NCBI GenBank assembly: GCA_026713825.1
Contig: JAPONS010000081.1
Coordinates: 1 to 64,000, forward strand
Length of the DNA: 64,000 nt
Reading direction: 5' to 3'
Origin: Chloroflexota bacterium
Lineage (GTDB): Bacteria > Chloroflexota > Dehalococcoidia > Lucifugimonadales > UBA1127
Below, in pieces: positions 1 through 64,000 of this stretch. The notes under the pieces are model-generated. The model searched no databases, was not told the DNA's origin, and saw nothing but the letters and a program-made list of their open reading frames with translations. Every line of letters begins with the position of its first letter. The stretch's first letter is position 1. The translations under genes and the position numbers were made by a program.

Positions 1-859
1 GAGAGCGGCGGGGCGGGGGCCCGCCTCCCGCAGGAAGAGCCGGGTGGCCCCTCCCCCGCCGCAGCCCCGTGTCCACCATCGAGTCGTACCCGCCCTCCGC
101 CAGCCACCGGCTGCCCTGATTGCCCTTGCACAGGTGGAAGCCGAAGGTCACGCCCGGCCATCTCTCCATCACCCAGTTGTCCAGCGCGACGCCGTAGGCG
201 ACCCAGTCCTCGGCCGACCAGCCGCGCTCGGCATAGAAGCCGGCCCACGCCGGGTCCAGCACGAGCGGGTAGTGGGGGGCGTCGAGCTGGATATACTCGC
301 ACCCCAGCCGCGCGAGCTCCGCCACCTCGTCACGGATGATCCGGGCCACGTCCTCCAGAAATGACTCGATGGTGGGGTAGGCGCCCGCGCGGTCCGGTCC
401 CTGCCACACGCTGGCGAAGAGGCTGGGGCTGGACAGCGTGACCTTGGGAATGCGCGACGTCCGGGCGCGCAGATAGGCGAACTCCTCCGTCGAGAGCCGC
501 CGCCGCACCCGCAGCGCCCCGGCCACCGAGAGCCCCTCAGGCCGGGGCCGGTTGACGCCGCCGACGGCATCGTTGCCGTGCCAGTCGCCCCAGAGGAAGG
601 CGTCGAGGCCGGCGTTCTCGAAGCCGTCGACGGCCTCCGTGAGCTGGCTCTGGAAGGAGAGGCGGCGCATCTCGCCGTCCGTCACCACCTCGAGGCCCGC
701 CGCCTCCTGCGCGGCGACGGCGTCGTCGACGGCCTTATCCTCGATGCGCTTGAACTCGGCAGGCGGCATCGTGCCCGCGTCCAGGGCGTCGCGGGCCGCC
801 TTCAGCGCCGGCGGGCGCAGCATGCTGCCGACGACGTCCGTATGGGGGTGCTGGTTCAT
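1..859 (-). CDS. Cobalamin-independent methionine synthase (MetE C-terminal-like) family protein, partial
   Basis: The open frame reads from an ATG at 859 leftwards off the window, so the 3' end is missing. The product (about 286 residues visible) begins with a short N-terminus containing VVGSMLRP. It carries VTDGEMRR, a conserved YIQLDAPHYPLV block and HLCKGN, which match the catalytic barrel of MetE/UROD-type proteins that transfer methyl groups with a zinc thiolate. Such stand-alone C-terminal-like proteins are common outside the classical methionine pathway, so the methyl donor is unknown. Near the left edge (about 35-75) the frame after GGYDSM becomes Arg/Gly-rich, while the neighbouring frame reads ATRLFLREAG. 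This could be a frameshift or simply a divergent tail. Family fairly sure, substrate unknown. Confidence 0.75.
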   Translation of the reverse strand, partial: MNQHPHTDVVGSMLRPPALKAARDALDAGTMPPAEFKRIEDKAVDDAVAAQEAAGLEVVTDGEMRRLSFQSQLTEAVDGFENAGLDAFLWGDWHGNDAVGGVNRPRPEGLSVAGALRVRRRLSTEEFAYLRARTSRIPKVTLSSPSLFASVWQGPDRAGAYPTIESFLEDVARIIRDEVAELARLGCEYIQLDAPHYPLVLDPAWAGFYAERGWSAEDWVAYGVALDNWVMERWPGVTFGFHLCKGNQGSRWLAEGGYDSMVDTGLRRGRGHPALPAGGGPPPRRS

Positions 860-940
860 GGGCGGTAGTGTGGCACGGCGGTTAACCGCGCGACAAGGAC
901 GCTGCGGCGGCGCCGCCGCTCCCCTGTCCCAGCCTCACCC

Positions 941-1432
941 TTACCCTCCGGCGGCCCAGCGGGCCAGCGCCTTCTCCGGTGAGGGGATCTCCGCGACGGA
1001 CGTGTAGTAGGAGTGCTCCCACCCGTCTTGGGGCAGGCCCGTGAAGAGCATGAGGTTGAGTGGGTAGCGCTCAGAGTCCGTGACGCGCCGGAAGTCGTCC
1101 CGGAAGAGGAACGTCGGCTTCCCCAGGGCGATGGCGATGCCCAACTCCACCATGACGCCCTCGTCCGGCGGCGCCCCGTTGACCACGGCGAAGATCGCAT
1201 CCGCCTCCCGCACGTCCCGCAGGTCGGATTGCCCGACGCCGTAGGCCCACCCCGGCTCCATGTTGGCCGTCTGGTTGTTGCGCTCAAAGGGCTCCCATAC
1301 TTCAAGCCCCAGGGATTCCAACGCCGACACCAACTCCGGCAGCAGGGTCGCGCGCTGCTGCGTGGAGAACCCGTAGGCATTGGCGAGGTACACAGTCTTG
1401 CGGCGGCCAGTGGTCGTTTCCTCGGCATCCAT
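941..1432 (-). CDS. Nucleoside 2-deoxyribosyltransferase family protein
   Basis: A 163-residue protein. It opens with VYLANAYGFS and has a central GWAYGVGQSDLRDVREADAIFAV stretch in two blocks, then DEGVMVELGIAIALGKPTFLF. This is the usual layout of the nucleoside 2-deoxyribosyltransferase fold: an N-terminal strand-loop, a conserved Asp in READAIFAV, and a Glu in the VELG helix as candidate nucleophile. The family exchanges or hydrolyses the base of deoxynucleosides or nucleotides. An upstream in-frame codon would add 28 residues, but the ATG at 1432 is preceded by AAGGGGAAGG at good spacing and is preferred. It is a single gene next to the MetE-like gene and on the same strand. Confidence 0.8.
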   Translation of the reverse strand: MDAEETTTGRRKTVYLANAYGFSTQQRATLLPELVSALESLGLEVWEPFERNNQTANMEPGWAYGVGQSDLRDVREADAIFAVVNGAPPDEGVMVELGIAIALGKPTFLFRDDFRRVTDSERYPLNLMLFTGLPQDGWEHSYYTSVAEIPSPEKALARWAAGG

Positions 1433-1717
1433 GATGGCCTTCCCCTTTGAAGATAGCGTGCAATCGTAGCCGATAGCGGCCGCAGCGGCAAGGTGGACGG
1501 CGGGGAATCGGTCCAAGCGCCAGGACGGACACCGCGCAGGTTAACAATACGCTGATGAAGCCCCGCTGCCGCAACGGCTGCGTCCTGAATCTCGCCGGGT
1601 GCACGTCGAGTGTCTCCTGGGCATTGGGGCAGCAGACCTCTGCGTCAAAGCTGGAAAGGGGTTGTCACCGCCAGCGGCTCACGCTACAGTGGAAGGCGCT
1701 CAACACAGGGAGGGACC

Positions 1718-1936
1718 GTGGACAACGCAGAGAACGCCAAGAAGAGCGGCCTTGACCGGCGGCAGGTCCTGGGGCTTGGGGCCGCCGCCATCGCCGTCGC
1801 CGCCATCGCATCCCTGCCGCTGCGGGTCAACCCCTTCCGCCGCTCCAACAAGATCGAGGGCGTTCCCGGCGAGGGCTCCATCTTCCAGCCGCGCCCCGGC
1901 GCCGTCCAGGAGTTCCTCCGCAACCACGGCAAGTAG
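1718..1936 (+). CDS. Small Tat-signal-like membrane peptide
   Basis: A 72-residue protein starting at a GTG preceded by AGGGAGGGACC. Residues 12-16 read LDRRQ, followed by a hydrophobic stretch rich in Ala and Val to about residue 35. This resembles a twin-arginine signal or a single membrane anchor. The remaining soluble part is short and ends in a conserved-looking block EGVPGEGSIFQPRPGAVQEF. The same block reappears as a fragment at 4316-4357, upstream of the second SulP gene, so the peptide belongs to the duplicated module. Function unknown. It may be a small Tat-anchored accessory to the adjacent transporter, but that is inference. Confidence 0.55.
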   Translation: MDNAENAKKSGLDRRQVLGLGAAAIAVAAIASLPLRVNPFRRSNKIEGVPGEGSIFQPRPGAVQEFLRNHGK

Positions 1937-2057
1937 CCCCGCCCCCTCGCAACGCCCTCCCCTATCCCCCAGTCGACGTGCGCCCAGCCTCAGCCCGCCT
2001 ATGCCCGCCGCGCCGGGCGGTCTCCCGTGCCCACTGCCGCCGCCCCGGTAACCCCGT

Positions 2058-2100
2058 GATGCGTCCCATGCTGACGGGTATTGACGGGAGATATACACTA
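2058..2100 (+). promoter_or_regulatory. Conserved promoter-like block upstream of SulP copy 1
   Basis: This 43-base block, with the sequence TATTGACGGGAGATATACAC near its end, is almost identical to 4470-4512 upstream of the second SulP gene, although the DNA between block and gene has diverged. The retained TATACA-like hexamer and upstream CTGACG suggest a promoter or operator, with a non-standard 15-base spacing. The function is inferred from conservation alone. Confidence 0.45.
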
Positions 2101-2181
2101 GTGCCGCCCTTAAACATTTCATAATCAATTGTTGTGTTGCTTAATCAATGCAGAGTCCGGTAATTGACTGGGTGTTGGGTC

Positions 2182-4524
2182 ATGCAAGAGTACCTGCGAT
2201 CGTTTAGAGGAGACCTGCTTGGGGGCGTCACCGCCGCGGTGGTCGTCCTGCCGGTGGCGTTGGCCTTGGGCGAGGTCTCCGGGCTGGGCGTGCTGGCCGG
2301 GTTGTACGGGGCCATCGCGGTGGGCTTCTTCGCGGCGGTGTTCGGCGGAACGCGGACGCAGGTTTCCGCCCCTACGGGGCCCATGGCCGTGGCCATGGCA
2401 GTCGTCGTCACCCTTCACGCGGACAACCTCGCCGCCGCCTTCACCATCGTCATCATGGCCGGGCTTTTTCAGGTGCTGCTGGGACTTGCGGGCATAGGCC
2501 GGTTTGTCGCCTTCACCCCGTACTCGGTCACCTCCGGCTTCATGTCCGGCATCGGCATCATCATCATCCTGCTGCAGACGCTCCCGTTCATGGGGATGCC
2601 GGTGGCGGAAGGCGGGGTGATAGGCTCCATCAAAGGCTGGGGCGAGGGCATAACCAACCTCAACCTCAGCGCCGTCGCCATCGCCGCCGTGACGCTGGCC
2701 GTTGCGGTGCTGTGGCCCGTGCGGTTCCGGCGCATCCTGCCGCCGACGCTGGTCGCGCTCGGGGTCGGCACAATGATGGGCGTACTCTGGCTGACGGAGG
2801 CGCCCGTCATCGGCAACGTGCCCACAGGCCTTCCCGTGCTGCAGTTGCCGGACCTCTCGGTGAACATCCTGCTCAGGGCCATACAGCCCGCCCTGACCAT
2901 CGCGCTGTTGGGGTCCATTGACAGCCTGCTGACGTCGCTCATCGCCGACTCCATGACGCGGACCCAGCATGCCCCCAACCGGGAGTTGGTGGGGCAGGGC
3001 ATCGGCAACATGGCGGCGGGCTTCCTGGGCGGAGTGCCCGGCGCCGGGGCAACCCTGGGCACCATCGTCAACATCCGCGCCGGCGGCAGGACGCGGGTCT
3101 CCAGCGTCATCCCCGCGTTCGTCCTGATTGGGCTGGTGATGGGGCTGGCCAAGTACGTGGAGGTCATTCCCTTCGCCTGCCTGGCAGGAATCCTCATGAA
3201 GGTGGGCTGGGACATCATTGACTGGCGGTTCCTCACCCGCATCCTGCGCGTGCAGCGGGAGCACCTGCTGGTGATGGGCATCACGCTGGCCCTGACGGTG
3301 TTTGTGGACCTGGTGACCGCCGTGGCCATCGGCCTGATCACGACGGGCATGGCAACCTCCCGGCAGTTTGAGCGGCTGCAGCTGGAAAGCGTGCTCTCCA
3401 TCCCCATGCTGGACAAAGCCTTCCTCAGGGCCGCCGAACGGCCGGACGTCGACGAACACTCCGCCCATGTGGGCATCGTCGCCCTCCGGGGCGCCTTCAC
3501 CGTAGCCTCCTCCCACAAGCTCATCAACGCCATCAGCAAGGACATCAGCGAGCACGACGTGGTCATCTTTGACTTCACCCCCACGGTATTCATGGACGAC
3601 AGCGCCGCGCTGGTCATCGAGCAGCTCATCGACGACGCTCTGGCAGAAGACACCGATTGCATCGTCATGGGTCTGACCGGGCAACCGGCCAGGACGTTGA
3701 GGGCCCTCAACGCCCTGAGCCGCATTCCGCAGGACCGGATTGTCCCTGACAGGCAGTCCGCCCGAGAGGTTGCCCTGGCGCTGTTGGGGATGGAGGCCGC
3801 GGAGGAGCCGGACCTTCCGGAGGCGGCGGAGTCCACCGCGCCCGCAGAAGACTTCCGGCGCGGCATGCTGTCCGGCCTGGGCAGCGCGGCGTTGGTCGTC
3901 CTCGCGGGGGCTGCCCTGCTGCTATGGCGCAGGCCCTTCGCCCGCCCCCCGGCCGCCCACGATGCAGACCCCGCAATTTTCCAAAGGCCCGGCGGCGCGG
4001 CGCCGGCGGCATGGCACAACGCGCTGGCGTCCGAGAAGGCGCGGCTGGACGCACAATTTGCGGCGGGCGGCCTGGACCCGGAGACGTACTGGCGGCAGCT
4101 TGCCGACCTGGCCTCGCAGGCCGGGGGTCCGAAACAAGCCGGGGAGACCGACGACAGCAGCGCGCGACGACGGGCCGCCGAAACACCCTGCGCGCCATCG
4201 GGGTTGATACGGGCGCCGGCCCGTTCATCCCGAACAGGGACCAGGTCCGCGGCTTCATCTTGGACGCCGCCACCGGCCGCCTCACAGAGGCGGCCGCGGG
4301 GTAGAGCGGCCGCCGTTCCTCCAAGCTCGACGGCATTCCCGGCGAGGGCTCCATCTTCCAGCGCCGCTCGACGCCTGCTTCCCCCGGTTGGCGTCCGCCC
4401 AGCCTCAACCTGCCCATGCCCCCGCGCCGGACGGCCTGCCGTGCCCATCGCCGCCCGGGTGACCCCTGTGATGCGTCCCATGCTGACGGATATTGACGGG
4501 AGATATACACTAACGCCGCCCTGA
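2182..4524 (+). CDS. SulP-family anion transporter, copy 1, with C-terminal extension
   Basis: A 780-residue inner-membrane protein; the first about 540 residues match SulP2 at 4593-6236 closely. The membrane domain starts MQEYLRSF and GGVTAAVV, includes the family's SAPTGPMAVAMAVV block, and ends in a cytoplasmic STAS domain (about residues 430-540) with VIFDFTPTVFMDDSAALVIE. SulP proteins carry sulfate, bicarbonate or related anions. Adjacency to carbonic anhydrase favours bicarbonate, by inference. Beyond STAS there is an extra hydrophobic helix (about 560-583) and a helical DPETYWRQLADL segment absent from copy 2. From about base 4150 to the stop the frame looks non-genuine (Arg/Pro-rich) because it runs out of frame through a carbonic anhydrase remnant, so the native stop was probably lost. 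Start chosen by alignment with copy 2. Confidence 0.85.
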   Translation: MQEYLRSFRGDLLGGVTAAVVVLPVALALGEVSGLGVLAGLYGAIAVGFFAAVFGGTRTQVSAPTGPMAVAMAVVVTLHADNLAAAFTIVIMAGLFQVLLGLAGIGRFVAFTPYSVTSGFMSGIGIIIILLQTLPFMGMPVAEGGVIGSIKGWGEGITNLNLSAVAIAAVTLAVAVLWPVRFRRILPPTLVALGVGTMMGVLWLTEAPVIGNVPTGLPVLQLPDLSVNILLRAIQPALTIALLGSIDSLLTSLIADSMTRTQHAPNRELVGQGIGNMAAGFLGGVPGAGATLGTIVNIRAGGRTRVSSVIPAFVLIGLVMGLAKYVEVIPFACLAGILMKVGWDIIDWRFLTRILRVQREHLLVMGITLALTVFVDLVTAVAIGLITTGMATSRQFERLQLESVLSIPMLDKAFLRAAERPDVDEHSAHVGIVALRGAFTVASSHKLINAISKDISEHDVVIFDFTPTVFMDDSAALVIEQLIDDALAEDTDCIVMGLTGQPARTLRALNALSRIPQDRIVPDRQSAREVALALLGMEAAEEPDLPEAAESTAPAEDFRRGMLSGLGSAALVVLAGAALLLWRRPFARPPAAHDADPAIFQRPGGAAPAAWHNALASEKARLDAQFAAGGLDPETYWRQLADLASQAGGPKQAGETDDSSARRRAAETPCAPSGLIRAPARSSRTGTRSAASSWTPPPAASQRRPRGRAAAVPPSSTAFPARAPSSSAARRLLPPVGVRPASTCPCPRAGRPAVPIAARVTPVMRPMLTDIDGRYTLTPP
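4215..4304 (+). pseudogene. C-terminal remnant of a beta-carbonic anhydrase
   Basis: In the third forward frame this stretch reads GPFIPNRDQVRGFILDAATG and ends at a TAG at 4302. It aligns almost residue for residue with the end of the intact carbonic anhydrase at 6333-6830 (NPFIPNKDQVRGFVYDCATG). The zinc-binding part is absent. It lies in the same position relative to SulP1 as the intact enzyme does relative to SulP2, and is overlapped in another frame by the SulP1 tail. Confidence 0.8.
4316..4357 (+). pseudogene. Fragment of the small Tat-like peptide gene
   Basis: This stretch reads DGIPGEGSIFQ, matching EGVPGEGSIFQ near the C-terminus of the peptide gene at 1718-1936. No start or signal region precedes it. 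It marks the start of the second copy of the duplicated transporter module. Confidence 0.7.
4470..4512 (+). promoter_or_regulatory. Conserved promoter-like block upstream of SulP copy 2
   Basis: Second copy of the 2058-2100 block with one or two base differences. It sits about 80 bases before the SulP2 start, as in copy 1. Retention in both copies is the evidence for function. Confidence 0.45.
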
Positions 4525-4592
4525 AACGTTCCGCCATCAATGGTGTGCGGCTTTGTCAATGCAGAGTTCGGTTATTGGCTAAGTGTTGGGCC

Positions 4593-6236
4593 ATGCAAGA
4601 ATACCTTCGATCGTTTAAGGGAGACCTGTTCGGTGGCGTCACCGCCGCGGTGGTGGGGCTGCCTGTGGCGCTTGCCTTCGGCGAGGCCTCCGGGCTGGGG
4701 GCGCTGGCCGGCATATACGGGGCCATTGCCGTCGGCTTCTTCGCGGCGGTGTTCGGCGGCACGCGCTCGCAGATCTCCGGCCCCACGGGCCCCATGGCTG
4801 TCGCGATGGCCGTCGTCGTCACCCTCCACGCCGACAACCTCGCCGCCGCCTTCACCATCGTCATCATGGCCGGGCTCTTCCAGGTGCTGCTTGGCGTCGT
4901 GGGCATCGGCCGCTTCATCGCCTTCACCCCGTACTCCGTGATCTCCGGCTTCATGTCGGGCATCGGCATCATCATCATCCTGCTGCAGACGCTGCCTTCC
5001 ATGGGGATGCCGGTGGCGGAAGGCGGACCCATCGGCGCCATCAAGGGCTGGGGAGAGGGCATCGCCAACTTCAACACCGCCGCCTTCGCCATCGCCGCCG
5101 TCACGCTGGCCGTCGGCATCCTGTGGCCCGCGCGGTTCCGGCGCATCCTCCCGCCGACGCTGGTCGCGCTGGGCGTCGGCACCATGATGAGCGTCCTGTG
5201 GCTCACCGACGTGCCCGTCATAGGCTCCGTCCCGACGGGCCTGCCGGCGCCGCAGTTGCCGGACCTGTCCCCGGGCCTCCTGGCTGGTGCGATCACCCCC
5301 GCGCTCACCATTGCGATGCTGGGGTCCATCGACAGCCTGCTGACGTCGCTCATTGCGGACTCGATGACCCGGACGCAGCACCATGCCAACCGGGAGCTGA
5401 TAGGGCAAGGCATCGGCAACATGGCGGCGGGCTTCCTCGGCGGACTTCCCGGCGCCGGCGCGACGATGGGCACCGTCATCAACATCCGCGCCGGGGGCAG
5501 GACACAGGTCTCCGGCGTCGTCCGGGCCGGCATCCTGCTGGCGCTGGTGCTGGGCCTCGCCAAGTACGTGGAGGTCATCCCCCACGCCTGCCTCGCGGGC
5601 ATCCTCCTGAAGGTGGGCTGGGACATCATAGACTGGCGGTTCCTCGGGCGCATTGTGAAGGTGCAGCGGGAGCACCTGCTGGTCATGGCCCTTACCCTGT
5701 TCCTGACGGTGTTCGTGGACCTGGTGACCGCCGTCGCCATCGGCCTGATAGCGGCGGGCATGGCCACCTCCCGGCAGTTTGAGCGGCTGCAGTTGGACAG
5801 CGTGGTCTCCGTTCCGCTTCTGGACAGCGTCTTCTTCAAGGGGGCCTACCGCTCCGGCACGGTCGAACCCGACGACTTCTCGGCCCGCGTGGGAATGGTC
5901 GGACTACGCGGCGCGTTCACCGTCGCATCCTCCCAGAAGCTGATCAGCACCATCAGCAAGGACGTCAGCGAGCACGAGGTGGTCATCTTCGACTTCACCA
6001 GCACCGCCTACATGGACGACAGCGCCGCTCTGGTGGTGGAGGAGCTCATCGACGCGGCCCTGAACGAGGACACGGAGTGCATCGTGATGGGCCTGACCAG
6101 TCAGCCCGAATTGACGATGCTGTCCCTCAACGCCCTGAAGCGCATCCCGGAGGACCATTTCGCCGAGGACATGGACGGCGCGCGGGAGATCGCCGCGCGG
6201 CTTCTCGGGCTGGAGCCGACGACGACTCCGGCGTAG
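4593..6236 (+). CDS. SulP-family anion transporter, copy 2
   Basis: A 547-residue integral membrane transporter, the normal SulP length. Key blocks are GGVTAAVVGLPVALAFGEASG, SGPTGPMAVAMAVV, the helix with TPYSVISGFMSGIGI, and DSLLTSLIADSMTRTQH in the transmembrane core, then a STAS domain from about residue 430 with IFDFTSTAYMDDSAALVVE. It ends cleanly after STAS, unlike copy 1. The next gene, 96 bases downstream, is a beta-carbonic anhydrase. That pairing suggests bicarbonate uptake coupled to CO2/HCO3- interconversion, by inference from context. Start chosen at the ATG that aligns with copy 1; upstream in-frame codons have no supporting ribosome site. Confidence 0.9.
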   Translation: MQEYLRSFKGDLFGGVTAAVVGLPVALAFGEASGLGALAGIYGAIAVGFFAAVFGGTRSQISGPTGPMAVAMAVVVTLHADNLAAAFTIVIMAGLFQVLLGVVGIGRFIAFTPYSVISGFMSGIGIIIILLQTLPSMGMPVAEGGPIGAIKGWGEGIANFNTAAFAIAAVTLAVGILWPARFRRILPPTLVALGVGTMMSVLWLTDVPVIGSVPTGLPAPQLPDLSPGLLAGAITPALTIAMLGSIDSLLTSLIADSMTRTQHHANRELIGQGIGNMAAGFLGGLPGAGATMGTVINIRAGGRTQVSGVVRAGILLALVLGLAKYVEVIPHACLAGILLKVGWDIIDWRFLGRIVKVQREHLLVMALTLFLTVFVDLVTAVAIGLIAAGMATSRQFERLQLDSVVSVPLLDSVFFKGAYRSGTVEPDDFSARVGMVGLRGAFTVASSQKLISTISKDVSEHEVVIFDFTSTAYMDDSAALVVEELIDAALNEDTECIVMGLTSQPELTMLSLNALKRIPEDHFAEDMDGAREIAARLLGLEPTTTPA

Positions 6237-6332
6237 GTCGAAATACGCCCTCGTCCGCTCCGCCTTGCCCATCCCCCCTGGTACGCGCTACACTCCGCGC
6301 ACCGTACGGAGGACTCATAGAGGAGGCATGCC

Positions 6333-6830
6333 ATGTCAGCCATTGACGATGTTCTGCAGGGGAACGCCCAATACGCCGCCGGCTTTGACAAGGGCGGCCT
6401 GCCCCTGCCGCCGGCCCGCGGCCTGGCCGTGGTTGCCTGCATGGACGCGCGCCTCGACGTTCACGGCCTGCTCGGCATCAGCGCGGGCGACGCCCACGTC
6501 ATCCGCAACGCCGGCGGCGTGGTGTCCGACGACGCCATCCGCTCCCTGCTAATCTCGCAGCGATTGCTGGGAACCCGCGAGGTCATGCTCATTCACCACA
6601 CGGACTGCGGCATGCTCACCTTCCGCGACGACGACGTGAAAGACGCCATCCAGGCTGACACGGGCCTGCGCCCATCCTTCTCCCTGGAGGCTTTCGGCGA
6701 CCTCGAAGGCGACGTGCGGCAGTCGATGGCGCGCATCCAGACCAACCCCTTCATCCCGAACAAGGACCAGGTCCGCGGCTTCGTCTACGACTGCGCAACC
6801 GGCCGCCTCAACGAGGTCTCCGCCGCGTAG
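6333..6830 (+). CDS. Beta-class carbonic anhydrase
   Basis: A 165-residue cytoplasmic enzyme that interconverts CO2 and bicarbonate. The zinc site is visible as C36-M-D38-A-R40 followed by H89-T-D-C92-G, with the Asp/Arg dyad intact. Length and motif order match the short beta-CA type seen in actinobacteria and Chloroflexota. The ATG follows AGAGGAGGCATGCC, a strong ribosome site. It is 96 bases after SulP2, same strand, and probably cotranscribed. The conserved C-terminus (PFIPNKDQVRGF) also survives as a remnant behind SulP1. Confidence 0.92.
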   Translation: MSAIDDVLQGNAQYAAGFDKGGLPLPPARGLAVVACMDARLDVHGLLGISAGDAHVIRNAGGVVSDDAIRSLLISQRLLGTREVMLIHHTDCGMLTFRDDDVKDAIQADTGLRPSFSLEAFGDLEGDVRQSMARIQTNPFIPNKDQVRGFVYDCATGRLNEVSAA

Positions 6831-7110
6831 GATGGCGGTGCGCCACCGGCCGCCTGCGCCGCCGTCGTCTTCGCAGGCGACAGTAAATCAACCGTCTCGC
6901 GTTTGTATCTGATGCGGCACATTTCAGCTACAGCTCGAAAAATTTCCCAACAGCAACACCCCCCCGTGTTTAGCCGGACTCGGCCCGTTTCAGGTCGCGC
7001 CCGCATGCCCGCGGAAGGCCCTGTTGCTGCACATGGCTGCGTCGTTCATGGAGCGACGGTAGGGGAGCGCGCCGGTTTCGCGCAACGTGGCGGTGTCAGA
7101 GTCGCCGGCG

Positions 7111-7130
7111 GGGGTGCGCCGGCGCACCCC
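7111..7130. promoter_or_regulatory. Perfect 20-bp palindrome
   Basis: GGGGTGCGCCGGCGCACCCC is exactly self-complementary. It lies 30 bases upstream of the -35 element that precedes the alternative complex III genes. It could be an operator or a terminator stem for upstream transcription; no T-tract follows on the plus strand. The rest of the 6831-7217 gap shows no gene. Confidence 0.5.
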
Positions 7131-7141
7131 GTTCGTAGCTG

Positions 7142-7156
7142 TTCCGTTGCACGGAA
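7142..7156. promoter_or_regulatory. Operator-like inverted repeat TTCCGT-TGC-ACGGAA
   Basis: Two 6-base arms separated by 3 bases end five bases before the TTGACA box at 7161. The position suits binding by a dimeric regulator that controls the ACIII operon. No candidate regulator is adjacent. Confidence 0.4.
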
Positions 7157-7160
7157 TCGG

Positions 7161-7188
7161 TTGACACTCCCAATGCAGTTGCGATATT
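7161..7188 (+). promoter_or_regulatory. Sigma-70-type promoter for the ACIII operon
   Basis: A perfect -35 TTGACA at 7161-7166 is followed after 16 bases by GATATT (7183-7188). The first gene begins at 7218. This is the clearest vegetative promoter in the window. Confidence 0.65.
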
Positions 7189-7217
7189 CTTCACAAGTTT
7201 GAAACGGCAGGGAGTCG

Positions 7218-7568
7218 ATGGACCCGAATTTCATCACTGACCAGCAGTGGATCGAGTACCGGCACCTCGTGTCTTTGCTTTGGCTTTTCCCGCTGCTGGT
7301 ATTCGCTTTTGCCACCTGTCTGTTGCTGCGCTTTGCCATCCTGCCCTCGCTGTGGAACAGCCGGGGTGAGGAGGTTGCCAGGCATGACCCGCTGTGGAGC
7401 AGGCTCCACACGCAGGTGGTCAGGGGGCAGGGGACATGGGCGCTGTCGCAGTGGGGGCTGCTGCTGGCGGCCTTCGGCGTGGCGGTGGGCCTGCTGTTCG
7501 TCTTCTTTGTGGCCCAGTCCTGGGCAAGAGGCGTCATAGAGGAGACCTTCAACCGATGGTGGATCTAG
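7218..7568 (+). CDS. Small two-helix membrane protein heading the ACIII operon
   Basis: A 116-residue protein with hydrophobic helices at about residues 18-42 and 78-103, joined by a polar, Trp- and Arg-containing loop. The ATG follows GGCAGGGAG. It is the first gene after the 7161 promoter and lies 70 bases before actA on the same strand, so it is probably cotranscribed. No family recognised. ACIII complexes from other bacteria contain extra small membrane subunits of variable sequence, so a structural or assembly role is plausible but unproven. Confidence 0.65.
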   Translation: MDPNFITDQQWIEYRHLVSLLWLFPLLVFAFATCLLLRFAILPSLWNSRGEEVARHDPLWSRLHTQVVRGQGTWALSQWGLLLAAFGVAVGLLFVFFVAQSWARGVIEETFNRWWI

Positions 7569-7638
7569 CTCCGCATCCCGGCAACACCATAGCTACGGAG
7601 TGCGCATTGAAGGCCAACTGCAAGGGTAGGGTGTCCTG

Positions 7639-8610
7639 ATGCCACGGATGCTCATTCCCATCGCCGCGGTGGTGGTCGTCGCCGCCTTCTTCCTGCCTCT
7701 CGGCTACGTCTTCTTCGTCGCCGGCGAGGCGGGCACCATCGTGCTCGGCATCGGCATCATCGTCGCCGTCCTCGCCATCGCCGGGCTTCGCTCGCTGGAG
7801 GGCTACCTGGACCGGGGCGGGCAGATCCTGGGCGGGCGCATGGTCCTGCCGCAGGGCGTCATGCCCTTCTGGCTCCCGACGCTGGCCGTCATCGTCGTCG
7901 CGGGCACGCTGCTGGGACTGGGCGGCCTCTTCATCGTGACCGGCCACAACGCGACCATCGTCCTGGGTCTGATCGCCATCATCGGCGTGCTCGTCGTGGG
8001 CGCGTCCATCGGCCGCATCGGCGGCGGCGATATGCAGTCACGCATGCGCGCCTTCATGCTGGTGACCACGCTGTCAATCGTGGGCGGCGGCTTCCTGCTG
8101 GGCGGCGCCATCTTCAGCGGCAAGGTGCTGGGCCACTACTTCTGGCCCATCGACCAGGTCTTCGTCGTGACGCCCGAGCAGCCGATAGCCTTCCCGCACC
8201 CGCCGCACGTGGAGCGCGCGGGCATAGACTGCGTGTTCTGTCATCGGACGGTCGAGACGGCCGCGGCGGCCAGCATCCCGCCGGTCCAGCAGTGCATGTT
8301 CTGCCACCAGGTCATCGCGACGCAGAGCGAGGAGGTGGTGAAGCTGGCCGCGGCGTGGGACACGGGCGAGCCCATCGCATGGGTGCGCGTGCACCGGCTG
8401 CCGGACCACGTCCGTTTCGTGCATGAATCGCACATCAGCTTCTTCTCGGAGAAGGACAACGTCCCCGCCAGCGCCGTGTGCAGCGTGTGCCACGGCGACG
8501 TGGGGGCCATGACCACGGTTTCGCAGGTTGAGCAGCTCCAGATGGGGTTCTGCGTCGACTGCCACCGGCAGAACAACGCGCCCACGGACTGCACAACCTG
8601 TCACTATTAG
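7639..8610 (+). CDS. actA: Alternative complex III subunit ActA, pentaheme cytochrome c with membrane domain
   Basis: A 323-residue protein with five CxxCH heme-binding motifs at residues 198, 219, 281, 305 and 318, as expected for pentaheme ActA. The first about 165 residues form roughly five transmembrane helices, so the cytochrome domain is anchored and faces the periplasmic side. ActA takes electrons from the ActB iron-sulfur subunit and passes them towards the monoheme cytochrome and the terminal acceptor in quinol:cytochrome c/HiPIP oxidoreduction. The start follows TGCAAGGGTAGGG. It is followed by the other act genes in order. Confidence 0.9.
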   Translation: MPRMLIPIAAVVVVAAFFLPLGYVFFVAGEAGTIVLGIGIIVAVLAIAGLRSLEGYLDRGGQILGGRMVLPQGVMPFWLPTLAVIVVAGTLLGLGGLFIVTGHNATIVLGLIAIIGVLVVGASIGRIGGGDMQSRMRAFMLVTTLSIVGGGFLLGGAIFSGKVLGHYFWPIDQVFVVTPEQPIAFPHPPHVERAGIDCVFCHRTVETAAAASIPPVQQCMFCHQVIATQSEEVVKLAAAWDTGEPIAWVRVHRLPDHVRFVHESHISFFSEKDNVPASAVCSVCHGDVGAMTTVSQVEQLQMGFCVDCHRQNNAPTDCTTCHY

Positions 8611-8630
8611 GGGTTGAGGACCAGAATCGT

Positions 8631-10886
8631 ATGGCGCTGACGCGGCGGCAACTGCTGAAGTACTCCGGCCTGGGGCTCCTGGGCGCGGTGGTCTTTGCCG
8701 GTTGCCGCATCCCGGACCGGGAGTTCATCGCGGAGAGTCCCGTGATGATCCCCGAGGACCTGGTCTACGGCGACGACCACTACTTCGCGACCCTCGCCCG
8801 CCCCAACACGGGCGTCGAGAGCGTGCTGGTTCGCGTGATGCAGGGCCGCGCCAAGAAGATCGAGGGCAACCCCGACTACCCGATGAGCCGCGGCAAGCAC
8901 TCGGCGCAGGCCGAGGCCGTGCTGCAAGAGCTCTACCACCCCGACCGCATCGCGACGCCGCTGCGGCGCGTCGGCGACCGCGGCGCCGGCGAGTTCGAGT
9001 CCATCTCGTGGGACGAGGCTCTGGACGAGTTGGCCGCGCGGCTCAACGACCACCTGGTCAACCCGGACACTATCGCCTTGATCACGGGGCCCCTGCGCGG
9101 GACGCTCGGCACGGTCGTCTCGCAGTTCGCCGACAACTACCAGCTACGCCGCTACGCCTTCGAGGCCGTCGACCAGACGGCGGTGCGCACGGTCTTCAAC
9201 CGCATGTACGGCCAGGACCGGCTGCCCACCTTCGACGTCCAGAACGCCCACTACGTCCTCTCCTTTGGGGCGGACTTCCTGAGCCACTGGCACGCGCCGC
9301 TCCACTACAACTGGCACTACGGCGAGTTCCGCGGCGAGACCGGCGGGCGCGGGAAGCTGGTGCAGATAGAGCCCCGCTTCTCCCTGACCGCCGCCAACGC
9401 CGACCGGTGGGTCTACGCGAACCCCGGCACGGAGGGCGTGCTGGCCATGGCCATGGCCAAGGTCATCCTCGACAGCCGCGAGGGCAACCCGGACGGCATG
9501 GCCGCGCTGCGGGAGACTATCGAGTTCAACGCGCTGCCGATGGAGACCGTCGAGGAGATCACCGGCGTCAAGGCTGGCGTCATCGAGACGCTGGCCCACG
9601 ACTTCGCGGCGAACCAGCCGGGCGTCGCCATCGGCGGCGGGCTGGCCGCGGCGCAGACCAACGGCCTCTTCAACATGACGGCCGTCTACATGCTCAACGC
9701 GCTGGTCGGCAGCGTCGGCAAGAAGGGCGGCGTCATCTTCAACCCGCCGGCTCCCATCCCCAACGTTGTCAGCAGCGCCGCAACCAACCCCCTCATGGAC
9801 TTCCAGCGGCTGGCCGACGACTTCCGCGGCAACCGCATCAACGCGGTGCTCGTGCGCGGCGTCGACCCGGCCTACGGCACGCCCGGCTCCATGCAGTTCG
9901 GGCGGGCCATGCGCGAGAACGTGCCCTTCATCGCCAGCTTCTCCAACTTCATGGACGAGACGACGCTGCTGGCCGACCTGGTGCTGCCCGACATGGCAAC
10001 GCTGGAGGCCTGGGGCGACGACGTCCCGGAGCCGGGCCCCGGCTACGAGGCCGGCGCGCTGCAGCAGCCCGTGGTCATGCCCTTCGTCGAGGGGCGGGCC
10101 TTCGGCGACGTGTTGCTGGCACTCGTCGACGACCTGGGCGGGCGCACGACGATCAAACTGCCGTGGGCCAACATTCAGGAAGCCGTCCGCGCGGAGGCGC
10201 AGGAGCTCTGGATCAAGAACCGCGGCTCCGTGCAGCAGTTCTCGAACTTCGAGGAGTTCTGGGTCGCCATCCTGCAGCGCGGCGGCTGGTGGGACACCAA
10301 CGCCACGGCCCCGGCGCCGCAGGCCCCCGACCTCAGCGCGGATCCCGGGAAGGCCCTGCCGGCCTTCTCCGGCGGCGCGAGCACCTACCCGTTCCACCTG
10401 CTGCCCTTCCCGTCGCATTCGATGGGCGACGGCTCCGACGCGCACCTGCCGTGGCTCCAGGCCACGCCGGACCCCATCACCACCGCGGTGTGGAGCACCT
10501 GGGTGGAGGTCAACCCCCGCGACGCCGACGCTTTGGACATCCGCGAGGGCGACGTCGTCACCGTCGAGTCCGCGCAGGGGGCCATCGAGGCGCAGGTGTA
10601 CGTGAACCCGGCGACCGCCCCCGGCACCGTCAGCGTGCCGATGGGGCAGGGGCACAGCAGCTTCGGCCGCTACGCCGAGGGCGTCGGCAGCAACGTGATG
10701 GAGGTCCTGGACGCCGTCTCCGACGAGACGACGGGGGCGTTCGCGTGGGGCGCGACGCGCGTCCGGATCGAGAAGACTGGCCGTCGCGAGCGCGTGCGCA
10801 AGTTCGAGGGCATGGTCGTGGCGCAGACGCTGCCGCACCGCACGGTCTACGAGATCTCGACGGGCAACGGCGGAGGCGCGCACTAG
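8631..10886 (+). CDS. actB1: Alternative complex III subunit ActB1, molybdopterin-oxidoreductase-like
   Basis: A 751-residue protein related to the catalytic subunits of complex iron-sulfur molybdoenzymes. The N-terminus has a twin-arginine motif (TRRQLLK) and a lipobox ending at Cys25 (VFAGC), which suggests Tat export and lipid anchoring. No CxxC cluster follows the signal, and ActB proteins of this class lack the cofactor, so the role is structural. Two later regions, around AIGGGLAAAQ and the C-terminal VTVESAQGAIEAQVYV barrel, fit the molybdopterin-domain fold. In several bacteria this part is fused to the iron-sulfur part; here it is a separate gene, with the ferredoxin-like subunit 51 bases downstream. 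Confidence 0.88.
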   Translation: MALTRRQLLKYSGLGLLGAVVFAGCRIPDREFIAESPVMIPEDLVYGDDHYFATLARPNTGVESVLVRVMQGRAKKIEGNPDYPMSRGKHSAQAEAVLQELYHPDRIATPLRRVGDRGAGEFESISWDEALDELAARLNDHLVNPDTIALITGPLRGTLGTVVSQFADNYQLRRYAFEAVDQTAVRTVFNRMYGQDRLPTFDVQNAHYVLSFGADFLSHWHAPLHYNWHYGEFRGETGGRGKLVQIEPRFSLTAANADRWVYANPGTEGVLAMAMAKVILDSREGNPDGMAALRETIEFNALPMETVEEITGVKAGVIETLAHDFAANQPGVAIGGGLAAAQTNGLFNMTAVYMLNALVGSVGKKGGVIFNPPAPIPNVVSSAATNPLMDFQRLADDFRGNRINAVLVRGVDPAYGTPGSMQFGRAMRENVPFIASFSNFMDETTLLADLVLPDMATLEAWGDDVPEPGPGYEAGALQQPVVMPFVEGRAFGDVLLALVDDLGGRTTIKLPWANIQEAVRAEAQELWIKNRGSVQQFSNFEEFWVAILQRGGWWDTNATAPAPQAPDLSADPGKALPAFSGGASTYPFHLLPFPSHSMGDGSDAHLPWLQATPDPITTAVWSTWVEVNPRDADALDIREGDVVTVESAQGAIEAQVYVNPATAPGTVSVPMGQGHSSFGRYAEGVGSNVMEVLDAVSDETTGAFAWGATRVRIEKTGRRERVRKFEGMVVAQTLPHRTVYEISTGNGGGAH

Positions 10887-10904
10887 CATAGCAAGAGCAA
10901 TGAG

Positions 10905-10923
10905 GCCCGCGTGGGGCGCGGGC
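10905..10923 (+). promoter_or_regulatory. Hairpin between actB1 and actB2
   Basis: GCCCGCG-TGGGG-CGCGGGC forms a 7-bp GC stem immediately before the TAGGAGG ribosome site of actB2. It may tune subunit stoichiometry through mRNA stability or translation, by inference. Confidence 0.4.
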
Positions 10924-10936
10924 TTAGGAGGACCCG

Positions 10937-11659
10937 GTGGCAGTAGAGCGAAAATGGGGCATGGCGGTGGACGCCGACAAGTGCACGGGCTGTCAGGCCT
11001 GTGTGGTCGCGTGCCAGTCAGAGAACAACATCCCCATCAATGAGCCGGACCACTTCCTGCAGCGGCGGGCCATCCAGTGGATCCGCATCGAGCGGTACTG
11101 GGAGGGCGAGTTCCCGGACGTGAAGGCGCGCTTTGTGCCCATGCTCTGCCAGCACTGCGAGAACGCGCCGTGCGAGTCGGTCTGCCCGGTCTTTGCCACC
11201 TACCACAACAACGAGGGCCTGAACGTCCAGGTGTACAACCGCTGCATCGGCACGCGGTTCTGCGCCAACAACGACCCGTGGAACGTGCGCTTCTTCAACT
11301 TCTGGGAGCCGGTCTGGCCGGAGCCCCTCCGCAACCAGCTCAACACGGACGTGACGGTGCGCAGCCGCGGCATCATGGAGAAGTGCCCCTTCTGCATCCA
11401 GCGCATCCGCCGCACCACGCGCGACGCGGGCATCGAGGGCCGCGAGGTCGAGGACGGCGACGTCGTCCCGGCGTGCGTGCAGTCCTGCCCCACCAACGCC
11501 CTGGTCTTCGGCGACCTCAACGACTCGAGCAGCCAGGTCGCCCACCTGCGGGAGGACGGCCGCCAGTACCGGATCCTGGACCACCTTGGCACGGAACCCA
11601 GCGTGCACTACCTGGCCAAGATAGACCCCTACGCGGCATCGGAAGGGGAGCATGCATAA
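10937..11659 (+). CDS. actB2: Alternative complex III subunit ActB2, four-cluster ferredoxin-like
   Basis: A 240-residue iron-sulfur protein, strong ribosome site AGGAGG. Cysteine motifs: C16-C19-C22-C26, C71-C74-C79-C83, an atypical third motif C103-IGTRF-C109-ANN-D113, and C150-C153 with C180-C184. In ActB-type proteins the third motif usually keeps three cysteines and holds a [3Fe-4S] cluster. Here the last position is Asp, leaving two Cys. It should relay electrons between the quinol-oxidising membrane subunits and ActA. Its stop overlaps the start of the next gene by 8 bases, indicating translational coupling. Confidence 0.9.
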   Translation: MAVERKWGMAVDADKCTGCQACVVACQSENNIPINEPDHFLQRRAIQWIRIERYWEGEFPDVKARFVPMLCQHCENAPCESVCPVFATYHNNEGLNVQVYNRCIGTRFCANNDPWNVRFFNFWEPVWPEPLRNQLNTDVTVRSRGIMEKCPFCIQRIRRTTRDAGIEGREVEDGDVVPACVQSCPTNALVFGDLNDSSSQVAHLREDGRQYRILDHLGTEPSVHYLAKIDPYAASEGEHA

Positions 11660-13049
11660 CGGCGGACCACACGGTCACCACGTAGACCTGCTGGAGCGGT
11701 CCTCGGAACAGGCCGCCGGCGAGGTGCTGGGCTGGACGGAACGGACCGGCCCGGTCTACCTGCTGGTGGTGCTGGTCCTGGCCGCGCTGGTGGCGCTCGG
11801 CGTGGTGGGCTTCGCGATGACGGCCGCGGACGGCGGGCTCGACACCCACCACCCGTGGGGCTACCTCGCCGCTGCCCTCGCCTTCATCATGACGACGAGC
11901 CTCTCGGCGCCGCTGGTGGCGATTGCTCCTCGCTTCGGCAAGGCGCACTGGAACCGCTACGTGTCGCGCATCGCCGAAATGTGGGGCGCCGTCGGCCTGG
12001 TGGCGCTGGTCATCCTCATCCCGCTGCTCCTGACGCTGCCGCCCGCCGACGACCGCAACACGATGCTGCTCTACGACACCATCGTGGAGGGCTGGCCGGT
12101 CGGCGCGCCGCACCTGTACGTGGCGCTGGTGATGGTCTTTGTGGTCATCAACGGCTTCGGGCTGCTGTGGGCCTCGGCCATCCCGGACTTCGCGCTGGCC
12201 AAGGGCCGCGTGGGCGGCCTCCGGGGCGCGCTCTACTCGAGGCTCTCCCTCGGCTGGGTGGGCTCCAAGCGGCAGTGGCGCGCGCTACGTGCGGGGCTGG
12301 GCGTCCTGGGCGCCCTCTACTTCATGTTCATCGTCTGGGCGCACACCGTCATCAGCTTCGACTTCGCCCAGAGCCTGGTGCCCGGCATGCGCGACTCGGT
12401 CTTCCCGGCGTGGCAGGCCCTCGGCGGCCTGCAGGCCGCGCTGGCGACGGTCATCGTGACGTCCTTCGTCGTGCGCAAGCTCGGCTTCTTCAAGGACTAC
12501 ATCGGCGTCAACCAGTTCTGGAGCATGGCGAAGCTGATGCTCGCGTCGTCGCTGCTGTGGATGTACTTCTGGTGGTCGGGCTTCATCATCTACTGGTACG
12601 GCAAGACGCCGGCGCAGCAGGACCTGCTGCAGCTCATGTGGTTCGGCCCGTACAGGACCATCTTCATCATCACCATCCTCCTGTGCTTCGCGTCGCCGCT
12701 CTTCATCCTGATGTGGAACCCGGTGCGCAAGAGCATCCTGGGGCCGACGATCGTGGGGTCGCTCATCATCATTGGCCACTTCTTCGACAAGATACGGATC
12801 TACGTCTCCTCCTACTCGGTGGAGGAGTACACGGGCCATGTGCTCAAGGAGGTCCCGGCGGCGGTGACCCCCGGGGCCGGCGACGCCCTCATGATGCTCG
12901 GCGTCGTCGCCGGCGCGCTGCTGGTGTTCACGCTGGCCATCAAGGTGGTGCCCATCGTCAATCTCTGGGAGATTCGAGAGGGCTCGATGCTGCAGGTGGT
13001 GCGGCCGTTCAAGAGGCTGCCGCTCAAGATCCTGGCGAAACCGGAATAG
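11652..13049 (+). CDS. actF: NrfD/PsrC-like membrane subunit of ACIII (ActF-like)
   Basis: A 465-residue polytopic protein with about ten hydrophobic helices, belonging to the NrfD/PsrC quinone-interacting family. Its N-terminus contains a His-rich HNGGPHGHH segment before the first helix. Of the two NrfD-like proteins in the operon, this one is the more divergent and is assigned ActF by elimination: the next gene matches ActC motifs better. The overlapping start with actB2 and the order B-F-C-D-E support membership of the complex. The F/C assignment could be swapped. Confidence 0.8.
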   Translation: MHNGGPHGHHVDLLERSSEQAAGEVLGWTERTGPVYLLVVLVLAALVALGVVGFAMTAADGGLDTHHPWGYLAAALAFIMTTSLSAPLVAIAPRFGKAHWNRYVSRIAEMWGAVGLVALVILIPLLLTLPPADDRNTMLLYDTIVEGWPVGAPHLYVALVMVFVVINGFGLLWASAIPDFALAKGRVGGLRGALYSRLSLGWVGSKRQWRALRAGLGVLGALYFMFIVWAHTVISFDFAQSLVPGMRDSVFPAWQALGGLQAALATVIVTSFVVRKLGFFKDYIGVNQFWSMAKLMLASSLLWMYFWWSGFIIYWYGKTPAQQDLLQLMWFGPYRTIFIITILLCFASPLFILMWNPVRKSILGPTIVGSLIIIGHFFDKIRIYVSSYSVEEYTGHVLKEVPAAVTPGAGDALMMLGVVAGALLVFTLAIKVVPIVNLWEIREGSMLQVVRPFKRLPLKILAKPE

Positions 13050-13059
13050 GCCCTCACCC

Positions 13060-13095
13060 CGTCATTCCCGCGAAGGCGGGAACCCAGAGGGGTGG
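13060..13095. repeat. Dispersed palindromic repeat (family R2) inside the act operon
   Basis: CGTCATTCCCGCGAAGGCGG begins a near-palindrome that continues with GAACCCAGAGGGG. The same element recurs at many sites in the window (for example 41080, 41247, 44536, 47886, 63914). It separates the two NrfD-like genes. Confidence 0.8.
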
Positions 13096-13150
13096 AGGAT
13101 GGACGGGCATGAAGATAGAAGACCGGAACAGGAAAGGCTAGGCGACAGGG

Positions 13151-14530
13151 ATGCAACTGCGCCCCGTTCTGACAGAGCGGGATATCAACCGCGATCTGCT
13201 GCGGCCAGTGCTGGCGACGCCCCTCTGGTTCTACTTCCTGATGGGCGGGCTGGCCATTGGCGTGTGCGTGGCGATCGGCGGTTTCGCGTGGGCCATCAAC
13301 CACGGTACGGGCGTGTACGGCATCAACCGCCCCGTCATGTGGGGCTTCCTGCTGGTCAACTTCGTGTTCTGGGTCGGCATCAGCCACGCCGGCGTCATGC
13401 TCTCGGCCATCCTCCGCCTCAGCAACGCCGAGTGGCGACGCCCCGCGACCCGCGCGGCGGAGGTGCTCACCATCTTTGCGCTGGGCACCGCGGCCCTGCA
13501 CCCGCTCTTCCACACGGGCCGCCCGTGGCGCATCTACTGGTCCATGCCCCCCGGCTACGACCTCGGCCGCGGCATCTGGCCCGACATCCGGTCCCCCTTC
13601 GTCTGGGACCCGACTGCCATCTCGACGTACCTGACGGGCACGACGCTCTTCGTCATCCTGCTGCTCATCCCGGACCTGGCCGTGCTCCGCGACCGGTCCT
13701 CTGGGCTCATGCACAAGGTGTACGGCTTCATGAGCCTCGGCTGGAAGGGCAACACGCGGCAGTGGAAGCTGCAGATCATCGCGGGCTTCCTGCTGTCGGC
13801 GCTCATCCTGCCCGTGTTCGTCTCGGTGCACAGCATCGTGTCGTGGGACTTCGCGGTGCAGATCGCCGTCGAGGGCTGGAACGCGACCATCTTCGCGCCG
13901 TACTTCGTCATCGGCGCCGTGCACTCCGGCGTGGCCGGCGTGATCTCGGTGCTCGCGCTGCTGCGGTGGATGTTCCGCTGGGAGAACTACATCCGCGACG
14001 ACCACTTCGACGCCCTCGCGCGGCTGATGATCGTGGTGGCGACGGCGTGGTTCTACTTCTTCGTCATCGAGTTCCTGCTGGGCATCTACCCCAACGAGGA
14101 GCCGGAGCTCTCGCTGCGGATGCTGCAGGTCTTCGAGTGGCCCTTCAGCGCGACGTTCATCATCTTCGTCCTCATGGGCTACGTGGTGCCCGTGCCGCTG
14201 TGGCTGTTCAAGAAGGTGCGGACGAACGTGGCCCTCATGTTCTGGACGACACTCATGGTCAACATCGGCATGTGGCTGGAGCGTTTCATCATCATCATCC
14301 CCAGCCTCATGCGCAAACAACCGCTCACATTCAACTGGGGCTCGTACAACCCGAGTCCCATCGAGCTGATCCTGGTCGCAGGCAGTTTCTGTCTCGTGTT
14401 CCTTGGCGTTCTCACGTTCTCCAAGTTCTTCCCCATCATCCCGCTGGCGGACGCCAAGGAGGGGGTCGCATTGGAGACGCACGTTCGGGTAGGCAAGGTG
14501 ATGGTCCCGGCCGCGTACCGGGAGGAATAG
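13151..14530 (+). CDS. actC: Alternative complex III subunit ActC, NrfD-like quinol-interacting membrane protein
   Basis: A 459-residue protein with about ten transmembrane helices. Diagnostic blocks are MWGFLLVNFVFWVGISHAGV, LHPLFHTGRPW and IRSPFVWDPTAISTYLTGT, which are characteristic of ActC, the subunit proposed to bind menaquinol. SVHSIVSWDFAVQ in the middle is another family block. Spacing to actD is 17 bases. A repeat element lies just upstream, so its translation may be less tightly coupled to the preceding gene. Confidence 0.9.
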   Translation: MQLRPVLTERDINRDLLRPVLATPLWFYFLMGGLAIGVCVAIGGFAWAINHGTGVYGINRPVMWGFLLVNFVFWVGISHAGVMLSAILRLSNAEWRRPATRAAEVLTIFALGTAALHPLFHTGRPWRIYWSMPPGYDLGRGIWPDIRSPFVWDPTAISTYLTGTTLFVILLLIPDLAVLRDRSSGLMHKVYGFMSLGWKGNTRQWKLQIIAGFLLSALILPVFVSVHSIVSWDFAVQIAVEGWNATIFAPYFVIGAVHSGVAGVISVLALLRWMFRWENYIRDDHFDALARLMIVVATAWFYFFVIEFLLGIYPNEEPELSLRMLQVFEWPFSATFIIFVLMGYVVPVPLWLFKKVRTNVALMFWTTLMVNIGMWLERFIIIIPSLMRKQPLTFNWGSYNPSPIELILVAGSFCLVFLGVLTFSKFFPIIPLADAKEGVALETHVRVGKVMVPAAYREE

Positions 14531-14547
14531 GCTAAGCGAGGCGAGCT

Positions 14548-15060
14548 ATGGCAGGCAGAAGCGTTCTGGGAGTGTTCAAGGAGGTCGACGAGGCCGTCGA
14601 CGCAGCCGACAAGCTGCGCGAGAGCGGCCTTGAAGACTTTGAGGTGCTGTCCGGCACCCCGTACCCGGAGGGGGCCTTCGGCGAGAAGGTGGCCAACCAC
14701 CGTCTCTACGTGTGGCCGCTGATGGGCGCAATGCTCGGATTCTCCATCGCCGTGCTGGTGACCGCGGGGACGCAGCTCGCCTACCCGCTGGTGACCGGCG
14801 GCAAGCCCATCCTCGCCCTGCCCGCCATGTTCATCATCGCCTACGAGGGCACGATGCTGGGCGCCATCATCTCCACCATCATCGGCGTCATCTTCGAGTC
14901 CCGCCTGCCCAAGGCCAAGCTCGACCTGTACGACCCCCGCATCACGGAGGGCTACATAGGCCTCGTCGTCGTCGCCCCGGAGGGCGAGGCGGAACGCGTC
15001 GATGCCCTGTTCAAGTCGGCCAACGCCGCAGACGTCCAACTGGAGCCAGTGAGCGGCTAA
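14548..15060 (+). CDS. actD: Alternative complex III subunit ActD (DUF3341)
   Basis: A 170-residue protein with the ActD pattern: an N-terminal soluble alpha/beta domain starting LGVFKEVDEAVDAADKLRE, two central transmembrane helices (about 54-75 and 85-117), and a C-terminal ferredoxin-like half. ActD is a small membrane subunit whose function in the complex is not established. Its TAA overlaps the ATG of actE (TAATG), typical of coupled translation. Confidence 0.9.
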   Translation: MAGRSVLGVFKEVDEAVDAADKLRESGLEDFEVLSGTPYPEGAFGEKVANHRLYVWPLMGAMLGFSIAVLVTAGTQLAYPLVTGGKPILALPAMFIIAYEGTMLGAIISTIIGVIFESRLPKAKLDLYDPRITEGYIGLVVVAPEGEAERVDALFKSANAADVQLEPVSG

Positions 15061-15689
15061 TGTTGCGAATGTTGCACACCGGAGGCAGCCCCACGCGCCG
15101 GCCGTTCGCCCCTGGGCGAGCGGTGGCACGTCGTGGCGTCGTGTTCGCCCTTGCGGCGATCGCGTTGCTGCTGCTCGCCTCCGGGTGTCTTGCCAAGAGC
15201 GGCAGCTACGCCCCCATCGACTGGGCGGCGGAGATGCACTATACGCAGACCTACCGGCCCCAGGAGCCGCCGCGGCTCGATTCGCCGCCCGGCGCCGTGC
15301 CGTTCAAGTTCGCCGGCGACGAGCGCACGCTGACCCGCGCGCCCCACGTCGACCCTTCGGACTACACGTCACTCGTCAACCCGCGCGCCGGCGAGGCCGC
15401 ACCCGGGACAGCAGGCTACGATCAGGCCGTCGAGCTCTACCGCTGGAACTGCTCCCACTGCCACGGCATGGAGGGCGCCGGCGACGGCCGCGTCAACGAG
15501 TTCCTGACCGCCTACAGCTACGTCCCCGTACCGAACCTCGCCGACGAGGCCACTGTCGAGAAGACGGACGGCGACATCTACGGCATCCTGACCGACGGCG
15601 TGCTGGTCATGCCCGCCTTCCGGAACCTCCTGTCAGTCGAGGACCGGTGGCTGCTCGTCGACTATGTCCGGCAGCTCCAGGAAAGCTAG
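15060..15689 (+). CDS. actE: Alternative complex III subunit ActE, monoheme cytochrome c lipoprotein
   Basis: A 209-residue protein with an N-terminal hydrophobic segment and a lipobox ending at Cys43 (LLLASGC), so probably lipid-anchored outside the membrane. One CxxCH motif is at C131-H135 (CSHCHG). A Met184 in VLVMPAF is the likely sixth heme ligand. This matches ActE, which passes electrons from ActA to a downstream oxidase or soluble carrier. It is the last act gene. Seventy-nine bases separate it from ccmH, so cytochrome maturation genes may be cotranscribed. Confidence 0.9.
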   Translation: MLRMLHTGGSPTRRPFAPGRAVARRGVVFALAAIALLLLASGCLAKSGSYAPIDWAAEMHYTQTYRPQEPPRLDSPPGAVPFKFAGDERTLTRAPHVDPSDYTSLVNPRAGEAAPGTAGYDQAVELYRWNCSHCHGMEGAGDGRVNEFLTAYSYVPVPNLADEATVEKTDGDIYGILTDGVLVMPAFRNLLSVEDRWLLVDYVRQLQES

Positions 15690-15768
15690 CCACGGCGCGG
15701 CCTTCCCCCGCAGTGTGCCCATGTCCTACGATTATTGGTGCGCGCGGCACTAGTCCGCGCCCGGAGCG

Positions 15769-16311
15769 GTGACGTACGTGGCGACAGTTCGGCGGCTTGC
15801 ACCTGTAACGCTCGTCTCGAGCATGGCGGCGCTCGCGCTGCTGGCCTGCACCTCCGCCGTCTCGCCGCTGTCACCGGAGGAGCAGCGCGCGCAGGCCGTC
15901 GACCAGTCCCTCATCTGCCCCATCTGCCCCGGCGAGACCATCGACCGCTCGCAGGTGCAGCTCGCCAAGGACATGCAGGTCATCGTCCGCGAGCAGATCG
16001 ACGAGGGACGCACCGACGCGGAGATCCGGCAGTTCTTCGTCGACCGCTACGGCGAGCGGGTGCTCGCCGCGCCGCCGCGCGAGGGCTTTCACTGGCTGGT
16101 GTGGGCCGTGCCGCCCACGGGCATCGCGCTCGGGCTGCTGGCCCTCTTCTGGGTGACGCAGCTCATGGGCCGGCGCCCGCCGGAGCCGCAACCCGCCGAG
16201 CGTCTCGCCGGCGGCGAGGGCGACCTCGCGCCCTACCTGCAGCAGGTGGATCGCGAGCTCGCCGGCGACGGGCCGGCGACGGGCGACGAGGACAGCAAGG
16301 AGAACACGTAA
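15769..16311 (+). CDS. ccmH: Cytochrome c maturation protein CcmH/NrfF-like
   Basis: A 180-residue protein starting at GTG. An N-terminal signal ends at a lipobox-like LLAC (Cys27). The redox pair is C50-PI-C53 in SLICPICPGETID, the expected CcmH position, followed by the helical ...AKDMQVIVREQI and a C-terminal transmembrane helix at about 108-130. CcmH keeps the apocytochrome CxxCH thiols reduced for heme ligation by CcmF. In keeping with this, ccmF follows. The act operon upstream encodes at least six heme sites that need this machinery. Confidence 0.88.
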   Translation: MTYVATVRRLAPVTLVSSMAALALLACTSAVSPLSPEEQRAQAVDQSLICPICPGETIDRSQVQLAKDMQVIVREQIDEGRTDAEIRQFFVDRYGERVLAAPPREGFHWLVWAVPPTGIALGLLALFWVTQLMGRRPPEPQPAERLAGGEGDLAPYLQQVDRELAGDGPATGDEDSKENT

Positions 16312-16332
16312 CTGATGGCGAACTTGGGCTCC
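16299..16332 (+). repeat. Direct repeat, copy 1 of ccmH-ccmF junction
   Basis: The 34 bases around the ccmH stop (GAGAACACGTAAC, then ATGGC.AC.TGGGCTCC) recur at 16431-16464 around the real ccmF start with five mismatches. Copy 1 would encode MANLGS, a duplicate of the ccmF start MADLGS, but has no open continuation. Confidence 0.75.
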
Positions 16333-16430
16333 CGCTTCCTCCATCCCGGCGAAAGCCGGGATCCAGGGGCGCGGGGCAGCGGGTCGCAGGCCAAGGGGTA
16401 GGCTCCCGCTTGCGCGGGAACAACGGAAGG
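16333..16430. repeat. R1 palindrome and hairpin inserted between duplicated junctions
   Basis: CCATCCCGGCGAAAGCCGGG at 16341 starts a dispersed R1 repeat, and a second inverted repeat (CCCGCTTGCGCGGG) follows near 16403. Together they separate the two junction copies and push ccmF about 135 bases from ccmH. Confidence 0.75.
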
Positions 16431-16446
16431 GGAGAACACGTAACAC

Positions 16447-18423
16447 ATGGCTGACCTGGGCTCCATAACGCTCCTCCTCGCGGTGGCCCTCGCCGCCTAT
16501 GCGGGCGTCGGCTCGCTGGTTGGTCAGTGGCGCCACGCCCCCGAGATGCTCCTGAGCGCCCGCTACGCCGCCTACCTGACGCCCTTCATGCTCGGCGTCA
16601 GCATGGTCGTCCTCATCCTCGCCTTCGTAGACCACGACTTCTCGCTGCGCTACGTGGCTGGCAACAGCAACCGCGCCATGGACCCGTGGCTCACTTGGGT
16701 CGCCTTTTACGCCGGCAACGAGGGCTCGCTCCTCTTCATCGCCGCCATCTTCTCGGGCGCCGCCGCCCTCGCCATCCGCCTCGCGCCCGACGAGGTCCGC
16801 CCGGCCCTGCCCTTCACCACCGCCGTCCTAATGGCCGTCACCGTTTTCTTCGTCGCAGTGATGATGACGATGGCCAACCCCTTCTACGAGCTCCCCGTCA
16901 CGCCCCCCGACGGCCAGGGCATCAACCCGCTCCTGACCCACCCCGGCATGTTCTTCCACCCGCCCATGCTCATGTCCGGCCTCATCGGCGTCGCGCTCCC
17001 CTTCGCCTTCGCCATCGGCCACCTGCTGGCCGGGCAGACCGGCGACGAGTGGGTCGACACGGCGCGCACGTGGGGCCTCGTCGTCTGGGCGACGCTGACC
17101 ATCGGCCTGCTGCTCGGCGCGTGGTGGGCGTACACCATCCTCGGCTGGGGCGGCTACTGGGCCTGGGACCCCGTCGAGAACGCCGGGCTGCTCCCGTGGC
17201 TGCCCCTGACGGCCTTCATCCACTCCATCATGGTGCAGCGGCGGCGCGGCATGTTCCGCATGTGGAACATCGCCCTCATCATCCTGGCATGGGGTTTCGC
17301 CATGTACGGGATGTTCATGAACCGGGGCGGCCCCGTGCCCTCCGTCCACTCCTTCGGCCAGTCGACGATGGGCTGGATCTTCCTCCTCTTCCTGGGCGTG
17401 AACCTCATCGGCGCATTCGCCGTCTTCTTCTGGCGCTACAACCGCCTCCGCAGCGACGCCCCGCTGGAATCGCGGCTCTCCCGCGAGGCCGCCTTCCTGC
17501 TCAACAACGTGCTCTTCCTGATGATCGCGCTGGTGACCCTCTGGGGCGTCGTCTACCCGCTGGTGACCGACGTCTTCCAGGGCGTCATCGTCACCGTCGG
17601 CCGCCCCTACTTCGACATCGTCGCGGGGCCGATATTCCTCGCGCTGGTCGCCCTCATGGGCGTCGGCCCGCTCTTACCCTGGCGGCGCTCGTCCGGCGGC
17701 GGGCTGCTGCGACTGCTGCGTTTCCCCATCATCATCGGGATCATTGCTGCCATCATCGCGGTGGCCCTCGGCGCGAGGGCCTTCCTCCCCGCCCTCGCCT
17801 TCGGCGTCTGCGGACTCGCGGCCGCGGGCATCGTGCGCGAGTGGGTGCGCGGCACGCAGGTGCGCCACACCCGCGGCGAGGGCTATCCCACGGCGTTCGG
17901 CCGCCTCATCATGTCCAACCGGCCCCGCTACGGCGGCTACATCGCCCACATCGGCATCGTGCTCATCGCCTTTGCGGCGACGGGCTCGTCGTTCTACAGC
18001 GTGCAGGACGACTTCTCCCTCGCGCCCGGCGAGCGCGCAGCCCTCGGCAGCTACGAGGTAGAGTTCCTCGGCAGCACCGCCACGCTGAAGCCCGACCGGA
18101 TCGAGCGGCGCGCGCAGCTACAGGTCTACAAGGACGGCCAGCCGCTGGAGCAGGTCGAGGCCGGCTTTGCCTTCTACCCGGCCTTCTCCATGGCCGCGAC
18201 GCGCGCGGGCATCCGGCAGACGCCCGTGGAGGACCTCTACATCCTCGCCAGCGAGTTCTCGGCCGACGGCCGCGCCCTCTTCCGCATCCACATCAACCCG
18301 CTGGTCGTCTGGCTGTGGATTGCCGGGCCCATCTTGGTGCTCGGCACCGTCGTCTCGCTGTGGCCGGAGCGCCAGCGCGCCGCCGCCGCCCTCCCCGCCA
18401 TGCGCGCCGTGCCGGCAACATGA
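16447..18423 (+). CDS. ccmF: Cytochrome c heme lyase subunit CcmF
   Basis: A 658-residue polytopic membrane protein of normal CcmF length. The heme-handling WWD signature is at about residues 234-252 (WGGYWAWDPVEN...LLPWLP), flanked by conserved His171 (FHPPML) and His259 (AFIHS). A large periplasmic loop follows in the C-terminal quarter (GSSFYSVQDDF and onwards). CcmF ligates heme to apocytochromes together with CcmH. The ATG follows GGAAGGGGAGAACACG. CcmA-E were not found in the window. Confidence 0.93.
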   Translation: MADLGSITLLLAVALAAYAGVGSLVGQWRHAPEMLLSARYAAYLTPFMLGVSMVVLILAFVDHDFSLRYVAGNSNRAMDPWLTWVAFYAGNEGSLLFIAAIFSGAAALAIRLAPDEVRPALPFTTAVLMAVTVFFVAVMMTMANPFYELPVTPPDGQGINPLLTHPGMFFHPPMLMSGLIGVALPFAFAIGHLLAGQTGDEWVDTARTWGLVVWATLTIGLLLGAWWAYTILGWGGYWAWDPVENAGLLPWLPLTAFIHSIMVQRRRGMFRMWNIALIILAWGFAMYGMFMNRGGPVPSVHSFGQSTMGWIFLLFLGVNLIGAFAVFFWRYNRLRSDAPLESRLSREAAFLLNNVLFLMIALVTLWGVVYPLVTDVFQGVIVTVGRPYFDIVAGPIFLALVALMGVGPLLPWRRSSGGGLLRLLRFPIIIGIIAAIIAVALGARAFLPALAFGVCGLAAAGIVREWVRGTQVRHTRGEGYPTAFGRLIMSNRPRYGGYIAHIGIVLIAFAATGSSFYSVQDDFSLAPGERAALGSYEVEFLGSTATLKPDRIERRAQLQVYKDGQPLEQVEAGFAFYPAFSMAATRAGIRQTPVEDLYILASEFSADGRALFRIHINPLVVWLWIAGPILVLGTVVSLWPERQRAAAALPAMRAVPAT

Positions 18424-18463
18424 AGTCCCTTCCCCCAGCTGGGGGAAGGTTAGGATGGGGGGC
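18424..18463. repeat. Palindromic repeat (family R5) after ccmF
   Basis: AAGTCCCTTCCCCCAGCTGG begins an inverted repeat closing with GGGGGAAGGTTAGGATGGGG. Relatives are at 47930-47965 and 63050-63080. It lies between ccmF and the convergent vapC and could act as a bidirectional terminator. Confidence 0.65.
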
Positions 18464-18528
18464 AGCCCTTCTGCCTTCTTTTCAGCAAGCCCATCCCCGG
18501 CGCGAAGTCCGACCGAGGGTGAGCGGCG

Positions 18529-18972
18529 TTAGAGCCGGGCGGGGCGGAGCGGGTGCTGCCACTGGAACCCCTGAAACCGGCCAAAGTCGGAGTCCGTTGT
18601 GACCATGGTGCACCCATGCTCCACCGCAACCGCCGCATGCTGGGCGTCAGCGACCAGCTTCCCAGTGGCCCTGGCCTCGCGGCACAGGCGCTCGAAGATT
18701 TCCAGGTGGTCGGGCCCGGGGCCCACGACACGCGCCGTCGGCCGCTCCAGCAGGGCCGATATGAAGGCGAACGACCGGTCCAGGGTGGACGGTGGATTGA
18801 AGATGCGCGGGTTCGTGACCACGCGGACGAAACCCGACAGGACCAGAACAGACAGGGCAAACGGCTCAGGGCCGGTCGCCAGCCTTGTGACCCAGTCGGC
18901 GTACGCCGCATGTTCGGGGGAGGAGTCCTCCACGTGGGCGTAGACGAGAACATTCACGTCAGGGAGCAGCAT
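18529..18972 (-). CDS. vapC: VapC-like PIN-domain toxin (putative ribonuclease)
   Basis: A 147-residue PIN-domain protein. Acidic residues typical of the metal site are visible: Asp5 in LLPDVNVLVYA, Asp in KLVADAQHAAVAVEHG, and Asp in MVTTDSDFGRF. The C-terminus FGRFQGFQWQHPL matches VapC homologues. PIN toxins cleave RNA and are held inactive by the cognate antitoxin. The gene lies 9 bases downstream of the antitoxin-like gene on the same strand and interrupts the cytochrome maturation gene run, which is on the other strand. Confidence 0.88.
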   Translation of the reverse strand: MLLPDVNVLVYAHVEDSSPEHAAYADWVTRLATGPEPFALSVLVLSGFVRVVTNPRIFNPPSTLDRSFAFISALLERPTARVVGPGPDHLEIFERLCREARATGKLVADAQHAAVAVEHGCTMVTTDSDFGRFQGFQWQHPLRPARL

Positions 18973-18981
18973 TACGACACA

Positions 18982-19236
18982 TCACCGCCCGCGGGCATAC
19001 CGGGTCTCGTCATCCTGGACGTCCAGGTCCCGCGTCCGGTCGAGGTCCACTCCGGGCACGGGGCGGACCCCGCGAACAGTCACCAGGTGAAACGGCGGCG
19101 GTTCTTGCGGCTTGGAACGCTTCAGAGCGTCGTCCATCGTGCTGGCAATGAAGGCGCTCCCGCTCATGCCGCGGGCCGCTGCTTCCCGACGGATTTGCCT
19201 TGCCAGCTGTTCTTCAAGGGAGATCGTCGTTCTCAT
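18982..19236 (-). CDS. vapB: VapB-like ribbon-helix-helix antitoxin
   Basis: An 84-residue protein with an N-terminal ribbon-helix-helix DNA-binding module (MRTTISLEEQLARQIRREAA, then SGSAFIASTMDDAL), followed by a basic, proline-containing tail that could wrap the toxin. The start at 19236 begins the RHH strand directly; a longer in-frame start would add 12 residues with no visible ribosome site. It should repress its own promoter and neutralise the PIN toxin encoded next. The short AT-rich stretch just upstream (19237-19270) is the likely promoter. Confidence 0.82.
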   Translation of the reverse strand: MRTTISLEEQLARQIRREAAARGMSGSAFIASTMDDALKRSKPQEPPPFHLVTVRGVRPVPGVDLDRTRDLDVQDDETRYARGR

Positions 19237-19370
19237 GATGCATAGCATACTATTCTTGCATAACTTCATCAAGTGCCCCTCAACAAACTTGCCGCTTACC
19301 GGTAGCGGCCATAGGAATGCCGAGCCCCGTCCGCTACACTGGAAGCATCACATCGTGGGAGTTGCATAGC

Positions 19371-19730
19371 GTGTGGGCCATAGTCATCGGAGCCGTGCTG
19401 GCCGTCGCCGCCGTCGTCGTCGTGCTGCTGCCCTTCGTGCGCGCGCGCCGCGACGCCGAGCCCGCGCTGCCCTTCGACGCCGAGGGCGTCCGCGTCCAGC
19501 GCGAGGGCCTCTACCGCGCCCTCGAGACGCTCCGGTTGGAGCGCGAGCTCGGCCAGGTCGACGGTGAGGAGTTCGAGCGCCAGATGCGCGAGTACCGCCG
19601 CACCGCCGCGTTGCTCGTCCGCGAGCAGGAGCGCCTCCTCGGCGAGGCGTCTACGCCGGATGACGAGCTTGAACGCGAAGTGCAGGAGGCCCGCGCCCAC
19701 CTGCAGCGCATGGAGGACGAGGCCCCGTGA
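19371..19730 (+). CDS. CcmI-like small membrane protein
   Basis: A 119-residue protein starting at GTG: one N-terminal transmembrane helix (about residues 2-22), then an extended charged helix with YRALETLRLERELGQVDGEE and a coiled-coil-like C-terminus. This resembles the membrane anchor and first helical part of CcmI/CycH, without the TPR domain. A longer reading from 19317 lacks a ribosome site. Its TGA overlaps the next GTG start (GTGA), so it is coupled to the following gene. Role inferred from position among cytochrome maturation genes. Confidence 0.65.
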   Translation: MWAIVIGAVLAVAAVVVVLLPFVRARRDAEPALPFDAEGVRVQREGLYRALETLRLERELGQVDGEEFERQMREYRRTAALLVREQERLLGEASTPDDELEREVQEARAHLQRMEDEAP

Positions 19731-20989
19731 GAGCGTTCGCCCGTGCCGTCGCCCCGCCGCTTGCAGCGGCCATGCTCGCGGTGGGCATGCTCGCCGCCGC
19801 GCTGGCCACGGGCGGTCTGTCGCCCGCGAGCGTCGGGGCGCAGTCGGACGAGCGCGCGCCCACGACCATCTCCGGGCAGTCGCCCTCGACGGTCTCCGGC
19901 GTCGTCCGCAACGGCACCGCGGGCGGGTCGCCGCCCGTCGGCCTCTGGGTCACCCTCCGCTACCAGCTTGGCTCCGGCGAGCTTGTCGAGCACAACACCC
20001 CCACGCAGCCCGACGGCTCCTTCACCTTCACGGACCTCCCCCCGCAGGGCCGCCCCGGCTACGAGGTCCGCGCCACCTACCTGGACGTCGAGTACGCCGG
20101 CCGCGCCCTCGGCGAGCCGCTCATAGGCCCGCTGGAGCTCACGGTGTACGAGATCACCACCGACTTCGCCGTCCTCGCCCTCGTCGACGACACCCTCGCC
20201 GTCACCGGCGCCGACGGCAGCCGGCGGCAGTTCGCCGTGCTGGAGGCCGTCAAGCTCCGCAACACCGGCGACCGCACCTTCCGCGCCGACACGCTGACCG
20301 ACGGCCCCATGAGCATGGTGCGCTTCTCGCTCCCCGACGGCGCGGCGGACCTCGACGTGCAGGCGTCGCTGCCCGGCGGCCACGTCCTGCAGGTCGACCG
20401 CGGCTTCGCCCTCACCGCGCCCGTCCCGCCCGGCGACCACGACATCCTCTACGTCTACCGCGTCCCCTACGAGTCCTCCATCAAACAGTACACGCCCAAC
20501 TTCCCCATGGGCGCGGAGTCCTACCGCGTCATGGTGGTGAAGGGGGTGGCAGAGAGCTCCGGTCCCGGCATGCGCCCCGCCGCCGACATCGCCATCGGCG
20601 AAACCGGGTACCAGGTGCTCGAGGCGGGCCCCCTCGCCCCCGGCATGCGCGCCGCCGTCAGGCTCTCCGGGCTCCCGCAGCCCACGCTCCTCCAGCGCGC
20701 CGAGTCCGCCGTCCGCAGCGACGGCTTCCGCCGGGGCGCGCTCCCCGGCGCCGTCGGCCTCGTGCTCGTCGTGCTCGTCGGCGCCATCCTGCTGCGCCGC
20801 CGGTGGGGCAGCGCGTCTCGCGACGCCGCAAGGCGACAGGAGGACGCGGAAGCCCTCGACATGGCCCGCGGCGACATCATCAAGGCCATCGCCGATCTGG
20901 ACGAGCGCTTTGAGTCGGGCCTCGTGGAGAGGGAGGACTACCAGCTTCAGCGCGCGGGGCTGGTCGAGCTTGCGAGGAAGACGCGATGA
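19727..20989 (+). CDS. Exported carboxypeptidase-regulatory-like domain protein with C-terminal anchor
   Basis: A 420-residue protein with an N-terminal signal (residues 5-38), a beta-sandwich from about residue 57 (TVSGVVRNGTA) of carboxypeptidase-regulatory type, a second beta-rich region with YVYRVPYESSIKQY, and a transmembrane helix at about 341-361. The cytoplasmic tail (DIIKAIADLDERFESGLVEREDYQ) is a SHOCT-like helical pair. Start and stop both overlap neighbours (GTGA and ATGA), so it is translationally coupled to the CcmI-like and TlpA-like genes. It probably assists cytochrome maturation in the periplasm, by inference. Confidence 0.72.
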   Translation: MRAFARAVAPPLAAAMLAVGMLAAALATGGLSPASVGAQSDERAPTTISGQSPSTVSGVVRNGTAGGSPPVGLWVTLRYQLGSGELVEHNTPTQPDGSFTFTDLPPQGRPGYEVRATYLDVEYAGRALGEPLIGPLELTVYEITTDFAVLALVDDTLAVTGADGSRRQFAVLEAVKLRNTGDRTFRADTLTDGPMSMVRFSLPDGAADLDVQASLPGGHVLQVDRGFALTAPVPPGDHDILYVYRVPYESSIKQYTPNFPMGAESYRVMVVKGVAESSGPGMRPAADIAIGETGYQVLEAGPLAPGMRAAVRLSGLPQPTLLQRAESAVRSDGFRRGALPGAVGLVLVVLVGAILLRRRWGSASRDAARRQEDAEALDMARGDIIKAIADLDERFESGLVEREDYQLQRAGLVELARKTR

Positions 20990-21573
20990 CGCAGGACGCC
21001 GACCGCCGGGCCAACCGCCAGCGCCTCATCGTCATGGCGATCGTCGCCGTGCCGCTCATTGCCTTCTTTGCGGTGCTCGGCGTCGCCCTGTCCCGCAGCG
21101 GCGGCGTCCCCGCCGGCGTCGCCATCAACAGCACCCTCGGAGAGGCCGAGGTCCAGACGGAGGTGGCCCGCGACTTCACCCTCACCACCTTCGACGGCAA
21201 GACCGTGCGCCTCTCCGGCCTGCGCGGCAGCTACGTCATGGTCGACTTCTGGTCGTCGTGGTGCCCGCCCTGCATTGAGGAGGCCCCCGTCCTCGCCGCC
21301 GCCTACGACCGCTACCGGCCGCAGGGCGTCGAGTTCGTCGGCGTCGCCGTATGGGACGTCGAGGACGAGGCCGCCCGCTTCATCGAGGAGTCCGGCGCAC
21401 CCTCCCCCGCCGGCGCCGACACCCGCGGCGTCATAGGCGTCGACTACGGCCTCACCGGCATCCCGGAAAAGTACTTCATAGACCCCCAGGGCCGCATAGT
21501 CCGCAAGTACGTCGGCCCCATGAGCGAAGACGCCCTGAATACCGTCCTGCAGGAGCTCCTCGCCACGCCATAG
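20986..21573 (+). CDS. TlpA/ResA/CcmG-like membrane-anchored thioredoxin
   Basis: A 195-residue protein with an N-terminal transmembrane helix (about 12-36) and a thioredoxin domain. The active site is WCPPC at residues 92-96, and the cis-Pro loop is TGIPEKYFID. Such proteins reduce disulfides in apocytochromes or CcmH outside the membrane. The ATG overlaps the previous stop (ATGA), placing it last in the cytochrome maturation gene run. Confidence 0.9.
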   Translation: MTQDADRRANRQRLIVMAIVAVPLIAFFAVLGVALSRSGGVPAGVAINSTLGEAEVQTEVARDFTLTTFDGKTVRLSGLRGSYVMVDFWSSWCPPCIEEAPVLAAAYDRYRPQGVEFVGVAVWDVEDEAARFIEESGAPSPAGADTRGVIGVDYGLTGIPEKYFIDPQGRIVRKYVGPMSEDALNTVLQELLATP

Positions 21574-21575
21574 CC

Positions 21576-21682
21576 GCCCCGCCGCCATACCGGCGCATGC
21601 CGGTATCCAGCAGCGGGAGCGCCCCTCCCCCTCGGCCCCGCCGCCATACCGGCGCATGCCGGTATCCAGCAGCGGGAGCGCC
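21576..21682. repeat. Two tandem copies of an R1 repeat
   Basis: The 48-base unit GCCCCGCCGCCATACCGGCG...GCGGGAGCGCC occurs at 21576-21623 and again at 21635-21682, almost identical. Each contains the R1 inverted repeat CCATACCGGCGCATGCCGGT. Local tandem amplification is evident. Confidence 0.85.
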
Positions 21683-21744
21683 ATTGACCCGCCTCCGTCC
21701 CCATACCCATAATGCCCCCCAAGTTGGGGAAGGGGGGTGCGGCA

Positions 21745-22887
21745 ATGATCGAGTGGCTGGGCATTGAACACCTTTTCGATCTCTCCACCACGGAGGCGGT
21801 CTGGGGGTTCCTCACCCCCCTCATCATCTTCGCCGCCTTTGCCCTCGCGCAGATCATCCTGCCCGCGAGGCGCGTCCCCGGCTACGTCATCGACGAGGCC
21901 ACCGGCGAGCCCCGCAATTACCGCCTCAACGGGGTCCTCGTCTTCCTCCTCGCCATCGCCGTGTGGGCGACCGAGATCACCGGCATGCCCCGCGACTGGT
22001 TCTACCGCTCCACCATGTACGCCATCGCCGGCGGCACCGTCGTCACCTTCATCTTCGCCCTCATCGCCGTGTTCGGCGCGCCCAAGACCGCGCTCAACCC
22101 CATCGCCGCGTTCTGGACCGGCCGCGTCCGCGAGATCTCGTTCCTGGGCGACCGCTTCAACTTCGACGTGAAGATGTGGTTCTACGTCGTCGGCGGCACG
22201 ATGCTCGCCCTCAACGCCCTCTCCGGCGCCGCCTGGCACTACGAGGAGTTCGGCGGCAACGCCAACCCCGGCATCTACCTCTACGCCGCCTTCTTCACCT
22301 TCTACACCCTCGACTACTTCATCTTCGAGCGCGTCCAGCTCTACACCTACGACCTCATCCACGAGCGCCTCGGCTTCATGCTCTTCTGGGGCGGCCTTGT
22401 GGTCTACGGGTGGCTCTTCATCCTCCCGCTGTGGGGCATGGCCGCCTACCCGGACCCCGGCTTCTCGACGGGCTGGACGTACGTGTGGCTCATCGGCACC
22501 GGCGCCCTCTTCCTGCTCGGCTGGAGCATCTCGCGCGGCGCCAACCTGCAGAAGTACACGTTCAAGCGATGGCCCGACCGCAAGTTTCTCGGCATCATCG
22601 AGCCCAAGTACATCGAGGCCGGCGACCGCAAGATCCTCTACAGCGGCTTCTGGGGCGTCGCCCGCCACTTCAACTACATGGGAGAGGGCTTCCTCTCGCT
22701 CTCCATCGCCCTGGTCTTCGGCCACTTCGACGTCCCCTGGGCATGGACTTACTTCGTCTTCATCGTCACCCTCTTCACCTTCCGCCAGCGCGACGACGAC
22801 AGGCACTGCGCAGAAAAGTACGGCCCGGAGAAATGGGCGGAGTACAAGTCACGCGTGAAGTACCGCATCTTCCCCGGGGTGTACTAG
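21745..22887 (+). CDS. ERG4/ERG24-family sterol reductase-like membrane protein
   Basis: A 380-residue polytopic protein. The C-terminal half carries signatures of delta-14/delta-24(28) sterol reductases and the lamin B receptor: SGFWGVARHFNYMGEG and RQRDDDRHCAEKYG...WAEYKSRVKYRIFPGVY. These enzymes reduce sterol double bonds with NADPH. Other members are known in some bacteria. No other sterol genes are in the window, so substrate could be an imported or atypical isoprenoid. The ATG at 21745 follows AGGGGGGTGCGGCA; an upstream start inside the repeat is less likely. Confidence 0.85.
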   Translation: MIEWLGIEHLFDLSTTEAVWGFLTPLIIFAAFALAQIILPARRVPGYVIDEATGEPRNYRLNGVLVFLLAIAVWATEITGMPRDWFYRSTMYAIAGGTVVTFIFALIAVFGAPKTALNPIAAFWTGRVREISFLGDRFNFDVKMWFYVVGGTMLALNALSGAAWHYEEFGGNANPGIYLYAAFFTFYTLDYFIFERVQLYTYDLIHERLGFMLFWGGLVVYGWLFILPLWGMAAYPDPGFSTGWTYVWLIGTGALFLLGWSISRGANLQKYTFKRWPDRKFLGIIEPKYIEAGDRKILYSGFWGVARHFNYMGEGFLSLSIALVFGHFDVPWAWTYFVFIVTLFTFRQRDDDRHCAEKYGPEKWAEYKSRVKYRIFPGVY

Positions 22888-23010
22888 GAGGGGGGCCGAG
22901 CTCAGTTTGCGCATTGGTCGGTTTCTCTGTACGCTGCGATGACATGGTGGTCCCGGGGATGCGCGCGCAATTGCACTCGTCGAATTCCCATCGCATGGAG
23001 GAGGTCACGA

Positions 23011-23235
23011 ATGTTCTTCCACTGGCCCGGGCGGTATTCGGGACCGTTTCGTTGGAGAGTGAACTCTGCGCAGCACCTGCGGGATATGGGTCTCCATAAG
23101 AGTGCAGATGCGATGATGGGAATCAACGAGGAAGACAAGCGCGAGTGGCACGACAAGCAGGCGCGCAAGGAGAGGCGACGTGTGGAACGCCGCCACACGC
23201 CCCTCGGCCGATTCCTGAACATCCTCGGTTTCTGA
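23011..23235 (+). CDS. Small basic protein, unknown
   Basis: A 74-residue, strongly basic protein. The ATG follows GGAGGAGGTCACGA, an excellent ribosome site, and this start discards an unlikely upstream extension. The C-terminal half (EDKREWHDKQARKERRRVER) is a charged helix ending in a hydrophobic FLNILGF. No family recognised. It lies between the sterol reductase-like gene and the convergent response regulator. Confidence 0.5.
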   Translation: MFFHWPGRYSGPFRWRVNSAQHLRDMGLHKSADAMMGINEEDKREWHDKQARKERRRVERRHTPLGRFLNILGF

Positions 23236-23334
23236 TCCCCGCCGCGGCCGCCTCCCTGCCCCTGCGTCGGCAGTCACGCCACCAGCGCCTCCTCGAAGCC
23301 CGCGGCGTGGCGCGTGCCCCGCACCGTCCCCGCC

Positions 23335-23991
23335 CTACCCCTCCGTCAGGCCGTTCCGCGCCGCCCAGAGCACCAGCTCCTGCATCGACGCGACGTTCAG
23401 CTTCTGCTGAATGCCGTAGACGGCGTTGCGAACGGTCACCGGCCTGATCCCCCGCTCCTCCGCTATTCGGGCGTAGGACATGCCACGTGCAAAGGAGATG
23501 AGGATCTCCCTTTCCCGTGTTGTCAGGCCGGCCTTCTGCGCGGCATCGCCTGTCTCTCTACCGCGCATACCCTTGAACACGCGCCGCACAACCTCGGCAG
23601 GCACGTGAAGCTCCCCCTGCGCAACGCCGCGTACGACTGCCAGCAGCCGGTCCAGGCCCGTTTCCTTCTGGAGGTAGCCGGTCGCCCCCGCGGCCACGGC
23701 CTCCACCACCGCGTCCTCCTCCGTGGAGGCCGTCAGCATGACCACCCGCGTCTCGGGATGGGCCTCCATGATCTCCCTGCACGCCGCCACACCGTCTTTC
23801 TTCGGCAGCATCACGTCCATGACGATGGTGTCGGGCAGCACCTCGGCGGCCACCCGCACCGCCTCCTCGCCGTCCGCGGCCTGTCCGACCACCTCGAACT
23901 CCCCCGTCTGCTCGAGGACCTGCTTCAGGCCGAACCGCAGGACCGAATGGTCGTCGACGATCATCACCCGGAGGCGCTCACCCGATGCCAT
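23335..23991 (-). CDS. NarL/LuxR-family response regulator
   Basis: A 218-residue protein. The receiver domain has the acidic pair D13-D14 and phospho-acceptor Asp59 (IVMDVMLPKKDG). The C-terminal LuxR-type HTH reads LTTREREILISFARG...YARIAEERGIRPVTV. It should bind DNA when phosphorylated by the kinase encoded just upstream, whose stop overlaps this start by 14 bases. Targets unknown. The cupredoxin-like lipoproteins transcribed divergently are the nearest candidates. Confidence 0.92.
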   Translation of the reverse strand: MASGERLRVMIVDDHSVLRFGLKQVLEQTGEFEVVGQAADGEEAVRVAAEVLPDTIVMDVMLPKKDGVAACREIMEAHPETRVVMLTASTEEDAVVEAVAAGATGYLQKETGLDRLLAVVRGVAQGELHVPAEVVRRVFKGMRGRETGDAAQKAGLTTREREILISFARGMSYARIAEERGIRPVTVRNAVYGIQQKLNVASMQELVLWAARNGLTEG

Positions 23992-25252
23992 CGCGGCGCT
24001 CCTCTCGTTCGCGCTGCATGGGGATCACGCAGGTCACGCTCGCCCCGCCCATGGCCCCTCGTTCCTCCACGATGAGGCTCCCTCCCAGGCGCTCCGCGCT
24101 ACTGGCCATGTTTGCGAAGCCACTGCCGCGCTCCGCGTAGCCCTCGGAAAGCCCGGCCCCGTCGTCCGACACCGACAGGCGGATGTCATCCTCGCCGAAG
24201 GCAAGGTCAACAGCCACCCTGCATGCCTCCGCATGGCGGTAGGCGTTGGTGAGCGCGTTGTGCGCAATCGAGAAGAGCAGACTCGTCTGCTGCGTTGACA
24301 GCTCCGGCTCGAATCCGGTCTGCTTCAACTCGGCCGGGACACCGGTGATATTGGTGAAGCTGGTTGCGTGTGACCTGAGGGTCCTGCCGATCCCCCGCCC
24401 CTCGTAGATGCCTCCCATGTTGATGGGGTGGCGCAGTTCCCAGAGAATGGACCGGGACATGTGAGAGGTCTCCTCAAGCGTGGCAGCCAGTTCCGGGTTC
24501 GCGTTGCCGGCCAGGTTTCTGGCCGAGTCGATGCCCAGTCCGATCATGTAGGCGGACTGGGCTGCGGTGTCGTGAATGGTGTGGGACAGCTCCATGCGCT
24601 CGCGCTCGAGGGCCCGCTCGTGCTCCTCGGCCCGCCTGCGCCCCACTCGTTCGAACCTCATGGCCAGCGTGACTGCGGCGACAACCGCATACATGACGGC
24701 AACCCGGGCAAGGACGGTCTCATGTTCATTGGCCGCAAGGTCTATTCCGTTGCCCGCCGTCAGGCTGATTCCCACGTAGACGGCGGACACAGTGGTCATC
24801 AGGGCCATGGAGTGTCTGAAGGAACCGAGGCTCAACGCGAAGGCCGCCAGCACGGGGTAGTAGAAGAGATGGATGAAGGGGTGGTCGAAGCCGCCGCTCA
24901 GAGCCAGCCACACAGACACCAGCACCGCGTCCAGCGTGAAGAGGATCAGAAGCCAATCCCAGGTAAGCGTTCTGTTGGACCAGAGCCGGTAGTGGAGGGA
25001 TCCGTTGATCCCGGCCAACGTGAACACCAACACTGCATACAGGAAGAACTCGGCAAATTCGTCGCCGATGTGATGCACGATCTCATACAGAAAGATAGCC
25101 ACGCCGGCCCAGTGTCCCCAGACCGCAATGCTCGTAAGGAACCGCAGACCATCGGAATCGCTCTGGCTGCGTGACCAGTCGTTTGCCCGCAGGGCGCTGG
25201 TTGTCCTGGTGAGGATGAACCGGCCCTGGTTGATGAGTGTTCCGTGGAGCAT
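23978..25252 (-). CDS. Membrane-bound sensor histidine kinase, NarL/DesK class
   Basis: About 424 residues. The N-terminal half has around six hydrophobic helices (about 40-200), with no recognised periplasmic sensor fold. The HisKA_3 region has the phospho-acceptor His227 in SHTIHDTAAQ, and the HATPase domain shows SIAHNALTNAYRHAEA (N box) and SVSDDGAGL (G1). This kinase class pairs with NarL-type regulators, and the two genes overlap. A GTG four codons upstream is an alternative start. The 380-base region upstream (25265-25633) is AT-richer and holds a TTGACA near 25339, a possible divergent promoter. Confidence 0.9.
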   Translation of the reverse strand: MLHGTLINQGRFILTRTTSALRANDWSRSQSDSDGLRFLTSIAVWGHWAGVAIFLYEIVHHIGDEFAEFFLYAVLVFTLAGINGSLHYRLWSNRTLTWDWLLILFTLDAVLVSVWLALSGGFDHPFIHLFYYPVLAAFALSLGSFRHSMALMTTVSAVYVGISLTAGNGIDLAANEHETVLARVAVMYAVVAAVTLAMRFERVGRRRAEEHERALERERMELSHTIHDTAAQSAYMIGLGIDSARNLAGNANPELAATLEETSHMSRSILWELRHPINMGGIYEGRGIGRTLRSHATSFTNITGVPAELKQTGFEPELSTQQTSLLFSIAHNALTNAYRHAEACRVAVDLAFGEDDIRLSVSDDGAGLSEGYAERGSGFANMASSAERLGGSLIVEERGAMGGASVTCVIPMQREREERRDGIG

Positions 25253-25633
25253 CTCGCCTACCACCCCAACGACGGCTTCTCGAGCGCTCTTACGATGTCC
25301 GGCTGGGTGATTAGCGCACTTTTCAACAACCTACCCACTTTGACAACTGTCCGCAAGATGCAAATGCCCCTGCTGATAGAGCAATTGTACCTGTGGAGTC
25401 ACGATTGCTTCCCAAGGTGGCGGTCTGGCGACAGACTACGCACTTCCCCGGCTGCCCGCTGGGCGCTGCCAATCAAGGGCCTCGCGCGGGCCAGGCGGGG
25501 AGCCCTTGACTCGGTCGTTTCGAGGGGGTTTCCGGCAACCTCTCGTACCCGGGTCGGGCGAGGCGGCATGCGTGGCGCTCGGTGAGTGGGACGCTCCCCA
25601 GGCGTGACGCATCCAAGCAGGAGGGAGGCTGAC

Positions 25634-26128
25634 ATGATTAGAGGCATCACACTGGTCTTGGTGGTCCTGCTGACATTTGGGGCCATGGCTTGCGGCGACG
25701 ACGAGGTTCCCGAGGGCTATGAGCTTGTATCCAACGTCGGCGTAGCTCTCGGCGAGTGGAGCATCACCTCCACCCCCAACAGCGTCCCGGCCGGCTTGGT
25801 CCGGTTCAACGTCTCCAACGGCGGCCCCGCTGACCCGCACGAGCTGGTCATCTTCAAGACCTCCGTTGCCAAGGACGAGCTGGAGCGGATCGCCATCGCG
25901 AACCCGGAGGAGCGCGGCTTCCTGCCCGAAGAGGGCGTGAGCGGCGTCGAGTTCATCGGCGAGGTTGAGGAGTTCGACGTCGGTCTGGCAATGACCGGCG
26001 TCTTTGAGCTCTCGGCCGGCAGTTACGTCTTCATCTGCAACATCGTCGAGCCCGAAGAGCTGGACGAGGAAGGCAACCCTGAGAGCCACTTCCTCGAGGG
26101 GATGTACACGACCTTCACCGTCAACTAG
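25634..26128 (+). CDS. Cupredoxin-like lipoprotein 1
   Basis: A 164-residue lipoprotein: signal with lipobox ending at Cys20 (GAMACGDD), then a Greek-key domain. The start at 25634 follows GGAGGGAGGCTGAC. Candidate type-1-copper ligands are His in DPHELVIF, Cys in FICNIVEPEE, His in ESHFLEG and Met in LEGM, in the H...C...H...M order of blue copper proteins. The spacing between Cys and the second His is long. It could be a small electron carrier or a copper-binding sensor. A paralogue follows 216 bases downstream. Confidence 0.75.
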   Translation: MIRGITLVLVVLLTFGAMACGDDEVPEGYELVSNVGVALGEWSITSTPNSVPAGLVRFNVSNGGPADPHELVIFKTSVAKDELERIAIANPEERGFLPEEGVSGVEFIGEVEEFDVGLAMTGVFELSAGSYVFICNIVEPEELDEEGNPESHFLEGMYTTFTVN

Positions 26129-26344
26129 CTGACGCCGGGGGTGGGCCGTCGCGTCCCGGCGGCCCGCCCTTTCAAGAAGTCGAAACGACTTCAGCACAAG
26201 CCTCGTGGTGATGCCCCTGTGCCCCGCGGGCAAGGTGTTCCGGGCGGCTGTCAGGGTGAGCTTCCGGCCTCCGTCCCCCTGGCCCTGAGCGGACTCCAGG
26301 GGCGACCTGCAGGCAGCGACTCTGTGTACCAGTAGGAGCGCTAC

Positions 26345-26950
26345 ATGGTGAGATTCGTATTTCTGGTTGTCCTGGCTCTCGCAATGACATCGGCCATGGC
26401 GTGCAGCTCCGGCATCGCCGAGATCGAGCACAACGCCGCCGTGTCGGCATCGCGCGCCGCCGGTTACCAGGACGGCTTCGAGAAGGGCTACGAAGAGGCC
26501 GAGGCCAAGTACCAGGCAGAGCTGTCCATGATGGAAGCCGAGGAGCGGCACGTCGGCGTCGCCCTGGGCGAGTGGTCGCTGACCGTGACCCCTAACACCG
26601 TCCCCTCCGGCGTCATCGAGTTCACCGCCTCCAACGGCGGGCCCGCAGACCCGCACGAGATGGTGATCTTCAAGACCGACCTCTCCATCCAGCAGTTGCT
26701 CGCCATCGCCGAGGCGAACCAGGACGAGCGCGGCTTCCTGCCCGAGGAGGGCGTGGAAGGCGTCGAGTTCATCGCCGAGATTGAGGAGTTCGACGTCGGT
26801 CAGGCCGCTTCCGGCGAGTACCTGCTCTTGCCCGGCCGCTACGTCCTCCTCTGCAACATCGTCGACGCGGACGAGATCGGCGATGACGGCCACCCGGAGG
26901 CCCACTTCCTCGAGGGCATGTGGGCAGAGTTCTTCGTGACGGAGGGCTAG
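26345..26950 (+). CDS. Cupredoxin-like lipoprotein 2
   Basis: A 201-residue paralogue of the preceding lipoprotein, with lipobox Cys20 (SAMACSS). Between lipobox and the beta domain it carries an extra 45-residue charged helix (GYQDGFEKGYEEAEAKYQAE) absent from copy 1. The putative copper ligands (DPHEMVIF, LLCNIVDADE, EAHFLEGM) are retained. The tandem arrangement indicates gene duplication; the helix could set distance from the membrane or mediate dimerisation. The gap 26129-26344 shows no gene. Confidence 0.75.
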   Translation: MVRFVFLVVLALAMTSAMACSSGIAEIEHNAAVSASRAAGYQDGFEKGYEEAEAKYQAELSMMEAEERHVGVALGEWSLTVTPNTVPSGVIEFTASNGGPADPHEMVIFKTDLSIQQLLAIAEANQDERGFLPEEGVEGVEFIAEIEEFDVGQAASGEYLLLPGRYVLLCNIVDADEIGDDGHPEAHFLEGMWAEFFVTEG

Positions 26951-27019
26951 GTCCCGGCCAGGAAGCCGGCGGAAGAAATGACGTTCCGGGGGTAAATGCG
27001 CCCCTTTACCCCTCGTCCC

Positions 27020-27065
27020 TCCTCCTGCACACTCTGGGTTCCTGCCAAGGCGGGAGCCCAGAGTG
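27020..27065. repeat. R2-type palindromic repeat
   Basis: CACTCTGGGTTCCTGCCAAG and the following GCGGGAGCCCAGAGTG form an inverted repeat. It lies between convergent genes and may act as a terminator in both directions. Confidence 0.65.
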
Positions 27066-27117
27066 TTGCACGTCTGTTGGCCCTGCGTGAGGTCGAGAGG
27101 CGTGTCGCGCCCACTCC

Positions 27118-28167
27118 TTACCCCCGCGCCAGCAGCCACGCCACCAGCGCGGCCACGAAGCCCTCGCCGTACCCCGGCGCATGCCCGCTCCCCGACGACG
27201 CCCACAGCTCGACCGTGACCCCACCGGCGCACCCCGTCTCGACGCGGTACGCCTGCGTCTCGGCCCCCGGCACGTGCTCGTCCAGGTCGACGTCCGCGTA
27301 CGGCTGCGCGTCCGAGGGCCACTCGCAGCCCGCCTTGCGGCTCCAGCGTTCGACCATCTCCCGCGCCCCGAGGTAGAACGCTCGCTCGCCCTTCGCGCCC
27401 GCCTCGGTTTCGTCGCCCTGGAACATGATCACGCGGTCCGCCGTCCCGTGGACGTGCAGCGCCGACACCGGTGGAGCGCCGTCGCAGCTCGATTCCTCGA
27501 CGTAGCTCGTGCCGGCGAGGCTCGCCACGGCGCGGAGGCCCGGCAGCCCCTTGCACGCCATGTGGTGCGCCATGAACCCGCCGTTGGAGTACCCGAAGAA
27601 GTACACCGGCCCGAAGTTCCACGCCTCCCGTGCCTCCGCAACCAGCTCCGTCAGGTACGCGATGTCGTCCTCGCCCGACTTTCCGCCCTCGCAGCACTCG
27701 TCGGTGGGGTTCCAGAAGCGGCTGCCCTCGGCGCCCTGAACCCCGTTCGGCAGCAGCAGCGCGAACCCGTCCGAGTTCACGCGCATGTGCAGCGGCACGG
27801 ACACCGACTGCCAGGCCGAGTCGCCCCCAAACCCGTGCAGCGACACGACCAGCGGCGTCTCCCCGTCGACAAACTCGACCGGCGTCACCAGCGCCGCGCG
27901 CTCCCCACGTCCGGCGTGCTCGACGTAGTGCACCTCGCCGCCCGAGGCCTCCACCACCGCGACGGTCCGCTCCACCACGTCGCCCGCCGGCAGCGACTTC
28001 TCCCCGTCCTTGGCGTCGGCCCACTGCTCCTTGTCGAGCGCGTCCCACTCCGCCTCGGCGTCGGCCTTCCCGACGTCCTGAGTCCGTTCGTCCGTGGGAG
28101 CATCGCCGCCGTCGCACGCAAGCAACGCAGCGGCCAGCAGGATGCAGACCGCCACAGCGCACCGCAA
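27118..28167 (-). CDS. Lipoprotein esterase/depolymerase of the alpha/beta-hydrolase superfamily (LpqC/PHB depolymerase-like)
   Basis: A 349-residue secreted lipoprotein (lipobox LLAC, Cys18). Catalytic elements: oxyanion HGFGG at 111-115, nucleophile Ser194 in FGYSNGGFMAH, an Asp near HGTADRVIMFQG, and a C-terminal His in SGSGHAPG. This pattern and the internal cysteines (CCEGG, SSCDG) fit the LpqC/feruloyl-esterase/PHB-depolymerase family acting on ester polymers outside the cell. Substrate unknown. Starts 4 bases after the stop of the GNAT gene, same strand. Confidence 0.85.
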   Translation of the reverse strand: MRCAVAVCILLAAALLACDGGDAPTDERTQDVGKADAEAEWDALDKEQWADAKDGEKSLPAGDVVERTVAVVEASGGEVHYVEHAGRGERAALVTPVEFVDGETPLVVSLHGFGGDSAWQSVSVPLHMRVNSDGFALLLPNGVQGAEGSRFWNPTDECCEGGKSGEDDIAYLTELVAEAREAWNFGPVYFFGYSNGGFMAHHMACKGLPGLRAVASLAGTSYVEESSCDGAPPVSALHVHGTADRVIMFQGDETEAGAKGERAFYLGAREMVERWSRKAGCEWPSDAQPYADVDLDEHVPGAETQAYRVETGCAGGVTVELWASSGSGHAPGYGEGFVAALVAWLLARG

Positions 28168-28171
28168 GGCG

Positions 28172-28597
28172 CTACATCCTATGCATGAATATCACGAAAC
28201 GCTCGTCGAGCTTGAAGCCCACTGAATCCCAGTAGTCCAACGCCCACGGATGGTCCTTTCGGACATACGCGCCCACCACCTTCACGCCATTGAGCGCGAA
28301 GCGAGCCTTCACTTCCTCCAGGAGCGCACGTCCAATGCCCTGCCGCTGATACTGTTCTGCAACGGTGAGTCTGTAGATTGACCCGCGCCATCCGTCAAAG
28401 CCCCCAATGATGGTGCCGGTGATTTCGCCATTCGATTCTGCTACAAGGAACTCGAGTCCGGGCTCAGACACAGCGCGCTCGAGGTCTTCAGGCGTGTCGG
28501 TTGGGGTAGGCGCAGCAGGCGAAGCGGCCCATAGAGCAAGGACGCTTGCAACGTCTTCTCGGCGGCAATCCCTGATCGTCACTTCCCCTGTCGACAT
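28172..28597 (-). CDS. GNAT-family N-acetyltransferase
   Basis: A 141-residue protein starting MSTGEVTIRDCRRED. The acetyl-CoA-binding motif A is YRLTVAEQYQRQGIGRALLE, with the Q/RxxGxG/A loop, and the C-terminal YWDSVGFKLDERFVIFMHRM is the usual motif B. A longer frame to 28645 has no better start. Substrate unknown. It shares an operon with the esterase lipoprotein downstream. Confidence 0.88.
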   Translation of the reverse strand: MSTGEVTIRDCRREDVASVLALWAASPAAPTPTDTPEDLERAVSEPGLEFLVAESNGEITGTIIGGFDGWRGSIYRLTVAEQYQRQGIGRALLEEVKARFALNGVKVVGAYVRKDHPWALDYWDSVGFKLDERFVIFMHRM

Positions 28598-28689
28598 ATC
28601 GAAAACCACCCTCGCAGCTTCCCCGACGGCCCGCGCCCTCGCCAACGGCCCCGCCGCCGGCGAGCATCACCCCAGCCGAACGCCCCCGC

Positions 28690-28992
28690 TCACCCCTCCA
28701 ACTTCAGCAGCGCGGGCCGGATCCGCGTGTTCCAGTAGTCGCTGTCCCCCGCCTGCCGCAGCTCCTCGACGAGCGCCGCCGTCTCCGCGCCCACGGCCTC
28801 CGCGAGCTCCAGCGCCGGCCGCTCCCCGGCCAGCGCCGTCACCGCCGACCGCAGCTTCATCACGTACTCCGCCACCTCGAAGGCCGCCCGGTTGGACGCC
28901 GAGCGCGTCTGCAGCGCCTCCAGCTTCTCCAGCCACTCCAACCCCCGCTCGGCGTCCTCGAAGCGGTCTTCCATGTCGTTCGTCGTAGTCAT
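28690..28992 (-). CDS. Small helical protein, unknown
   Basis: A 100-residue acidic, alpha-helical protein (DRFEDAERGLEWLEKLEALQ and later helices). The ATG at 28992 follows GGAGGACGGCCC. No family recognised. A truncated copy of its N-terminus precedes the next gene on the same strand (29495-29570), so the first 25 codons have been duplicated locally. Confidence 0.55.
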   Translation of the reverse strand: MTTTNDMEDRFEDAERGLEWLEKLEALQTRSASNRAAFEVAEYVMKLRSAVTALAGERPALELAEAVGAETAALVEELRQAGDSDYWNTRIRPALLKLEG

Positions 28993-29113
28993 GGGCCGTC
29001 CTCCACTGTCATCGACTGTGTCGTACAGCAAGGATAGAACGTCCCGCGGCCCCGGTGAAGCCCATGCGGGATGGAAGCCTCACCAAAACCTCTGCCGGCC
29101 AACCAGCGTCCCG

Positions 29114-29443
29114 CTACGACCCCGACTCGACGGGCGCCTCCACCGGCCACTCGACCACCTCGAACGACAGCAGCGACGAGTGTGTCGCCACCGGCGTCCC
29201 GCCGTCCGACCGGGCATGCCCGCGCTTGAACTCATCGCTGTTCACCCAGCGCAGAAAGTCCTCCTCGGAGCGCCACCGCGTGTACACGTAGTACCGAGTC
29301 TCGCCCTCCACGGGCCGCAGCAGTTGGAACCCCTCAAACCCTTCCATCCGCTCCACTTCCCCCGCCCGCTTGCCGAACCGCGCCTCCAGCTCCGCCCCCG
29401 CGCCCTCCGCCGGGGTGATCGCGTTGATCTTGACTACGCTCAT
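29114..29443 (-). CDS. Antibiotic-biosynthesis-monooxygenase-like (ABM/IsdG-type) protein
   Basis: A 109-residue protein with the dimeric alpha/beta-barrel ABM pattern: VVKINAITPAEGAGAELEARFG, GFEGFQLLRP, and YYVYTRWRSEEDFLRWVNSDEF. Members include heme-degrading monooxygenases and quinol monooxygenases. Here the Phe/Trp/His pattern resembles HmoB-like proteins, but the heme ligand is not certain. The ATG follows ACAGGAGGACGACA, a near-perfect ribosome site, ruling out the longer frame. Confidence 0.8.
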   Translation of the reverse strand: MSVVKINAITPAEGAGAELEARFGKRAGEVERMEGFEGFQLLRPVEGETRYYVYTRWRSEEDFLRWVNSDEFKRGHARSDGGTPVATHSSLLSFEVVEWPVEAPVESGS

Positions 29444-29494
29444 TGTCGTCCTCCTGTTGCCCGTCCACATTTCGGAGCTTGCCCAAGCCGCGTG

Positions 29495-29570
29495 GGCCTG
29501 CCACGCCTCAAGCTCTTCCAACCCCCGTTCGGCATCCTCAGGCCGGTCTTCCATGCCGTTGGGCGTGGTC
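29495..29570 (-). pseudogene. Truncated duplicate of the 5' end of the 28690 gene
   Basis: On the minus strand this reads MEDRPEDAERGLEELEAWQ, matching MEDRFEDAERGLEWLEKLE near the start of the protein at 28690-28992. It runs into unrelated sequence before the monooxygenase start. The rest of the 29444-30030 gap includes an AT-rich patch (29600-29710) with no recognisable gene. Confidence 0.7.
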
Positions 29571-30030
29571 AGCCACCCCCCACCCGCTCACGTCATCGAT
29601 GGTGCTGAAAATGAGTCAAGTGAACTACTAGTGGTCTCTAGTGCGAGAAACCTTAGCTTAGCCATTTGCAGAAGGCAAAGTATCGCCAAGCATATTCAAA
29701 TCTAATGTGAGCCGAAGTTGTGGCTTCAGCGCTCAGAGACTCCTGCGACATCTCTCTAACTCCCGACAACTGTTTGAGGTCTCACCTCTACGCATGGCCA
29801 TCGTCCATTCGGTTCTGTCTCACCGTACCACACCAATGGCGAACAGAGGCGAGGTATTTTCGGGGTCTCGCCGGCCATACCTGGCGCGTCGTGGTCTTCC
29901 CCAACCCACCCCCGCCCCCACTCGCCGCCCCCGCGCCCCACGGTGTACACTGGTCTCCTATCCACTCCCGCCATACTCTCCACGCCCCTGCACCATGCGC
30001 GGAGTGGTGAATGAGACCAAGGAGAAGCCT

Positions 30031-31842
30031 GTGTGCGGAATCGCGGGGTACGTCGGGCCGGCTGAAGCGCTGCCCGTCCTGCTGAACGCCCTCCACCGCG
30101 TCGAGTACCGCGGCTACGACTCCTGCGGCGTCGCCATCCTCAGCGGGCGCATTGAAACCGCCAAGGCCGTCGGCTACGTCGACGACCTCCGCGCCGCCAT
30201 CGAGGACGCCAACGGCGCCGCGAGTGGCGCAGCGGCCGTCCCCGGCTCCCTCGGCATCGGCCACACCCGCTGGGCCACCGTCGGCTCCCCCTCGAAGCTC
30301 AACGCCCACCCCCACCTCGACTGCACCGGCCGCGTCGCCGTCGTCCACAACGGCAGCGTCGAGAACCACTACCCACTGCGCGAGGAGCTTCGCGCCCGCG
30401 GCCACCGCTTCCGCTCCGAGACCGACACCGAGGTCCTCGCCCACCTGTTCGAGGAGTCCGGCGGCTCCCCCGACGGCGTCGCCCAGGCCCTCGCCCGCGT
30501 CCACGGTCCCTACGCCATCGCCGTCCTCTTCGAGGGCTCGGACGCCATCACCGTCGCCCGCCGCGGCAGCCCGATCATCATCGGCCTCGGCCACGGCGAG
30601 AACATGGTCGGCTCCGACGTCCCCGCCGTCCTCGACCGCGCCCACGGCTTCGTCCACCTCGAGGACGGCGACATCGCCACCGTCACCGCCGGGGTGGTCG
30701 AGATCCGCCACCGCGGGGAGCTCGTCCGCCGCCGCGTCCACCACGTCAACTGGGGCCCGCAGGACGTCGACAAGGGCGGCTACGCGCACTTCCTGCTCAA
30801 GGAGATCCACGAGCAGCCCCGCGTCCTGCGCGACACCCTCGCCGGCCGCATCACAACCGACGGCCGCGTCACCCTTGACCTCGATCTCGACCGCCACCCG
30901 CAGCCGGAGGAGCTCTTCTTCCTCGGCTGCGGCTCCGCCTCCCACGCCGCCATGGTCGGCGAGACCTTCTTCGCCTCCCTCACCGACACCCGCGTCCAGG
31001 CCCTCGTGGCCTCCGAAATGGTGCGCCCCAGGCACCGCGGCCCCGGCGCGTGGAGCGTCCTCGTCTCCCAGTCCGGCGAAACCGCCGACACCGTCGACGC
31101 CGCCCGCGACGCCCGCCGCGCCGGCCACTTCACCCTCGCCCTCACCAACGTGCCGGAGAGCAGCATCACCCGCACGGCCCACGCCACCCACCACCTCCGC
31201 GCCGGCCAGGAGGTCAGCGTCGCCTCATCAAAGACCTACCTCGCGCAGCTCGCCGGCCTCTACCTCCTCGGCCTCGCCCTCTACCCGCCCGCCGAGCGCC
31301 CGCGCCGCAAGCTCGCCGCCGCCCTGCGCAAGCTCCCAGAGGCCGTCCAGCAGGCCCTCGCCATGTCCCCCCAGCTCGAGCAGCTCGGCACGCGCCTCGC
31401 GTCGGCCGAGCACGCCTTCATCATCGGCAAGGGCATCAACTACCCCACCGCCCTCGAGGGCGCGCTCAAGTTCAAGGAGGTCGCCTACCTCCACGCCGAG
31501 GGCTACGCGTCCGGCGAGCTCAAGCACGGCCCCTTCGCTCTCCTCGGCCCCGACACCCCCGTCATCGCCATCATGCCCCGCGACGATACCTACGACCGCA
31601 TGCTCGTCGCCGTCGAGGAGGTCCACTCCCGCGGCGCCCCCATCATCGCCCTCACCGACTGCGACAACGCCGAGCTCCAGAGCATCGCGCAGTCAGTCGT
31701 CTGCCTGCCGCCCACGGAGCCGATGTTCACGCCCGTCGTCGGCACGGTCGCCCTCCAGCTCATGGCCTACTACTGCGCTCTAGCCAAGGGCTGCCCCATA
31801 GACCGCCCCCGCAACCTCGCCAAAAGCGTCACGGTGCACTAG
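30031..31842 (+). CDS. glmS: Glutamine-fructose-6-phosphate aminotransferase (isomerising)
   Basis: A 603-residue cytoplasmic enzyme making glucosamine-6-phosphate for cell-envelope amino sugars. The N-terminal Ntn glutaminase domain begins with Cys2 (GTG-TGC, CGIAGYVG), the nucleophile after Met removal, and carries HTRWATVG and HNGSVENH. Two SIS domains follow (SQSGETADT, then IGKGINYPTALEGALKFKE) and the C-terminus ends DRPRNLAKSVTV. The GTG at 30031 is 8 bases after AAGGAG and places Cys at position 2; longer frames are not real. Length is normal. Confidence 0.95.
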   Translation: MCGIAGYVGPAEALPVLLNALHRVEYRGYDSCGVAILSGRIETAKAVGYVDDLRAAIEDANGAASGAAAVPGSLGIGHTRWATVGSPSKLNAHPHLDCTGRVAVVHNGSVENHYPLREELRARGHRFRSETDTEVLAHLFEESGGSPDGVAQALARVHGPYAIAVLFEGSDAITVARRGSPIIIGLGHGENMVGSDVPAVLDRAHGFVHLEDGDIATVTAGVVEIRHRGELVRRRVHHVNWGPQDVDKGGYAHFLLKEIHEQPRVLRDTLAGRITTDGRVTLDLDLDRHPQPEELFFLGCGSASHAAMVGETFFASLTDTRVQALVASEMVRPRHRGPGAWSVLVSQSGETADTVDAARDARRAGHFTLALTNVPESSITRTAHATHHLRAGQEVSVASSKTYLAQLAGLYLLGLALYPPAERPRRKLAAALRKLPEAVQQALAMSPQLEQLGTRLASAEHAFIIGKGINYPTALEGALKFKEVAYLHAEGYASGELKHGPFALLGPDTPVIAIMPRDDTYDRMLVAVEEVHSRGAPIIALTDCDNAELQSIAQSVVCLPPTEPMFTPVVGTVALQLMAYYCALAKGCPIDRPRNLAKSVTVH

Positions 31843-31854
31843 CCGCGCCCTCCC

Positions 31855-32070
31855 GGTAGGGTCGTAGGGGCGTTTCGCGAAACGCCCGTCCGGCCGCCAG
31901 GCCGGAACCCCGACAAGCCCAACCCCACGCGCTCACCCTGAGCAACGCCGCCACCCTCTCCATCCCGGCGGAGGCATGTCCCGCAACCCGATACGGGGCC
32001 AGGATCCAGGGGCGGAGCGGGGCCGTTCGCCCTGAGGGAAATCGAAGGGGGAACGGGGGGCCTCAGCCCC
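31855..32070. repeat. Cluster of R4, R1 and R3 repeats
   Basis: The 31843-32184 gap holds R4 (GTAGGGGCGTTTCGCGAAAC, 31867 onwards), an expanded R1 (CATCCCGGCGGAGGCATGTC...GGATCCAGGGGCGG, about 31960-32015) and R3 (GTTCGCCCTGAGGGAAATCG, about 32027-32050). No gene is visible in it. Confidence 0.75.
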
Positions 32071-32184
32071 CGCGGAAGTCCACCCATCTCGACCTCAGCC
32101 CCCACGACGCCGCCCCCGCGCCACGATGTGGTACGCTCCCCTCACCGCACACGACGGCCAGAGCGCCAGCCGGGAGGAGAGAAC

Positions 32185-32886
32185 ATGGCAGAGAAGCAAA
32201 TCGTCGCATTCGGAGCGGTCAGGACCGCCGGGGCCGCCATGGACCAGCTCTCCAGCTACGTCCTCTCCCTCGTCGACAAGCCCAAGCCCCGGGTGTGCTG
32301 CATCCCGACAGCCACCGGCGACTCGCCCGCCGACCTCGTGCGGTACTACGGCATCTTCCATTCTAGCGTCTGCGAGCCCACGCACCTCGAGCTATTCAAC
32401 CGCACGGTGCGCGACATCCGCGAGTTCCTCGTAAGCCAGGACGTCATCTTCGTCCTGGGAGGCAACACGGCGAACATGCTGGCCATCTGGCGCGTCCACG
32501 GCGTCGACGCCGCACTGCGCGAGGCCTGGGAGGCCGCCGTCGTGCTCTGCGGCGGCAGCGCGGGCTCCCTCTGCTGGTTCGAGTGCGGCACCACCGACTC
32601 CTACGACAAGAACCAGCTCCATCCGCTCCACGACGGCCTCGGCTTCCTCCCCTACTCCCACTGCCCCCACTACAACGCCGAGGACCAGCGCCGGCCCCTC
32701 TACCACCGCCTCATCGCCGAGGGCTTCCCGCCCGGCTACGCCGTCGACGACGGCGCCGCCATCCACTTCATCGGCACACAGCCGCACCGTGCGGTCAGCG
32801 GCAGGGAAGGCGCCAACGCCTACCGAGTGGAATTGCGGGACGGCCAAGTAGTGGAGACCTCCCTGGACCCCGTCCCAATCTGGTAG
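32185..32886 (+). CDS. Peptidase E-like serine dipeptidase (family S51)
   Basis: A 233-residue protein of the S51 type. The nucleophile elbow is CGGSAGS with Ser125. His161 in SHCPHYN follows, and upstream VIFVLGGNTANMLAIW is the conserved substrate-loop. Family members cleave N-terminal Asp-X dipeptides or process cyanophycin. The ATG at 32185 follows GGGAGGAGAGAAC. Solitary gene flanked by repeat-rich gaps. Confidence 0.88.
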   Translation: MAEKQIVAFGAVRTAGAAMDQLSSYVLSLVDKPKPRVCCIPTATGDSPADLVRYYGIFHSSVCEPTHLELFNRTVRDIREFLVSQDVIFVLGGNTANMLAIWRVHGVDAALREAWEAAVVLCGGSAGSLCWFECGTTDSYDKNQLHPLHDGLGFLPYSHCPHYNAEDQRRPLYHRLIAEGFPPGYAVDDGAAIHFIGTQPHRAVSGREGANAYRVELRDGQVVETSLDPVPIW

Positions 32887-32919
32887 CCAAACCCTCAGCG
32901 AGGGGAGGCCGTCCGCCCC

Positions 32920-33240
32920 CCACCGCAACCGTCATCCCGGCGAATGCCGGGATCCAGAGGTGGTGAGCTGCCGTTCGCCCTGAGCCTCTCGAAGCCCCCA
33001 ACCCGTCTTCCTGCGCAGGCAGAGCCTGCCCTCGCGAAGGCGGGGGAATCCCGACGAGCGAACCCTGTCGGCATCGTAGGGGCGATTCGCGAATCGCCCG
33101 TCCGGCCCTCAGGCCGGAACCCTTGGGAGGGAAGGGGCCGTTCGCCCTGCACCCGTCGAAGCCCCCACCCCGTCGTTCCTGCGGAGGCAGAGCCTGCCCC
33201 CGCGAAGGCGGGGGAACCCCGACGGACAGGCCACGCCCGT
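32920..33240. repeat. Cluster of R1, R3, R2 and R4 repeats
   Basis: The 32887-33253 gap contains R1 (GTCATCCCGGCGAATGCCGG), R3 (GTTCGCCCTGAGCCTCTCGA), R2-like CCTGCGCAGGCAGAGCCTGC (twice, about 33010 and 33180) and R4 (GTAGGGGCGATTCGCGAATC, about 33079). No gene is visible. Confidence 0.75.
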
Positions 33241-33253
33241 TGGGAAAGGCCCG

Positions 33254-33955
33254 CTACCCCGCGTCCTCCCCCACCAGCTCCGCGTCGCCACGGGCCACGC
33301 TCAACCCCAGCCACGCGTACCACGCGTACACCGGCAGCGCCACGTACACCGCCACCCGGTACATGATCGTCAGGTCGTGGATGTGCTCCGCCAGCAGTAG
33401 CGACACCACGCCCGCAATCGCCGCGAGCGCCGCCACCACGGCCAGCCACTTGCTCGCGCCGCCGGCATACCGGCCGTAGACGCCGACCGCCAGCGCCAGC
33501 GCGCCCACGAACCCCACGAAGCCCCCCATCACGCGAATGCCCGCCTGCACCGACTGTATCGTCACCGCCATGAACTCCAGCTGGGCGGGGCCCAGGGTCC
33601 CATGGGTCAGCTGGTGTACGATCATGTGGTTCAGCCCGCGCCCGAGGATCACGCCGACGAACGCCACCGTGATCGCGATGATGCCTCCCTGCATCAGCAC
33701 GCTCGCCGCTGTCTTGCCGTCGACCGAGCGGAACAGGTGCCAGAACCCCGTCAGCGCCAGCAGCGATCCCACCGCCGTCAGTATCGCCGTCGTGTGCGCC
33801 AGCGACGCGTACTCCGCCAGGTTCTTCACCCGCGCCAGCGCCCCCGCGTCGAACCCCGTCCCGAACACCGGCCCGTTCGGCGAGAACACCCCAACCACCA
33901 CAATCAGCGCCCCGCCCAGCGCCAGCGCCCAGCCGGCCAGCTTGTTCGCAGACAT
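33254..33955 (-). CDS. Polytopic membrane protein, unknown
   Basis: A 233-residue protein with about six hydrophobic helices, starting MSANKLAGWALALGG. Another in-frame ATG three codons upstream sits too close to GGGAGGGGAG. The central HLFRSVDGK and MIVHQLTHGTLG loops contain His residues but no known cofactor motif. No family recognised. The function is unknown; it lies downstream of the cation-efflux-like gene on the same strand, separated by about 165 bases. Confidence 0.65.
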   Translation of the reverse strand: MSANKLAGWALALGGALIVVVGVFSPNGPVFGTGFDAGALARVKNLAEYASLAHTTAILTAVGSLLALTGFWHLFRSVDGKTAASVLMQGGIIAITVAFVGVILGRGLNHMIVHQLTHGTLGPAQLEFMAVTIQSVQAGIRVMGGFVGFVGALALAVGVYGRYAGGASKWLAVVAALAAIAGVVSLLLAEHIHDLTIMYRVAVYVALPVYAWYAWLGLSVARGDAELVGEDAG

Positions 33956-34121
33956 CGCGCCCATCTCCCCTCCCATCGATTGACCCTGGCGTCCCCGACG
34001 CCCGTCGCATCAACCCGCCCGCAATCTAACAGCCCGCTTACAGCGAAATCAATACACACAACGCGCCAAATGCACACGTTCCTTTCACGATATCACCCTA
34101 ACCCCGTCGTTCCCGCGAAGC

Positions 34122-34817
34122 CTACGCCGCGCAACACACCGTCCGGCACGCGCGCATGCCAAAGAAACAGCTCAGGCAGAAACACACGCGGGTCCCGCCC
34201 TCCTCATCCTCATCATCGTGGCCAGAAAGATTCTCCCTGCCCTCCTTGAGGAAGAAGGGCACCAGGAACAGGGCCGCAACCGGGTCGGCCCACCACCACG
34301 CGAACAGGCTGTTGAGCCCCAGTCCCACCAGGATCGTCACGTCCTGCAGGTCGCAGAACAGGCTCTCCATCGCCTCCGCCCGCAGCGACCGCGACTGCAT
34401 CCGCGCCGCGATGCGCATCTTCGCCACGTACAACGCCGACATCACGACGGCGCTCGCGACGACGATTGCGATCCCCACCAGGCTCGGCTGCGGCTCCGGC
34501 AGCCACCCCACAAGGTTGGCCCCCGAGTGCAGCACGATGTACCCCGCCAGCAGGAAGAAGCTCAGCCCCAGCAGCCGTTGCGCCCGCCGCTCCGCCGCCT
34601 CCGCCTGCGACTCGTCCAGCCGCATCTTCAGCTGCCACACCAGCACCCCGCCCGCCAGGAACTCGACGATGCTGTCCAGCCCGAAAGCCAGCATCGCAAC
34701 GCTCCCCGCCGCCGCACCCGCCCACAGCGCAACCACAGCCTCCACCAGGTTCCACACCAACCCGACGGTCACCAAAACCAGCGCCGTCCTGCGAAGGGAA
34801 TCAGATTCAAGCGTCAA
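34122..34817 (-). CDS. Cation-diffusion-facilitator-like transporter with Cys-rich tail
   Basis: A 231-residue, mostly membrane protein starting at TTG. Membrane blocks LVEAVVALWAGAAAGSVAML and FGLDSIVEFLAGG place the conserved Asp/Glu where CDF exporters have their metal site. A second site may be ESLFCDLQDV, and DPVAALFLVPFFLKEGRENL ends the core. The usual cytoplasmic domain is missing; instead there is DDEDEEGG followed by a tail with five cysteines. Probably a short heavy-metal exporter, or a decayed one. Its 5' end and upstream DNA are duplicated at 36830-36975. Confidence 0.72.
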   Translation of the reverse strand: MTLESDSLRRTALVLVTVGLVWNLVEAVVALWAGAAAGSVAMLAFGLDSIVEFLAGGVLVWQLKMRLDESQAEAAERRAQRLLGLSFFLLAGYIVLHSGANLVGWLPEPQPSLVGIAIVVASAVVMSALYVAKMRIAARMQSRSLRAEAMESLFCDLQDVTILVGLGLNSLFAWWWADPVAALFLVPFFLKEGRENLSGHDDEDEEGGTRVCFCLSCFFGMRACRTVCCAA

Positions 34818-34923
34818 GAATGCCCTCCCCCTCTGTCACATAACCTACCTTGCAAACTGCCGGGCCCGGGTCACAACAGAATGTCGGCACACTAGAGGAT
34901 AGCGGCAATCACAGTCAATAGCC
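34779..34923. repeat. Direct repeat A: 5' end and upstream of the cation transporter
   Basis: About 145 bases spanning the first codons of the transporter gene and its upstream region, including ACAGAATGTCGGCACACTAG. The copy at 36830-36975 is about 90 percent identical by eye. The two copies flank the lower-GC HNH/EcoRII-remnant segment. Confidence 0.8.
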
Positions 34924-35137
34924 CGCAAGGGTTCTCCCCCTTCACGCTGCGCGCGGTTCCGCAGCCCGCGAGCACAGCTCTTCAACACAATGCTCGCCTG
35001 GCTCAGTGAACTCCAGGAGCCCCCACACCGTCGTTCGTTCACTACAAGGCTGAGGACACCGTCTGACTGGCCCCGGGTCCCCATCGCACATGGACAACTC
35101 TTACGGGCATTGCACGGCAGCGCGGAGGGAACGGGTT

Positions 35138-35410
35138 CTAGGGGTTGAGCAAGCGGATGTCCCCCATGAAACTCTCAAGCGTTTGAAGTGAAGGCCTTAT
35201 AGCGGCGGGGTACCTCTGGTGCAGGGAGGCTGGAACTACAAGTTGAACGTTGGCACTAAGCATTTCCTGGAATTGATTCACAGACACGCCTTCCTGAAGT
35301 GTAAACAGATGCTTTACGCCAGTCGTCCCTTGCTGTAGTCCTGACTGCCAGCATCATCAACTGTTCCGCGGGACGAGCTTTACGTCTATCGTTGAAAGAT
35401 ATTCTCCCTA
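35138..35410 (-). pseudogene. Decayed EcoRII-like restriction endonuclease (C-terminal part)
   Basis: Reading right to left, one frame gives NDRRKAR then LMMLAVRTTARDDWRKA, and the adjacent frame continues KHLFTLQEGVSVNQFQEM, VQLVVPASLHQRYP and LQTLESFMGDIRLL before a stop at 35138. These match, in order, the RRKxR catalytic segment, the K-T-x-x-x-D-x-W-R helix and the TLQEGVS...LVVP end of the EcoRII-C nuclease family. The region between RRKAR and LMML is deleted, and a shift near 35325 breaks the frame. It is not functional as read. It lies directly downstream of the HNH gene. Confidence 0.75.
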
Positions 35411-36153
35411 TGGAAGGCGAGAAACTCCTCCCCAACCCCGAATTTCTTAGGGAGATGAATCGGCTTACCCCTGTAAGACTCAATAGCCGTGGCAAAGAAC
35501 TCATCGCGCTCTGCAGCGAGATTGGCGGATATCCGCACGGTCAAGTCCTCTTCGATGGTGATTAGACCAGCGTCGAAGGCACGGTCATGCAGGGCCGACA
35601 GCGCCAAGCCGTTTCTAGGGTTCAACCTGTGAAGTTTCTCCAAACGCCACGGCACTATGTGGCTTGCCACAAGAAGGGTGGGGACTGACAACCCAGTGAT
35701 ACAACACCGTCCGCTGTATGCGCTCAAGACCATAGAACGAAAGAAGCTCTGACCAATCCGCTCCGTGGTTTGCACTATCTTGTCTTCCCCAACGCGGTCT
35801 ATGACCTCGTATTCCAGCGTTTCACTTGTTGGTGCCGCTAGACCCTCTGCATCCATCAGAGCCCTTTGGCACTCTAAGGCAAAGTTTGCCGAGTCGCCTT
35901 CCATTTCCTTCCACATTTCCCGGTCGGCGGCAGTCGCCTTTTTGAGACCGACGCGCCCGGTGGACGTAATGGCGGGGTCAAGGCTGGCAATATTGCTGAG
36001 CTTCATTGCGAGGGAGGAGGGTGATCTACCAAGTGCATCAGCAAGCCTAACAATTTCAGGATTCCCGCTATGGAACCTACCAAAAGGCAAACGGCAGTAC
36101 AAAGCAAACGCTACAAGTAAGTGTTGGCGTGTCCAAGACAACCGAGTGGGCAT
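35386..36153 (-). CDS. HNH endonuclease, putative restriction-type
   Basis: A 255-residue protein. The N-terminal part contains LADALGRSPSSLAMKLSNIA, typical of the helical region in front of restriction-associated HNH domains. The HNH nuclease core is YSGRCCITG...LVASHIVPW...LNPRNGLALSALHDRAFDAG, with His in SHIVPW, Asn in NPRNG and His in LHDRAFD. Codon use is less GC-biased than in neighbours, suggesting transfer. Its C-terminus slightly overlaps the EcoRII-like remnant. No methyltransferase gene is nearby, so it may be an orphan of a restriction-modification system. Confidence 0.85.
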   Translation of the reverse strand: MPTRLSWTRQHLLVAFALYCRLPFGRFHSGNPEIVRLADALGRSPSSLAMKLSNIASLDPAITSTGRVGLKKATAADREMWKEMEGDSANFALECQRALMDAEGLAAPTSETLEYEVIDRVGEDKIVQTTERIGQSFFRSMVLSAYSGRCCITGLSVPTLLVASHIVPWRLEKLHRLNPRNGLALSALHDRAFDAGLITIEEDLTVRISANLAAERDEFFATAIESYRGKPIHLPKKFGVGEEFLAFHRENIFQR

Positions 36154-36183
36154 CTCCAGCTCTCCTCAAGAAAACTGCAAGGG

Positions 36184-36750
36184 TTAGGGGTATTGGCTCA
36201 ACTCCTCAGCTTCTGGACCGAGGGCCCACCAAGGTGCATCGGGACACCAAGTTGCAATCGAGACCTCCCAGTGGCAGATGTACCCTTCTTTCACGTCAGT
36301 GTAGCTGCCATCTCGGGGGTCGGGCAGTCCCCATAAGAACTCATTGGTAAGTATCACTGTGCCATCTGGGCCAATGTGCGCCAATGCGGTATCGTCGCAA
36401 CGGCTGCCTATAACCGCGACTCGGCTTCGTGACAGGATTGTCAGCAAGCGATCATTGGAGCCCGGCAGGCTGTGTTCTGGAACTACAATTTCACCACCCA
36501 ACGCAGGACGAAGGAAGAGATCAGGCCAGCCAACTGCCGTGGTTAGATCGGACAGACCAATGTCCAGAATGCCTTTCTCATCGAACCCGAATTTCGCGGT
36601 GTAGTAGGTTCGCTCGGCCCAAGTCAAAGAGGTCCAGTGCTGGATGACAGATCTTATTCCGACGATTTCACCTGAGTCTTCATTGGTTATGATGATCCAG
36701 CCTTGGTTAACCAACTCCCCCATAGTTTTGCCGTATGCCAAGATTGCCAT
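36184..36750 (-). CDS. Unknown protein next to HNH nuclease
   Basis: A 188-residue protein not recognised. It starts MAILAYGKTMGELVNQGWII and has mixed alpha/beta character, with an Arg/Cys-containing VIGSRCDDTALAHIG segment and several Trp residues at the end. Codon use matches the HNH gene. It lies 30 bases upstream of the HNH gene on the same strand, so the two may form a unit with the restriction remnant. Confidence 0.55.
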   Translation of the reverse strand: MAILAYGKTMGELVNQGWIIITNEDSGEIVGIRSVIQHWTSLTWAERTYYTAKFGFDEKGILDIGLSDLTTAVGWPDLFLRPALGGEIVVPEHSLPGSNDRLLTILSRSRVAVIGSRCDDTALAHIGPDGTVILTNEFLWGLPDPRDGSYTDVKEGYICHWEVSIATWCPDAPWWALGPEAEELSQYP

Positions 36751-36829
36751 GTTGGAACCTTTCAGTACGATCTTCAGAGTGCAACACTCCCTTTAGCTTT
36801 GGCTAACGCTCCCACGCTGTCCGCTACCC

Positions 36830-36975
36830 CAGCGCCGCGCCTGCGAGGGGACTCAGACTCAAGCGCCAAGAAAGCCCTCCCCCTCTGCTCCGTAACCTTC
36901 CCCTCGATCTGCCGGGCCCGGGCCACAACAGAATGTCGGCACACTAGAGGAGAGCGGCAATCACAGTCAATAGCC
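36830..36975. repeat. Direct repeat B: fragment of cation transporter 5' end
   Basis: Copy of 34779-34923, encoding on the minus strand a degenerate start (LALESESPRRRGAG versus MTLESDSLRRTAL). The rest of the transporter is absent. Marks the right boundary of the lower-GC insert. Confidence 0.8.
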
Positions 36976-37056
36976 CTTGGGCCCCCTCACGCCGCGCACC
37001 CCCACGCCCCCTCCCGTCGTTCCCGCGAAGACTGCAACCTCCCCCTCCGCTAGCGT

Positions 37057-37120
37057 CATACCGGCTTTTGCCGGTATCCAGGGGCGGCGAGGCCCACTTG
37101 CCCTGAGCCCGTTGAAGGGC
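37057..37120. repeat. R1 and R3 repeats
   Basis: CATACCGGCTTTTGCCGGTA followed by TCCAGGGGCGG (R1), then CTTGCCCTGAGCCCGTTGAA (R3). No gene is visible in the remainder of 36976-37238. Confidence 0.7.
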
Positions 37121-37238
37121 TTGATGACGGCCACGTACCTACACCAAGAACGTCCATCTCTTGGAGGGACGTATACTACATAGTGGGCGCATTCCCCCCT
37201 TACAGGCTCCAATACGCATTCACAGTTGAGGGTTCAAC

Positions 37239-37871
37239 ATGATTGAAAGACCCAACCGCGAGACCAGATCTGACCGTCGGAGACGGGAACGGGAGACGGG
37301 TTGGAGCATTGAATGGCAAAACGATACAAAATTCTTGACTTTGTTCGTCAACCCTGGCGTAGCCTTCATGGATTGCGTGTGGTTGCAGAGCGTCATCATC
37401 CGGCTCCTCGTTCTATTTCAGCATCGAGACCGCATTTCAGAATTCGTGCAAGCAAACAGCGCTAGGGGTAACCTGTTACCCGAATGGTATGTAGTTGCGG
37501 TACACGACCATCTACGTACATCAGACATGCGTCCATTAATCAAGAAGTTTCAAGAAGCGTTTGCTACCTATCTCTCGGAAGAAACAGTTCATGACTTGAA
37601 CTTCATGGCGAACACACGTAACGCCTTAGGACACGCCTACATTCAAGCGGGTCAGCACATCGACCGTGGTACTCAATCCGGAGCCAGATTGAGATATGCT
37701 CCACGAAACATCAAGGCATTTGGAGAAGCAAGTGAGGATGACTTCGTGGAGTTGGAGATAGTTGCCGACATGAGATGGATGGAAGCTCACCACACCAAGG
37801 TTTTCCGATTGTTCGGAGTAATTGAGAACATTGCGACAAGTCTTGGGGTCCCGAGCGGGATGATTTACTGA
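37239..37871 (+). CDS. Unknown protein in lower-GC segment
   Basis: A 210-residue protein not recognised. It begins with a very basic RSDRRRRERETG stretch and is otherwise alpha-helical, with HDLNFMANTRNALGHAYIQAG suggesting a helical RNase- or HEPN-like R-x4-H arrangement (Arg-Asn-Ala-Leu-Gly-His), which is only suggestive. Base composition is unlike the flanking high-GC DNA. It may belong to the same horizontally acquired segment as the HNH gene. Start chosen at the only upstream ATG. Confidence 0.6.
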   Translation: MIERPNRETRSDRRRRERETGWSIEWQNDTKFLTLFVNPGVAFMDCVWLQSVIIRLLVLFQHRDRISEFVQANSARGNLLPEWYVVAVHDHLRTSDMRPLIKKFQEAFATYLSEETVHDLNFMANTRNALGHAYIQAGQHIDRGTQSGARLRYAPRNIKAFGEASEDDFVELEIVADMRWMEAHHTKVFRLFGVIENIATSLGVPSGMIY

Positions 37872-37904
37872 GCCGGGCATTTCTAGTTTGCAGATACCCC
37901 CCCG

Positions 37905-38213
37905 TCACGCCGCCCGCTTCCGCGACGCTTGCGCCCCCTCCCGCCCCCGCGCCAGCGCCCGCCACACCGTCCGCTCGCTCACCCCGAACCGGCGCGCCAG
38001 CGCCGACGCCGGCAGCCGCTCCCGACGCCGCGCCTCCAGGATCTCCCCGTCCCGCCGGTCCCGCTTCCCCCGCCGCCGCCAGTCCGGGTCGTCGTACTTG
38101 CACACCGCCCGCGGGCACCGCAGGCACGACCGCGACACCTCGCACCCGTCGTCCCGGTACTGGTAGCTCTCGGGCAGGACCTCCGGTCGCAGCTCTCGTT
38201 GCCTTCGTCCCAC
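37905..38213 (-). CDS. Small HTH protein of the terminase cassette
   Basis: A 102-residue basic protein. The C-terminal part (LPASALARRFGVSERTVWRALARG) is a clear helix-turn-helix. The middle holds a Cys-x2-Cys-x4-Cys-type zinc-like group (SCLRCPRAVCKYDD). A longer frame would begin inside an R3 repeat, so the GTG at 38213, preceded by GGAAGGGGAGC, is preferred. Position downstream of the large terminase suggests a phage transcription or terminase-recruitment factor. Confidence 0.65.
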   Translation of the reverse strand: MGRRQRELRPEVLPESYQYRDDGCEVSRSCLRCPRAVCKYDDPDWRRRGKRDRRDGEILEARRRERLPASALARRFGVSERTVWRALARGREGAQASRKRAA

Positions 38214-38276
38214 GGCGCTCCCCTTCCTCACGCATCTCTCCATCGCGGCCTTCCCGCGCGCCAAGTCCCCCTCCTC

Positions 38277-38306
38277 CGTTCGTCCTGAGGGAAATCGAAG
38301 GGTGAA
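38277..38306. repeat. R3 repeat between HTH and terminase genes
   Basis: GTTCGTCCTGAGGGAAATCG followed by AAGGGTGAAC, an R3 variant. It sits just beyond the 3' end of the terminase gene. Confidence 0.75.
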
Positions 38307-38327
38307 CGGAGGAGGCATCTGGTTTCC

Positions 38328-39776
38328 CTATCCCCCGTCGAACGCCACCCGGCCACGAGCGGCCCGCGGCGCGCTCCCCGCCGCCCGCACCGCCAGCGCC
38401 AGGCTCATCAGGTAGTCGTCGTGCCCCCGCGACGCCTCCACAAAGAAGTCCATCGTCTGGTTCACCCGGTACCGCGCCTGCGCCAGTTCCATCTCCCGCC
38501 GGAACTCCACGTGCTCCGCCGACCCGTCCCCCGCGTACGCGCTCAGCCGGCCCGAGTTCACCGCCGCCAGCAGATCGAACCCCAGCGACGACTTGCTCCC
38601 CGCCGTGAACACAAACGGCTCGACCGCCCCGCCCATCGCCCGCACGAGCCCGCTCGCGATCCCCGTCCCAAGCCCCGTCGCGTCCACCACCACCCGCCGG
38701 CACCGCCACCTCCGCTGCAGCAGGTCCACCAGCGACCCCGTCAGCGCATGGTGCGGCTCCCCCGTCCACCGGTAGTGCTCGACCACCCGCACGACGGGCG
38801 CGTCCGCCCGCAACCCGTACTCAACCTCCCCAATCGTCACGACGGTCGAGTCCCGCCCGCCCCGCTCCGCCGGCCGTTCGCCCTGAGCCTGTCGAAAGGC
38901 CTGATCCGCACCCAATCCAGAGCTCTCCCCCCACGGCTCCCCCGCCACGTCGACGCCCGCCACGTACGAACACCCCGGCCGAGGCCCCCGCAGCCGCCCG
39001 TGCGAGCCCTCCAGCCGCGCCAGCTGCGACCGCGAGAACATCCCCTCCCCCGCCGCTATCGGCAGCAGCCGGTACTGCGTCCGAAACAGCGGGTGCCCCC
39101 CCCCCAGCCGCTCCCGCTCCCCCTCCACGTACGCCCGGTACAGCGGGTCGACCGCCGCCACGGCCTCCCAGTCGAACGCGAAGTGCCGCCGGATCCCGTC
39201 CCGCCGCTCCATCTCGACGTTCTCCGCCGCCATCGATTCCAGCAGCGTCGCCCCGTCCCACGGCGTGCCGTACAGCGCCGTCGTCGCGTTGCCCGTCGCC
39301 CCCATCGGCCGGAACTCCTTGAAGAACTTCTCCGCGTCCACGTCCTGCGCCTCGTCCATCTCCAGCAGCACGTCCGCCGTCGCCCCCACCACGTTCGCCG
39401 AGGGCTCCGCGCTCAAAAACGTCTGCTGCGCCCGCCCCACCCGCACGATGTTCCCGCCCTCCATCCGCCACCCCAGCGGCAGACGGGCATCCTTCAGCCG
39501 CTCCCTCAGCCGCCGGAGGCTCACCAGCGCCTGCGGGCTGAACGTCGGCGCCGCCTTCACCAGACTCCCGCCCCTCTTGGAGAACCCAGAGAGCAGCCAC
39601 ACGCCCGTCTGCGCGCTGATCTCGTTCTTGCCCCCCTGCCGCGCAATCTCGACAGTGAACGTCAACCCCTTTCGTTCCCGCGCGCTCTCGAACACGGCAA
39701 AGGCAACCTGCGACTGGTACCGCCTCAACACCGGCAACCCCGACACCCCAACCCCCTTCCTCACCTCTGACCCCAA
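38328..39776 (-). CDS. Phage-type terminase large subunit (TerL-like)
   Basis: About 482 residues. The ATPase half shows a Walker-A-like VEIARQGGKNEIS, Walker B LLEMDEAQDVD and a coupling motif ALYGTPW. The nuclease half shows VAGVDVAGEPWG and VVVDATGLGTG, then GHDDYLMSLALAV near the end, with acidic residues for two metals. TerL proteins pump and cut phage DNA. A 24-base R3 repeat lies in frame at about residues 290-302 (QAFRQAQGER). Start uncertain: TTG 39776, GTG 39764 or GTG 39746. No portal, protease or capsid genes are adjacent. Confidence 0.82.
   Translation of the reverse strand: MGSEVRKGVGVSGLPVLRRYQSQVAFAVFESARERKGLTFTVEIARQGGKNEISAQTGVWLLSGFSKRGGSLVKAAPTFSPQALVSLRRLRERLKDARLPLGWRMEGGNIVRVGRAQQTFLSAEPSANVVGATADVLLEMDEAQDVDAEKFFKEFRPMGATGNATTALYGTPWDGATLLESMAAENVEMERRDGIRRHFAFDWEAVAAVDPLYRAYVEGERERLGGGHPLFRTQYRLLPIAAGEGMFSRSQLARLEGSHGRLRGPRPGCSYVAGVDVAGEPWGESSGLGADQAFRQAQGERPAERGGRDSTVVTIGEVEYGLRADAPVVRVVEHYRWTGEPHHALTGSLVDLLQRRWRCRRVVVDATGLGTGIASGLVRAMGGAVEPFVFTAGSKSSLGFDLLAAVNSGRLSAYAGDGSAEHVEFRREMELAQARYRVNQTMDFFVEASRGHDDYLMSLALAVRAAGSAPRAARGRVAFDGG
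38876..38899. repeat. R3 repeat inside the terminase coding region
   Basis: GTTCGCCCTGAGCCTGTCGA plus AAGG is the same element found in many intergenic gaps (for example 57555, 63018). Its length with flanks preserves the terminase frame. Confidence 0.85.
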
Positions 39777-39780
39777 CTCT

Positions 39781-39890
39781 CCATACCGGCGAAAGCATGC
39801 CCCGTACCCCGATACGGGGCCGGTATCCAGGGGGGTGCGGGGCCGGGGGGTGGCCGTTCACCCTGAGGGAAATCGAAGGGCGAACGGACG
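39781..39890. repeat. Expanded R1 plus R3 repeat upstream of terminase
   Basis: CCATACCGGCGAAAGCATGC starts an R1 with a nested CCCCGTACCCCGATACGGGG insert, closed by GCCGGTATCCAGGGGGG. An R3 element (GTTCACCCTGAGGGAAATCG) follows at about 39858. Confidence 0.8.
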
Positions 39891-39905
39891 CCGGACGCCC
39901 CCCCC

Positions 39906-40166
39906 TCACGCCACAAACCGCAGCACCACCTGCACCACAACCGCCCCAACCACCAGAAAGATCAGCCCGTTCACCCGGTCCTTCACCTCCTTCAACCCCT
40001 CCTCCAGCCCCCGCACCCGCTCGCGCATCTGCACGTCAAACGCCGACACCGGCGTCAGCTCCGCGTCCGGCCCGAACCGCGGCGGCGCCCACCCCAGCCC
40101 GCCGAAGCGCGGCCGCAGCCGCCGCAACGCCCGCTCCAGCGCCCCCCTACCCCTCGGCCGCGTCAC
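39906..40166 (-). CDS. Coiled-coil protein with C-terminal membrane helix (XhlA-like)
   Basis: An 86-residue protein from a GTG at 40166 that overlaps the upstream gene by 20 bases. A heptad-like MRERVRGLEEGLKEVKDRVN segment leads into a C-terminal transmembrane helix (GLIFLVVGAVVVQVVLRF). This is the layout of XhlA-type phage accessory proteins involved with holins. Assignment by architecture, not by sequence match. Confidence 0.6.
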   Translation of the reverse strand: MTRPRGRGALERALRRLRPRFGGLGWAPPRFGPDAELTPVSAFDVQMRERVRGLEEGLKEVKDRVNGLIFLVVGAVVVQVVLRFVA

Positions 40167-40482
40167 GGAACTCCCCCAGTCCCAGCGCCGCGCCGAAGCT
40201 GTTGACCAACCCCGCCAGGCTCCCCGCCAGGTCCTCCTCGGACTGCGGCGACATTCGGTAGCGCAGCGCCGCCATCCGCACCAGCGACCCAATCCCCCGG
40301 GACAGCAGGTCCAGCCGCTCCGGCTTCTCCCGCAACATCGAGAACAGCCGCGACCGCAGCGCCGCCATCTCCTCGTCGACGCCCTCCACCACCCGCGCCG
40401 AGGGCAGCAGCAGCCGCTCCGCCTCCGTCAGCGCCGCCGCGTAAAATCCCTCGTCCCCGTGCGGCTCACTCATCCCAGTCAT
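40147..40482 (-). CDS. Small helical protein of the phage-like cassette
   Basis: A 111-residue, mostly helical protein (EEMAALRSRLFSMLREKPER, then LAGLVNSFGAALGLG). An ATG at 40473 is an alternative start. Its beginning overlaps the end of the next small gene, and its end overlaps the coiled-coil gene, so all are translationally coupled. No family recognised. A small-terminase or DNA-binding role is possible from position. Confidence 0.55.
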   Translation of the reverse strand: MTGMSEPHGDEGFYAAALTEAERLLLPSARVVEGVDEEMAALRSRLFSMLREKPERLDLLSRGIGSLVRMAALRYRMSPQSEEDLAGSLAGLVNSFGAALGLGEFRDAAEG

Positions 40483-40624
40483 CGCCGTCCTCCGACAGCA
40501 GCGCCAGCAGCGCCGACAGCGATTCCGGCGGGATGGTCTCCGCCACCCGCAGCACCGCGATTGCCAGCATGTACGCCACCTTGTCCCAGTCCTCCGACCC
40601 GATTACGCTGTCCAACGATCCCAT
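40466..40624 (-). CDS. Very small acidic protein of the phage-like cassette
   Basis: A 52-residue reading frame (MGSLDSVIGSEDWDKVAYML ... DGDDWDE) starting 8 bases after GGCAGGAG. It is hydrophobic in the middle and strongly acidic at the end. Its TGA overlaps the start of the 111-residue gene, in the compact style of phage operons. Function unknown. Confidence 0.55.
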   Translation of the reverse strand: MGSLDSVIGSEDWDKVAYMLAIAVLRVAETIPPESLSALLALLSEDGDDWDE

Positions 40625-40632
40625 CTCCTGCC

Positions 40633-40956
40633 TCACTTCCTTTCGCGCATCACCAGCGCAGTCATGTACAGCGCCGCCGCCAGCGAGATCCCCACCGCGG
40701 CGGCCTCCAGCCCCGGACTCCGCCCCACCGCCCCGAACCGCGACGCCACCAGCGGGTGCATCGCCCCAACCGCCAGCGCCGCGTTGATCACCACCATCGC
40801 GGCGAGCGCCGCCCGCCGGGCCCGCCCCCGCGCCGTCGCCACCCCGTCACTCCGCGACAACCGCCAAAGCTCCCGCACGAAGTGCATCGAGTTAAATCCC
40901 GCGGAAAGAACGATGAGCGCGCGTTCCAGGAGCAAGGCTCCTGTCCAGTAGTCCAA
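40633..40956 (-). CDS. Small membrane protein of the phage-like cassette
   Basis: A 107-residue protein starting at TTG after GGAGGAGCAGGG. Three hydrophobic stretches (about 5-20, 47-66 and 80-100) suggest a holin- or tail-associated membrane protein. It is the first gene of the leftward cassette and lies 8 bases upstream of the 52-residue gene. No family recognised. Confidence 0.55.
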   Translation of the reverse strand: MDYWTGALLLERALIVLSAGFNSMHFVRELWRLSRSDGVATARGRARRAALAAMVVINAALAVGAMHPLVASRFGAVGRSPGLEAAAVGISLAAALYMTALVMRERK

Positions 40957-41077
40957 ACCCTGCTCCTCCGGACGTCAGTCCTGTAGCTGAATGAGAACAA
41001 AAATAGAACATACATTCGCCACACGCAAGCCGGAAATGGCACACTCATGGCATCCCCCACCCCCTCCCCCACACGCG

Positions 41078-41355
41078 CGTCATTCCTGCGCAGGCAGGAA
41101 CCCAGAGGGGCGCGGCGGCGGGGCACCCGCACCACCAACCAACGTCGCCACTCCCACACCCCCACGCCTCCATACCGGCGGAGGCCGGTATCCAGTGGCG
41201 GGGCATCCTCACCACCAACCACCCTCCCTACTCCAACCCCCTCCCCGTCGTTCCTGCGAAGGCAGGAACCCCGACAAACGGGACGCACGCTGACGCCCCT
41301 GAATATGGGGAGGGGCAAGGGTGGCCGTTCGTCCTGAGGGAAATCGAAGGGCCCC
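41078..41355. repeat. Array of R2, R1, R2 and R3 repeats
   Basis: In order: R2 (41080-41113), R1 (CATACCGGCGGAGGCCGGTA, 41170-41200), R2 (41247-41280) and R3 (GTTCGTCCTGAGGGAAATCG, about 41328-41352). The 40957-41468 gap contains no visible gene. Confidence 0.8.
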
Positions 41356-41468
41356 CGCCCCCATCGTGACGCCAAAACCCGCCCGCGCTACCATTGGTGC
41401 GGCGGCCTCGTTCGCGCCCAACGCCCCCGCCATAGCCCGGCCCCGCACAACATTGAAAGAGGGTTGCC

Positions 41469-42665
41469 ATGTCCCGGACACGTATCCTGTTCACCCTTGC
41501 CGGCCTCGCCGCCGTCCTGCTGGCGTCCGCGTCCGTCTACCTCTATCGGGAGCTCGATCGCGCCAACGACAGCCTCCGGGCGGCGCGGACGTCTTTGGAA
41601 GACACCGCCGAGACCCTGCACCAGACTCGGGCAACCCTCGCGGATGCCGGCACGGCCCTCGCCGCCCGGTCCGCGGCAAACGGCCGGCTCCGGCAGGACA
41701 ACGCCGCCCTCCGGCGAGACAAGGCCGGCCTCCAGTCCGACAGGGACGCCCTCGCCGGCTACCTCAACGGTGCCCTGCAGCGGAACGCCGCCCTCGCCGA
41801 CGACCTGCAGGCCGCCGCGAATGCCCACGCAGCGCTTCAAGGGGAGTTGGTCGCGGCGGAGTCGCAAATATCGGCCTTGTCGGGGGAGAAAACAGAGGTG
41901 GAAGGTCTGCTCGGAGAAATGACCCAGCGGTTCGAGGCCAGCGACGCCGGCTACACCGCCCTCCAGGCGCAGCACCGCCGCCTGCGGCAGGCGGCCGGCG
42001 ACGTCACGGAGCTGGAAACCCGTGCCGGTGACCTGCGCACTGAGATTGCCGAGCTGGAGGAGCGTCGCCGCCCGCTATTCCTCGCCATGCAGCGGCAGCA
42101 GGTCGAGGGCTTCCTCTGCACCGGCAGCATGGAGCCGGTGCTCACCTGCCTCGACACGGCCACGTGGATGCGCGACTTCGCCCCCGGGGAGATCGTCGTC
42201 GGCGCCGTCATCAACTACGACAACAGCGCCTGCTGGGGCGATGCGGCCGTCGGAAGGACCGCTCACCGCGTGGTCGACATCCAGGTCGTCGACGGCGTCC
42301 ACCACTACTGGCCCAAGGGCGATGCCCACGCCCACCCCGATGGCTGCTGGGTGCCCCACACCGCCGTCAACGGCTACATCATCGAGTTCCACAAGAACAC
42401 CGTCCCGGCCAACGCAGAGCTGCGCGACAACGTCAACGCAGCGCTGGCCGCCTACACCACCGCTTGGGAGGCCTACCTGGACGCCATCGAGGCAAACTGC
42501 GGCCACCGCGAACCCCACCGCTGCAGCGTCTCCCTCACCACCACCCTCGGCCAGCAAGCCCAGTCCCTCTGGCGAGTGGCCGAGGCGGCCTCCGCCTACT
42601 ACAGTTGCTGGTACGCCAACGCAACCGCCTCCCAATACCCCGGCCACATCCCCTACACCTGCTAG
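41469..42665 (+). CDS. Membrane-anchored coiled-coil protein with S26 signal-peptidase-like domain
   Basis: A 398-residue protein. Residues 6-26 form an N-terminal transmembrane anchor. Residues 28-205 are a long coiled coil rich in Ala, Leu and Glu. Residues 213-310 look like a type I signal peptidase fold: CTGSMEPVL with Ser220, then GEIVVG, GRTAHRVVDI with His266, and WPKGDAHAHPDG with Asp285. This Ser-His arrangement is that of the archaeal/ER and sporulation-type S26B enzymes rather than bacterial Ser-Lys LepB. The C-terminus has several cysteines. A role in processing envelope proteins is inferred. The ATG follows AGAGGGTTGCC. Confidence 0.75.
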   Translation: MSRTRILFTLAGLAAVLLASASVYLYRELDRANDSLRAARTSLEDTAETLHQTRATLADAGTALAARSAANGRLRQDNAALRRDKAGLQSDRDALAGYLNGALQRNAALADDLQAAANAHAALQGELVAAESQISALSGEKTEVEGLLGEMTQRFEASDAGYTALQAQHRRLRQAAGDVTELETRAGDLRTEIAELEERRRPLFLAMQRQQVEGFLCTGSMEPVLTCLDTATWMRDFAPGEIVVGAVINYDNSACWGDAAVGRTAHRVVDIQVVDGVHHYWPKGDAHAHPDGCWVPHTAVNGYIIEFHKNTVPANAELRDNVNAALAAYTTAWEAYLDAIEANCGHREPHRCSVSLTTTLGQQAQSLWRVAEAASAYYSCWYANATASQYPGHIPYTC

Positions 42666-42679
42666 CCGCCCCACCCCCT

Positions 42680-42710
42680 CCATACCGGCGAAGGCCGGTA
42701 TCCAGGCGGG
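42680..42710. repeat. R1 repeat
   Basis: CCATACCGGCGAAGGCCGGT followed by ATCCAGGCGGG between the S26-like gene and the LRR gene. Confidence 0.8.
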
Positions 42711-42784
42711 GCGCGGGGCACCCTTTCCCCCCCACTAACATCCCCATGCCGCCAACCTCGGCCCGAATCAACTACAATCCCCCC

Positions 42785-44329
42785 ATGCCAAACGTCCTCC
42801 GCAGCCTCCCGCTCCTCGCTGCCGCGTGCGCCGCAGCCCTCCTCGCGGCGTGCGGCCCGCCCGGCGACACCCCCACGCCGACGCCCACCCCGGCGCTCAC
42901 GCCCACGGCCACCGCCGTCACCACGCAGGTGCCCGAGGTCGTGCCCACGCCCGACGCCGCGCCGTCGCCCGTCCCCGTCCCCACGCCCACGCCCGACGTC
43001 ACCCTCACCCCCACGCCCGCTCCCGATGCCCCAACCGGTACGCCCGTGCCCGTGCCAGTCCCCACCGTCACGCCCATCGCCGCCGCAACCGTCATATTCG
43101 ATTCCGACGCGCTGATCGCCTTCGAGCTTGACCCCCTCATAGCGCTCTACGAAGCCACCGGCGGCGACAACTGGACCGACAACACCAACTGGCTCAGCGA
43201 CGAGCCCCGCGGCACATGGCACGGCGTCACCACCGGCGACGACGGCCGCGTCACCGAATTGGTCCTCGATGGGAACAACCTGCGCGGGCGGATTCCCGGC
43301 GCGTTGGGCGCCCTCGAAAAGCTGACCCGCCTGTCGTTCAAGGGCAATCAGCTGACCGGGAGCATTCCGCCGGAACTCAGTGACCCTACCGGCCTGAAGG
43401 TGCTGAACTTGGGGCGCAATCAGTTGATCGGGCAAATCCCTCTGGAGCTCGGCTCCCGCACGAGCCTGACGGAGCTTGACCTGCATTCAAACGAGTTGAC
43501 CGGCGAGATCCCCGTCCAATTGGCCCACCTCGCCAACCTCACCCACCTGAGGCTCGGCGGCAACGATCTGACCGGCAAGATCCCCGTCGAACTGGCCACC
43601 CTCTCCAGCCTGACCGAGCTGGACCTCATGGGCAACAATCTGACCGGCGAAATCCCCGTCGAACTGGCCACCCTGACCAACCTGACCCGTCTGTCCCTCA
43701 ACACCAACGATTTGACCGGTTCAATCCCAACGGAACTTACGGCGTTGTCAAACCTGCAATTCTTGTCCTTATTCGGCAACAAGTTGACCGGCGGCATTCC
43801 AGCGGAGCTGGGCGGCATGGCCAGCCTGGTGGACATCAACCTCTTCGATAACCAACTGAGCGGGACCATACCTCCGGAACTCGCCAACCTGTCCAACTTG
43901 GAATCCCTGCAGATTTATCAGAACCACTTGACCGGCAATATCCCGCCGGAGTTGGTAAGGCTGTCCAATCTGGAAGTCCTGACAGTGGATAGCAACCGGA
44001 TGAGCGGGACCATCCCCCCGTTTCTCGGGGAGATGTCCAGCCTCAGGTGGATTAACCTGGCCGATAACCAGTTCAGCGGGACCATACCGCCGGAGTTGGG
44101 CAACCTGCCCAATCTCGAATACCTGAACGTCGTCTCAAATCAACTGGTCGGCGCAATCCCCCACGAACTCACCGGCCTGTCGGGTTTGAAATATTTCTAT
44201 TTCTACGGCAACGATGGCGTCTGCGTTCCCACGGACGCCGCCTTTCAGGCGTGGCTGCGCAATATCCCGGCTAGGTCCATCAACATCCAAGCCTGCATGC
44301 CTGAGGAAGTAGGCCCCTCGTCGCCCTAA
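42785..44329 (+). CDS. Plant-type leucine-rich-repeat lipoprotein
   Basis: A 514-residue surface lipoprotein (lipobox LLAACG). A Thr-Pro-rich linker follows from about residue 25 to 105. An LRR N-cap (ALYEATGGDNWTDNTNW, GTWHGV) then leads into about 13 repeats of 24 residues with consensus LxxLxLxxNxLTGxIPxELxxLxN, the form found in plant receptor kinases. Repeats are well conserved at DNA level, so copy number could vary by slippage. It may serve in adhesion or protein binding. Start chosen at the ATG that begins the signal; a longer open frame upstream is not real. Confidence 0.85.
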   Translation: MPNVLRSLPLLAAACAAALLAACGPPGDTPTPTPTPALTPTATAVTTQVPEVVPTPDAAPSPVPVPTPTPDVTLTPTPAPDAPTGTPVPVPVPTVTPIAAATVIFDSDALIAFELDPLIALYEATGGDNWTDNTNWLSDEPRGTWHGVTTGDDGRVTELVLDGNNLRGRIPGALGALEKLTRLSFKGNQLTGSIPPELSDPTGLKVLNLGRNQLIGQIPLELGSRTSLTELDLHSNELTGEIPVQLAHLANLTHLRLGGNDLTGKIPVELATLSSLTELDLMGNNLTGEIPVELATLTNLTRLSLNTNDLTGSIPTELTALSNLQFLSLFGNKLTGGIPAELGGMASLVDINLFDNQLSGTIPPELANLSNLESLQIYQNHLTGNIPPELVRLSNLEVLTVDSNRMSGTIPPFLGEMSSLRWINLADNQFSGTIPPELGNLPNLEYLNVVSNQLVGAIPHELTGLSGLKYFYFYGNDGVCVPTDAAFQAWLRNIPARSINIQACMPEEVGPSSP

Positions 44330-44336
44330 CTCCCCC

Positions 44337-44385
44337 CTACTCCTTGTACCCCGGGTCCTCCCGGTCCAGCCGCCGCAGCAGCCAC
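44337..44385 (-). pseudogene. Duplicated 3' end of the class II aldolase gene
   Basis: These 49 bases, CTACTCCTTGTACCCCGGGT onwards, are identical to 44623-44671, the last 16 codons and stop of the aldolase gene. The copy is not attached to any upstream coding region. Confidence 0.85.
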
Positions 44386-44449
44386 ACCCTCACCCGCGCC
44401 ATCCCTCTCCCCGCTACCGTCATTCCCGCCCCCCACACCCCCTACGCCT

Positions 44450-44575
44450 CCATACCGGCGAAGGCCGGTATCCAGGGGCGAGGGGCACACCCTCCACCAA
44501 CCACCCCACCCACCCAAAGAAAAAGGGCCCCACCCGTCGTTCCTGCGAAGGCAGGAACCCCGACAAGCGGAAACC
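44450..44575. repeat. R1 and R2 repeats between the aldolase tail copies
   Basis: R1 at 44450-44480 (CCATACCGGCGAAGGCCGGT) and R2 at 44536-44570. They lie between the duplicate aldolase tail and the real gene, within the 44330-44622 gap. Confidence 0.8.
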
Positions 44576-44622
44576 CTTTGACTCACACCCACCTATTTAT
44601 GCAAGGGACCACCGAGAGCTAC

Positions 44623-45378
44623 CTACTCCTTGTACCCCGGGTCCTCCCGGTCCAGCCGCCGCAGCAGCCACGCCCACTCCAGCGCCGCGTTCGCCCCGTC
44701 AAACAGCGACGCCGTCTTCTCAATCGCCTCCACCGGCGCCTGCCGGATCGCCTGCCCCGTGCTCTGCGCCAGCACCTGCACCTTGCACGCCAGCTCCAGC
44801 ATCCACATCCGCGTCCACGCCTCGCCGACGCTGCTCCCCACCGTCAGCAGCCCGTGGTTCCGCAGGATCATCGCGTTCTTGTCGCCCAGGTCCGTTACCA
44901 GCCGCTCCCGCTCCTCCACGTCCAGCGCCACCCCCTCGAACTCGTGGTACGCCACCCGGTCGTGAAACTGGTACGCCTCCTGCTGCAGCGGAACCAAACC
45001 CTCCTCCAGCGTCGACACCGCCATCCCGTACGGCGTGTGCGTATGCATCACGCACGACACGTCGTCCCGCGCCCCGTGGACCGCCGAGTGGATCACGAAG
45101 CCCGTGTAGTTGATCCGGTGCTTCCCCTCGTCCAGCACGTTCCCGTCCATGTCGATCTTCAGCAGGTTTGACGCCGACACCTCGTCGTACCCCAGCCCGT
45201 ACTCATTGATGAGGAACTGCCCCTCCGCGTCCGGCGCCCGAGCGGTGATGTGGTTGTAGATGAGCGTCGTCATCCCGAAGTGGTGCGTCAGCCGGTACGC
45301 CGCCGCCAGCTCCACCCGGGCCCCCCACTCCCCCGCCGAATACCCTCGATTCCTCTCCGCAGACGCCGCCATCGCCAT
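44623..45378 (-). CDS. Class II aldolase/adducin family protein
   Basis: A 251-residue cytoplasmic enzyme. It shows LAAAYRLTHHFGMTTLIYNH, the metal-binding VMHTHTPYG (His pair), and RNHGLLTVG (third His), with Glu residues in HEFEGVALD. The family includes fuculose- and ribulose-phosphate aldolases and decarboxylase-like members. The exact sugar cannot be inferred. Single gene on the minus strand next to the ABC-F gene; its last 49 bases are duplicated at 44337. Confidence 0.87.
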   Translation of the reverse strand: MAMAASAERNRGYSAGEWGARVELAAAYRLTHHFGMTTLIYNHITARAPDAEGQFLINEYGLGYDEVSASNLLKIDMDGNVLDEGKHRINYTGFVIHSAVHGARDDVSCVMHTHTPYGMAVSTLEEGLVPLQQEAYQFHDRVAYHEFEGVALDVEERERLVTDLGDKNAMILRNHGLLTVGSSVGEAWTRMWMLELACKVQVLAQSTGQAIRQAPVEAIEKTASLFDGANAALEWAWLLRRLDREDPGYKE

Positions 45379-45434
45379 CTCCTCACCGTCGTGCCAAACT
45401 GCCGTCAGCCTGCCCGCGATTATACCCTCGCGCC

Positions 45435-45545
45435 GCCCCGTCGTTCCTGCGAAGCCTGTCCCGTACCCCGATACTGGGGCGGGAACCCCGGCGAACGCAC
45501 ACGCCCGTCGAAGCCTGTCCTGAGCCTGCCGTAGGGGGCCTCTGG
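45435..45545. repeat. R2 variant and R3 repeats
   Basis: CCCCGTCGTTCCTGCGAAGC with a nested CCCCGATACTGGGG (R2/R1 hybrid), then TCGAAGCCTGTCCTGAGCCT (R3-like). The gap before the ABC-F gene contains no visible gene. Confidence 0.65.
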
Positions 45546-45556
45546 AAGGCGCCCCC

Positions 45557-47560
45557 CTACGCCCCCCGCAGCGCCGTCAGCCGCCCCTCGACGTCCTCCG
45601 CTTCCGACGCCAGCCGCTCCCACTCCGCCCACAGCGACGCCGCCTCCGCCTTCAGTGCCCGGTACTCCTCCCCCGACGACGCCACGCGCGCCGGGTCCTT
45701 GTACAGTTCCGGCCGCGCGAACGCCGCCTCCAGCTCCGAGATCCGCCCCTCCCGCTCCCCCAGCGTCGCGTTCACCCGCTCGATCGCCAGCGCCAGCCGC
45801 CGCGCCTCCGACGTCAGCGTCCGCCGCTCCACCTCGTCGTCGCTGATCGGCTTCCCCGTCCGCGTCCGCGCCTGCCCCCGCCCGTCGCCGGCGGCGCTCG
45901 ACGCGCCGTTCCCCCGCGCCCCGTTCCCCCGCGCGACGCCCTCGCGCGCGCCCGCCTCCGACTGCTTCCGCCACAAATACCCGTCGTAGTCGCCCGGGTA
46001 CACCGTCGGTCGACCGCCGTCGATCTCGATGATCTTGTTCGCCGCCTGCCGGATCAGCGTCCGGTCGTGCGTGATGAAGCAGATCGTCCCGTGGTAGTCC
46101 CCCAGCGCGTCCGCCAGCGCCTCCCGCGACGCGATGTCCAGGTGGTTCGTCGGCTCGTCCATCAGCAGCAGGTTCGTCGGCTGCAGCAGCAGCTTCGCCA
46201 GCGCCACTCGCGCCTTCTCGCCGCCGGACAGCACCCCAATCGGCTTCTTCACGTCGTCCCCGCTGAACAGGAACCCGCCCAGGATCGTCCGCAAATTCTG
46301 CTCGGACGCCCGAGGCGCCGCCTGCATCAGCTCGTCGATGACCGTGTTCCGCGCGTTCAGCAGCTCCAGCACGTGCTGCGCGTAGTAGTTCGTGACCACG
46401 TTGTGCCCCGTCTTCCGCTCCCCCGCGTCGATCGGCTCGACCCCCGCCAGGATCTTCAGCAGCGTCGTCTTTCCGGCCCCGTTCGGCCCCACCAGCGCCA
46501 CCCGGTCCCCCCGCTCCAGCGTCAGCTCCATCCCCCGGTACACCTCGACCGCCCCGTACGACTTGCCCACGTTGCGCAGCGATATGACCTCGTTGCCGCT
46601 CCGGGGCGGCGCCGGGAACGAGTACCGCACCTTCCTCGTCACCCGGGGCAGCTTGATGATCTCCATCTTCTCCAGCTGCTTCAGCCGGCTCTGCACCTGG
46701 CTCGCCTTCGTCGCTTTCGCCCGGAACGCCTCCACAAACCGCATCTGCTTCTTGATCTCGCGCTGCTGCCGAGCCGCCGCCGCGCGCTTCGTCTCCAGCG
46801 CGCTCTCCCGCGCCACCAGGTACTCGTCGTAGTTCCCCACGAACAGCGCCACCTCGTCCTGCTCGATGGCCAGCACCTTCGTCGCCGTCTGGTTCAAAAA
46901 CGCCCGGTCGTGCGACGTGATCACCACCCCGCCCCGAAACCCCGACAGGTACCGCTCGAACCACAGGTTCGCCTCCAGGTCCAGGTGGTTCGTCGGCTCG
47001 TCGAGCAGCAGCAAATTCGGCTTACGGAACAGCGTCCGCGCCAGCCCCGCCCGCATCACCCACCCGCCGCTGAACTCGCCCATCGGCCGAGAGAAGTCGC
47101 TCGTCTTGAACCCCAGCCCTGACAGGATCGCCTTCGCCTCGTGCTCCCGGTCCTCGCCGCCCGCCGCCTCCAGCGCCTCGTCGAGCTCCGCGAGCCGCTC
47201 CAGCAGCTCCCCCTGCCGCTCGATGTCCGTCTCCGACGCCAGCGCCTCGTGCGCCTCCGCGATCTCCGCCACCAGCGCCTTCGCCTCCGCCCGCGCCGCT
47301 AGCACCTCGTCCAGCAGCGCCTTGCCGCTGAACGACTCCGGCTCCTGCCTCAAATACCCGACAGTCACCCCCCGCCGCCACGAAACGCTGCCCGACTCCG
47401 GCGCCATCTCCCCCGACAAAATATCCAGCAACGTAGTCTTCCCGGACCCATTGGCCCCCACCAACGCCACCCGGTCCCCACCATCAACATTCAAAGTAAG
47501 CCCGCTAAAAAGCGACCTATCCCCAAACCCCTTCGATATGTCAGAAGCAAATAACATCAC
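45557..47560 (-). CDS. ABC-F family ATPase
   Basis: A 667-residue cytoplasmic protein with two ABC ATPase domains and no membrane segment. Domain 1: Walker [10 protein letters not shown], signature [12 protein letters not shown], Walker [13 protein letters not shown]. Domain 2: [33 protein letters not shown]. The interdomain linker (about 240-320) is charged. A C-terminal coiled-coil extension of about 80 residues ([20 protein letters not shown] and on) is preceded by a Gly/Asn/Ala repeat. ABC-F proteins act on the ribosome in translation or antibiotic protection. Start at the second or first Met is equivalent. Confidence 0.93.
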
Positions 47561-47589
47561 ACAAATCCCAACCCATCATACTATCCCCA

Positions 47590-48110
47590 CCACCCCCAGT
47601 CGTTCCTGCGCAGGCAGAGCCTGCCCCCGCGAAGGCGGGGGAACCCCGACAAACCCACCCACGTCACGAACTCCGTAGGGGCGTTTCGCGAAACGCCCGT
47701 CCCGCCACAGCGGGAACCGCCCGTCATTCCTGCGCAGGCAGGAATCCAGAGGGGCAGGGCCGCGGGGAGTCCTCTCACCCTAATCCCCCTGCAACCCCCA
47801 CTCTCCATACCGGCGAAAGCCGGTATCTAGGGGCGCGGGGCACGCCATCCACCAGCCCCCTCGCCCTCCCCACCCAACGCTACCGTCATTCCCGCGCAGG
47901 CGGGAATCCAGAGGGGCGGGGCAGCGGGGAGTCCCTTCCCCCTCAGGGGGAAGGTTAGGATGGGGGAGTCCCCGTCCACAATAAGCCCGCCGAAGAACCC
48001 GCCAACCCCAACTCTCCATACCGGCGCAGGCCGGTATCCAGGGGCGAGGGGCACGCCATCACCCTACCCCATCGCCCTCACCACCCAACATCACCGTCAT
48101 TCCAGCAAGA
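47590..48110. repeat. Dense array of dispersed repeats (R2, R4, R2, R1, R2, R5, R1, R2)
   Basis: Eight elements in about 500 bases: R2 47600-47655, R4 47680-47710, R2 47722-47760, R1 47805-47835, R2 47886-47925, R5 47930-47965, R1 48015-48045, and the start of another R2 at about 48095 (GTCATTCCAGCAAGAG), which is truncated by the lower-GC island. No gene is visible in 47561-48152. Confidence 0.85.
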
Positions 48111-48152
48111 GCGGCTTTCCGAGATGCCGAGGGAAACTCCAAGACAAATGTT

Positions 48153-48299
48153 TCAAAGATGACTTGCGCCGAGAGAGTTCGCAACTGTATCGTAGTCAAT
48201 TACACCAACTTGAATTGTGTAGTTCTTCAGGTAATCACTTACTGCATTTGAAGCAAGTAGCACTTGTCCGGTGTGAATCTCTTTTGGATTTGCAAACAT
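48153..48299 (-). CDS. Possible 48-residue protein, unknown
   Basis: A short frame beginning MFANPKEIHTGQVLLASNAV, at a CATG shared with the divergent gene. It has a protein-like composition (NYTIQVGVIDYDTVANSLGA), but there is no good ribosome site. It could be a small partner of the divergent gene, or a chance frame in promoter DNA. Confidence 0.25.
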   Translation of the reverse strand: MFANPKEIHTGQVLLASNAVSDYLKNYTIQVGVIDYDTVANSLGASHL

Positions 48300-49152
48300 G
48301 CGAGACTTACTCAAGCAGACACCGCGTTCACCTTTGCCCCATGCGGACGACAACGGACGCACAATGGCATTCCCAACACGCCGGGACTATTTGCAGCAGT
48401 TGAAGCATCATGACCTAATCGCAAGCGAAGCTGAATTCATTGCTGACGACATCCTTACGGAAGCAGTTTATCTTGATTGGCTCCTGCGGCCACAGGTAGG
48501 ATGCGTCTTCGCACAACTGCTTGCCCGCCCCATCCATCGAACGGGGTTTATGACAGTGGTCGCTCGTGGATCCAGCGGCGCGGGCAAGCCCATTGAACTT
48601 GCCACTCAGATTGCAGACCTCGCAACAGAAGCCGTGAGAGATCCCTCAACCGAGGCCCTAACTGTACTGTTGCCTCAGGTTCTGGATGACCAGAGTTTAG
48701 CGACGTTGGCTTGGGAACTTGGAAACAAGCCAGGATGGAAGACTGAGTTAAATCGCCGTTGGCAAAAGGGCCTTGTGCTCGTTGGGCTCAGGGTCGAGAT
48801 TAAGGAAAAGGTCTTTGCCGAAACGTTGGGTATGGGACCGTTCCCCACGTTCCCAACCACGCGCCAGAGCCCAGTCACTTCTCTAGAGATTAGGACAGAC
48901 CCTAAGCGTGCAAAGCGGAGTAAATTGTCACGGGGTTACCTTGCGGCGCATTTGGCCGACATACCTATAGATTTCCTAACCAATGAAGAGTTTAGGGTTC
49001 GATTCAGCACTCATACCCCCAAACTAAGAAAGAGAATTCTTGGAACACCTAGCGACCAGCGTGCGAAGGCCGGAGTAACTTATACTATCCAAGCTCCCAT
49101 CTGGGACGCCCTCAAAGGGCAATACTCTTCGCAAGTTGTAGCTGGGGACTAG
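48298..49152 (+). CDS. Unknown protein of the lower-GC island
   Basis: A 284-residue protein not recognised; an alternative start at 48364 (MAFPTRRDYLQQLKHHDLIA) gives 262 residues. It has mixed alpha/beta composition. A segment ARGSSGAGKP looks loop-like, but the next residues are not a clear Walker A. The middle has LEIRTDPKRAKRSKLSRGYL and the end VTYTIQAPIWDALKGQ. Codon use is AT-richer than neighbours. Its 3' end overlaps the convergent DHH gene by 41 bases, so expression of the two is linked. Possibly the effector or sensor of a defence unit (inference). Confidence 0.65.
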   Translation: MRDLLKQTPRSPLPHADDNGRTMAFPTRRDYLQQLKHHDLIASEAEFIADDILTEAVYLDWLLRPQVGCVFAQLLARPIHRTGFMTVVARGSSGAGKPIELATQIADLATEAVRDPSTEALTVLLPQVLDDQSLATLAWELGNKPGWKTELNRRWQKGLVLVGLRVEIKEKVFAETLGMGPFPTFPTTRQSPVTSLEIRTDPKRAKRSKLSRGYLAAHLADIPIDFLTNEEFRVRFSTHTPKLRKRILGTPSDQRAKAGVTYTIQAPIWDALKGQYSSQVVAGD

Positions 49153-49840
49153 GTTGGCTCACAGCTCGTCGCACTCCGCGAGCTGTCTTGTGCATCTCCA
49201 TGTCCTCATCAGCTAGTGCCTCCAAGATTGCCCAATTGCGTTGCCGGATTAGCTTCAAGAGCTGTTCCCCTGCAATCCCATAGATATCGGCCGCAGCACG
49301 GCGCATTCCCCGAGCGCGCTTCTCCAAGGCAGGTGTGCTGGGGATTCTTGTCGGGGCACCATCGCACAAGGCCGCTAAGGCCATAAGGTCGGGATCAGGA
49401 ATGCCCAAGCAACAATCGTAGGGATCAGAAACTGCGTACAGCTCCAAGTTGTCTCGGTGCGTCTTGGGTTGGGCTAGTGGGTGATGGTCTATTGCAATGA
49501 ACTGTATGTCAGGATGATTGTCGGCAACCTCAAGCAAGTAATTGAGTGATTCTTCAGGATTACCAAATCTGAAGGCGATGTCGACAACGACGACCACGTC
49601 ATAGCTGGTGAGGTCAATGCCCCTTAACCGCTTCCAGAACCAATAGTTCTGCGTTACTGAAGACACAACTTGAGTGACTTCAAGTTCCCTTTGGATCAAG
49701 TAATCGCGAGTCTGTTCAGCGGCAAGATGGCCGTCTGCATCGCGATGACCAAAAACAACTGCGTTATGGATTGAGGGAGCGAATCCGACCTCTATTGGCC
49801 TTGGCGGCCTTTTGGTCGAATTCGCTTTGGTGAACGCCAC
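49112..49840 (-). CDS. DHH-family phosphoesterase-like protein
   Basis: A 242-residue protein starting at GTG after AGGAGAGG. Metal-site motifs of the DHH superfamily are in order: FGHRDADGHLAAEQ (residues 31-43), VVVVDIAFRFGN, and FIAIDHHPLAQ with the DHH triplet. This fits single-strand exonuclease, pAp or cyclic-dinucleotide phosphodiesterase members. The usual DHHA1 domain is short or absent. The start lies within the end of the DUF488 gene (49-base overlap), so the two are translationally coupled. The combination suggests nucleic-acid or nucleotide signalling. Confidence 0.82.
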   Translation of the reverse strand: MAFTKANSTKRPPRPIEVGFAPSIHNAVVFGHRDADGHLAAEQTRDYLIQRELEVTQVVSSVTQNYWFWKRLRGIDLTSYDVVVVVDIAFRFGNPEESLNYLLEVADNHPDIQFIAIDHHPLAQPKTHRDNLELYAVSDPYDCCLGIPDPDLMALAALCDGAPTRIPSTPALEKRARGMRRAAADIYGIAGEQLLKLIRQRNWAILEALADEDMEMHKTARGVRRAVSQPSPQLQLAKSIAL

Positions 49841-50349
49841 GTAGAATCCTCTCCTGTTCCGGCAAAGAGCATCATCTGCGGACTTGGCTCTGTCACCATG
49901 GCATTGGCTGGTTCTAATGAACCATCTTTTCGTATGTGTTGCACGTCGATTCCGCGTTCAGACAATTCTCGAGCCAAAAGTGGATCGCGGTGACATCGCG
50001 CCGGATTTTCTTCTGTACACATGAGTACAAGGCGAAACTGTTCACTTAAGTCCATAACTTGCTCGATAGCCCTTTTGAACTGTCGCCTCATGGCGACGCG
50101 TTCATATACAACCCTACCACGTTCGTAAAACTCATCCTCTGGTGGGTGCCCACCCAAGTCCGGCAAATGCTCATACTGGATACGGGAACCAACTAGCCGC
50201 TGACTCAACCTGTCGGTATTAAAGTGTCTAAACCGGCTGTACGGTTTCGACCTAACATCAATCAAGAGCTCTATCCCGTGGCCAGCAAGCAACGCGTCGA
50301 ACGCCTCCGCCGACTGATTGGAGTGACCAATTGTAAAAACGGTTGTCAC
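49792..50349 (-). CDS. DUF488 family protein
   Basis: A 185-residue protein starting at GTG. The signature motifs are IGHSNQSAEAFDALL, LLIDVRSKPYSRFRHFN, and LMCTEENPARCHRDPLLA with the paired cysteines and CHR. Proteins with this domain occur in mobile and defence-rich regions; the biochemical activity is not settled. It is the first gene of a leftward pair with the DHH phosphoesterase. The region 50350-50514 upstream holds only a likely promoter. Confidence 0.88.
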   Translation of the reverse strand: MTTVFTIGHSNQSAEAFDALLAGHGIELLIDVRSKPYSRFRHFNTDRLSQRLVGSRIQYEHLPDLGGHPPEDEFYERGRVVYERVAMRRQFKRAIEQVMDLSEQFRLVLMCTEENPARCHRDPLLARELSERGIDVQHIRKDGSLEPANAMVTEPSPQMMLFAGTGEDSTWRSPKRIRPKGRQGQ

Positions 50350-50514
50350 GCAGAGTTTCCTGCAACAGGGCTGTGGCCCCTCGGTCTCAAGCCAGTTACT
50401 TGTCTAGTCAGAATATAGTAGCACAACGCACCCCCCCAACCCTGACACATCCCCCTTGCCCCTAACCCTCCCCCCTCCCTACCCTCCTCCCATCACACAC
50501 ACGGGAGGACACCA

Positions 50515-50886
50515 ATGCCGGACCCCTTCAAGGACCTCGAAAAGGACCTCACCGCCATGGCCCTCACCGCCGTGACCGCCGCCCAACACCGCGAGCCCGA
50601 CGCCGGCGAAGGCGCCCCGGCCTCCCCCAACAAGGGCGGCGCACCCATCGGCAACCAGAACGCCCGCACCCACGGCCTCTACTCCAGGCGGCTCACCCCC
50701 GAGCAGCAGGAGGTCTACGACAACGCCAGGCGCGCCTACGCCCTTGTCGAGGAGGTCGCCCTCCTGCGCGTCAGGCTCGACGACCTCCTCGCAGACCCGA
50801 CCTCCGACCCCAAGCTCATCCTGCAGACCATGACCGTCCTCCACCACATGGCCCGCGCCGACGATCGCATACGGTTCGGCCCCTGA
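50515..50886 (+). CDS. Terminase-small-subunit-like or HNH-partner-like small protein
   Basis: A 123-residue protein. The central basic block NKGGAPIGNQNARTHGLYSR resembles the K-G-x-P-x-G-N-x-N-A-x-x-H-G-x-Y-S-R motif of phage small terminase-like proteins. The rest is helical, with a heptad-like ARRAYALVEEVALLRVRLDD. The ATG follows CGGGAGGACACCA. No large terminase is adjacent; one exists 11 kb upstream. The following 284 bases (50887-51170) hold a ribosome-site-like AAGGAGGG but no convincing reading frame. Confidence 0.6.
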   Translation: MPDPFKDLEKDLTAMALTAVTAAQHREPDAGEGAPASPNKGGAPIGNQNARTHGLYSRRLTPEQQEVYDNARRAYALVEEVALLRVRLDDLLADPTSDPKLILQTMTVLHHMARADDRIRFGP

Positions 50887-51170
50887 GGAGGGGGGTGTTT
50901 TGCAAAAAAATTGCCTTGTAGCTGAAATGCGACACTTCCCCTACAAAACAAATGCGAAACAACCTCGGCCGCAGCTACGGGCCATCCAGCGACGAATCCA
51001 AACAAATGGTGGAAGCGCCCGCACCGCGAGCGCACGCCAGCCACGGCATCACAAAGAGGGAAATCACACCAAGGAGGGACCCCTGAACACCCAGCGCTCA
51101 AAGCCCGGCTCGCTCGCCAACCCTGACGCCGTTGCGGCAACCCTCGTGGCTGCCCGCGACCGCCGCGCCC

Positions 51171-51782
51171 CTACGCCCCCGGCGTCTCGTCGGCGCCCGC
51201 CCGCAGCGTCGACAACCCGTACCACAGCCGGTGTACCGCCGTCACCGTCGCCAGCACCGCAATCACCGCCACCGCTATCGTCAGGAACCCCGTCACCAGC
51301 CCAACCGCCAGCGCCACAACCCGCTCCGGCCGCGTCATCAGCCCAACCGCCCGCGGTGACCCCAGCGCCGTCGCCCGCGCCACCACGTAGCTCACCAGCA
51401 GCGACCCCAGCAGCGCGACGAACGTCAGCAGTGCCAGCGTCCCGTCGTCCGACTCGACCGCCAGCCACAGCACGCCGAACAGCACGACCCCCTCAGCCGC
51501 CCGGTCGACGACCGAGTCCAGCAGCGCACCCGCGCTCGACGCCTTCCCGCTCATCCGCGCCACCGCCCCGTCGATCGAGTCCAGCCCGCCCGACACGATC
51601 AGCATCAGCCCGCCCCACAGCAGCCAGTCGATGGCGATCAGGTACGCCGTCACCCCCGCCAGCGCCAGCCCGATCAGCGTCACCGCGTTCGGCCCGATGC
51701 GAGCCCATATCAGCGCCCGCGCTATCGGCTCCTCGTAGTACCGCGCGACGGTTGCCCGCAGCTTCGCCCGGTCTATCTGCAC
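51171..51782 (-). CDS. CDP-alcohol phosphatidyltransferase
   Basis: A 203-residue membrane enzyme with the family motif D-G-x2-A-R-x8-G-x3-D-x3-D visible as SIDGAVARMSGKASSAGALL then DSVVD. Around six transmembrane helices. It transfers a phosphatidyl group from CDP-diacylglycerol to an alcohol such as glycerol-3-phosphate or inositol phosphate. The upstream gene on the same strand is PimA-like, as in actinobacterial phosphatidylinositol mannoside loci. That makes an inositol-lipid role plausible, though not shown. Confidence 0.88.
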   Translation of the reverse strand: MQIDRAKLRATVARYYEEPIARALIWARIGPNAVTLIGLALAGVTAYLIAIDWLLWGGLMLIVSGGLDSIDGAVARMSGKASSAGALLDSVVDRAAEGVVLFGVLWLAVESDDGTLALLTFVALLGSLLVSYVVARATALGSPRAVGLMTRPERVVALAVGLVTGFLTIAVAVIAVLATVTAVHRLWYGLSTLRAGADETPGA

Positions 51783-51793
51783 GTCACCATCGC

Positions 51794-52939
51794 CTACACC
51801 GCCGCCGTCGCCGGCCGGTTGCCCTCAACCTCTTCCCGCACGGCCTCGTAGTACTCCAGCACCTGCCCGGCCACCCGCTCCCAGCGGAACTCGTACGCCC
51901 GCCGCTCCCCAAACGCCCCCATCGCGGAGCGCATCGTCGGGTCCTGGATCATCCGCTGCAGCGCCTCGGCCAGCGCCTCGTCATCCTTCGGCGGCGCCAT
52001 CAGCCCCTGCATCCCGTCCTCCATCACCGTCGCGAACCCCTCCAGCCGCGACGCCACAATCGGCGTCCCGGACGCCATCGCCTCCAGCAGCACAATCCCA
52101 AAGCTCTCCTTCCCCGTCGCCGGCGAGCAGAAGATGTCCGCCGTCCGGTAGAACCGCACCAGGTCCTCCTGCGACACCCCGCCCAGGAACTCGACGTCCC
52201 CCAGGCTGTGCTCGCCCAGCACCCGGTAGCTGTCCTTGTCCGGCGTCCCCGGCCCCACCACCAGCAGCCGCAGGTTCGGGAACTGCCACTTCAGCCGGCT
52301 GTAGGCCATCAGCAGGTACTTCAGCCCCTTCCGCTTCTCCATCCGCCCCACAAACAGGATGTTCACCTTCCCGTCCAGGAACTGCGGAAAGGGCTCCACC
52401 CCCTCGTGGTACCGGGAGATGTCGATGCCGTTGGGGATCACCCGGTAGTCGCCCGGAAAGTGCCGCTCCACAAACATCTTCGCCAGCGGAGACACCGCAA
52501 TGCGCCCGTGCAGCTTCCTGAACCAGTGCCGCAGCGGCGGCGCCGCCCACGGGTAGATCCGGCTGTGCCCGTGGTACGCGTGGAACGTCCCCACGTTGAT
52601 GGTCTTGGAGCAGTGCAGCGCCAGCCACGGCAGCAGCGGCGTCAGCGGCTCATGCACGTGCAGCACGTCGAACTGCTCCCGCTCCAGCAGTTCCCGCACG
52701 TTCCGCAGCAGCCACGGCGACAGCGACAGCCGCGCCACCGACCCCCCAGCCGGCACCGGCACCGGCACGCCAAGCCGCACAAAGCGGTCGAAGGGAAGCG
52801 CATCAGCCGGCTGAGAGGAAGGCGCAATGATCCAGGCCTCATGCCCCTGGCGAATGAACTCCTGCGCCAGCTGCTCTATGTGGACCGTAACCCCGCCCGG
52901 AAAGGCGAAGTCATACGGGGAAACCAGGGCTATCTTCAT
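51794..52939 (-). CDS. GT4-family glycosyltransferase, PimA-like
   Basis: A 381-residue cytoplasmic/peripheral enzyme. It starts MKIALVSPYDFAFPGGVTVH (GT4 N-domain), has HVHEPLTPLLP and FHAYHGHSR. The C-domain has NILFVGRMEKRKGLKYLL and the Glu-rich donor site PATGKESFGIVLLEAMASGTP with Glu at KESFG. This matches phosphatidylinositol mannosyltransferase and related lipid glycosyltransferases. The start was set at ATG 52939 to begin at the first beta strand; 44 upstream codons are not credible. The gap to the next gene (52940-53229) holds no visible gene. Confidence 0.88.
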   Translation of the reverse strand: MKIALVSPYDFAFPGGVTVHIEQLAQEFIRQGHEAWIIAPSSQPADALPFDRFVRLGVPVPVPAGGSVARLSLSPWLLRNVRELLEREQFDVLHVHEPLTPLLPWLALHCSKTINVGTFHAYHGHSRIYPWAAPPLRHWFRKLHGRIAVSPLAKMFVERHFPGDYRVIPNGIDISRYHEGVEPFPQFLDGKVNILFVGRMEKRKGLKYLLMAYSRLKWQFPNLRLLVVGPGTPDKDSYRVLGEHSLGDVEFLGGVSQEDLVRFYRTADIFCSPATGKESFGIVLLEAMASGTPIVASRLEGFATVMEDGMQGLMAPPKDDEALAEALQRMIQDPTMRSAMGAFGERRAYEFRWERVAGQVLEYYEAVREEVEGNRPATAAV

Positions 52940-53229
52940 ACACACCCCAAGGGGTATCACAACGGGAAGGCAACGTGAACACGCGCATTGTAGCAAAAGC
53001 CCATCGCGCGCAAACAGCCCCGACGGCCTGCGTCCGCCGTCAAGTAGCGCTCGCCCTTCAGCCCCTGACACCGGTTCCTTGCGGGTAAGGATCTGCTTGA
53101 CCAGAATCTTCTACAGGTGGCTCACGGGAAGGTGTTTCCTGCCGGGGTGAATGCCGCCGTTGCCACACCAATTCCACGGGCGCAGGAGGTCTGCGGCAAA
53201 TGTGCGGCCGTTAAGTGGCTGGGTCGGCT

Positions 53230-54633
53230 CTACCGCGCGCGCCGCGGGGACGCTGATGGCGGCGAAGAATCCCCCCGGAAGTCCGGCGCGGCAATCTCTA
53301 GTCCCATGACGAATGTGTCGTCCTTCAGGCGGGAAGCCAATGGGGGAGCCAGTTCATCGTCAGGCAGCATTGTGATTACAGTAGGGAGTCTGGCATTATG
53401 CCTGTGTACCAACAGTTGGTAGAGTTTTTCCTTGGCCCACGGCGTTGTGGCCTGGGAGCCCAGGTCGTCGAGCACCAGCAGCTCCGCGCCCTTCACCCGC
53501 TCAAACAGTTCGTCGTATGTGATGGGGCTGTTGGGCCCAAAGGTATAGCGCAGGTGGTCCAGCAGCTCGGGGACGAAGGCGAAGAAGGCGGGTTGTCCCT
53601 TCCGCATCCGGTCGTTCCAGATCGACGACGCCAGATGCGTCTTGCCTACGCCCGTCCTCCCGACCAAAACGAGCCAGGATCCTTCTGGATGATCAGCTAT
53701 GTTGACCGCCGCCGCCAGCGCCGCCTGCAGCGACTCTCGTTGCCGCGAGTTCGCGCCGTTGCCCGCGACCGAGAACGCGTCGAAGGTCATCGCCCGCATC
53801 TGCTCCGGCAGCGATCCCAGCGACCGCCCCGTCGAGGAGCGGGGCAGCGCCAGCGTGTGCACCTCCCCCGGGCCCGATCCCGGGCCCGCGCCCGCCCCGG
53901 CCAGCCGCGTCTGGAACCGCTCCTCCAGCGTCTCCAGCGGCGCCGCGAGGGTGACAACCGTCGGCAGCTCCAGGTTGTAGCGGTGGTTCAGCACCTGGAA
54001 CAGCTTCTCCTGCGCCCACGGCGTAGACGCCTGCGCGCCCAGCCCGTCCAGCACCAGCACCGGCGCGTTCCGCACCTGGTCGAAGAGGAGGTCGTAGTCA
54101 GTGTCGCTGTTGGGCGCATACGCCGACCGCAGGTGGTCCAGCAGGTCCGGCGCGACCATGAAGAGCGCCGGAGTCCCTGCCTCGACGGCCCGGTGCGTCA
54201 CCGCCGCCGCCAGGTGCGTCTTCCCGCACCCGCTCGGCCCCGCGAACACCAGCCACCCCGTCGGCGACTCCGCAAAAGCCTTGGCGGCCTCGACGGCCGC
54301 GCTGAACAGCCGCCGGTCGTCCGGGTCCTCGCTGCGCCCTTCCTCGTCCAGCGTGTCGAAGGTGAAGCGCGCCAGCACCCCGAGGTTGCTGTACCGCAGC
54401 AGCCGTTCACGGCGCTCCTGCGCGCCCTCCTGCTCCCAGCACGAGCACGGGTCGATGGAGCCCCATCGAGGGTGCCCAAAGGGCACGTCGACGCGCACCC
54501 ACCTTGTGTCGTTGCACAAGGGGCAGACAGGCGCCTCTTCCTCCTCCGGGCTATCGTACGGGGCGCCGGACGATCTCGCTTGCTCGAACCGCGCCAGCAC
54601 GTCCCCCAGCCGCTCCATCTCCTCGGCCATCAT
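53230..54633 (-). CDS. Double DnaC/IstB-like AAA+ ATPase (putative helicase loader)
   Basis: About 467 residues. An N-terminal zinc-like group (C37, C40, C63, C65) precedes two tandem DnaC-like ATPase domains. Domain 1: Walker A AGPSGCGKTH at about 131-140, Walker B VLVLDGLGAQ. Domain 2: VGRTGVGKTH at about 324-333, LLVLDDLGSQ. Domain 1's second acidic residue is replaced by Gly, so it may bind but not hydrolyse ATP well. The domains share repeated segments (LLDHLR, WA.EKL, LPTV), so the gene arose by internal duplication. The start, 54633 or 54630, overlaps the DnaD-like gene. Probably loads DnaB in replication. Confidence 0.83.
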   Translation of the reverse strand: MMAEEMERLGDVLARFEQARSSGAPYDSPEEEEAPVCPLCNDTRWVRVDVPFGHPRWGSIDPCSCWEQEGAQERRERLLRYSNLGVLARFTFDTLDEEGRSEDPDDRRLFSAAVEAAKAFAESPTGWLVFAGPSGCGKTHLAAAVTHRAVEAGTPALFMVAPDLLDHLRSAYAPNSDTDYDLLFDQVRNAPVLVLDGLGAQASTPWAQEKLFQVLNHRYNLELPTVVTLAAPLETLEERFQTRLAGAGAGPGSGPGEVHTLALPRSSTGRSLGSLPEQMRAMTFDAFSVAGNGANSRQRESLQAALAAAVNIADHPEGSWLVLVGRTGVGKTHLASSIWNDRMRKGQPAFFAFVPELLDHLRYTFGPNSPITYDELFERVKGAELLVLDDLGSQATTPWAKEKLYQLLVHRHNARLPTVITMLPDDELAPPLASRLKDDTFVMGLEIAAPDFRGDSSPPSASPRRAR

Positions 54634-55219
54634 CCCTCCACCGCCGCAGCACAACCTCCACGTAACGCAGGCTGCGGGCGTTATTCACAACCGCCTCCGC
54701 AATCGCCTCGGCTATCCACTCCGGCGGGAATTCAGTCTCCATGTCCTTCAGCCGCTCGGCCGCCATCGGCGTGATGCCCCCGATGTTCTCCTCGTACAAT
54801 TTGAACAGGTTGGGGCGGGGAGCAGCCTCAGGGGCGGGAGCGGGATCCCACGGCCCGACGCCGTCGTCGCGCCAGCCGCCCCGCCAACCGGCCCCCGCCG
54901 CCACCGCGCGCCGGTTCGCCGCAGTGTCAAGACAGTACCCCGCCCCAGCACGCAGCAGCGCCCCGGCCTCCACCGCCTCCGCCAGCGCACGCTCCGTGAC
55001 GACGTCGTCGCCGCCCAGGCCGAGCACCGGGTCCGCCGCCAGCTCCGCCGCCGTCACAATCGAGGGCCTCCCCCGACTCGTAGGAGCCGACTGCTTCCGG
55101 TGCAGCACGAAGACGGCCCGCAGCGCGCACCTCAGTGACGTCACATCCGTCACCCGCTCCAGCAGCGGCCCGAAGAGCGCCGCCGGCACCGGCACCACGT
55201 CTGGCGACCGCGCCGCCAT
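54551..55219 (-). CDS. DnaD-like replication initiation protein
   Basis: A 222-residue protein. The C-terminal segment LFKLYEENIGGITPMAAERL...WIAEAIAEAVVNNARSLRYVEVVLRRW is the DnaD/DnaB2 domain, including the YIE-like motif and the trailing RRWRDDG. The N-terminal half (ALFGPLLERVTDVTSLRCAL) is winged-helix-like. In Firmicutes such proteins remodel origins and help load the helicase. Start at 55219, in TGATG overlap with the DnaB stop; the 3' end overlaps the DnaC-like gene by about 80 bases. This is a compact replication operon. Confidence 0.82.
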   Translation of the reverse strand: MAARSPDVVPVPAALFGPLLERVTDVTSLRCALRAVFVLHRKQSAPTSRGRPSIVTAAELAADPVLGLGGDDVVTERALAEAVEAGALLRAGAGYCLDTAANRRAVAAGAGWRGGWRDDGVGPWDPAPAPEAAPRPNLFKLYEENIGGITPMAAERLKDMETEFPPEWIAEAIAEAVVNNARSLRYVEVVLRRWRDDGRGDGAAGGRAGAVRASEIVRRPVR

Positions 55220-56607
55220 CACGAGGGCTCCGGGCGGTCCGTCAGGCTCACAAACTTCGCCAGCCTGCTCTCGAACCGCAGATGCAGGGAACCCAGCGCT
55301 CCGTGCCGGTGCTTGGAGATGATCAGCTCCGCGATGTCCCGGGGGTACGGCTTGTCCACGAACCGGGATTCCCACTCCTCCTGCGTGAAGTTCATGTCCT
55401 CCCGGTAGATGAACATGACCACGTCGGCGTCCTGCTCGATGCTCCCGCTCTCACGCAGGTCCGAGAGCTGCGGCCGGTGCGAGGGCCGGTTCTCCACCGC
55501 CCGGCTGAGCTGCGACAGCGCCAGCACCGGCACGTTCAGGTCCCGCGCCAGCGCCTTCAGCGAGCGTGAGATCTCGCTCACCTCCTGCACGCGGTTGGTG
55601 TTGCCCCGCGTGTCCGTCCCCTGCATCAGCTGCAGGTAGTCGACGATGATCAGGTCGACGTTCCGCTCCAGGTGCAGCCGCCGCGCCTTGCTGCGCAGGT
55701 CCATGACCGTCAGCATCGGCGTGTCGTCGATGTAGATGGGCAGGTCCGAGAGCACACCGGTGGAGTCGACGATGCGCTGCTCCTGCTGCTCCGAGTACAG
55801 ATGCTGCCGCAGCCGGTAGCTGTCGACGCCGGACTCCGCCGCCAGCAGCCGCTGCCCCAGTTGGTCGCGGCTCATCTCCACGCTGAAGATCGCCGACGTC
55901 GCCCCGTAGCGCGCCGCGTTCCGCGCGACGCTCAGCGCCATCGCCGTCTTGCCGAGGCCCGGCCGCGCCGCCAGCACCAGCAGGTCGGAGCGCTGCAGCC
56001 CGCCAAGGATCTGGTCGAGGTCCGAGAACCCCGTCGGCACCGGCGCCGAGCTCAACCCCAGCGGCCCGGACGTGATGCGCGCCGATTCCTCCAGGTACCG
56101 GTCCAGCACCTCCCGGATGTGGACGAAGTCCCGGCCCGCGCCCGCGCCTCGCAGCCGGAACAGCAGGTCCTCCGCCCGGGTCAGCGTCTCGTCTACGTCC
56201 GAGCCGTTCTCGTAGCCGAGGCTCGCGATGCCCGACGCCGCGTGGATAAGCTGACGCATGACGCTTGTGCGCCGCACGATCTGCGCGTAATACTCGACGT
56301 TGACGGACGTCGGCACCGTGGCCGAGAGCTGGCTCAGGTACTCGTACCCGCCCGCCTCCTCCAGCCGGCTGAGCCGCGCCCTTTCGTGCCCCAGCGTCGC
56401 CAGGTCGATCGCCTCCGGCCGCTGCGAGAGCTCCAGCGCAGCCTCGTAGCACCACCGGTTCCGCTCGCGGTAGAAGTCCGCGGGCCGCAGCACCGGCGTC
56501 ACCTGGTGGATGGCGTCGCCGTCGATCAGCAGCGCCCCGATGACCGCCTCTTCCGCCTCTATGTCGTGGGGGAGAATCCGTTCCGCGTACACCATTGCTC
56601 TATCCAT
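55219..56607 (-). CDS. dnaB: Replicative DNA helicase DnaB
   Basis: A 462-residue hexameric 5'-3' helicase. The N-terminal domain has PHDIEAEEAVIGALL, the linker is short, and the RecA-like motor shows Walker A LAARPGLGKTAMAL, Walker B LIIVDYLQLM and the RESGSIEQDADVV arginine-finger region. Length normal, no intein. Start set at ATG 56607 (MDRAMVYAERILPHD). A TATAGCATATATG element a few bases upstream looks like a -10 box; there is no ribosome site, so the mRNA may be leaderless. It heads the DnaB-DnaD-DnaC-like operon. Confidence 0.93.
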   Translation of the reverse strand: MDRAMVYAERILPHDIEAEEAVIGALLIDGDAIHQVTPVLRPADFYRERNRWCYEAALELSQRPEAIDLATLGHERARLSRLEEAGGYEYLSQLSATVPTSVNVEYYAQIVRRTSVMRQLIHAASGIASLGYENGSDVDETLTRAEDLLFRLRGAGAGRDFVHIREVLDRYLEESARITSGPLGLSSAPVPTGFSDLDQILGGLQRSDLLVLAARPGLGKTAMALSVARNAARYGATSAIFSVEMSRDQLGQRLLAAESGVDSYRLRQHLYSEQQEQRIVDSTGVLSDLPIYIDDTPMLTVMDLRSKARRLHLERNVDLIIVDYLQLMQGTDTRGNTNRVQEVSEISRSLKALARDLNVPVLALSQLSRAVENRPSHRPQLSDLRESGSIEQDADVVMFIYREDMNFTQEEWESRFVDKPYPRDIAELIISKHRHGALGSLHLRFESRLAKFVSLTDRPEPS

Positions 56608-56765
56608 TGCGAACATATATGCTATACTACACCATGCACACAAGTCCGCTGAAGGTGACGTGAGAAAGGACAAGGATAAGGGGGCAAGGCCGTCCATTCC
56701 AGCATGCGAAATGCAAGTTTTGAGCAGTCTCCTCGCCTGGCAACCGAGGTGTTCTACACAAAGCA

Positions 56766-56791
56766 AACGGGCCCACATTGGGGCCCGTTCT
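56766..56791 (-). terminator. Rho-independent-type terminator of rplI
   Basis: AACGGGCCC and GGGCCCGTT form a 9-bp stem around CACATTGG. On the minus strand it follows the bL9 stop at 56814 and leads into a T-containing TTTGCTTTGTG. It insulates rplI from dnaB. Confidence 0.7.
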
Positions 56792-56813
56792 AATGCTCGA
56801 TTCGCGGTCCGTT

Positions 56814-57449
56814 TTACTCGGGCTTGTCCTCTACTTCTGCTTCCTCAGCCGCGTCCTCCGCCTCGGCTTCTTCCGCCTCTTCCTCCGCAGCGTCCTCAGC
56901 CTCAGCCTCGTCCTCCGAGACCTCGTCGACCGTCTCCGCGTCCTCGTCGGCGCCCTCTTCGCCCTCAGCCTCCGGCACGGCGGCAAAATACCGCCCCGAC
57001 GCGTCCTCGACCACCACCGTCACCGTCGGGATCAGGTCCATGTGCAACCGCACCGGTACCTGGAAGGTGCCCAGGTCGCGGATGGGCTCCGTCAGCGAGA
57101 TGATCCGCCGGTCGATGTCGTGCCCCACGGCGTCCGTCAATACCTGCGCTATCGCCATCGTCGTGATGGACCCGTAGAGCCTGCCGCCCTGGCCGGAGCG
57201 GCCCTTGAGCGTCACGCTCAGCCCGTCCAGCAGGTTGGCGACGCCCTGCAAGTCCGAGGCGTCACGGGCCCGTTTGGCCTCAGCCGCTCTCTTGATCTTC
57301 TCAATCCGCTTCATCTGGTCCGCCGTCGCCGGCGCAGCCAGCCCCTGCGGGATCAGGTAATTGCGGGCATACCCACCGGACACCGCACGGATGTCGCCCG
57401 CCAAATGCTTGGGCGGCACGTCCGCCAGAAAGACCACTTGCACGCGCAC
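56814..57449 (-). CDS. rplI: 50S ribosomal protein bL9 with long acidic C-terminal extension
   Basis: A 211-residue protein. The first about 148 residues are a standard bL9: VQVVFLADVPPKHLAGDIRAV, SGGYARNYLIPQGLA, a long connecting helix, and a C-terminal RNA-binding domain with LYGSITTMAIAQ and PVRLHMDLIPTVTV. Residues about 160-211 are an almost purely Glu/Asp/Ala tail absent from typical bL9. The neighbouring dnaB gene is a common arrangement. The tail may be a lineage trait. Confidence 0.93.
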   Translation of the reverse strand: MRVQVVFLADVPPKHLAGDIRAVSGGYARNYLIPQGLAAPATADQMKRIEKIKRAAEAKRARDASDLQGVANLLDGLSVTLKGRSGQGGRLYGSITTMAIAQVLTDAVGHDIDRRIISLTEPIRDLGTFQVPVRLHMDLIPTVTVVVEDASGRYFAAVPEAEGEEGADEDAETVDEVSEDEAEAEDAAEEEAEEAEAEDAAEEAEVEDKPE

Positions 57450-57554
57450 AGGAGCACCTCACGTTTAAAGTGAACCTAACAAGCGTACCACAGCAAGGCC
57501 GGAGCGTGAAGCCGAGCTATGGAGGAGCTTGGCTGGGCGGCCGGGAGAGCGATC

Positions 57555-57580
57555 CGTTCGCCCTGAGCCTGTCGAAGGGC
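57555..57580. repeat. R3 repeat
   Basis: GTTCGCCCTGAGCCTGTCGA then AGGGC, identical to the element inside the terminase gene. Confidence 0.85.
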
Positions 57581-57608
57581 GTCGAGCACGGGGCGGGACC
57601 ACCGCCCC

Positions 57609-58127
57609 CTACCGGAACGGGTTCACCGCCATTGCCGCGCCGACCACCAACCCCACGAGCGAGTAAAGCCCGATCACCAGCCCGTCGGCCACCAGAGAGA
57701 AGGTGATGATGCTGAGGCCGTAGCTGCACACCGCCAGCAGCTGCAGCGGCGTCGCCCGCTTGCGGTTGCTCGCCCGGCTGATCGACTCGCCGATGACGTA
57801 GCCCGCCCCCACATAGCCCAGCGCCACGAAGATCGCGCCGAAGAACCCGCCGGGGATGAGCTGCTCCAGCAACCCCAGGAAGACGCCCGACCCCACACCA
57901 ACACCCAGCGCAACCGCGACGGACATCCCAAGCTGCGGCGCGGGGAGCGAGTAGGTGGGAAGCCGTTGCACCCGGGCGCATTCCGGACACCGGGCGCCGA
58001 CGGGTGTGGTGATGGCGCACTTGCCACATATAGGCCGGTCACACTTGCTGCACTTCAGCAAGGTCTCCGTCTGTGGATGGAACGTGCACTCCATCGGAAC
58101 CAACGTCCCCCCGGGCTGTTGTTGCAT
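57609..58127 (-). CDS. Zinc-ribbon/B-box membrane protein
   Basis: A 172-residue protein. Its N-terminus is a B-box-like zinc module: C14-x-x-H17, C26-x2-C29, C34-x2-C37, C47-x2-C50 (CSKCDRPICGKCAITTPVGA). Three or four transmembrane helices follow (about 67-90, 95-112, 130-165). The zinc module resembles those in front of rhomboid-like proteins in related bacteria, but no rhomboid serine site is seen. It starts 5 bases after plsY and shares its operon. Confidence 0.72.
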   Translation of the reverse strand: MQQQPGGTLVPMECTFHPQTETLLKCSKCDRPICGKCAITTPVGARCPECARVQRLPTYSLPAPQLGMSVAVALGVGVGSGVFLGLLEQLIPGGFFGAIFVALGYVGAGYVIGESISRASNRKRATPLQLLAVCSYGLSIITFSLVADGLVIGLYSLVGLVVGAAMAVNPFR

Positions 58128-58132
58128 CTCTC

Positions 58133-58819
58133 TTACTCGTCCGGCCTGCGCGTTATCCACTCGTCCCGGTTTGCGATGTCCCGGTCGAAGAGCAGCCGGT
58201 AGCGCAGGACGCGCACCATCGGTTCGCCCTCCAGTGGCGATTGCCAGTTGGCGACCAGCCGTTTCAGCACCATCAGCGCCAGCACTGACCACAGCACCGT
58301 CATGTGCACGGTGTTGCGCTCGATGACGTCGAGCTCGTTCAGCATGAAGGCCAGCGGAAGGTTCAATGCCATCACGGCCAGCAAATAGATGGCGGACTGC
58401 TTGCGCAACAGCCCGCCCCAGACGCCGCCGACAATGACGCCAAAGAGGAGCTCCGGCCACATGCCAAAGCCGATCAGGATGCCCACCGTCGTCGCGATGC
58501 CCCGGCCGCCCGTGAATCGCAGGTACGGCGACCAGTTGTGCCCGACGACAGCGCCCAGCCCGGCCGTCGCCTGGACCCACTCGGAGTAGCCCAGGTAGTT
58601 CGCCACCACCACGGGCGCGGTGCCCTTCACGAAGCCGTCCACCAGCCCGAGGACCATGCCGCTGCGCCGACCCACGTGGGCGATGACGTTGGAGGCCCCC
58701 ATGCTGCCGGAGCCGTACTGCCGGATGTCGATGCCGCCCCGGAAACGCGCCCAAAGGTAGGCAGTGGGGACTCCGCCCCACAGGTACCCGGCCAGGAAAG
58801 CGAGCGTTATCGGCAGCAT
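58133..58819 (-). CDS. plsY: Acyl-phosphate glycerol-3-phosphate acyltransferase PlsY
   Basis: A 228-residue polytopic membrane enzyme that starts phospholipid synthesis. PlsY motifs: GGVPTAYLWARFRGGIDIRQ, YGSGSMGASNV, GHNWSPYLRFTGGRGIATT. The Ser and the GGRG/A box are intact. Start at ATG 58819 gives the normal N-terminus; upstream in-frame ATGs would add 12-25 polar residues. The C-terminal tail is about 25 residues longer than usual. It lies upstream of the zinc-ribbon membrane gene. Confidence 0.9.
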   Translation of the reverse strand: MLPITLAFLAGYLWGGVPTAYLWARFRGGIDIRQYGSGSMGASNVIAHVGRRSGMVLGLVDGFVKGTAPVVVANYLGYSEWVQATAGLGAVVGHNWSPYLRFTGGRGIATTVGILIGFGMWPELLFGVIVGGVWGGLLRKQSAIYLLAVMALNLPLAFMLNELDVIERNTVHMTVLWSVLALMVLKRLVANWQSPLEGEPMVRVLRYRLLFDRDIANRDEWITRRPDE

Positions 58820-58935
58820 GGAAAGTCCCAAGTCAGGGTGTCTAACCTCATTAAACATCAGGAGCGCGCCGACGGCAATCTCTCGGAGCCCCATCCACTA
58901 TACTGTCGGTGCCCACCCTGCCAGCAGGAGGAGAC

Positions 58936-59406
58936 ATGCCCGAGGTAACCATTCGCGATGCCAATGCCGGTGATGTCGATGCGCTCCTGCGCCTCCTCCG
59001 CCAGCTCGACCCGCCCGATGAGGCGCCCGACGAACCCACCGCCCGCGCCGCCATCGACGCCGTCACCCGCCAGCCCGGCATGCGCCTCGTTGTCGCCGAG
59101 GTCGGGGGCGCGGTCGTCGGCGCACTGATGATGGCCATTCTCCCCAACCTCAGCCACCACGCGCAGCCCTGGTGCCAGATGGAAAACCTGGTCGTCGACG
59201 AGGCCCATCGTGGCCGGGGGATCGGCCGCGCCCTCATGGACTGGTGTGAGGAAGCGGCCCGAGAAGCCGGCTGTTACAAGCTCCAATTCCAGAGCCGCAA
59301 CCACCGCCGAATCTCCCACCGCTTCTACCGCCGCATCGGCTACCAGGCCCTGACAGTAGGCTTCCGCCGCTACCTCACAGAGCAGCCTCCACCTCCGCCA
59401 CCGTAA
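58936..59406 (+). CDS. GNAT-family N-acetyltransferase
   Basis: A 156-residue protein starting after AGGAGGAGAC. It begins EVTIRDANAGDVDALLRLL and has MENLVVDEAHRGRGIGRALM, the acetyl-CoA motif, and a C-terminal GCYKLQFQSRNHRRISHRFYRRIGY. The Gln/Ser around FQSRN is typical. Substrate unknown. It ends in seven prolines next to a repeat, so the last few residues may be recent additions. Confidence 0.88.
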   Translation: MPEVTIRDANAGDVDALLRLLRQLDPPDEAPDEPTARAAIDAVTRQPGMRLVVAEVGGAVVGALMMAILPNLSHHAQPWCQMENLVVDEAHRGRGIGRALMDWCEEAAREAGCYKLQFQSRNHRRISHRFYRRIGYQALTVGFRRYLTEQPPPPPP

Positions 59407-59424
59407 CCCGCCGCCCCCACGTCT

Positions 59425-59460
59425 CCATACCGGCGGAGGCCGGTATCCAGGGGCGGGGTG
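59425..59460. repeat. R1 repeat
   Basis: CCATACCGGCGGAGGCCGGT followed by ATCCAGGGGCGGGG between the GNAT and EEP genes. Confidence 0.8.
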
Positions 59461-59504
59461 CGGGGGGAGTCCCCAATTGAGGGTAAAACCGAATGAGGAG
59501 AGCC

Positions 59505-60236
59505 ATGAAACTGAACGCCCTGACATGGAACACCGAGTGGGCCACCCCAACCTCACGGCGCACACCAGAGATCCTGCGCCGCATCGAGGAGCACGCCCCC
59601 GACATCGTCTGCCTGACCGAGGCGCACGAGGCCCTCCTCGCGACCACTGGCTACACAATCTCTGCCGGCGACGACTACGGTTACACACCCAAAGCCAGCC
59701 GCCGCAAAGTCCTCCTCTGGTCGAAGCAGCCCTGGGAGCAAGTCGATGACCTCGGCCTCGCCTCCCTACCGCCCGGCCGCTTCGTCTCCGGCGTCACCCA
59801 GACACCCCTCGGCGCGGTCACCGTCGTCGGCATCTGCATCCCATGGTGGGGCTGCCGCACGGAGTCCTACCGAGGAGCCAACCGCAAAGCGAGATGGCAA
59901 GACCACGAAGCCTACTTGGAAGGCCTGACCGCAATCCTCGCGCAACTGCCCGCAGAGCGCCTCATAGTGATGGGAGACTTCAACCAGATAATCGGCCCCG
60001 GAGCCCGAGCCCCCAGACCCCTCCAAACGAAGCTCACGGAAGCATTCCCACCCGGCATACCCATCGTCACCGCAGACCACGCCTTCCACGACCGCAAGAC
60101 CATTGACCACATTGCCCTGGGCGAGGGCCTGGCAGCAGAGTCCCTGCACACCATCAGCAACGTCCAAGAAGAAGGGAAGCGGCTCTCAGACCACTTCGGC
60201 ATAGCCGCCAGCGTGGTCAACAGCCGCACTTCGTAG
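59505..60236 (+). CDS. Endonuclease/exonuclease/phosphatase (EEP) family protein
   Basis: A 243-residue protein. Motifs: LTWNTEWATP near the N-terminus (Asn and Glu of the metal site), IVCLTEAHE (Glu), RLIVMGDFNQI (Asp-Phe-Asn), TIDHIALGEGL and RLSDHFGIAA (Asp-His). These are the DNase I/phosphatase fold's catalytic residues. It is probably a metal-dependent nucleic-acid or phospholipid phosphodiesterase. Start at ATG 59505 after GAGGAGAGCC; four codons upstream are less likely. Confidence 0.88.
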   Translation: MKLNALTWNTEWATPTSRRTPEILRRIEEHAPDIVCLTEAHEALLATTGYTISAGDDYGYTPKASRRKVLLWSKQPWEQVDDLGLASLPPGRFVSGVTQTPLGAVTVVGICIPWWGCRTESYRGANRKARWQDHEAYLEGLTAILAQLPAERLIVMGDFNQIIGPGARAPRPLQTKLTEAFPPGIPIVTADHAFHDRKTIDHIALGEGLAAESLHTISNVQEEGKRLSDHFGIAASVVNSRTS

Positions 60237-60540
60237 GGGCGATTCGCGAATCGCCCGCCGCCAACAAGCGGCAACCCCGCCAACCACGAACCCCCGTCGC
60301 TGCACCAGCGCCCCCGCCTCCATACCGGCGAAAGCCGGTATCCAGGGGAGGGGCTGCCGCGCCCGCACCCCGCCCGCATCGCCGCCCACCACCGCGTCAT
60401 TCCTGCCCCTCACTGTCATTCCCGCCCCCCAACACGTCGTTCCTGCGAAGGCAGGAACACCGACAAGCCCAGCCCTGTCGGCGGGAACGAGGGCAGAGAG
60501 GAGAGAGGCGGGGTAGGGTGGGCCACTCACCCTGAGCCCA
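60233..60540. repeat. Cluster of R4, R1 and R2 repeats
   Basis: R4 (GTAGGGGCGATTCGCGAATC, 60233-60262), R1 (CCATACCGGCGAAAGCCGGT, 60320-60350) and a doubled R2 (about 60400-60470). No gene is visible in 60237-60540. Confidence 0.8.
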
Positions 60541-61245
60541 TTACCCCTCCCGCGTCGCCGCCTGGTGCACCAGCGCCCCAAACAAATTCTGGAACTGCCG
60601 AGGCACCTCCGTCGTCCGCTCCGGGTGGCACTGCACCGCCACCACGAACCGGTGCCGCGGGCTCTCCAACCCCTCCACCAGCGCGTCCTCCACCGAGTAC
60701 GCCGTCGTCATCAGCGACGGCGCCCGACGCGCCTCCGTCAGCCCCTGGTGATGGACGCTGTTGACCCGCACCTGCCCGCCCGCGCCGACGATCGCCGCCA
60801 GCTTGCTCCCCGGCGTGATCCAGATGCGGTGCTGCACGGCCACGAACGGGCTGTCCCCCTCCGCCCGGTGCCCGGTCACGTGCTGCAGCAGCGAGCCCCC
60901 GCACGCCACGTTGAGCACCTGCAGCCCGCGGCAAATGCCCACCACCGGAAGGTCCCGTGACAGCGCCTCGTCCAGCAGCGGAAAGTCGACGGCGTCCCGC
61001 GCCTCGTTCAGCAGCAGCCCCGCGTTCGGGTCCGGCGGCTCCCCGTATCGGCTCGGGTGCACGTCCGCGCCGCCGCTCAGCAGCAGCCCGTCCATCCGTG
61101 CGATCGCGTCGCGCTCGGCCTCGACGTTGAGCGGCGTTACGACCACCGCCTCCGCGTCGAACGGCGCCAGCGCGTCGACGTACGCCTGCGCCGCGCCCAC
61201 AGTCGACGCGGTCACGACGATGACCGGCCTGCGTTCCTCTGCCAT
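60541..61245 (-). CDS. Class I glutamine amidotransferase-like hydrolase (PuuD/gamma-glutamyl-GABA hydrolase type)
   Basis: A 234-residue cytoplasmic enzyme. Catalytic Cys is in PVVGICRGLQVLNVACGGSL, with LLSGGADVHPSRYGEP as the conserved glycine-rich segment, and His/Glu in VQCHPERTTE. Such proteins hydrolyse gamma-glutamyl amides of polyamine or related degradation products. Solitary gene; 22 bases separate its start from the ABC permease stop, so the two may be cotranscribed. Confidence 0.87.
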   Translation of the reverse strand: MAEERRPVIVVTASTVGAAQAYVDALAPFDAEAVVVTPLNVEAERDAIARMDGLLLSGGADVHPSRYGEPPDPNAGLLLNEARDAVDFPLLDEALSRDLPVVGICRGLQVLNVACGGSLLQHVTGHRAEGDSPFVAVQHRIWITPGSKLAAIVGAGGQVRVNSVHHQGLTEARRAPSLMTTAYSVEDALVEGLESPRHRFVVAVQCHPERTTEVPRQFQNLFGALVHQAATREG

Positions 61246-61266
61246 GTGCGGAAAGCTCCTTTCGGC

Positions 61267-62037
61267 CTACGTGATCAGACGCCGCCGCATCAGCGCGGTG
61301 GCAACCAGCCCGAAGACGACGGCCATCGTCACCAGTGCGAGGAATGCGTACAGGTGGGTCATGTCCAGCGGCCCCAGCACCAGCCCGCGCATCAGGTGCG
61401 CCGCGGCCGTAAGCGGCAGCGCCCACACGATGGGCTCCATCCAGTCCGGCAGGCTCGACACGGGGAAGAAGATGCCGCTCACGAAGTACATGGGCACCGC
61501 CACCACCGTGAACACGTTGTTCAGCGAGTTGATGCTCGGCACCACGGCCGTCGCGCTGAGCGCCATCGGGAAGAAGACCAACCCCACCAGGAACGCGGCC
61601 GGCACGGCGAGCACCGCCAGCCACGACTCGATCAGCCCGAACCCCAGCGCCACCACCAGCACGGCGATGGCCGTCAGCACCGACCGGCTCGCCCCCCAGA
61701 TCATCTCCCCCGCCACCAGGTCCTCCACCTGCATCGGCGTCGCCAGCATGCTATTGAACACCCGGTGCATGGAGAGCCGCAGGTACGCCCCGTACGCCCC
61801 CTCGAACAGTGCGTGGAACATGGCGTACCCGGCGATGAGCCCCGGCGTGATGTAGGCCGCGTACGAGACGTCGCCCTCGAACTCCCCCACGAACTGCCCC
61901 AGCCCGTACCCGAACGCCCCCAGCACGATGAGCGGCTCCAGGAAGACCCCGCCCGCCTCCGTCGTCCAGTTGCGCAGGAAGGCGTCCCGGTGCCTGCGCC
62001 ACACGGCGACGGCGTAGAAGGCGTTGGGCGCTTCCAC
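61267..62037 (-). CDS. ABC-2 type transporter permease
   Basis: A 256-residue membrane protein with six helices, in the ABC-2 pattern: FLEPLIVLGAFGYGLGQFV, ITPGLIAGYAMFHALFEGAY, and MYFVSGIFFPVSSLPDWME near the end. It starts at a GTG overlapping the stop of the ATPase gene (TAGTG). The pair forms an exporter of the DrrAB/NodIJ type; substrate could be a lipid, drug or polysaccharide. Confidence 0.88.
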   Translation of the reverse strand: MEAPNAFYAVAVWRRHRDAFLRNWTTEAGGVFLEPLIVLGAFGYGLGQFVGEFEGDVSYAAYITPGLIAGYAMFHALFEGAYGAYLRLSMHRVFNSMLATPMQVEDLVAGEMIWGASRSVLTAIAVLVVALGFGLIESWLAVLAVPAAFLVGLVFFPMALSATAVVPSINSLNNVFTVVAVPMYFVSGIFFPVSSLPDWMEPIVWALPLTAAAHLMRGLVLGPLDMTHLYAFLALVTMAVVFGLVATALMRRRLIT

Positions 62038-62957
62038 TAGTCGTCCTCCTCGATGCTGCGGCCCGTCAGCCGCAGGAAAACGTCCTCCAGGTTGGCCGTG
62101 CGGTACAGCACCTGCAGCCCCTCCGACGCCAGTTGCCGCTCCAGCTCGACGGCGTCTGAGCCGTACGCGAGCAGCGCCGTCCCCGCGCGCTCCACCTGCA
62201 GCCCCAGCTCCATCAGCCGCCCCCGTACAGCCGCAATCTCGCCCAGCGGCGGCCGCACCTCCACCACCTCGCGCCCGGCCGACTGCCGCACCAGTTCATT
62301 CGGCTGCCCCTCCGCGATGATTTCCCCGTGGTCGATGATGACCAGCCGCCGGCACAGCGCCGTGGCCTCCTCCATGTTGTGCGTCGAGAGCACCGTCGTG
62401 ATCCCCTGCCGCCGAAGCTCCAGCAGCCGCTCCCACACCAGGTGCCGGCCCAGCGGGTCGAGCCCCGTCGTGGGCTCGTCCAGCACCAGCACCTTCGGGC
62501 GGTTAAGCATCGCCCGCGCAATGACCAGCCTGCGCTTCATGCCGCCGGACAGCGTGTCGACCTTCGTCTCTGCCCGGTCGCCCAGCTCGAAGAAGTTGAG
62601 GGCCTCTTTGGCGCTCTCCAGCGCCAGCTTCGGCGGCATCCGAAAATACCGGCTGTACACCAGCAGGTTCTGCAGCACCGGCAGGTCCGTGTCCAGGTCC
62701 TCCTCCTGCGGCACCACGCCCAGCCGCGCCTTCACCAGCCGCGGGTGCTGCGCCACGTCCAGCCCGTCGATGACGACCTGCCCGGATGAGGCCGGCGAGA
62801 TTGCGGTCAGGATGCGGAGGGTGCTGCTCTTGCCCGCGCCGTTGGGCCCCAGAATGCCAAAGCACTCCCCCGGCTCGACGGCGAAGCTGATGCCCTTGAC
62901 AGCGGTGAACTCTCCGTAGCGCTTGACGAGGTCCGTAACCTGAACGATGGGTTCCAC
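62037..62957 (-). CDS. ABC transporter ATP-binding protein (DrrA/NodI-type)
   Basis: A 306-residue ATPase. Walker A ILGPNGAGKSS, Q-loop VVPQEEDLD, signature DTLSGGMKRRLVIARAM, Walker B VLVLDEPTTGLD and switch STHNMEEA are all intact. A C-terminal about 80-residue domain (VRPPLGEIAAVRGRLMELGL) is usual for the DrrA group. GTG at 62957 follows GGAGGCGTTA; a GTG four codons upstream is possible. Coupled to the permease gene. Confidence 0.9.
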   Translation of the reverse strand: MEPIVQVTDLVKRYGEFTAVKGISFAVEPGECFGILGPNGAGKSSTLRILTAISPASSGQVVIDGLDVAQHPRLVKARLGVVPQEEDLDTDLPVLQNLLVYSRYFRMPPKLALESAKEALNFFELGDRAETKVDTLSGGMKRRLVIARAMLNRPKVLVLDEPTTGLDPLGRHLVWERLLELRRQGITTVLSTHNMEEATALCRRLVIIDHGEIIAEGQPNELVRQSAGREVVEVRPPLGEIAAVRGRLMELGLQVERAGTALLAYGSDAVELERQLASEGLQVLYRTANLEDVFLRLTGRSIEEDD

Positions 62958-63014
62958 TAACGCCTCCACACCTATAGTACACTACGTGCAGCCACCCACA
63001 TCCGGAGCAGCCCA

Positions 63015-63115
63015 CCGTTCGCCCTGAGCTTGTCGAAGGGCTTTCCACAAGTCCCTTCCCCCTCAGGGGGAAGGTTAGAGCCTGCCCCGGCGAAGGCCGG
63101 GGATGGGGAGTAGCC
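63015..63115. repeat. R3, R5 and R2-like repeats
   Basis: R3 (GTTCGCCCTGAGCTTGTCGA, about 63019), R5 (AGTCCCTTCCCCCTCAGGGG, about 63051) and AGCCTGCCCCGGCGAAGGCC. They lie upstream of the MBL-fold gene. Confidence 0.75.
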
Positions 63116-63134
63116 CACACCTAAGGAGGCAACC

Positions 63135-63782
63135 ATGGCCGTGCACTTCGAGGACGACCGCGTCCGCATCCACAAGATCGTCGCCAGCCCCTTCGACAAC
63201 AACGCCTACATCATCGTCTGCAAGGCGACCGGCAAGAGCCTCATCGTCGACACCCCCCGCGACGCCGACCTCGTCCTCGCTGAGGCCGCCGGCACCGACG
63301 TGACCGCCGTCGCCATCACCCACGGCCACCGCGACCACATCGAGGGCTACGACGCCTTTCGCGCCGGCCTCACCGCCCCTATCGGCCTTCACCGCGACGA
63401 CACCCCCCGCCTCGCCCCAAACGCGCCCGAGTTCCACCTCGAGGACGGCGAGACCCTGCAAGTAGGCGAGCTTACCTTGGACTTGCTGCACACCCCCGGC
63501 CACACCCCCGGCGGCGTCTGCCTGCTGCTCGACAACCACCTCTTCTCCGGCGACACCCTCTTCCCCGGCGGCCCCGGCAAGACCCAGACCCCGGAGGCCC
63601 TCGCGCAGGTCATCGAGAGCATAACCACCCGCCTATTCACCCTCCCCGACGACACCGCCGTCTACCCCGGCCACGGCGCGGACACCACCATAGGCGACGC
63701 CAAGGAGGAGTACGCCGACTTCGCTGGCCGCCCCCACGCCCCGGACCTCTGCGGAGACGTCCTCTGGCGCGGCGACAAGTAA
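63135..63782 (+). CDS. Metallo-beta-lactamase-fold hydrolase (glyoxalase II-like)
   Basis: A 215-residue protein. Metal motifs: ITHGHRDHIEG (H-x-H-x-D-H), HTPGHTPGGVC, FSGDTLFPGG (Asp) and YPGHGADTTIGD (His). This is the glyoxalase II-like MBL order. Substrates of such proteins vary and include S-acyl thiols and lactones. The ATG follows AAGGAGGCAACC, a strong ribosome site. Confidence 0.9.
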   Translation: MAVHFEDDRVRIHKIVASPFDNNAYIIVCKATGKSLIVDTPRDADLVLAEAAGTDVTAVAITHGHRDHIEGYDAFRAGLTAPIGLHRDDTPRLAPNAPEFHLEDGETLQVGELTLDLLHTPGHTPGGVCLLLDNHLFSGDTLFPGGPGKTQTPEALAQVIESITTRLFTLPDDTAVYPGHGADTTIGDAKEEYADFAGRPHAPDLCGDVLWRGDK

Positions 63783-63814
63783 CCCCCTGCAACTACCTTC
63801 CATGCGGCACTCGC

Positions 63815-63960
63815 TTCCGTAAGGGCGATTCGCGAATCGCCCGTTGGCCCTGCGCCTGTGGCAGGGAATGCCGAAAGGGCGTTGGCCCATTCGGCATTCC
63901 CGCTAACCCCAACAGTCATTCCTGCGCAGGCAGGAATCCAGAGGGGCGGCGGGGGGAGGG
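63815..63960. repeat. R4 and R2 repeats at the right edge
   Basis: R4 (TAAGGGCGATTCGCGAATCG, about 63820) and R2 (GTCATTCCTGCGCAGGCAGG, 63914 onwards). No gene is visible in 63783-64000. Confidence 0.75.
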
Positions 63961-64000
63961 GCACGCCCGCCATCAACCCGTTCGCAATCCCAACCCATCC

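What the first reader, a model, noticed from the sequence alone, without database searches (positions are those of the whole stretch)
41469..42665. Coiled coil fused to an S26B-type signal peptidase-like domain
Seen: membrane anchor, about 180-residue coiled coil, then Ser220, His266 and Asp285 in S26-type motifs. Known: bacterial LepB uses Ser-Lys, while ER and archaeal enzymes use Ser-His. Inferred: a specialised protease, perhaps held at a distance from the membrane by the coil. Such a fusion is unfamiliar to me.
Basis: partly seen in the sequence, partly recalled or inferred. Interest (0 to 1): 0.6.

Follow-up and report, generated by a model that had tools for sequence, protein, structure and literature searches.

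The report
Stalk-mounted signal-peptidase-like surface protease
This gene, from a bacterium of the class Dehalococcoidia (a group reported to lack a peptidoglycan wall), encodes a membrane-anchored coiled-coil stalk with a signal-peptidase-type protease domain at its far end; it belongs to a family, not described in the papers searched, in which an enzyme that normally works against the membrane has been moved an estimated 10-40 nm away from it.

Summary
ORF 41469-42665 (+) encodes an N-terminal hydrophobic anchor, about 180 residues of heptad-periodic coiled coil, an S26B (archaeal/ER-type) signal-peptidase core with Ser220, His266, Asp285 and also Asp291, and an unreported C-terminal helical hairpin. 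AlphaFold models one uninterrupted helix (8-204). Modelled alone, the core scores pLDDT 94.5 and its best PDB match is human SEC11C. It is not a one-off: the genome has five such paralogs, one coil-less relative and an ordinary Ser-Lys LepB. I collected 28 coil and 5 linker (four Pro/Thr-rich) proteins, all from Dehalococcoidia. In 26 ordinary Chloroflexota S26B proteins the catalytic Ser lies about 8 residues from a membrane helix; in the stalked set the gap is 75-309. Anchor (TM or lipobox) and spacer (coil or Pro/Thr linker) are exchanged, while Ser, His, both Asp and, in all but one, two Cys flanking the Ser are kept. Most likely: an active, disulfide-braced serine endopeptidase displayed at or near the S-layer, maturing surface proteins rather than acting as general signal peptidase. 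Catalysis, substrate and stalk extension are inferred. Novelty: new variant of a known kind.

The parts
41456..41463 (+). Shine-Dalgarno-like AAAGAGGG upstream of the start codon
   Evidence: read in the sequence
41469..42665 (+). whole ORF, 398 aa, stalked S26B-type protease
   Evidence: five copies in the genome; aligned
41490..41555 (+). N-terminal hydrophobic anchor (residues about 8-29), basic N-flank, read as N-in/C-out
   Evidence: hydropathy and flank charges
41550..42080 (+). coiled-coil stalk (residues about 28-204), continuous helix, about 26 nm if extended (0.15 nm per residue)
   Evidence: heptad periodicity against shuffles; AlphaFold helix 8-204
42093..42392 (+). S26B protease core (residues about 209-308)
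   Evidence: TIGR02228 match; AlphaFold core and Foldseek best match SEC11C
42126..42128 (+). Ser220, predicted nucleophile (CTGSMEP)
   Evidence: invariant in 60 sequences; aligned to the SEC11A/C serine
42264..42266 (+). His266, predicted general base (HRV)
   Evidence: invariant in 60 sequences
42321..42323 (+). Asp285 of the KGD motif, first conserved Asp
   Evidence: invariant in 60 sequences
42339..42341 (+). Asp291, second conserved Asp, aligned to the last Asp of KGDNNAVDD in SEC11A; likely triad Asp
42117..42119 (+). Cys217, three residues before the catalytic Ser
   Evidence: C217 and C227 both in 33 of 34 stalked/short proteins, in 0 of 26 ordinary S26B
42147..42149 (+). Cys227, seven residues after the catalytic Ser; inferred disulfide with Cys217
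42231..42233 (+). Cys255; inferred disulfide with Cys293
   Evidence: co-present or co-absent with C293 in the stalked set (the one exception counted, L024, is a script mis-detection; its sequence has both)
42345..42347 (+). Cys293; inferred disulfide with Cys255
42405..42662 (+). C-terminal helical hairpin (residues 313-344 and 359-387) and Cys-bounded tail CWYANATASQYPGHIPYTC
   Evidence: AlphaFold; conserved in the close family; no Pfam family reaches its cut-off

Best explanation
The gene encodes a cell-surface serine endopeptidase on a stalk. An N-terminal hydrophobic helix anchors it in the cytoplasmic membrane with the rest outside; the next ~180 residues form an uninterrupted coiled coil, probably oligomeric, projecting outward about 26 nm if fully extended; at its end sits an S26B (archaeal/ER-type) signal-peptidase core with Ser220 as nucleophile, His266 as base and Asp291 (with Asp285) as support, its catalytic loop braced by a Cys217-Cys227 disulfide and the core by Cys255-Cys293; a Cys-rich helical hairpin caps the C-terminus. 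Its active site is off the membrane, so it probably cleaves extended segments of proteins in or near the S-layer or in the medium, rather than signal peptides still in the membrane, which the genome's ordinary LepB can handle. Shown: architecture, fold prediction, invariance of catalytic residues, family-wide displacement of the core from the anchor, loss of the C-terminal membrane helix. Inferred: outward orientation, extended stalk, disulfides, activity, substrate, location at the S-layer.
For: Core model pLDDT 94.5 with SEC11C as best PDB match. Ser, His and two Asp invariant in 60 S26B cores, stalked and ordinary. Membrane-helix-to-Ser gap: 26 ordinary proteins median 8 (range -1 to 10), 25 of 26 with a C-terminal membrane helix; 28 coil proteins median 193 (77-272, measurable in 25) and 5 linker proteins 75-309, none with a C-terminal membrane helix. 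Spacer type is exchangeable: heptad periodicity in every coil member of A3 with a measurable spacer (p 0.002-0.03), none in the Pro/Thr member L043 (p 0.41). Anchor type is exchangeable: lipobox-like Cys in L019 and L112 (coil) and L043, L113, L117, L125 (linker), implying an extracytoplasmic domain. Cys217/Cys227 in 33 of 34 versus 0 of 26; Cys255/Cys293 gained or lost together. The ordinary clade separates with support 100/98. Orthologs are kept in two other species of the genus, dN/dS about 0.5 for the core. The genome has a Ser-Lys LepB and no penicillin-binding transpeptidase. SAR202 and other Dehalococcoidia are reported to lack peptidoglycan and to have an S-layer-like coat (PMC10444878, PMC11994032).
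Against: No activity, localisation or disulfide was measured. AlphaFold was run on one chain; long helices often score high and an oligomer or fold-back was not modelled. Ser-His distance was not measured. The window protein is below the curated TIGR02228 cut-off (25.7 against 51.85 bits) and matches no Pfam peptidase model above threshold. Foldseek E-values are modest (best 3.3e-3). The S-layer link is by class, not shown for this organism. The ordinary comparison set is a sample of database matches, and the coil/linker/ordinary labels were assigned by reading.
Confidence: 0.6

Rival explanations
1. It is an ordinary signal peptidase: the coil folds back or lies along the membrane (or packs on the translocon), so the active site still reaches signal peptides at the membrane surface; the coil is a docking element.
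For: Same fold and catalytic residues as SEC11 and archaeal signal peptidases; a coiled coil can be a docking element.
Against: One continuous helix with a single Pro in the spacer; some relatives use a Pro/Thr-rich linker instead; no C-terminal membrane helix in any of the 33 stalked proteins; LepB is present; five diverged paralogs are more than housekeeping needs.
Confidence: 0.17
2. It no longer works as a protease: a SipA-like binding protein in which the S26 cleft holds a peptide of a surface partner, the stalk presenting it to an assembly.
For: SipA of Streptococcus pyogenes is the second-best PDB match and is a catalytically dead S26 protein essential for pilus assembly (PMC4049620).
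Against: SipA has lost the catalytic residues, whereas Ser, His and both Asp are invariant across the stalked family, while the stalk drifts (55% and 39% identity between orthologs against 75% and 66% for the core).
Confidence: 0.12
3. It is inward-facing or a misread fusion (frameshift or assembly artefact), the coil and S26 core having no joint function.
For: Charge bias across the anchor is weak in some members; the genome is a fragmented assembly.
Against: Independent copies in many genomes, including one on a 2.86-Mb single-contig chromosome; lipobox variants and conserved cysteine pairs point outward; no internal stop in the copy.
Confidence: 0.04
4. It is a surface enzyme for nutrition: broad cleavage of external proteins to feed the cell, not maturation of its own coat.
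For: Multiple diverged paralogs; an analogous stalk-borne protease, STABLE of Staphylothermus, has been proposed to have either role (PMC5744192).
Against: S26 enzymes are generally selective for small residues at P1/P3 (established knowledge of the family); no transporter or catabolic gene is consistently adjacent.
Confidence: 0.07

Closest known systems
S26B (archaeal/ER-type) signal peptidase I: SEC11A/C, Methanococcus voltae and Haloferax Sec11, SipW; NCBIfam TIGR02228
   Same: Predicted fold (best PDB match SEC11C) and Ser, His and two Asp motifs SMxP, HRV, KGD..D.
   Different: Active-site core 75-309 residues from the anchor instead of about 8; no C-terminal membrane helix; paired cysteines around the Ser; extra C-terminal hairpin; below the TIGR02228 curated cut-off.
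Bacterial signal peptidase I LepB/SpsB (S26A)
   Same: Same overall fold class; SpsB among the matches.
   Different: His in place of the catalytic Lys; the genome has a separate LepB with Ser-Lys.
SipA of Streptococcus pyogenes
   Same: S26 fold used at the cell surface for something other than signal peptide removal (PMC4049620).
   Different: SipA lacks the catalytic residues; here they are invariant. No comparable stalk is described in its abstract.
STABLE protease on the tetrabrachion coiled-coil stalk of Staphylothermus marinus
   Same: A protease held off the membrane on a coiled-coil stalk at the S-layer of an organism without peptidoglycan (PMC5744192).
   Different: STABLE is a subtilisin attached to a separate 70-nm right-handed stalk protein; here an S26B domain is fused to its own heptad stalk. 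An analogy, not homology.

Membership tests
S26B peptidase (fold and catalytic family) | S26 fold | tested here: met
   Core model pLDDT 94.5; best PDB match SEC11C, prob 1.00, TM 0.69
S26B peptidase (fold and catalytic family) | Ser-His with two conserved Asp in SMxP, HRV and KGD..D | tested here: met
   S220, H266, D285, D291 invariant in 60 sequences and aligned with SEC11A/C
S26B peptidase (fold and catalytic family) | Ser and His close in space | not testable with these tools
   Model coordinates are not exported; inferred from the match to SEC11C only
NCBIfam TIGR02228 archaeal signal peptidase I (equivalog) | score over the curated cut-off of 51.85 bits | tested here: not met
   25.7 bits for this protein; the short coil-less paralog reaches 54.3; all 23 A3 members match at E below 0.001
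Type I signal peptidase (functional class) | active site directly following a membrane helix, at the membrane surface | tested here: not met
   193 residues between anchor and Ser, against -1 to 10 in 26 ordinary proteins
Type I signal peptidase (functional class) | removes signal peptides from exported preproteins | not testable with these tools
   needs an enzyme assay
LepB-type S26A signal peptidase | catalytic Ser-Lys dyad | tested here: not met
   His266 in HRV at the Lys place; separate LepB in the genome
SipA-like non-catalytic S26 protein | catalytic residues lost | tested here: not met
   Ser, His, Asp, Asp kept in the stalked set (the one row printed otherwise, L024, is a script mis-detection, see its sequence)
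Rz-like spanin (phrog_739, phrog_214) | phage lysis protein of anchor plus coil, without a peptidase domain | tested here: not met
   Weak match confined to residues 6-84, anchor and first part of the coil; no match to 194 residues of the protease end in phage records

The most novel reading that the evidence does not exclude
A family of stalk-mounted S26B serine proteases, so far seen only in Dehalococcoidia, in which the signal-peptidase catalytic core has been moved from the membrane surface to the S-layer plane, as the covalent counterpart of the archaeal stalk-protease arrangement, and used to mature surface proteins; the spacer (coil or Pro/Thr) and anchor (helix or lipid) are interchangeable parts.
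Probability: 0.45. Interest if true: 0.75.

Novelty: new variant of a known kind. Interest (0 to 1): 0.56.

Why it matters
Signal peptidases are thought to choose substrates by reading a helix in locally thinned membrane next to the active site (PMC13385932). A family that keeps the catalytic residues and the predicted fold but gives up membrane contact would show that the S26B core can be reused as a free surface protease, and would give a first candidate for protein maturation in the poorly known coat of Dehalococcoidia, including SAR202. It also gives a ready comparison set: stalked, short and ordinary S26B cores, some in one genome.

Tried and rejected
Pfam on the whole protein gave only low-level coiled-coil matches. 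Foldseek on the full-length model was swamped by the 197-residue helix and small Tudor/chromo barrels, so the core was modelled alone. Viral contigs, plasmids and phages gave no relatives, so a phage origin is not supported despite terminase-like genes upstream and a weak spanin match to the anchor-coil part. Conserved neighbours were sought in 19 loci and not found: housekeeping and other unrelated genes flank the copies, and the adjacent LRR lipoprotein is absent at the ortholog L033. A fixed ruler length was rejected: the gap varies from 77 to 272 in coil members. Paper searches for a coiled-coil signal peptidase or S26B fusion returned none on point.

Full report
OBSERVATION. A Shine-Dalgarno-like AAAGAGGG precedes the ATG.

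ANATOMY. The spacer shows hydrophobic periodicity of 3.48 residues (1/501 against composition-preserving shuffles) and a single Pro, in the RRRP at its end. AlphaFold with 23 family sequences gives one helix 8-204, a beta-rich core 211-308 and a helical hairpin 313-344/359-387. At 0.15 nm per residue the part outside the membrane would be about 26 nm if extended.

THE CORE. NCBIfam TIGR02228 matches residues 216-308 at E 8.9e-6, below its curated cut-off. A profile of five paralogs matches, weakly, human SEC11C and SEC11A; in that alignment Ser220 and His266 fall on the SEC11 Ser and His, Asp285 on the KGD Asp and Asp291 on the last Asp of KGDNNAVDD. In ER-type enzymes a Ser, a His and two Asp matter; in archaeal ones the Ser, the His and one Asp are essential (PMC2913515). 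Modelled alone with 60 sequences, the core reaches pLDDT 94.5 and pTM 0.87, and the best match among solved structures is SEC11C (7p2q_A, prob 1.00, TM 0.69), followed by SipA, LexA and SpsB.

A FAMILY, NOT A ONE-OFF. The genome (2.64 Mb, 96% complete) has five coil-S26B proteins at scattered places, plus one 122-residue coil-less S26B beside one of them, and a separate Ser-Lys LepB. Relatives with E below 1e-30 to the family profile were found in the own order and in one other family of the class, with weaker ones elsewhere in the class. A scan of 84,980 named species genomes, reaching close relatives only, returned loci from Chloroflexota records alone, seven of the eleven titled Dehalococcoidia. 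None were found in viral contigs, plasmids or phages.

THE KEY COMPARISON. In 26 ordinary S26B proteins of the phylum the catalytic Ser follows a membrane helix by a median of 8 residues (-1 to 10), and 25 of 26 have a C-terminal membrane helix. In 28 coil proteins the gap is 77-272 (median 193; three are truncated and not measurable), in 5 linker proteins 75-309, and none has a C-terminal membrane helix. The anchor may be a membrane helix or a lipobox (L019, L112, L043, L113, L117, L125), and the spacer a coil or a Pro/Thr-rich linker (L043, L113, L117, L125). The fifth linker protein, L026, has a short spacer that is neither coil nor Pro/Thr-rich. Such exchange of parts with a fixed catalytic core is what one expects if distance from the membrane is the selected property. 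Distance itself is not fixed.

CYSTEINES. Cys217 and Cys227, bracketing the catalytic Ser, occur together in 33 of 34 stalked or short proteins and in 0 of 26 ordinary ones. Cys255 and Cys293 are both present or both absent in the stalked set (L024, printed as an exception, was mis-detected by the script and has both). Two disulfides are inferred, which fits an extracytoplasmic domain.

EVOLUTION. In a tree of 60 cores, the ordinary proteins form one side of a branch with support 100/98; within the rest, coil and linker types intermix and the number of origins is unresolved. Orthologs of the window gene in two other species of the genus (L017, L018) keep the core better than the stalk (75% and 66% identity against 55% and 39%), with dN/dS of about 0.5 for the core, i.e. 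moderate purifying selection.

SETTING. The genome has no penicillin-binding transpeptidase, and papers on SAR202 report monoderm cells without peptidoglycan biosynthesis and with an S-layer-like coat (PMC10444878; PMC11994032). A stalk of tens of nanometres could therefore reach the coat. The known analogy is the STABLE protease on the tetrabrachion stalk (PMC5744192). Neighbouring genes are not conserved, so substrates cannot be named from context.

EXPLANATION AND STATUS. Best reading: an active S26B serine endopeptidase displayed on a stalk, acting on surface or external proteins. Architecture, residue invariance and displacement from the anchor are shown by sequence and prediction; fold is predicted with high confidence; topology, disulfides, activity, S-layer location and substrate are inferred. 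Rivals are a fold-back signal peptidase, a non-catalytic SipA-like binder, a nutritional protease and an inward-facing or artefactual fusion. As a member: it meets the tested S26B fold and residue criteria, but not the membrane-adjacent architecture of type I signal peptidases nor the TIGR02228 cut-off, so it is filed as a new variant, not as a signal peptidase.

Noticed in passing
37711-40956 (-): A block of phage-like genes: a weak terminase large subunit match (38331-39776, phrog_5909, E 3.6e-6), a late-transcription-activator-like HTH protein (37908-38318) and small unknown ORFs; similar ORFs lie upstream of the ortholog in L033 (1246-4533), so possibly an old prophage or gene-transfer-agent remnant.
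   Followed up: partly
42684-42703, 41174-41193, 44454-44473 and eight other places in the window: Interspersed 20-bp palindromic repeat ACCGGCGAAGGCCGGTATCC, 11 copies with up to 3 mismatches and 0 expected by chance. REP-like, function unknown.
   Followed up: partly
42788-44329 (+): Lipoprotein with a Pro/Thr-rich linker and a long leucine-rich-repeat domain, just downstream of the protease; not present at the ortholog L033, so not a conserved partner.
   Followed up: partly
L006:356-724: A 122-residue coil-less S26B with the same four cysteines, next to a stalked paralog, with Ser 9 residues from its membrane helix: a possible intermediate or membrane-proximal partner.
   Followed up: partly
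L113, L117, L125, L126, L127: Linker-type relatives of family f37 of the own order (L113, L117, L125) and coil-type relatives of family f28 that lack the Ser-flanking cysteines (L126, L127); they may be independent inventions of the same layout.
   Followed up: partly
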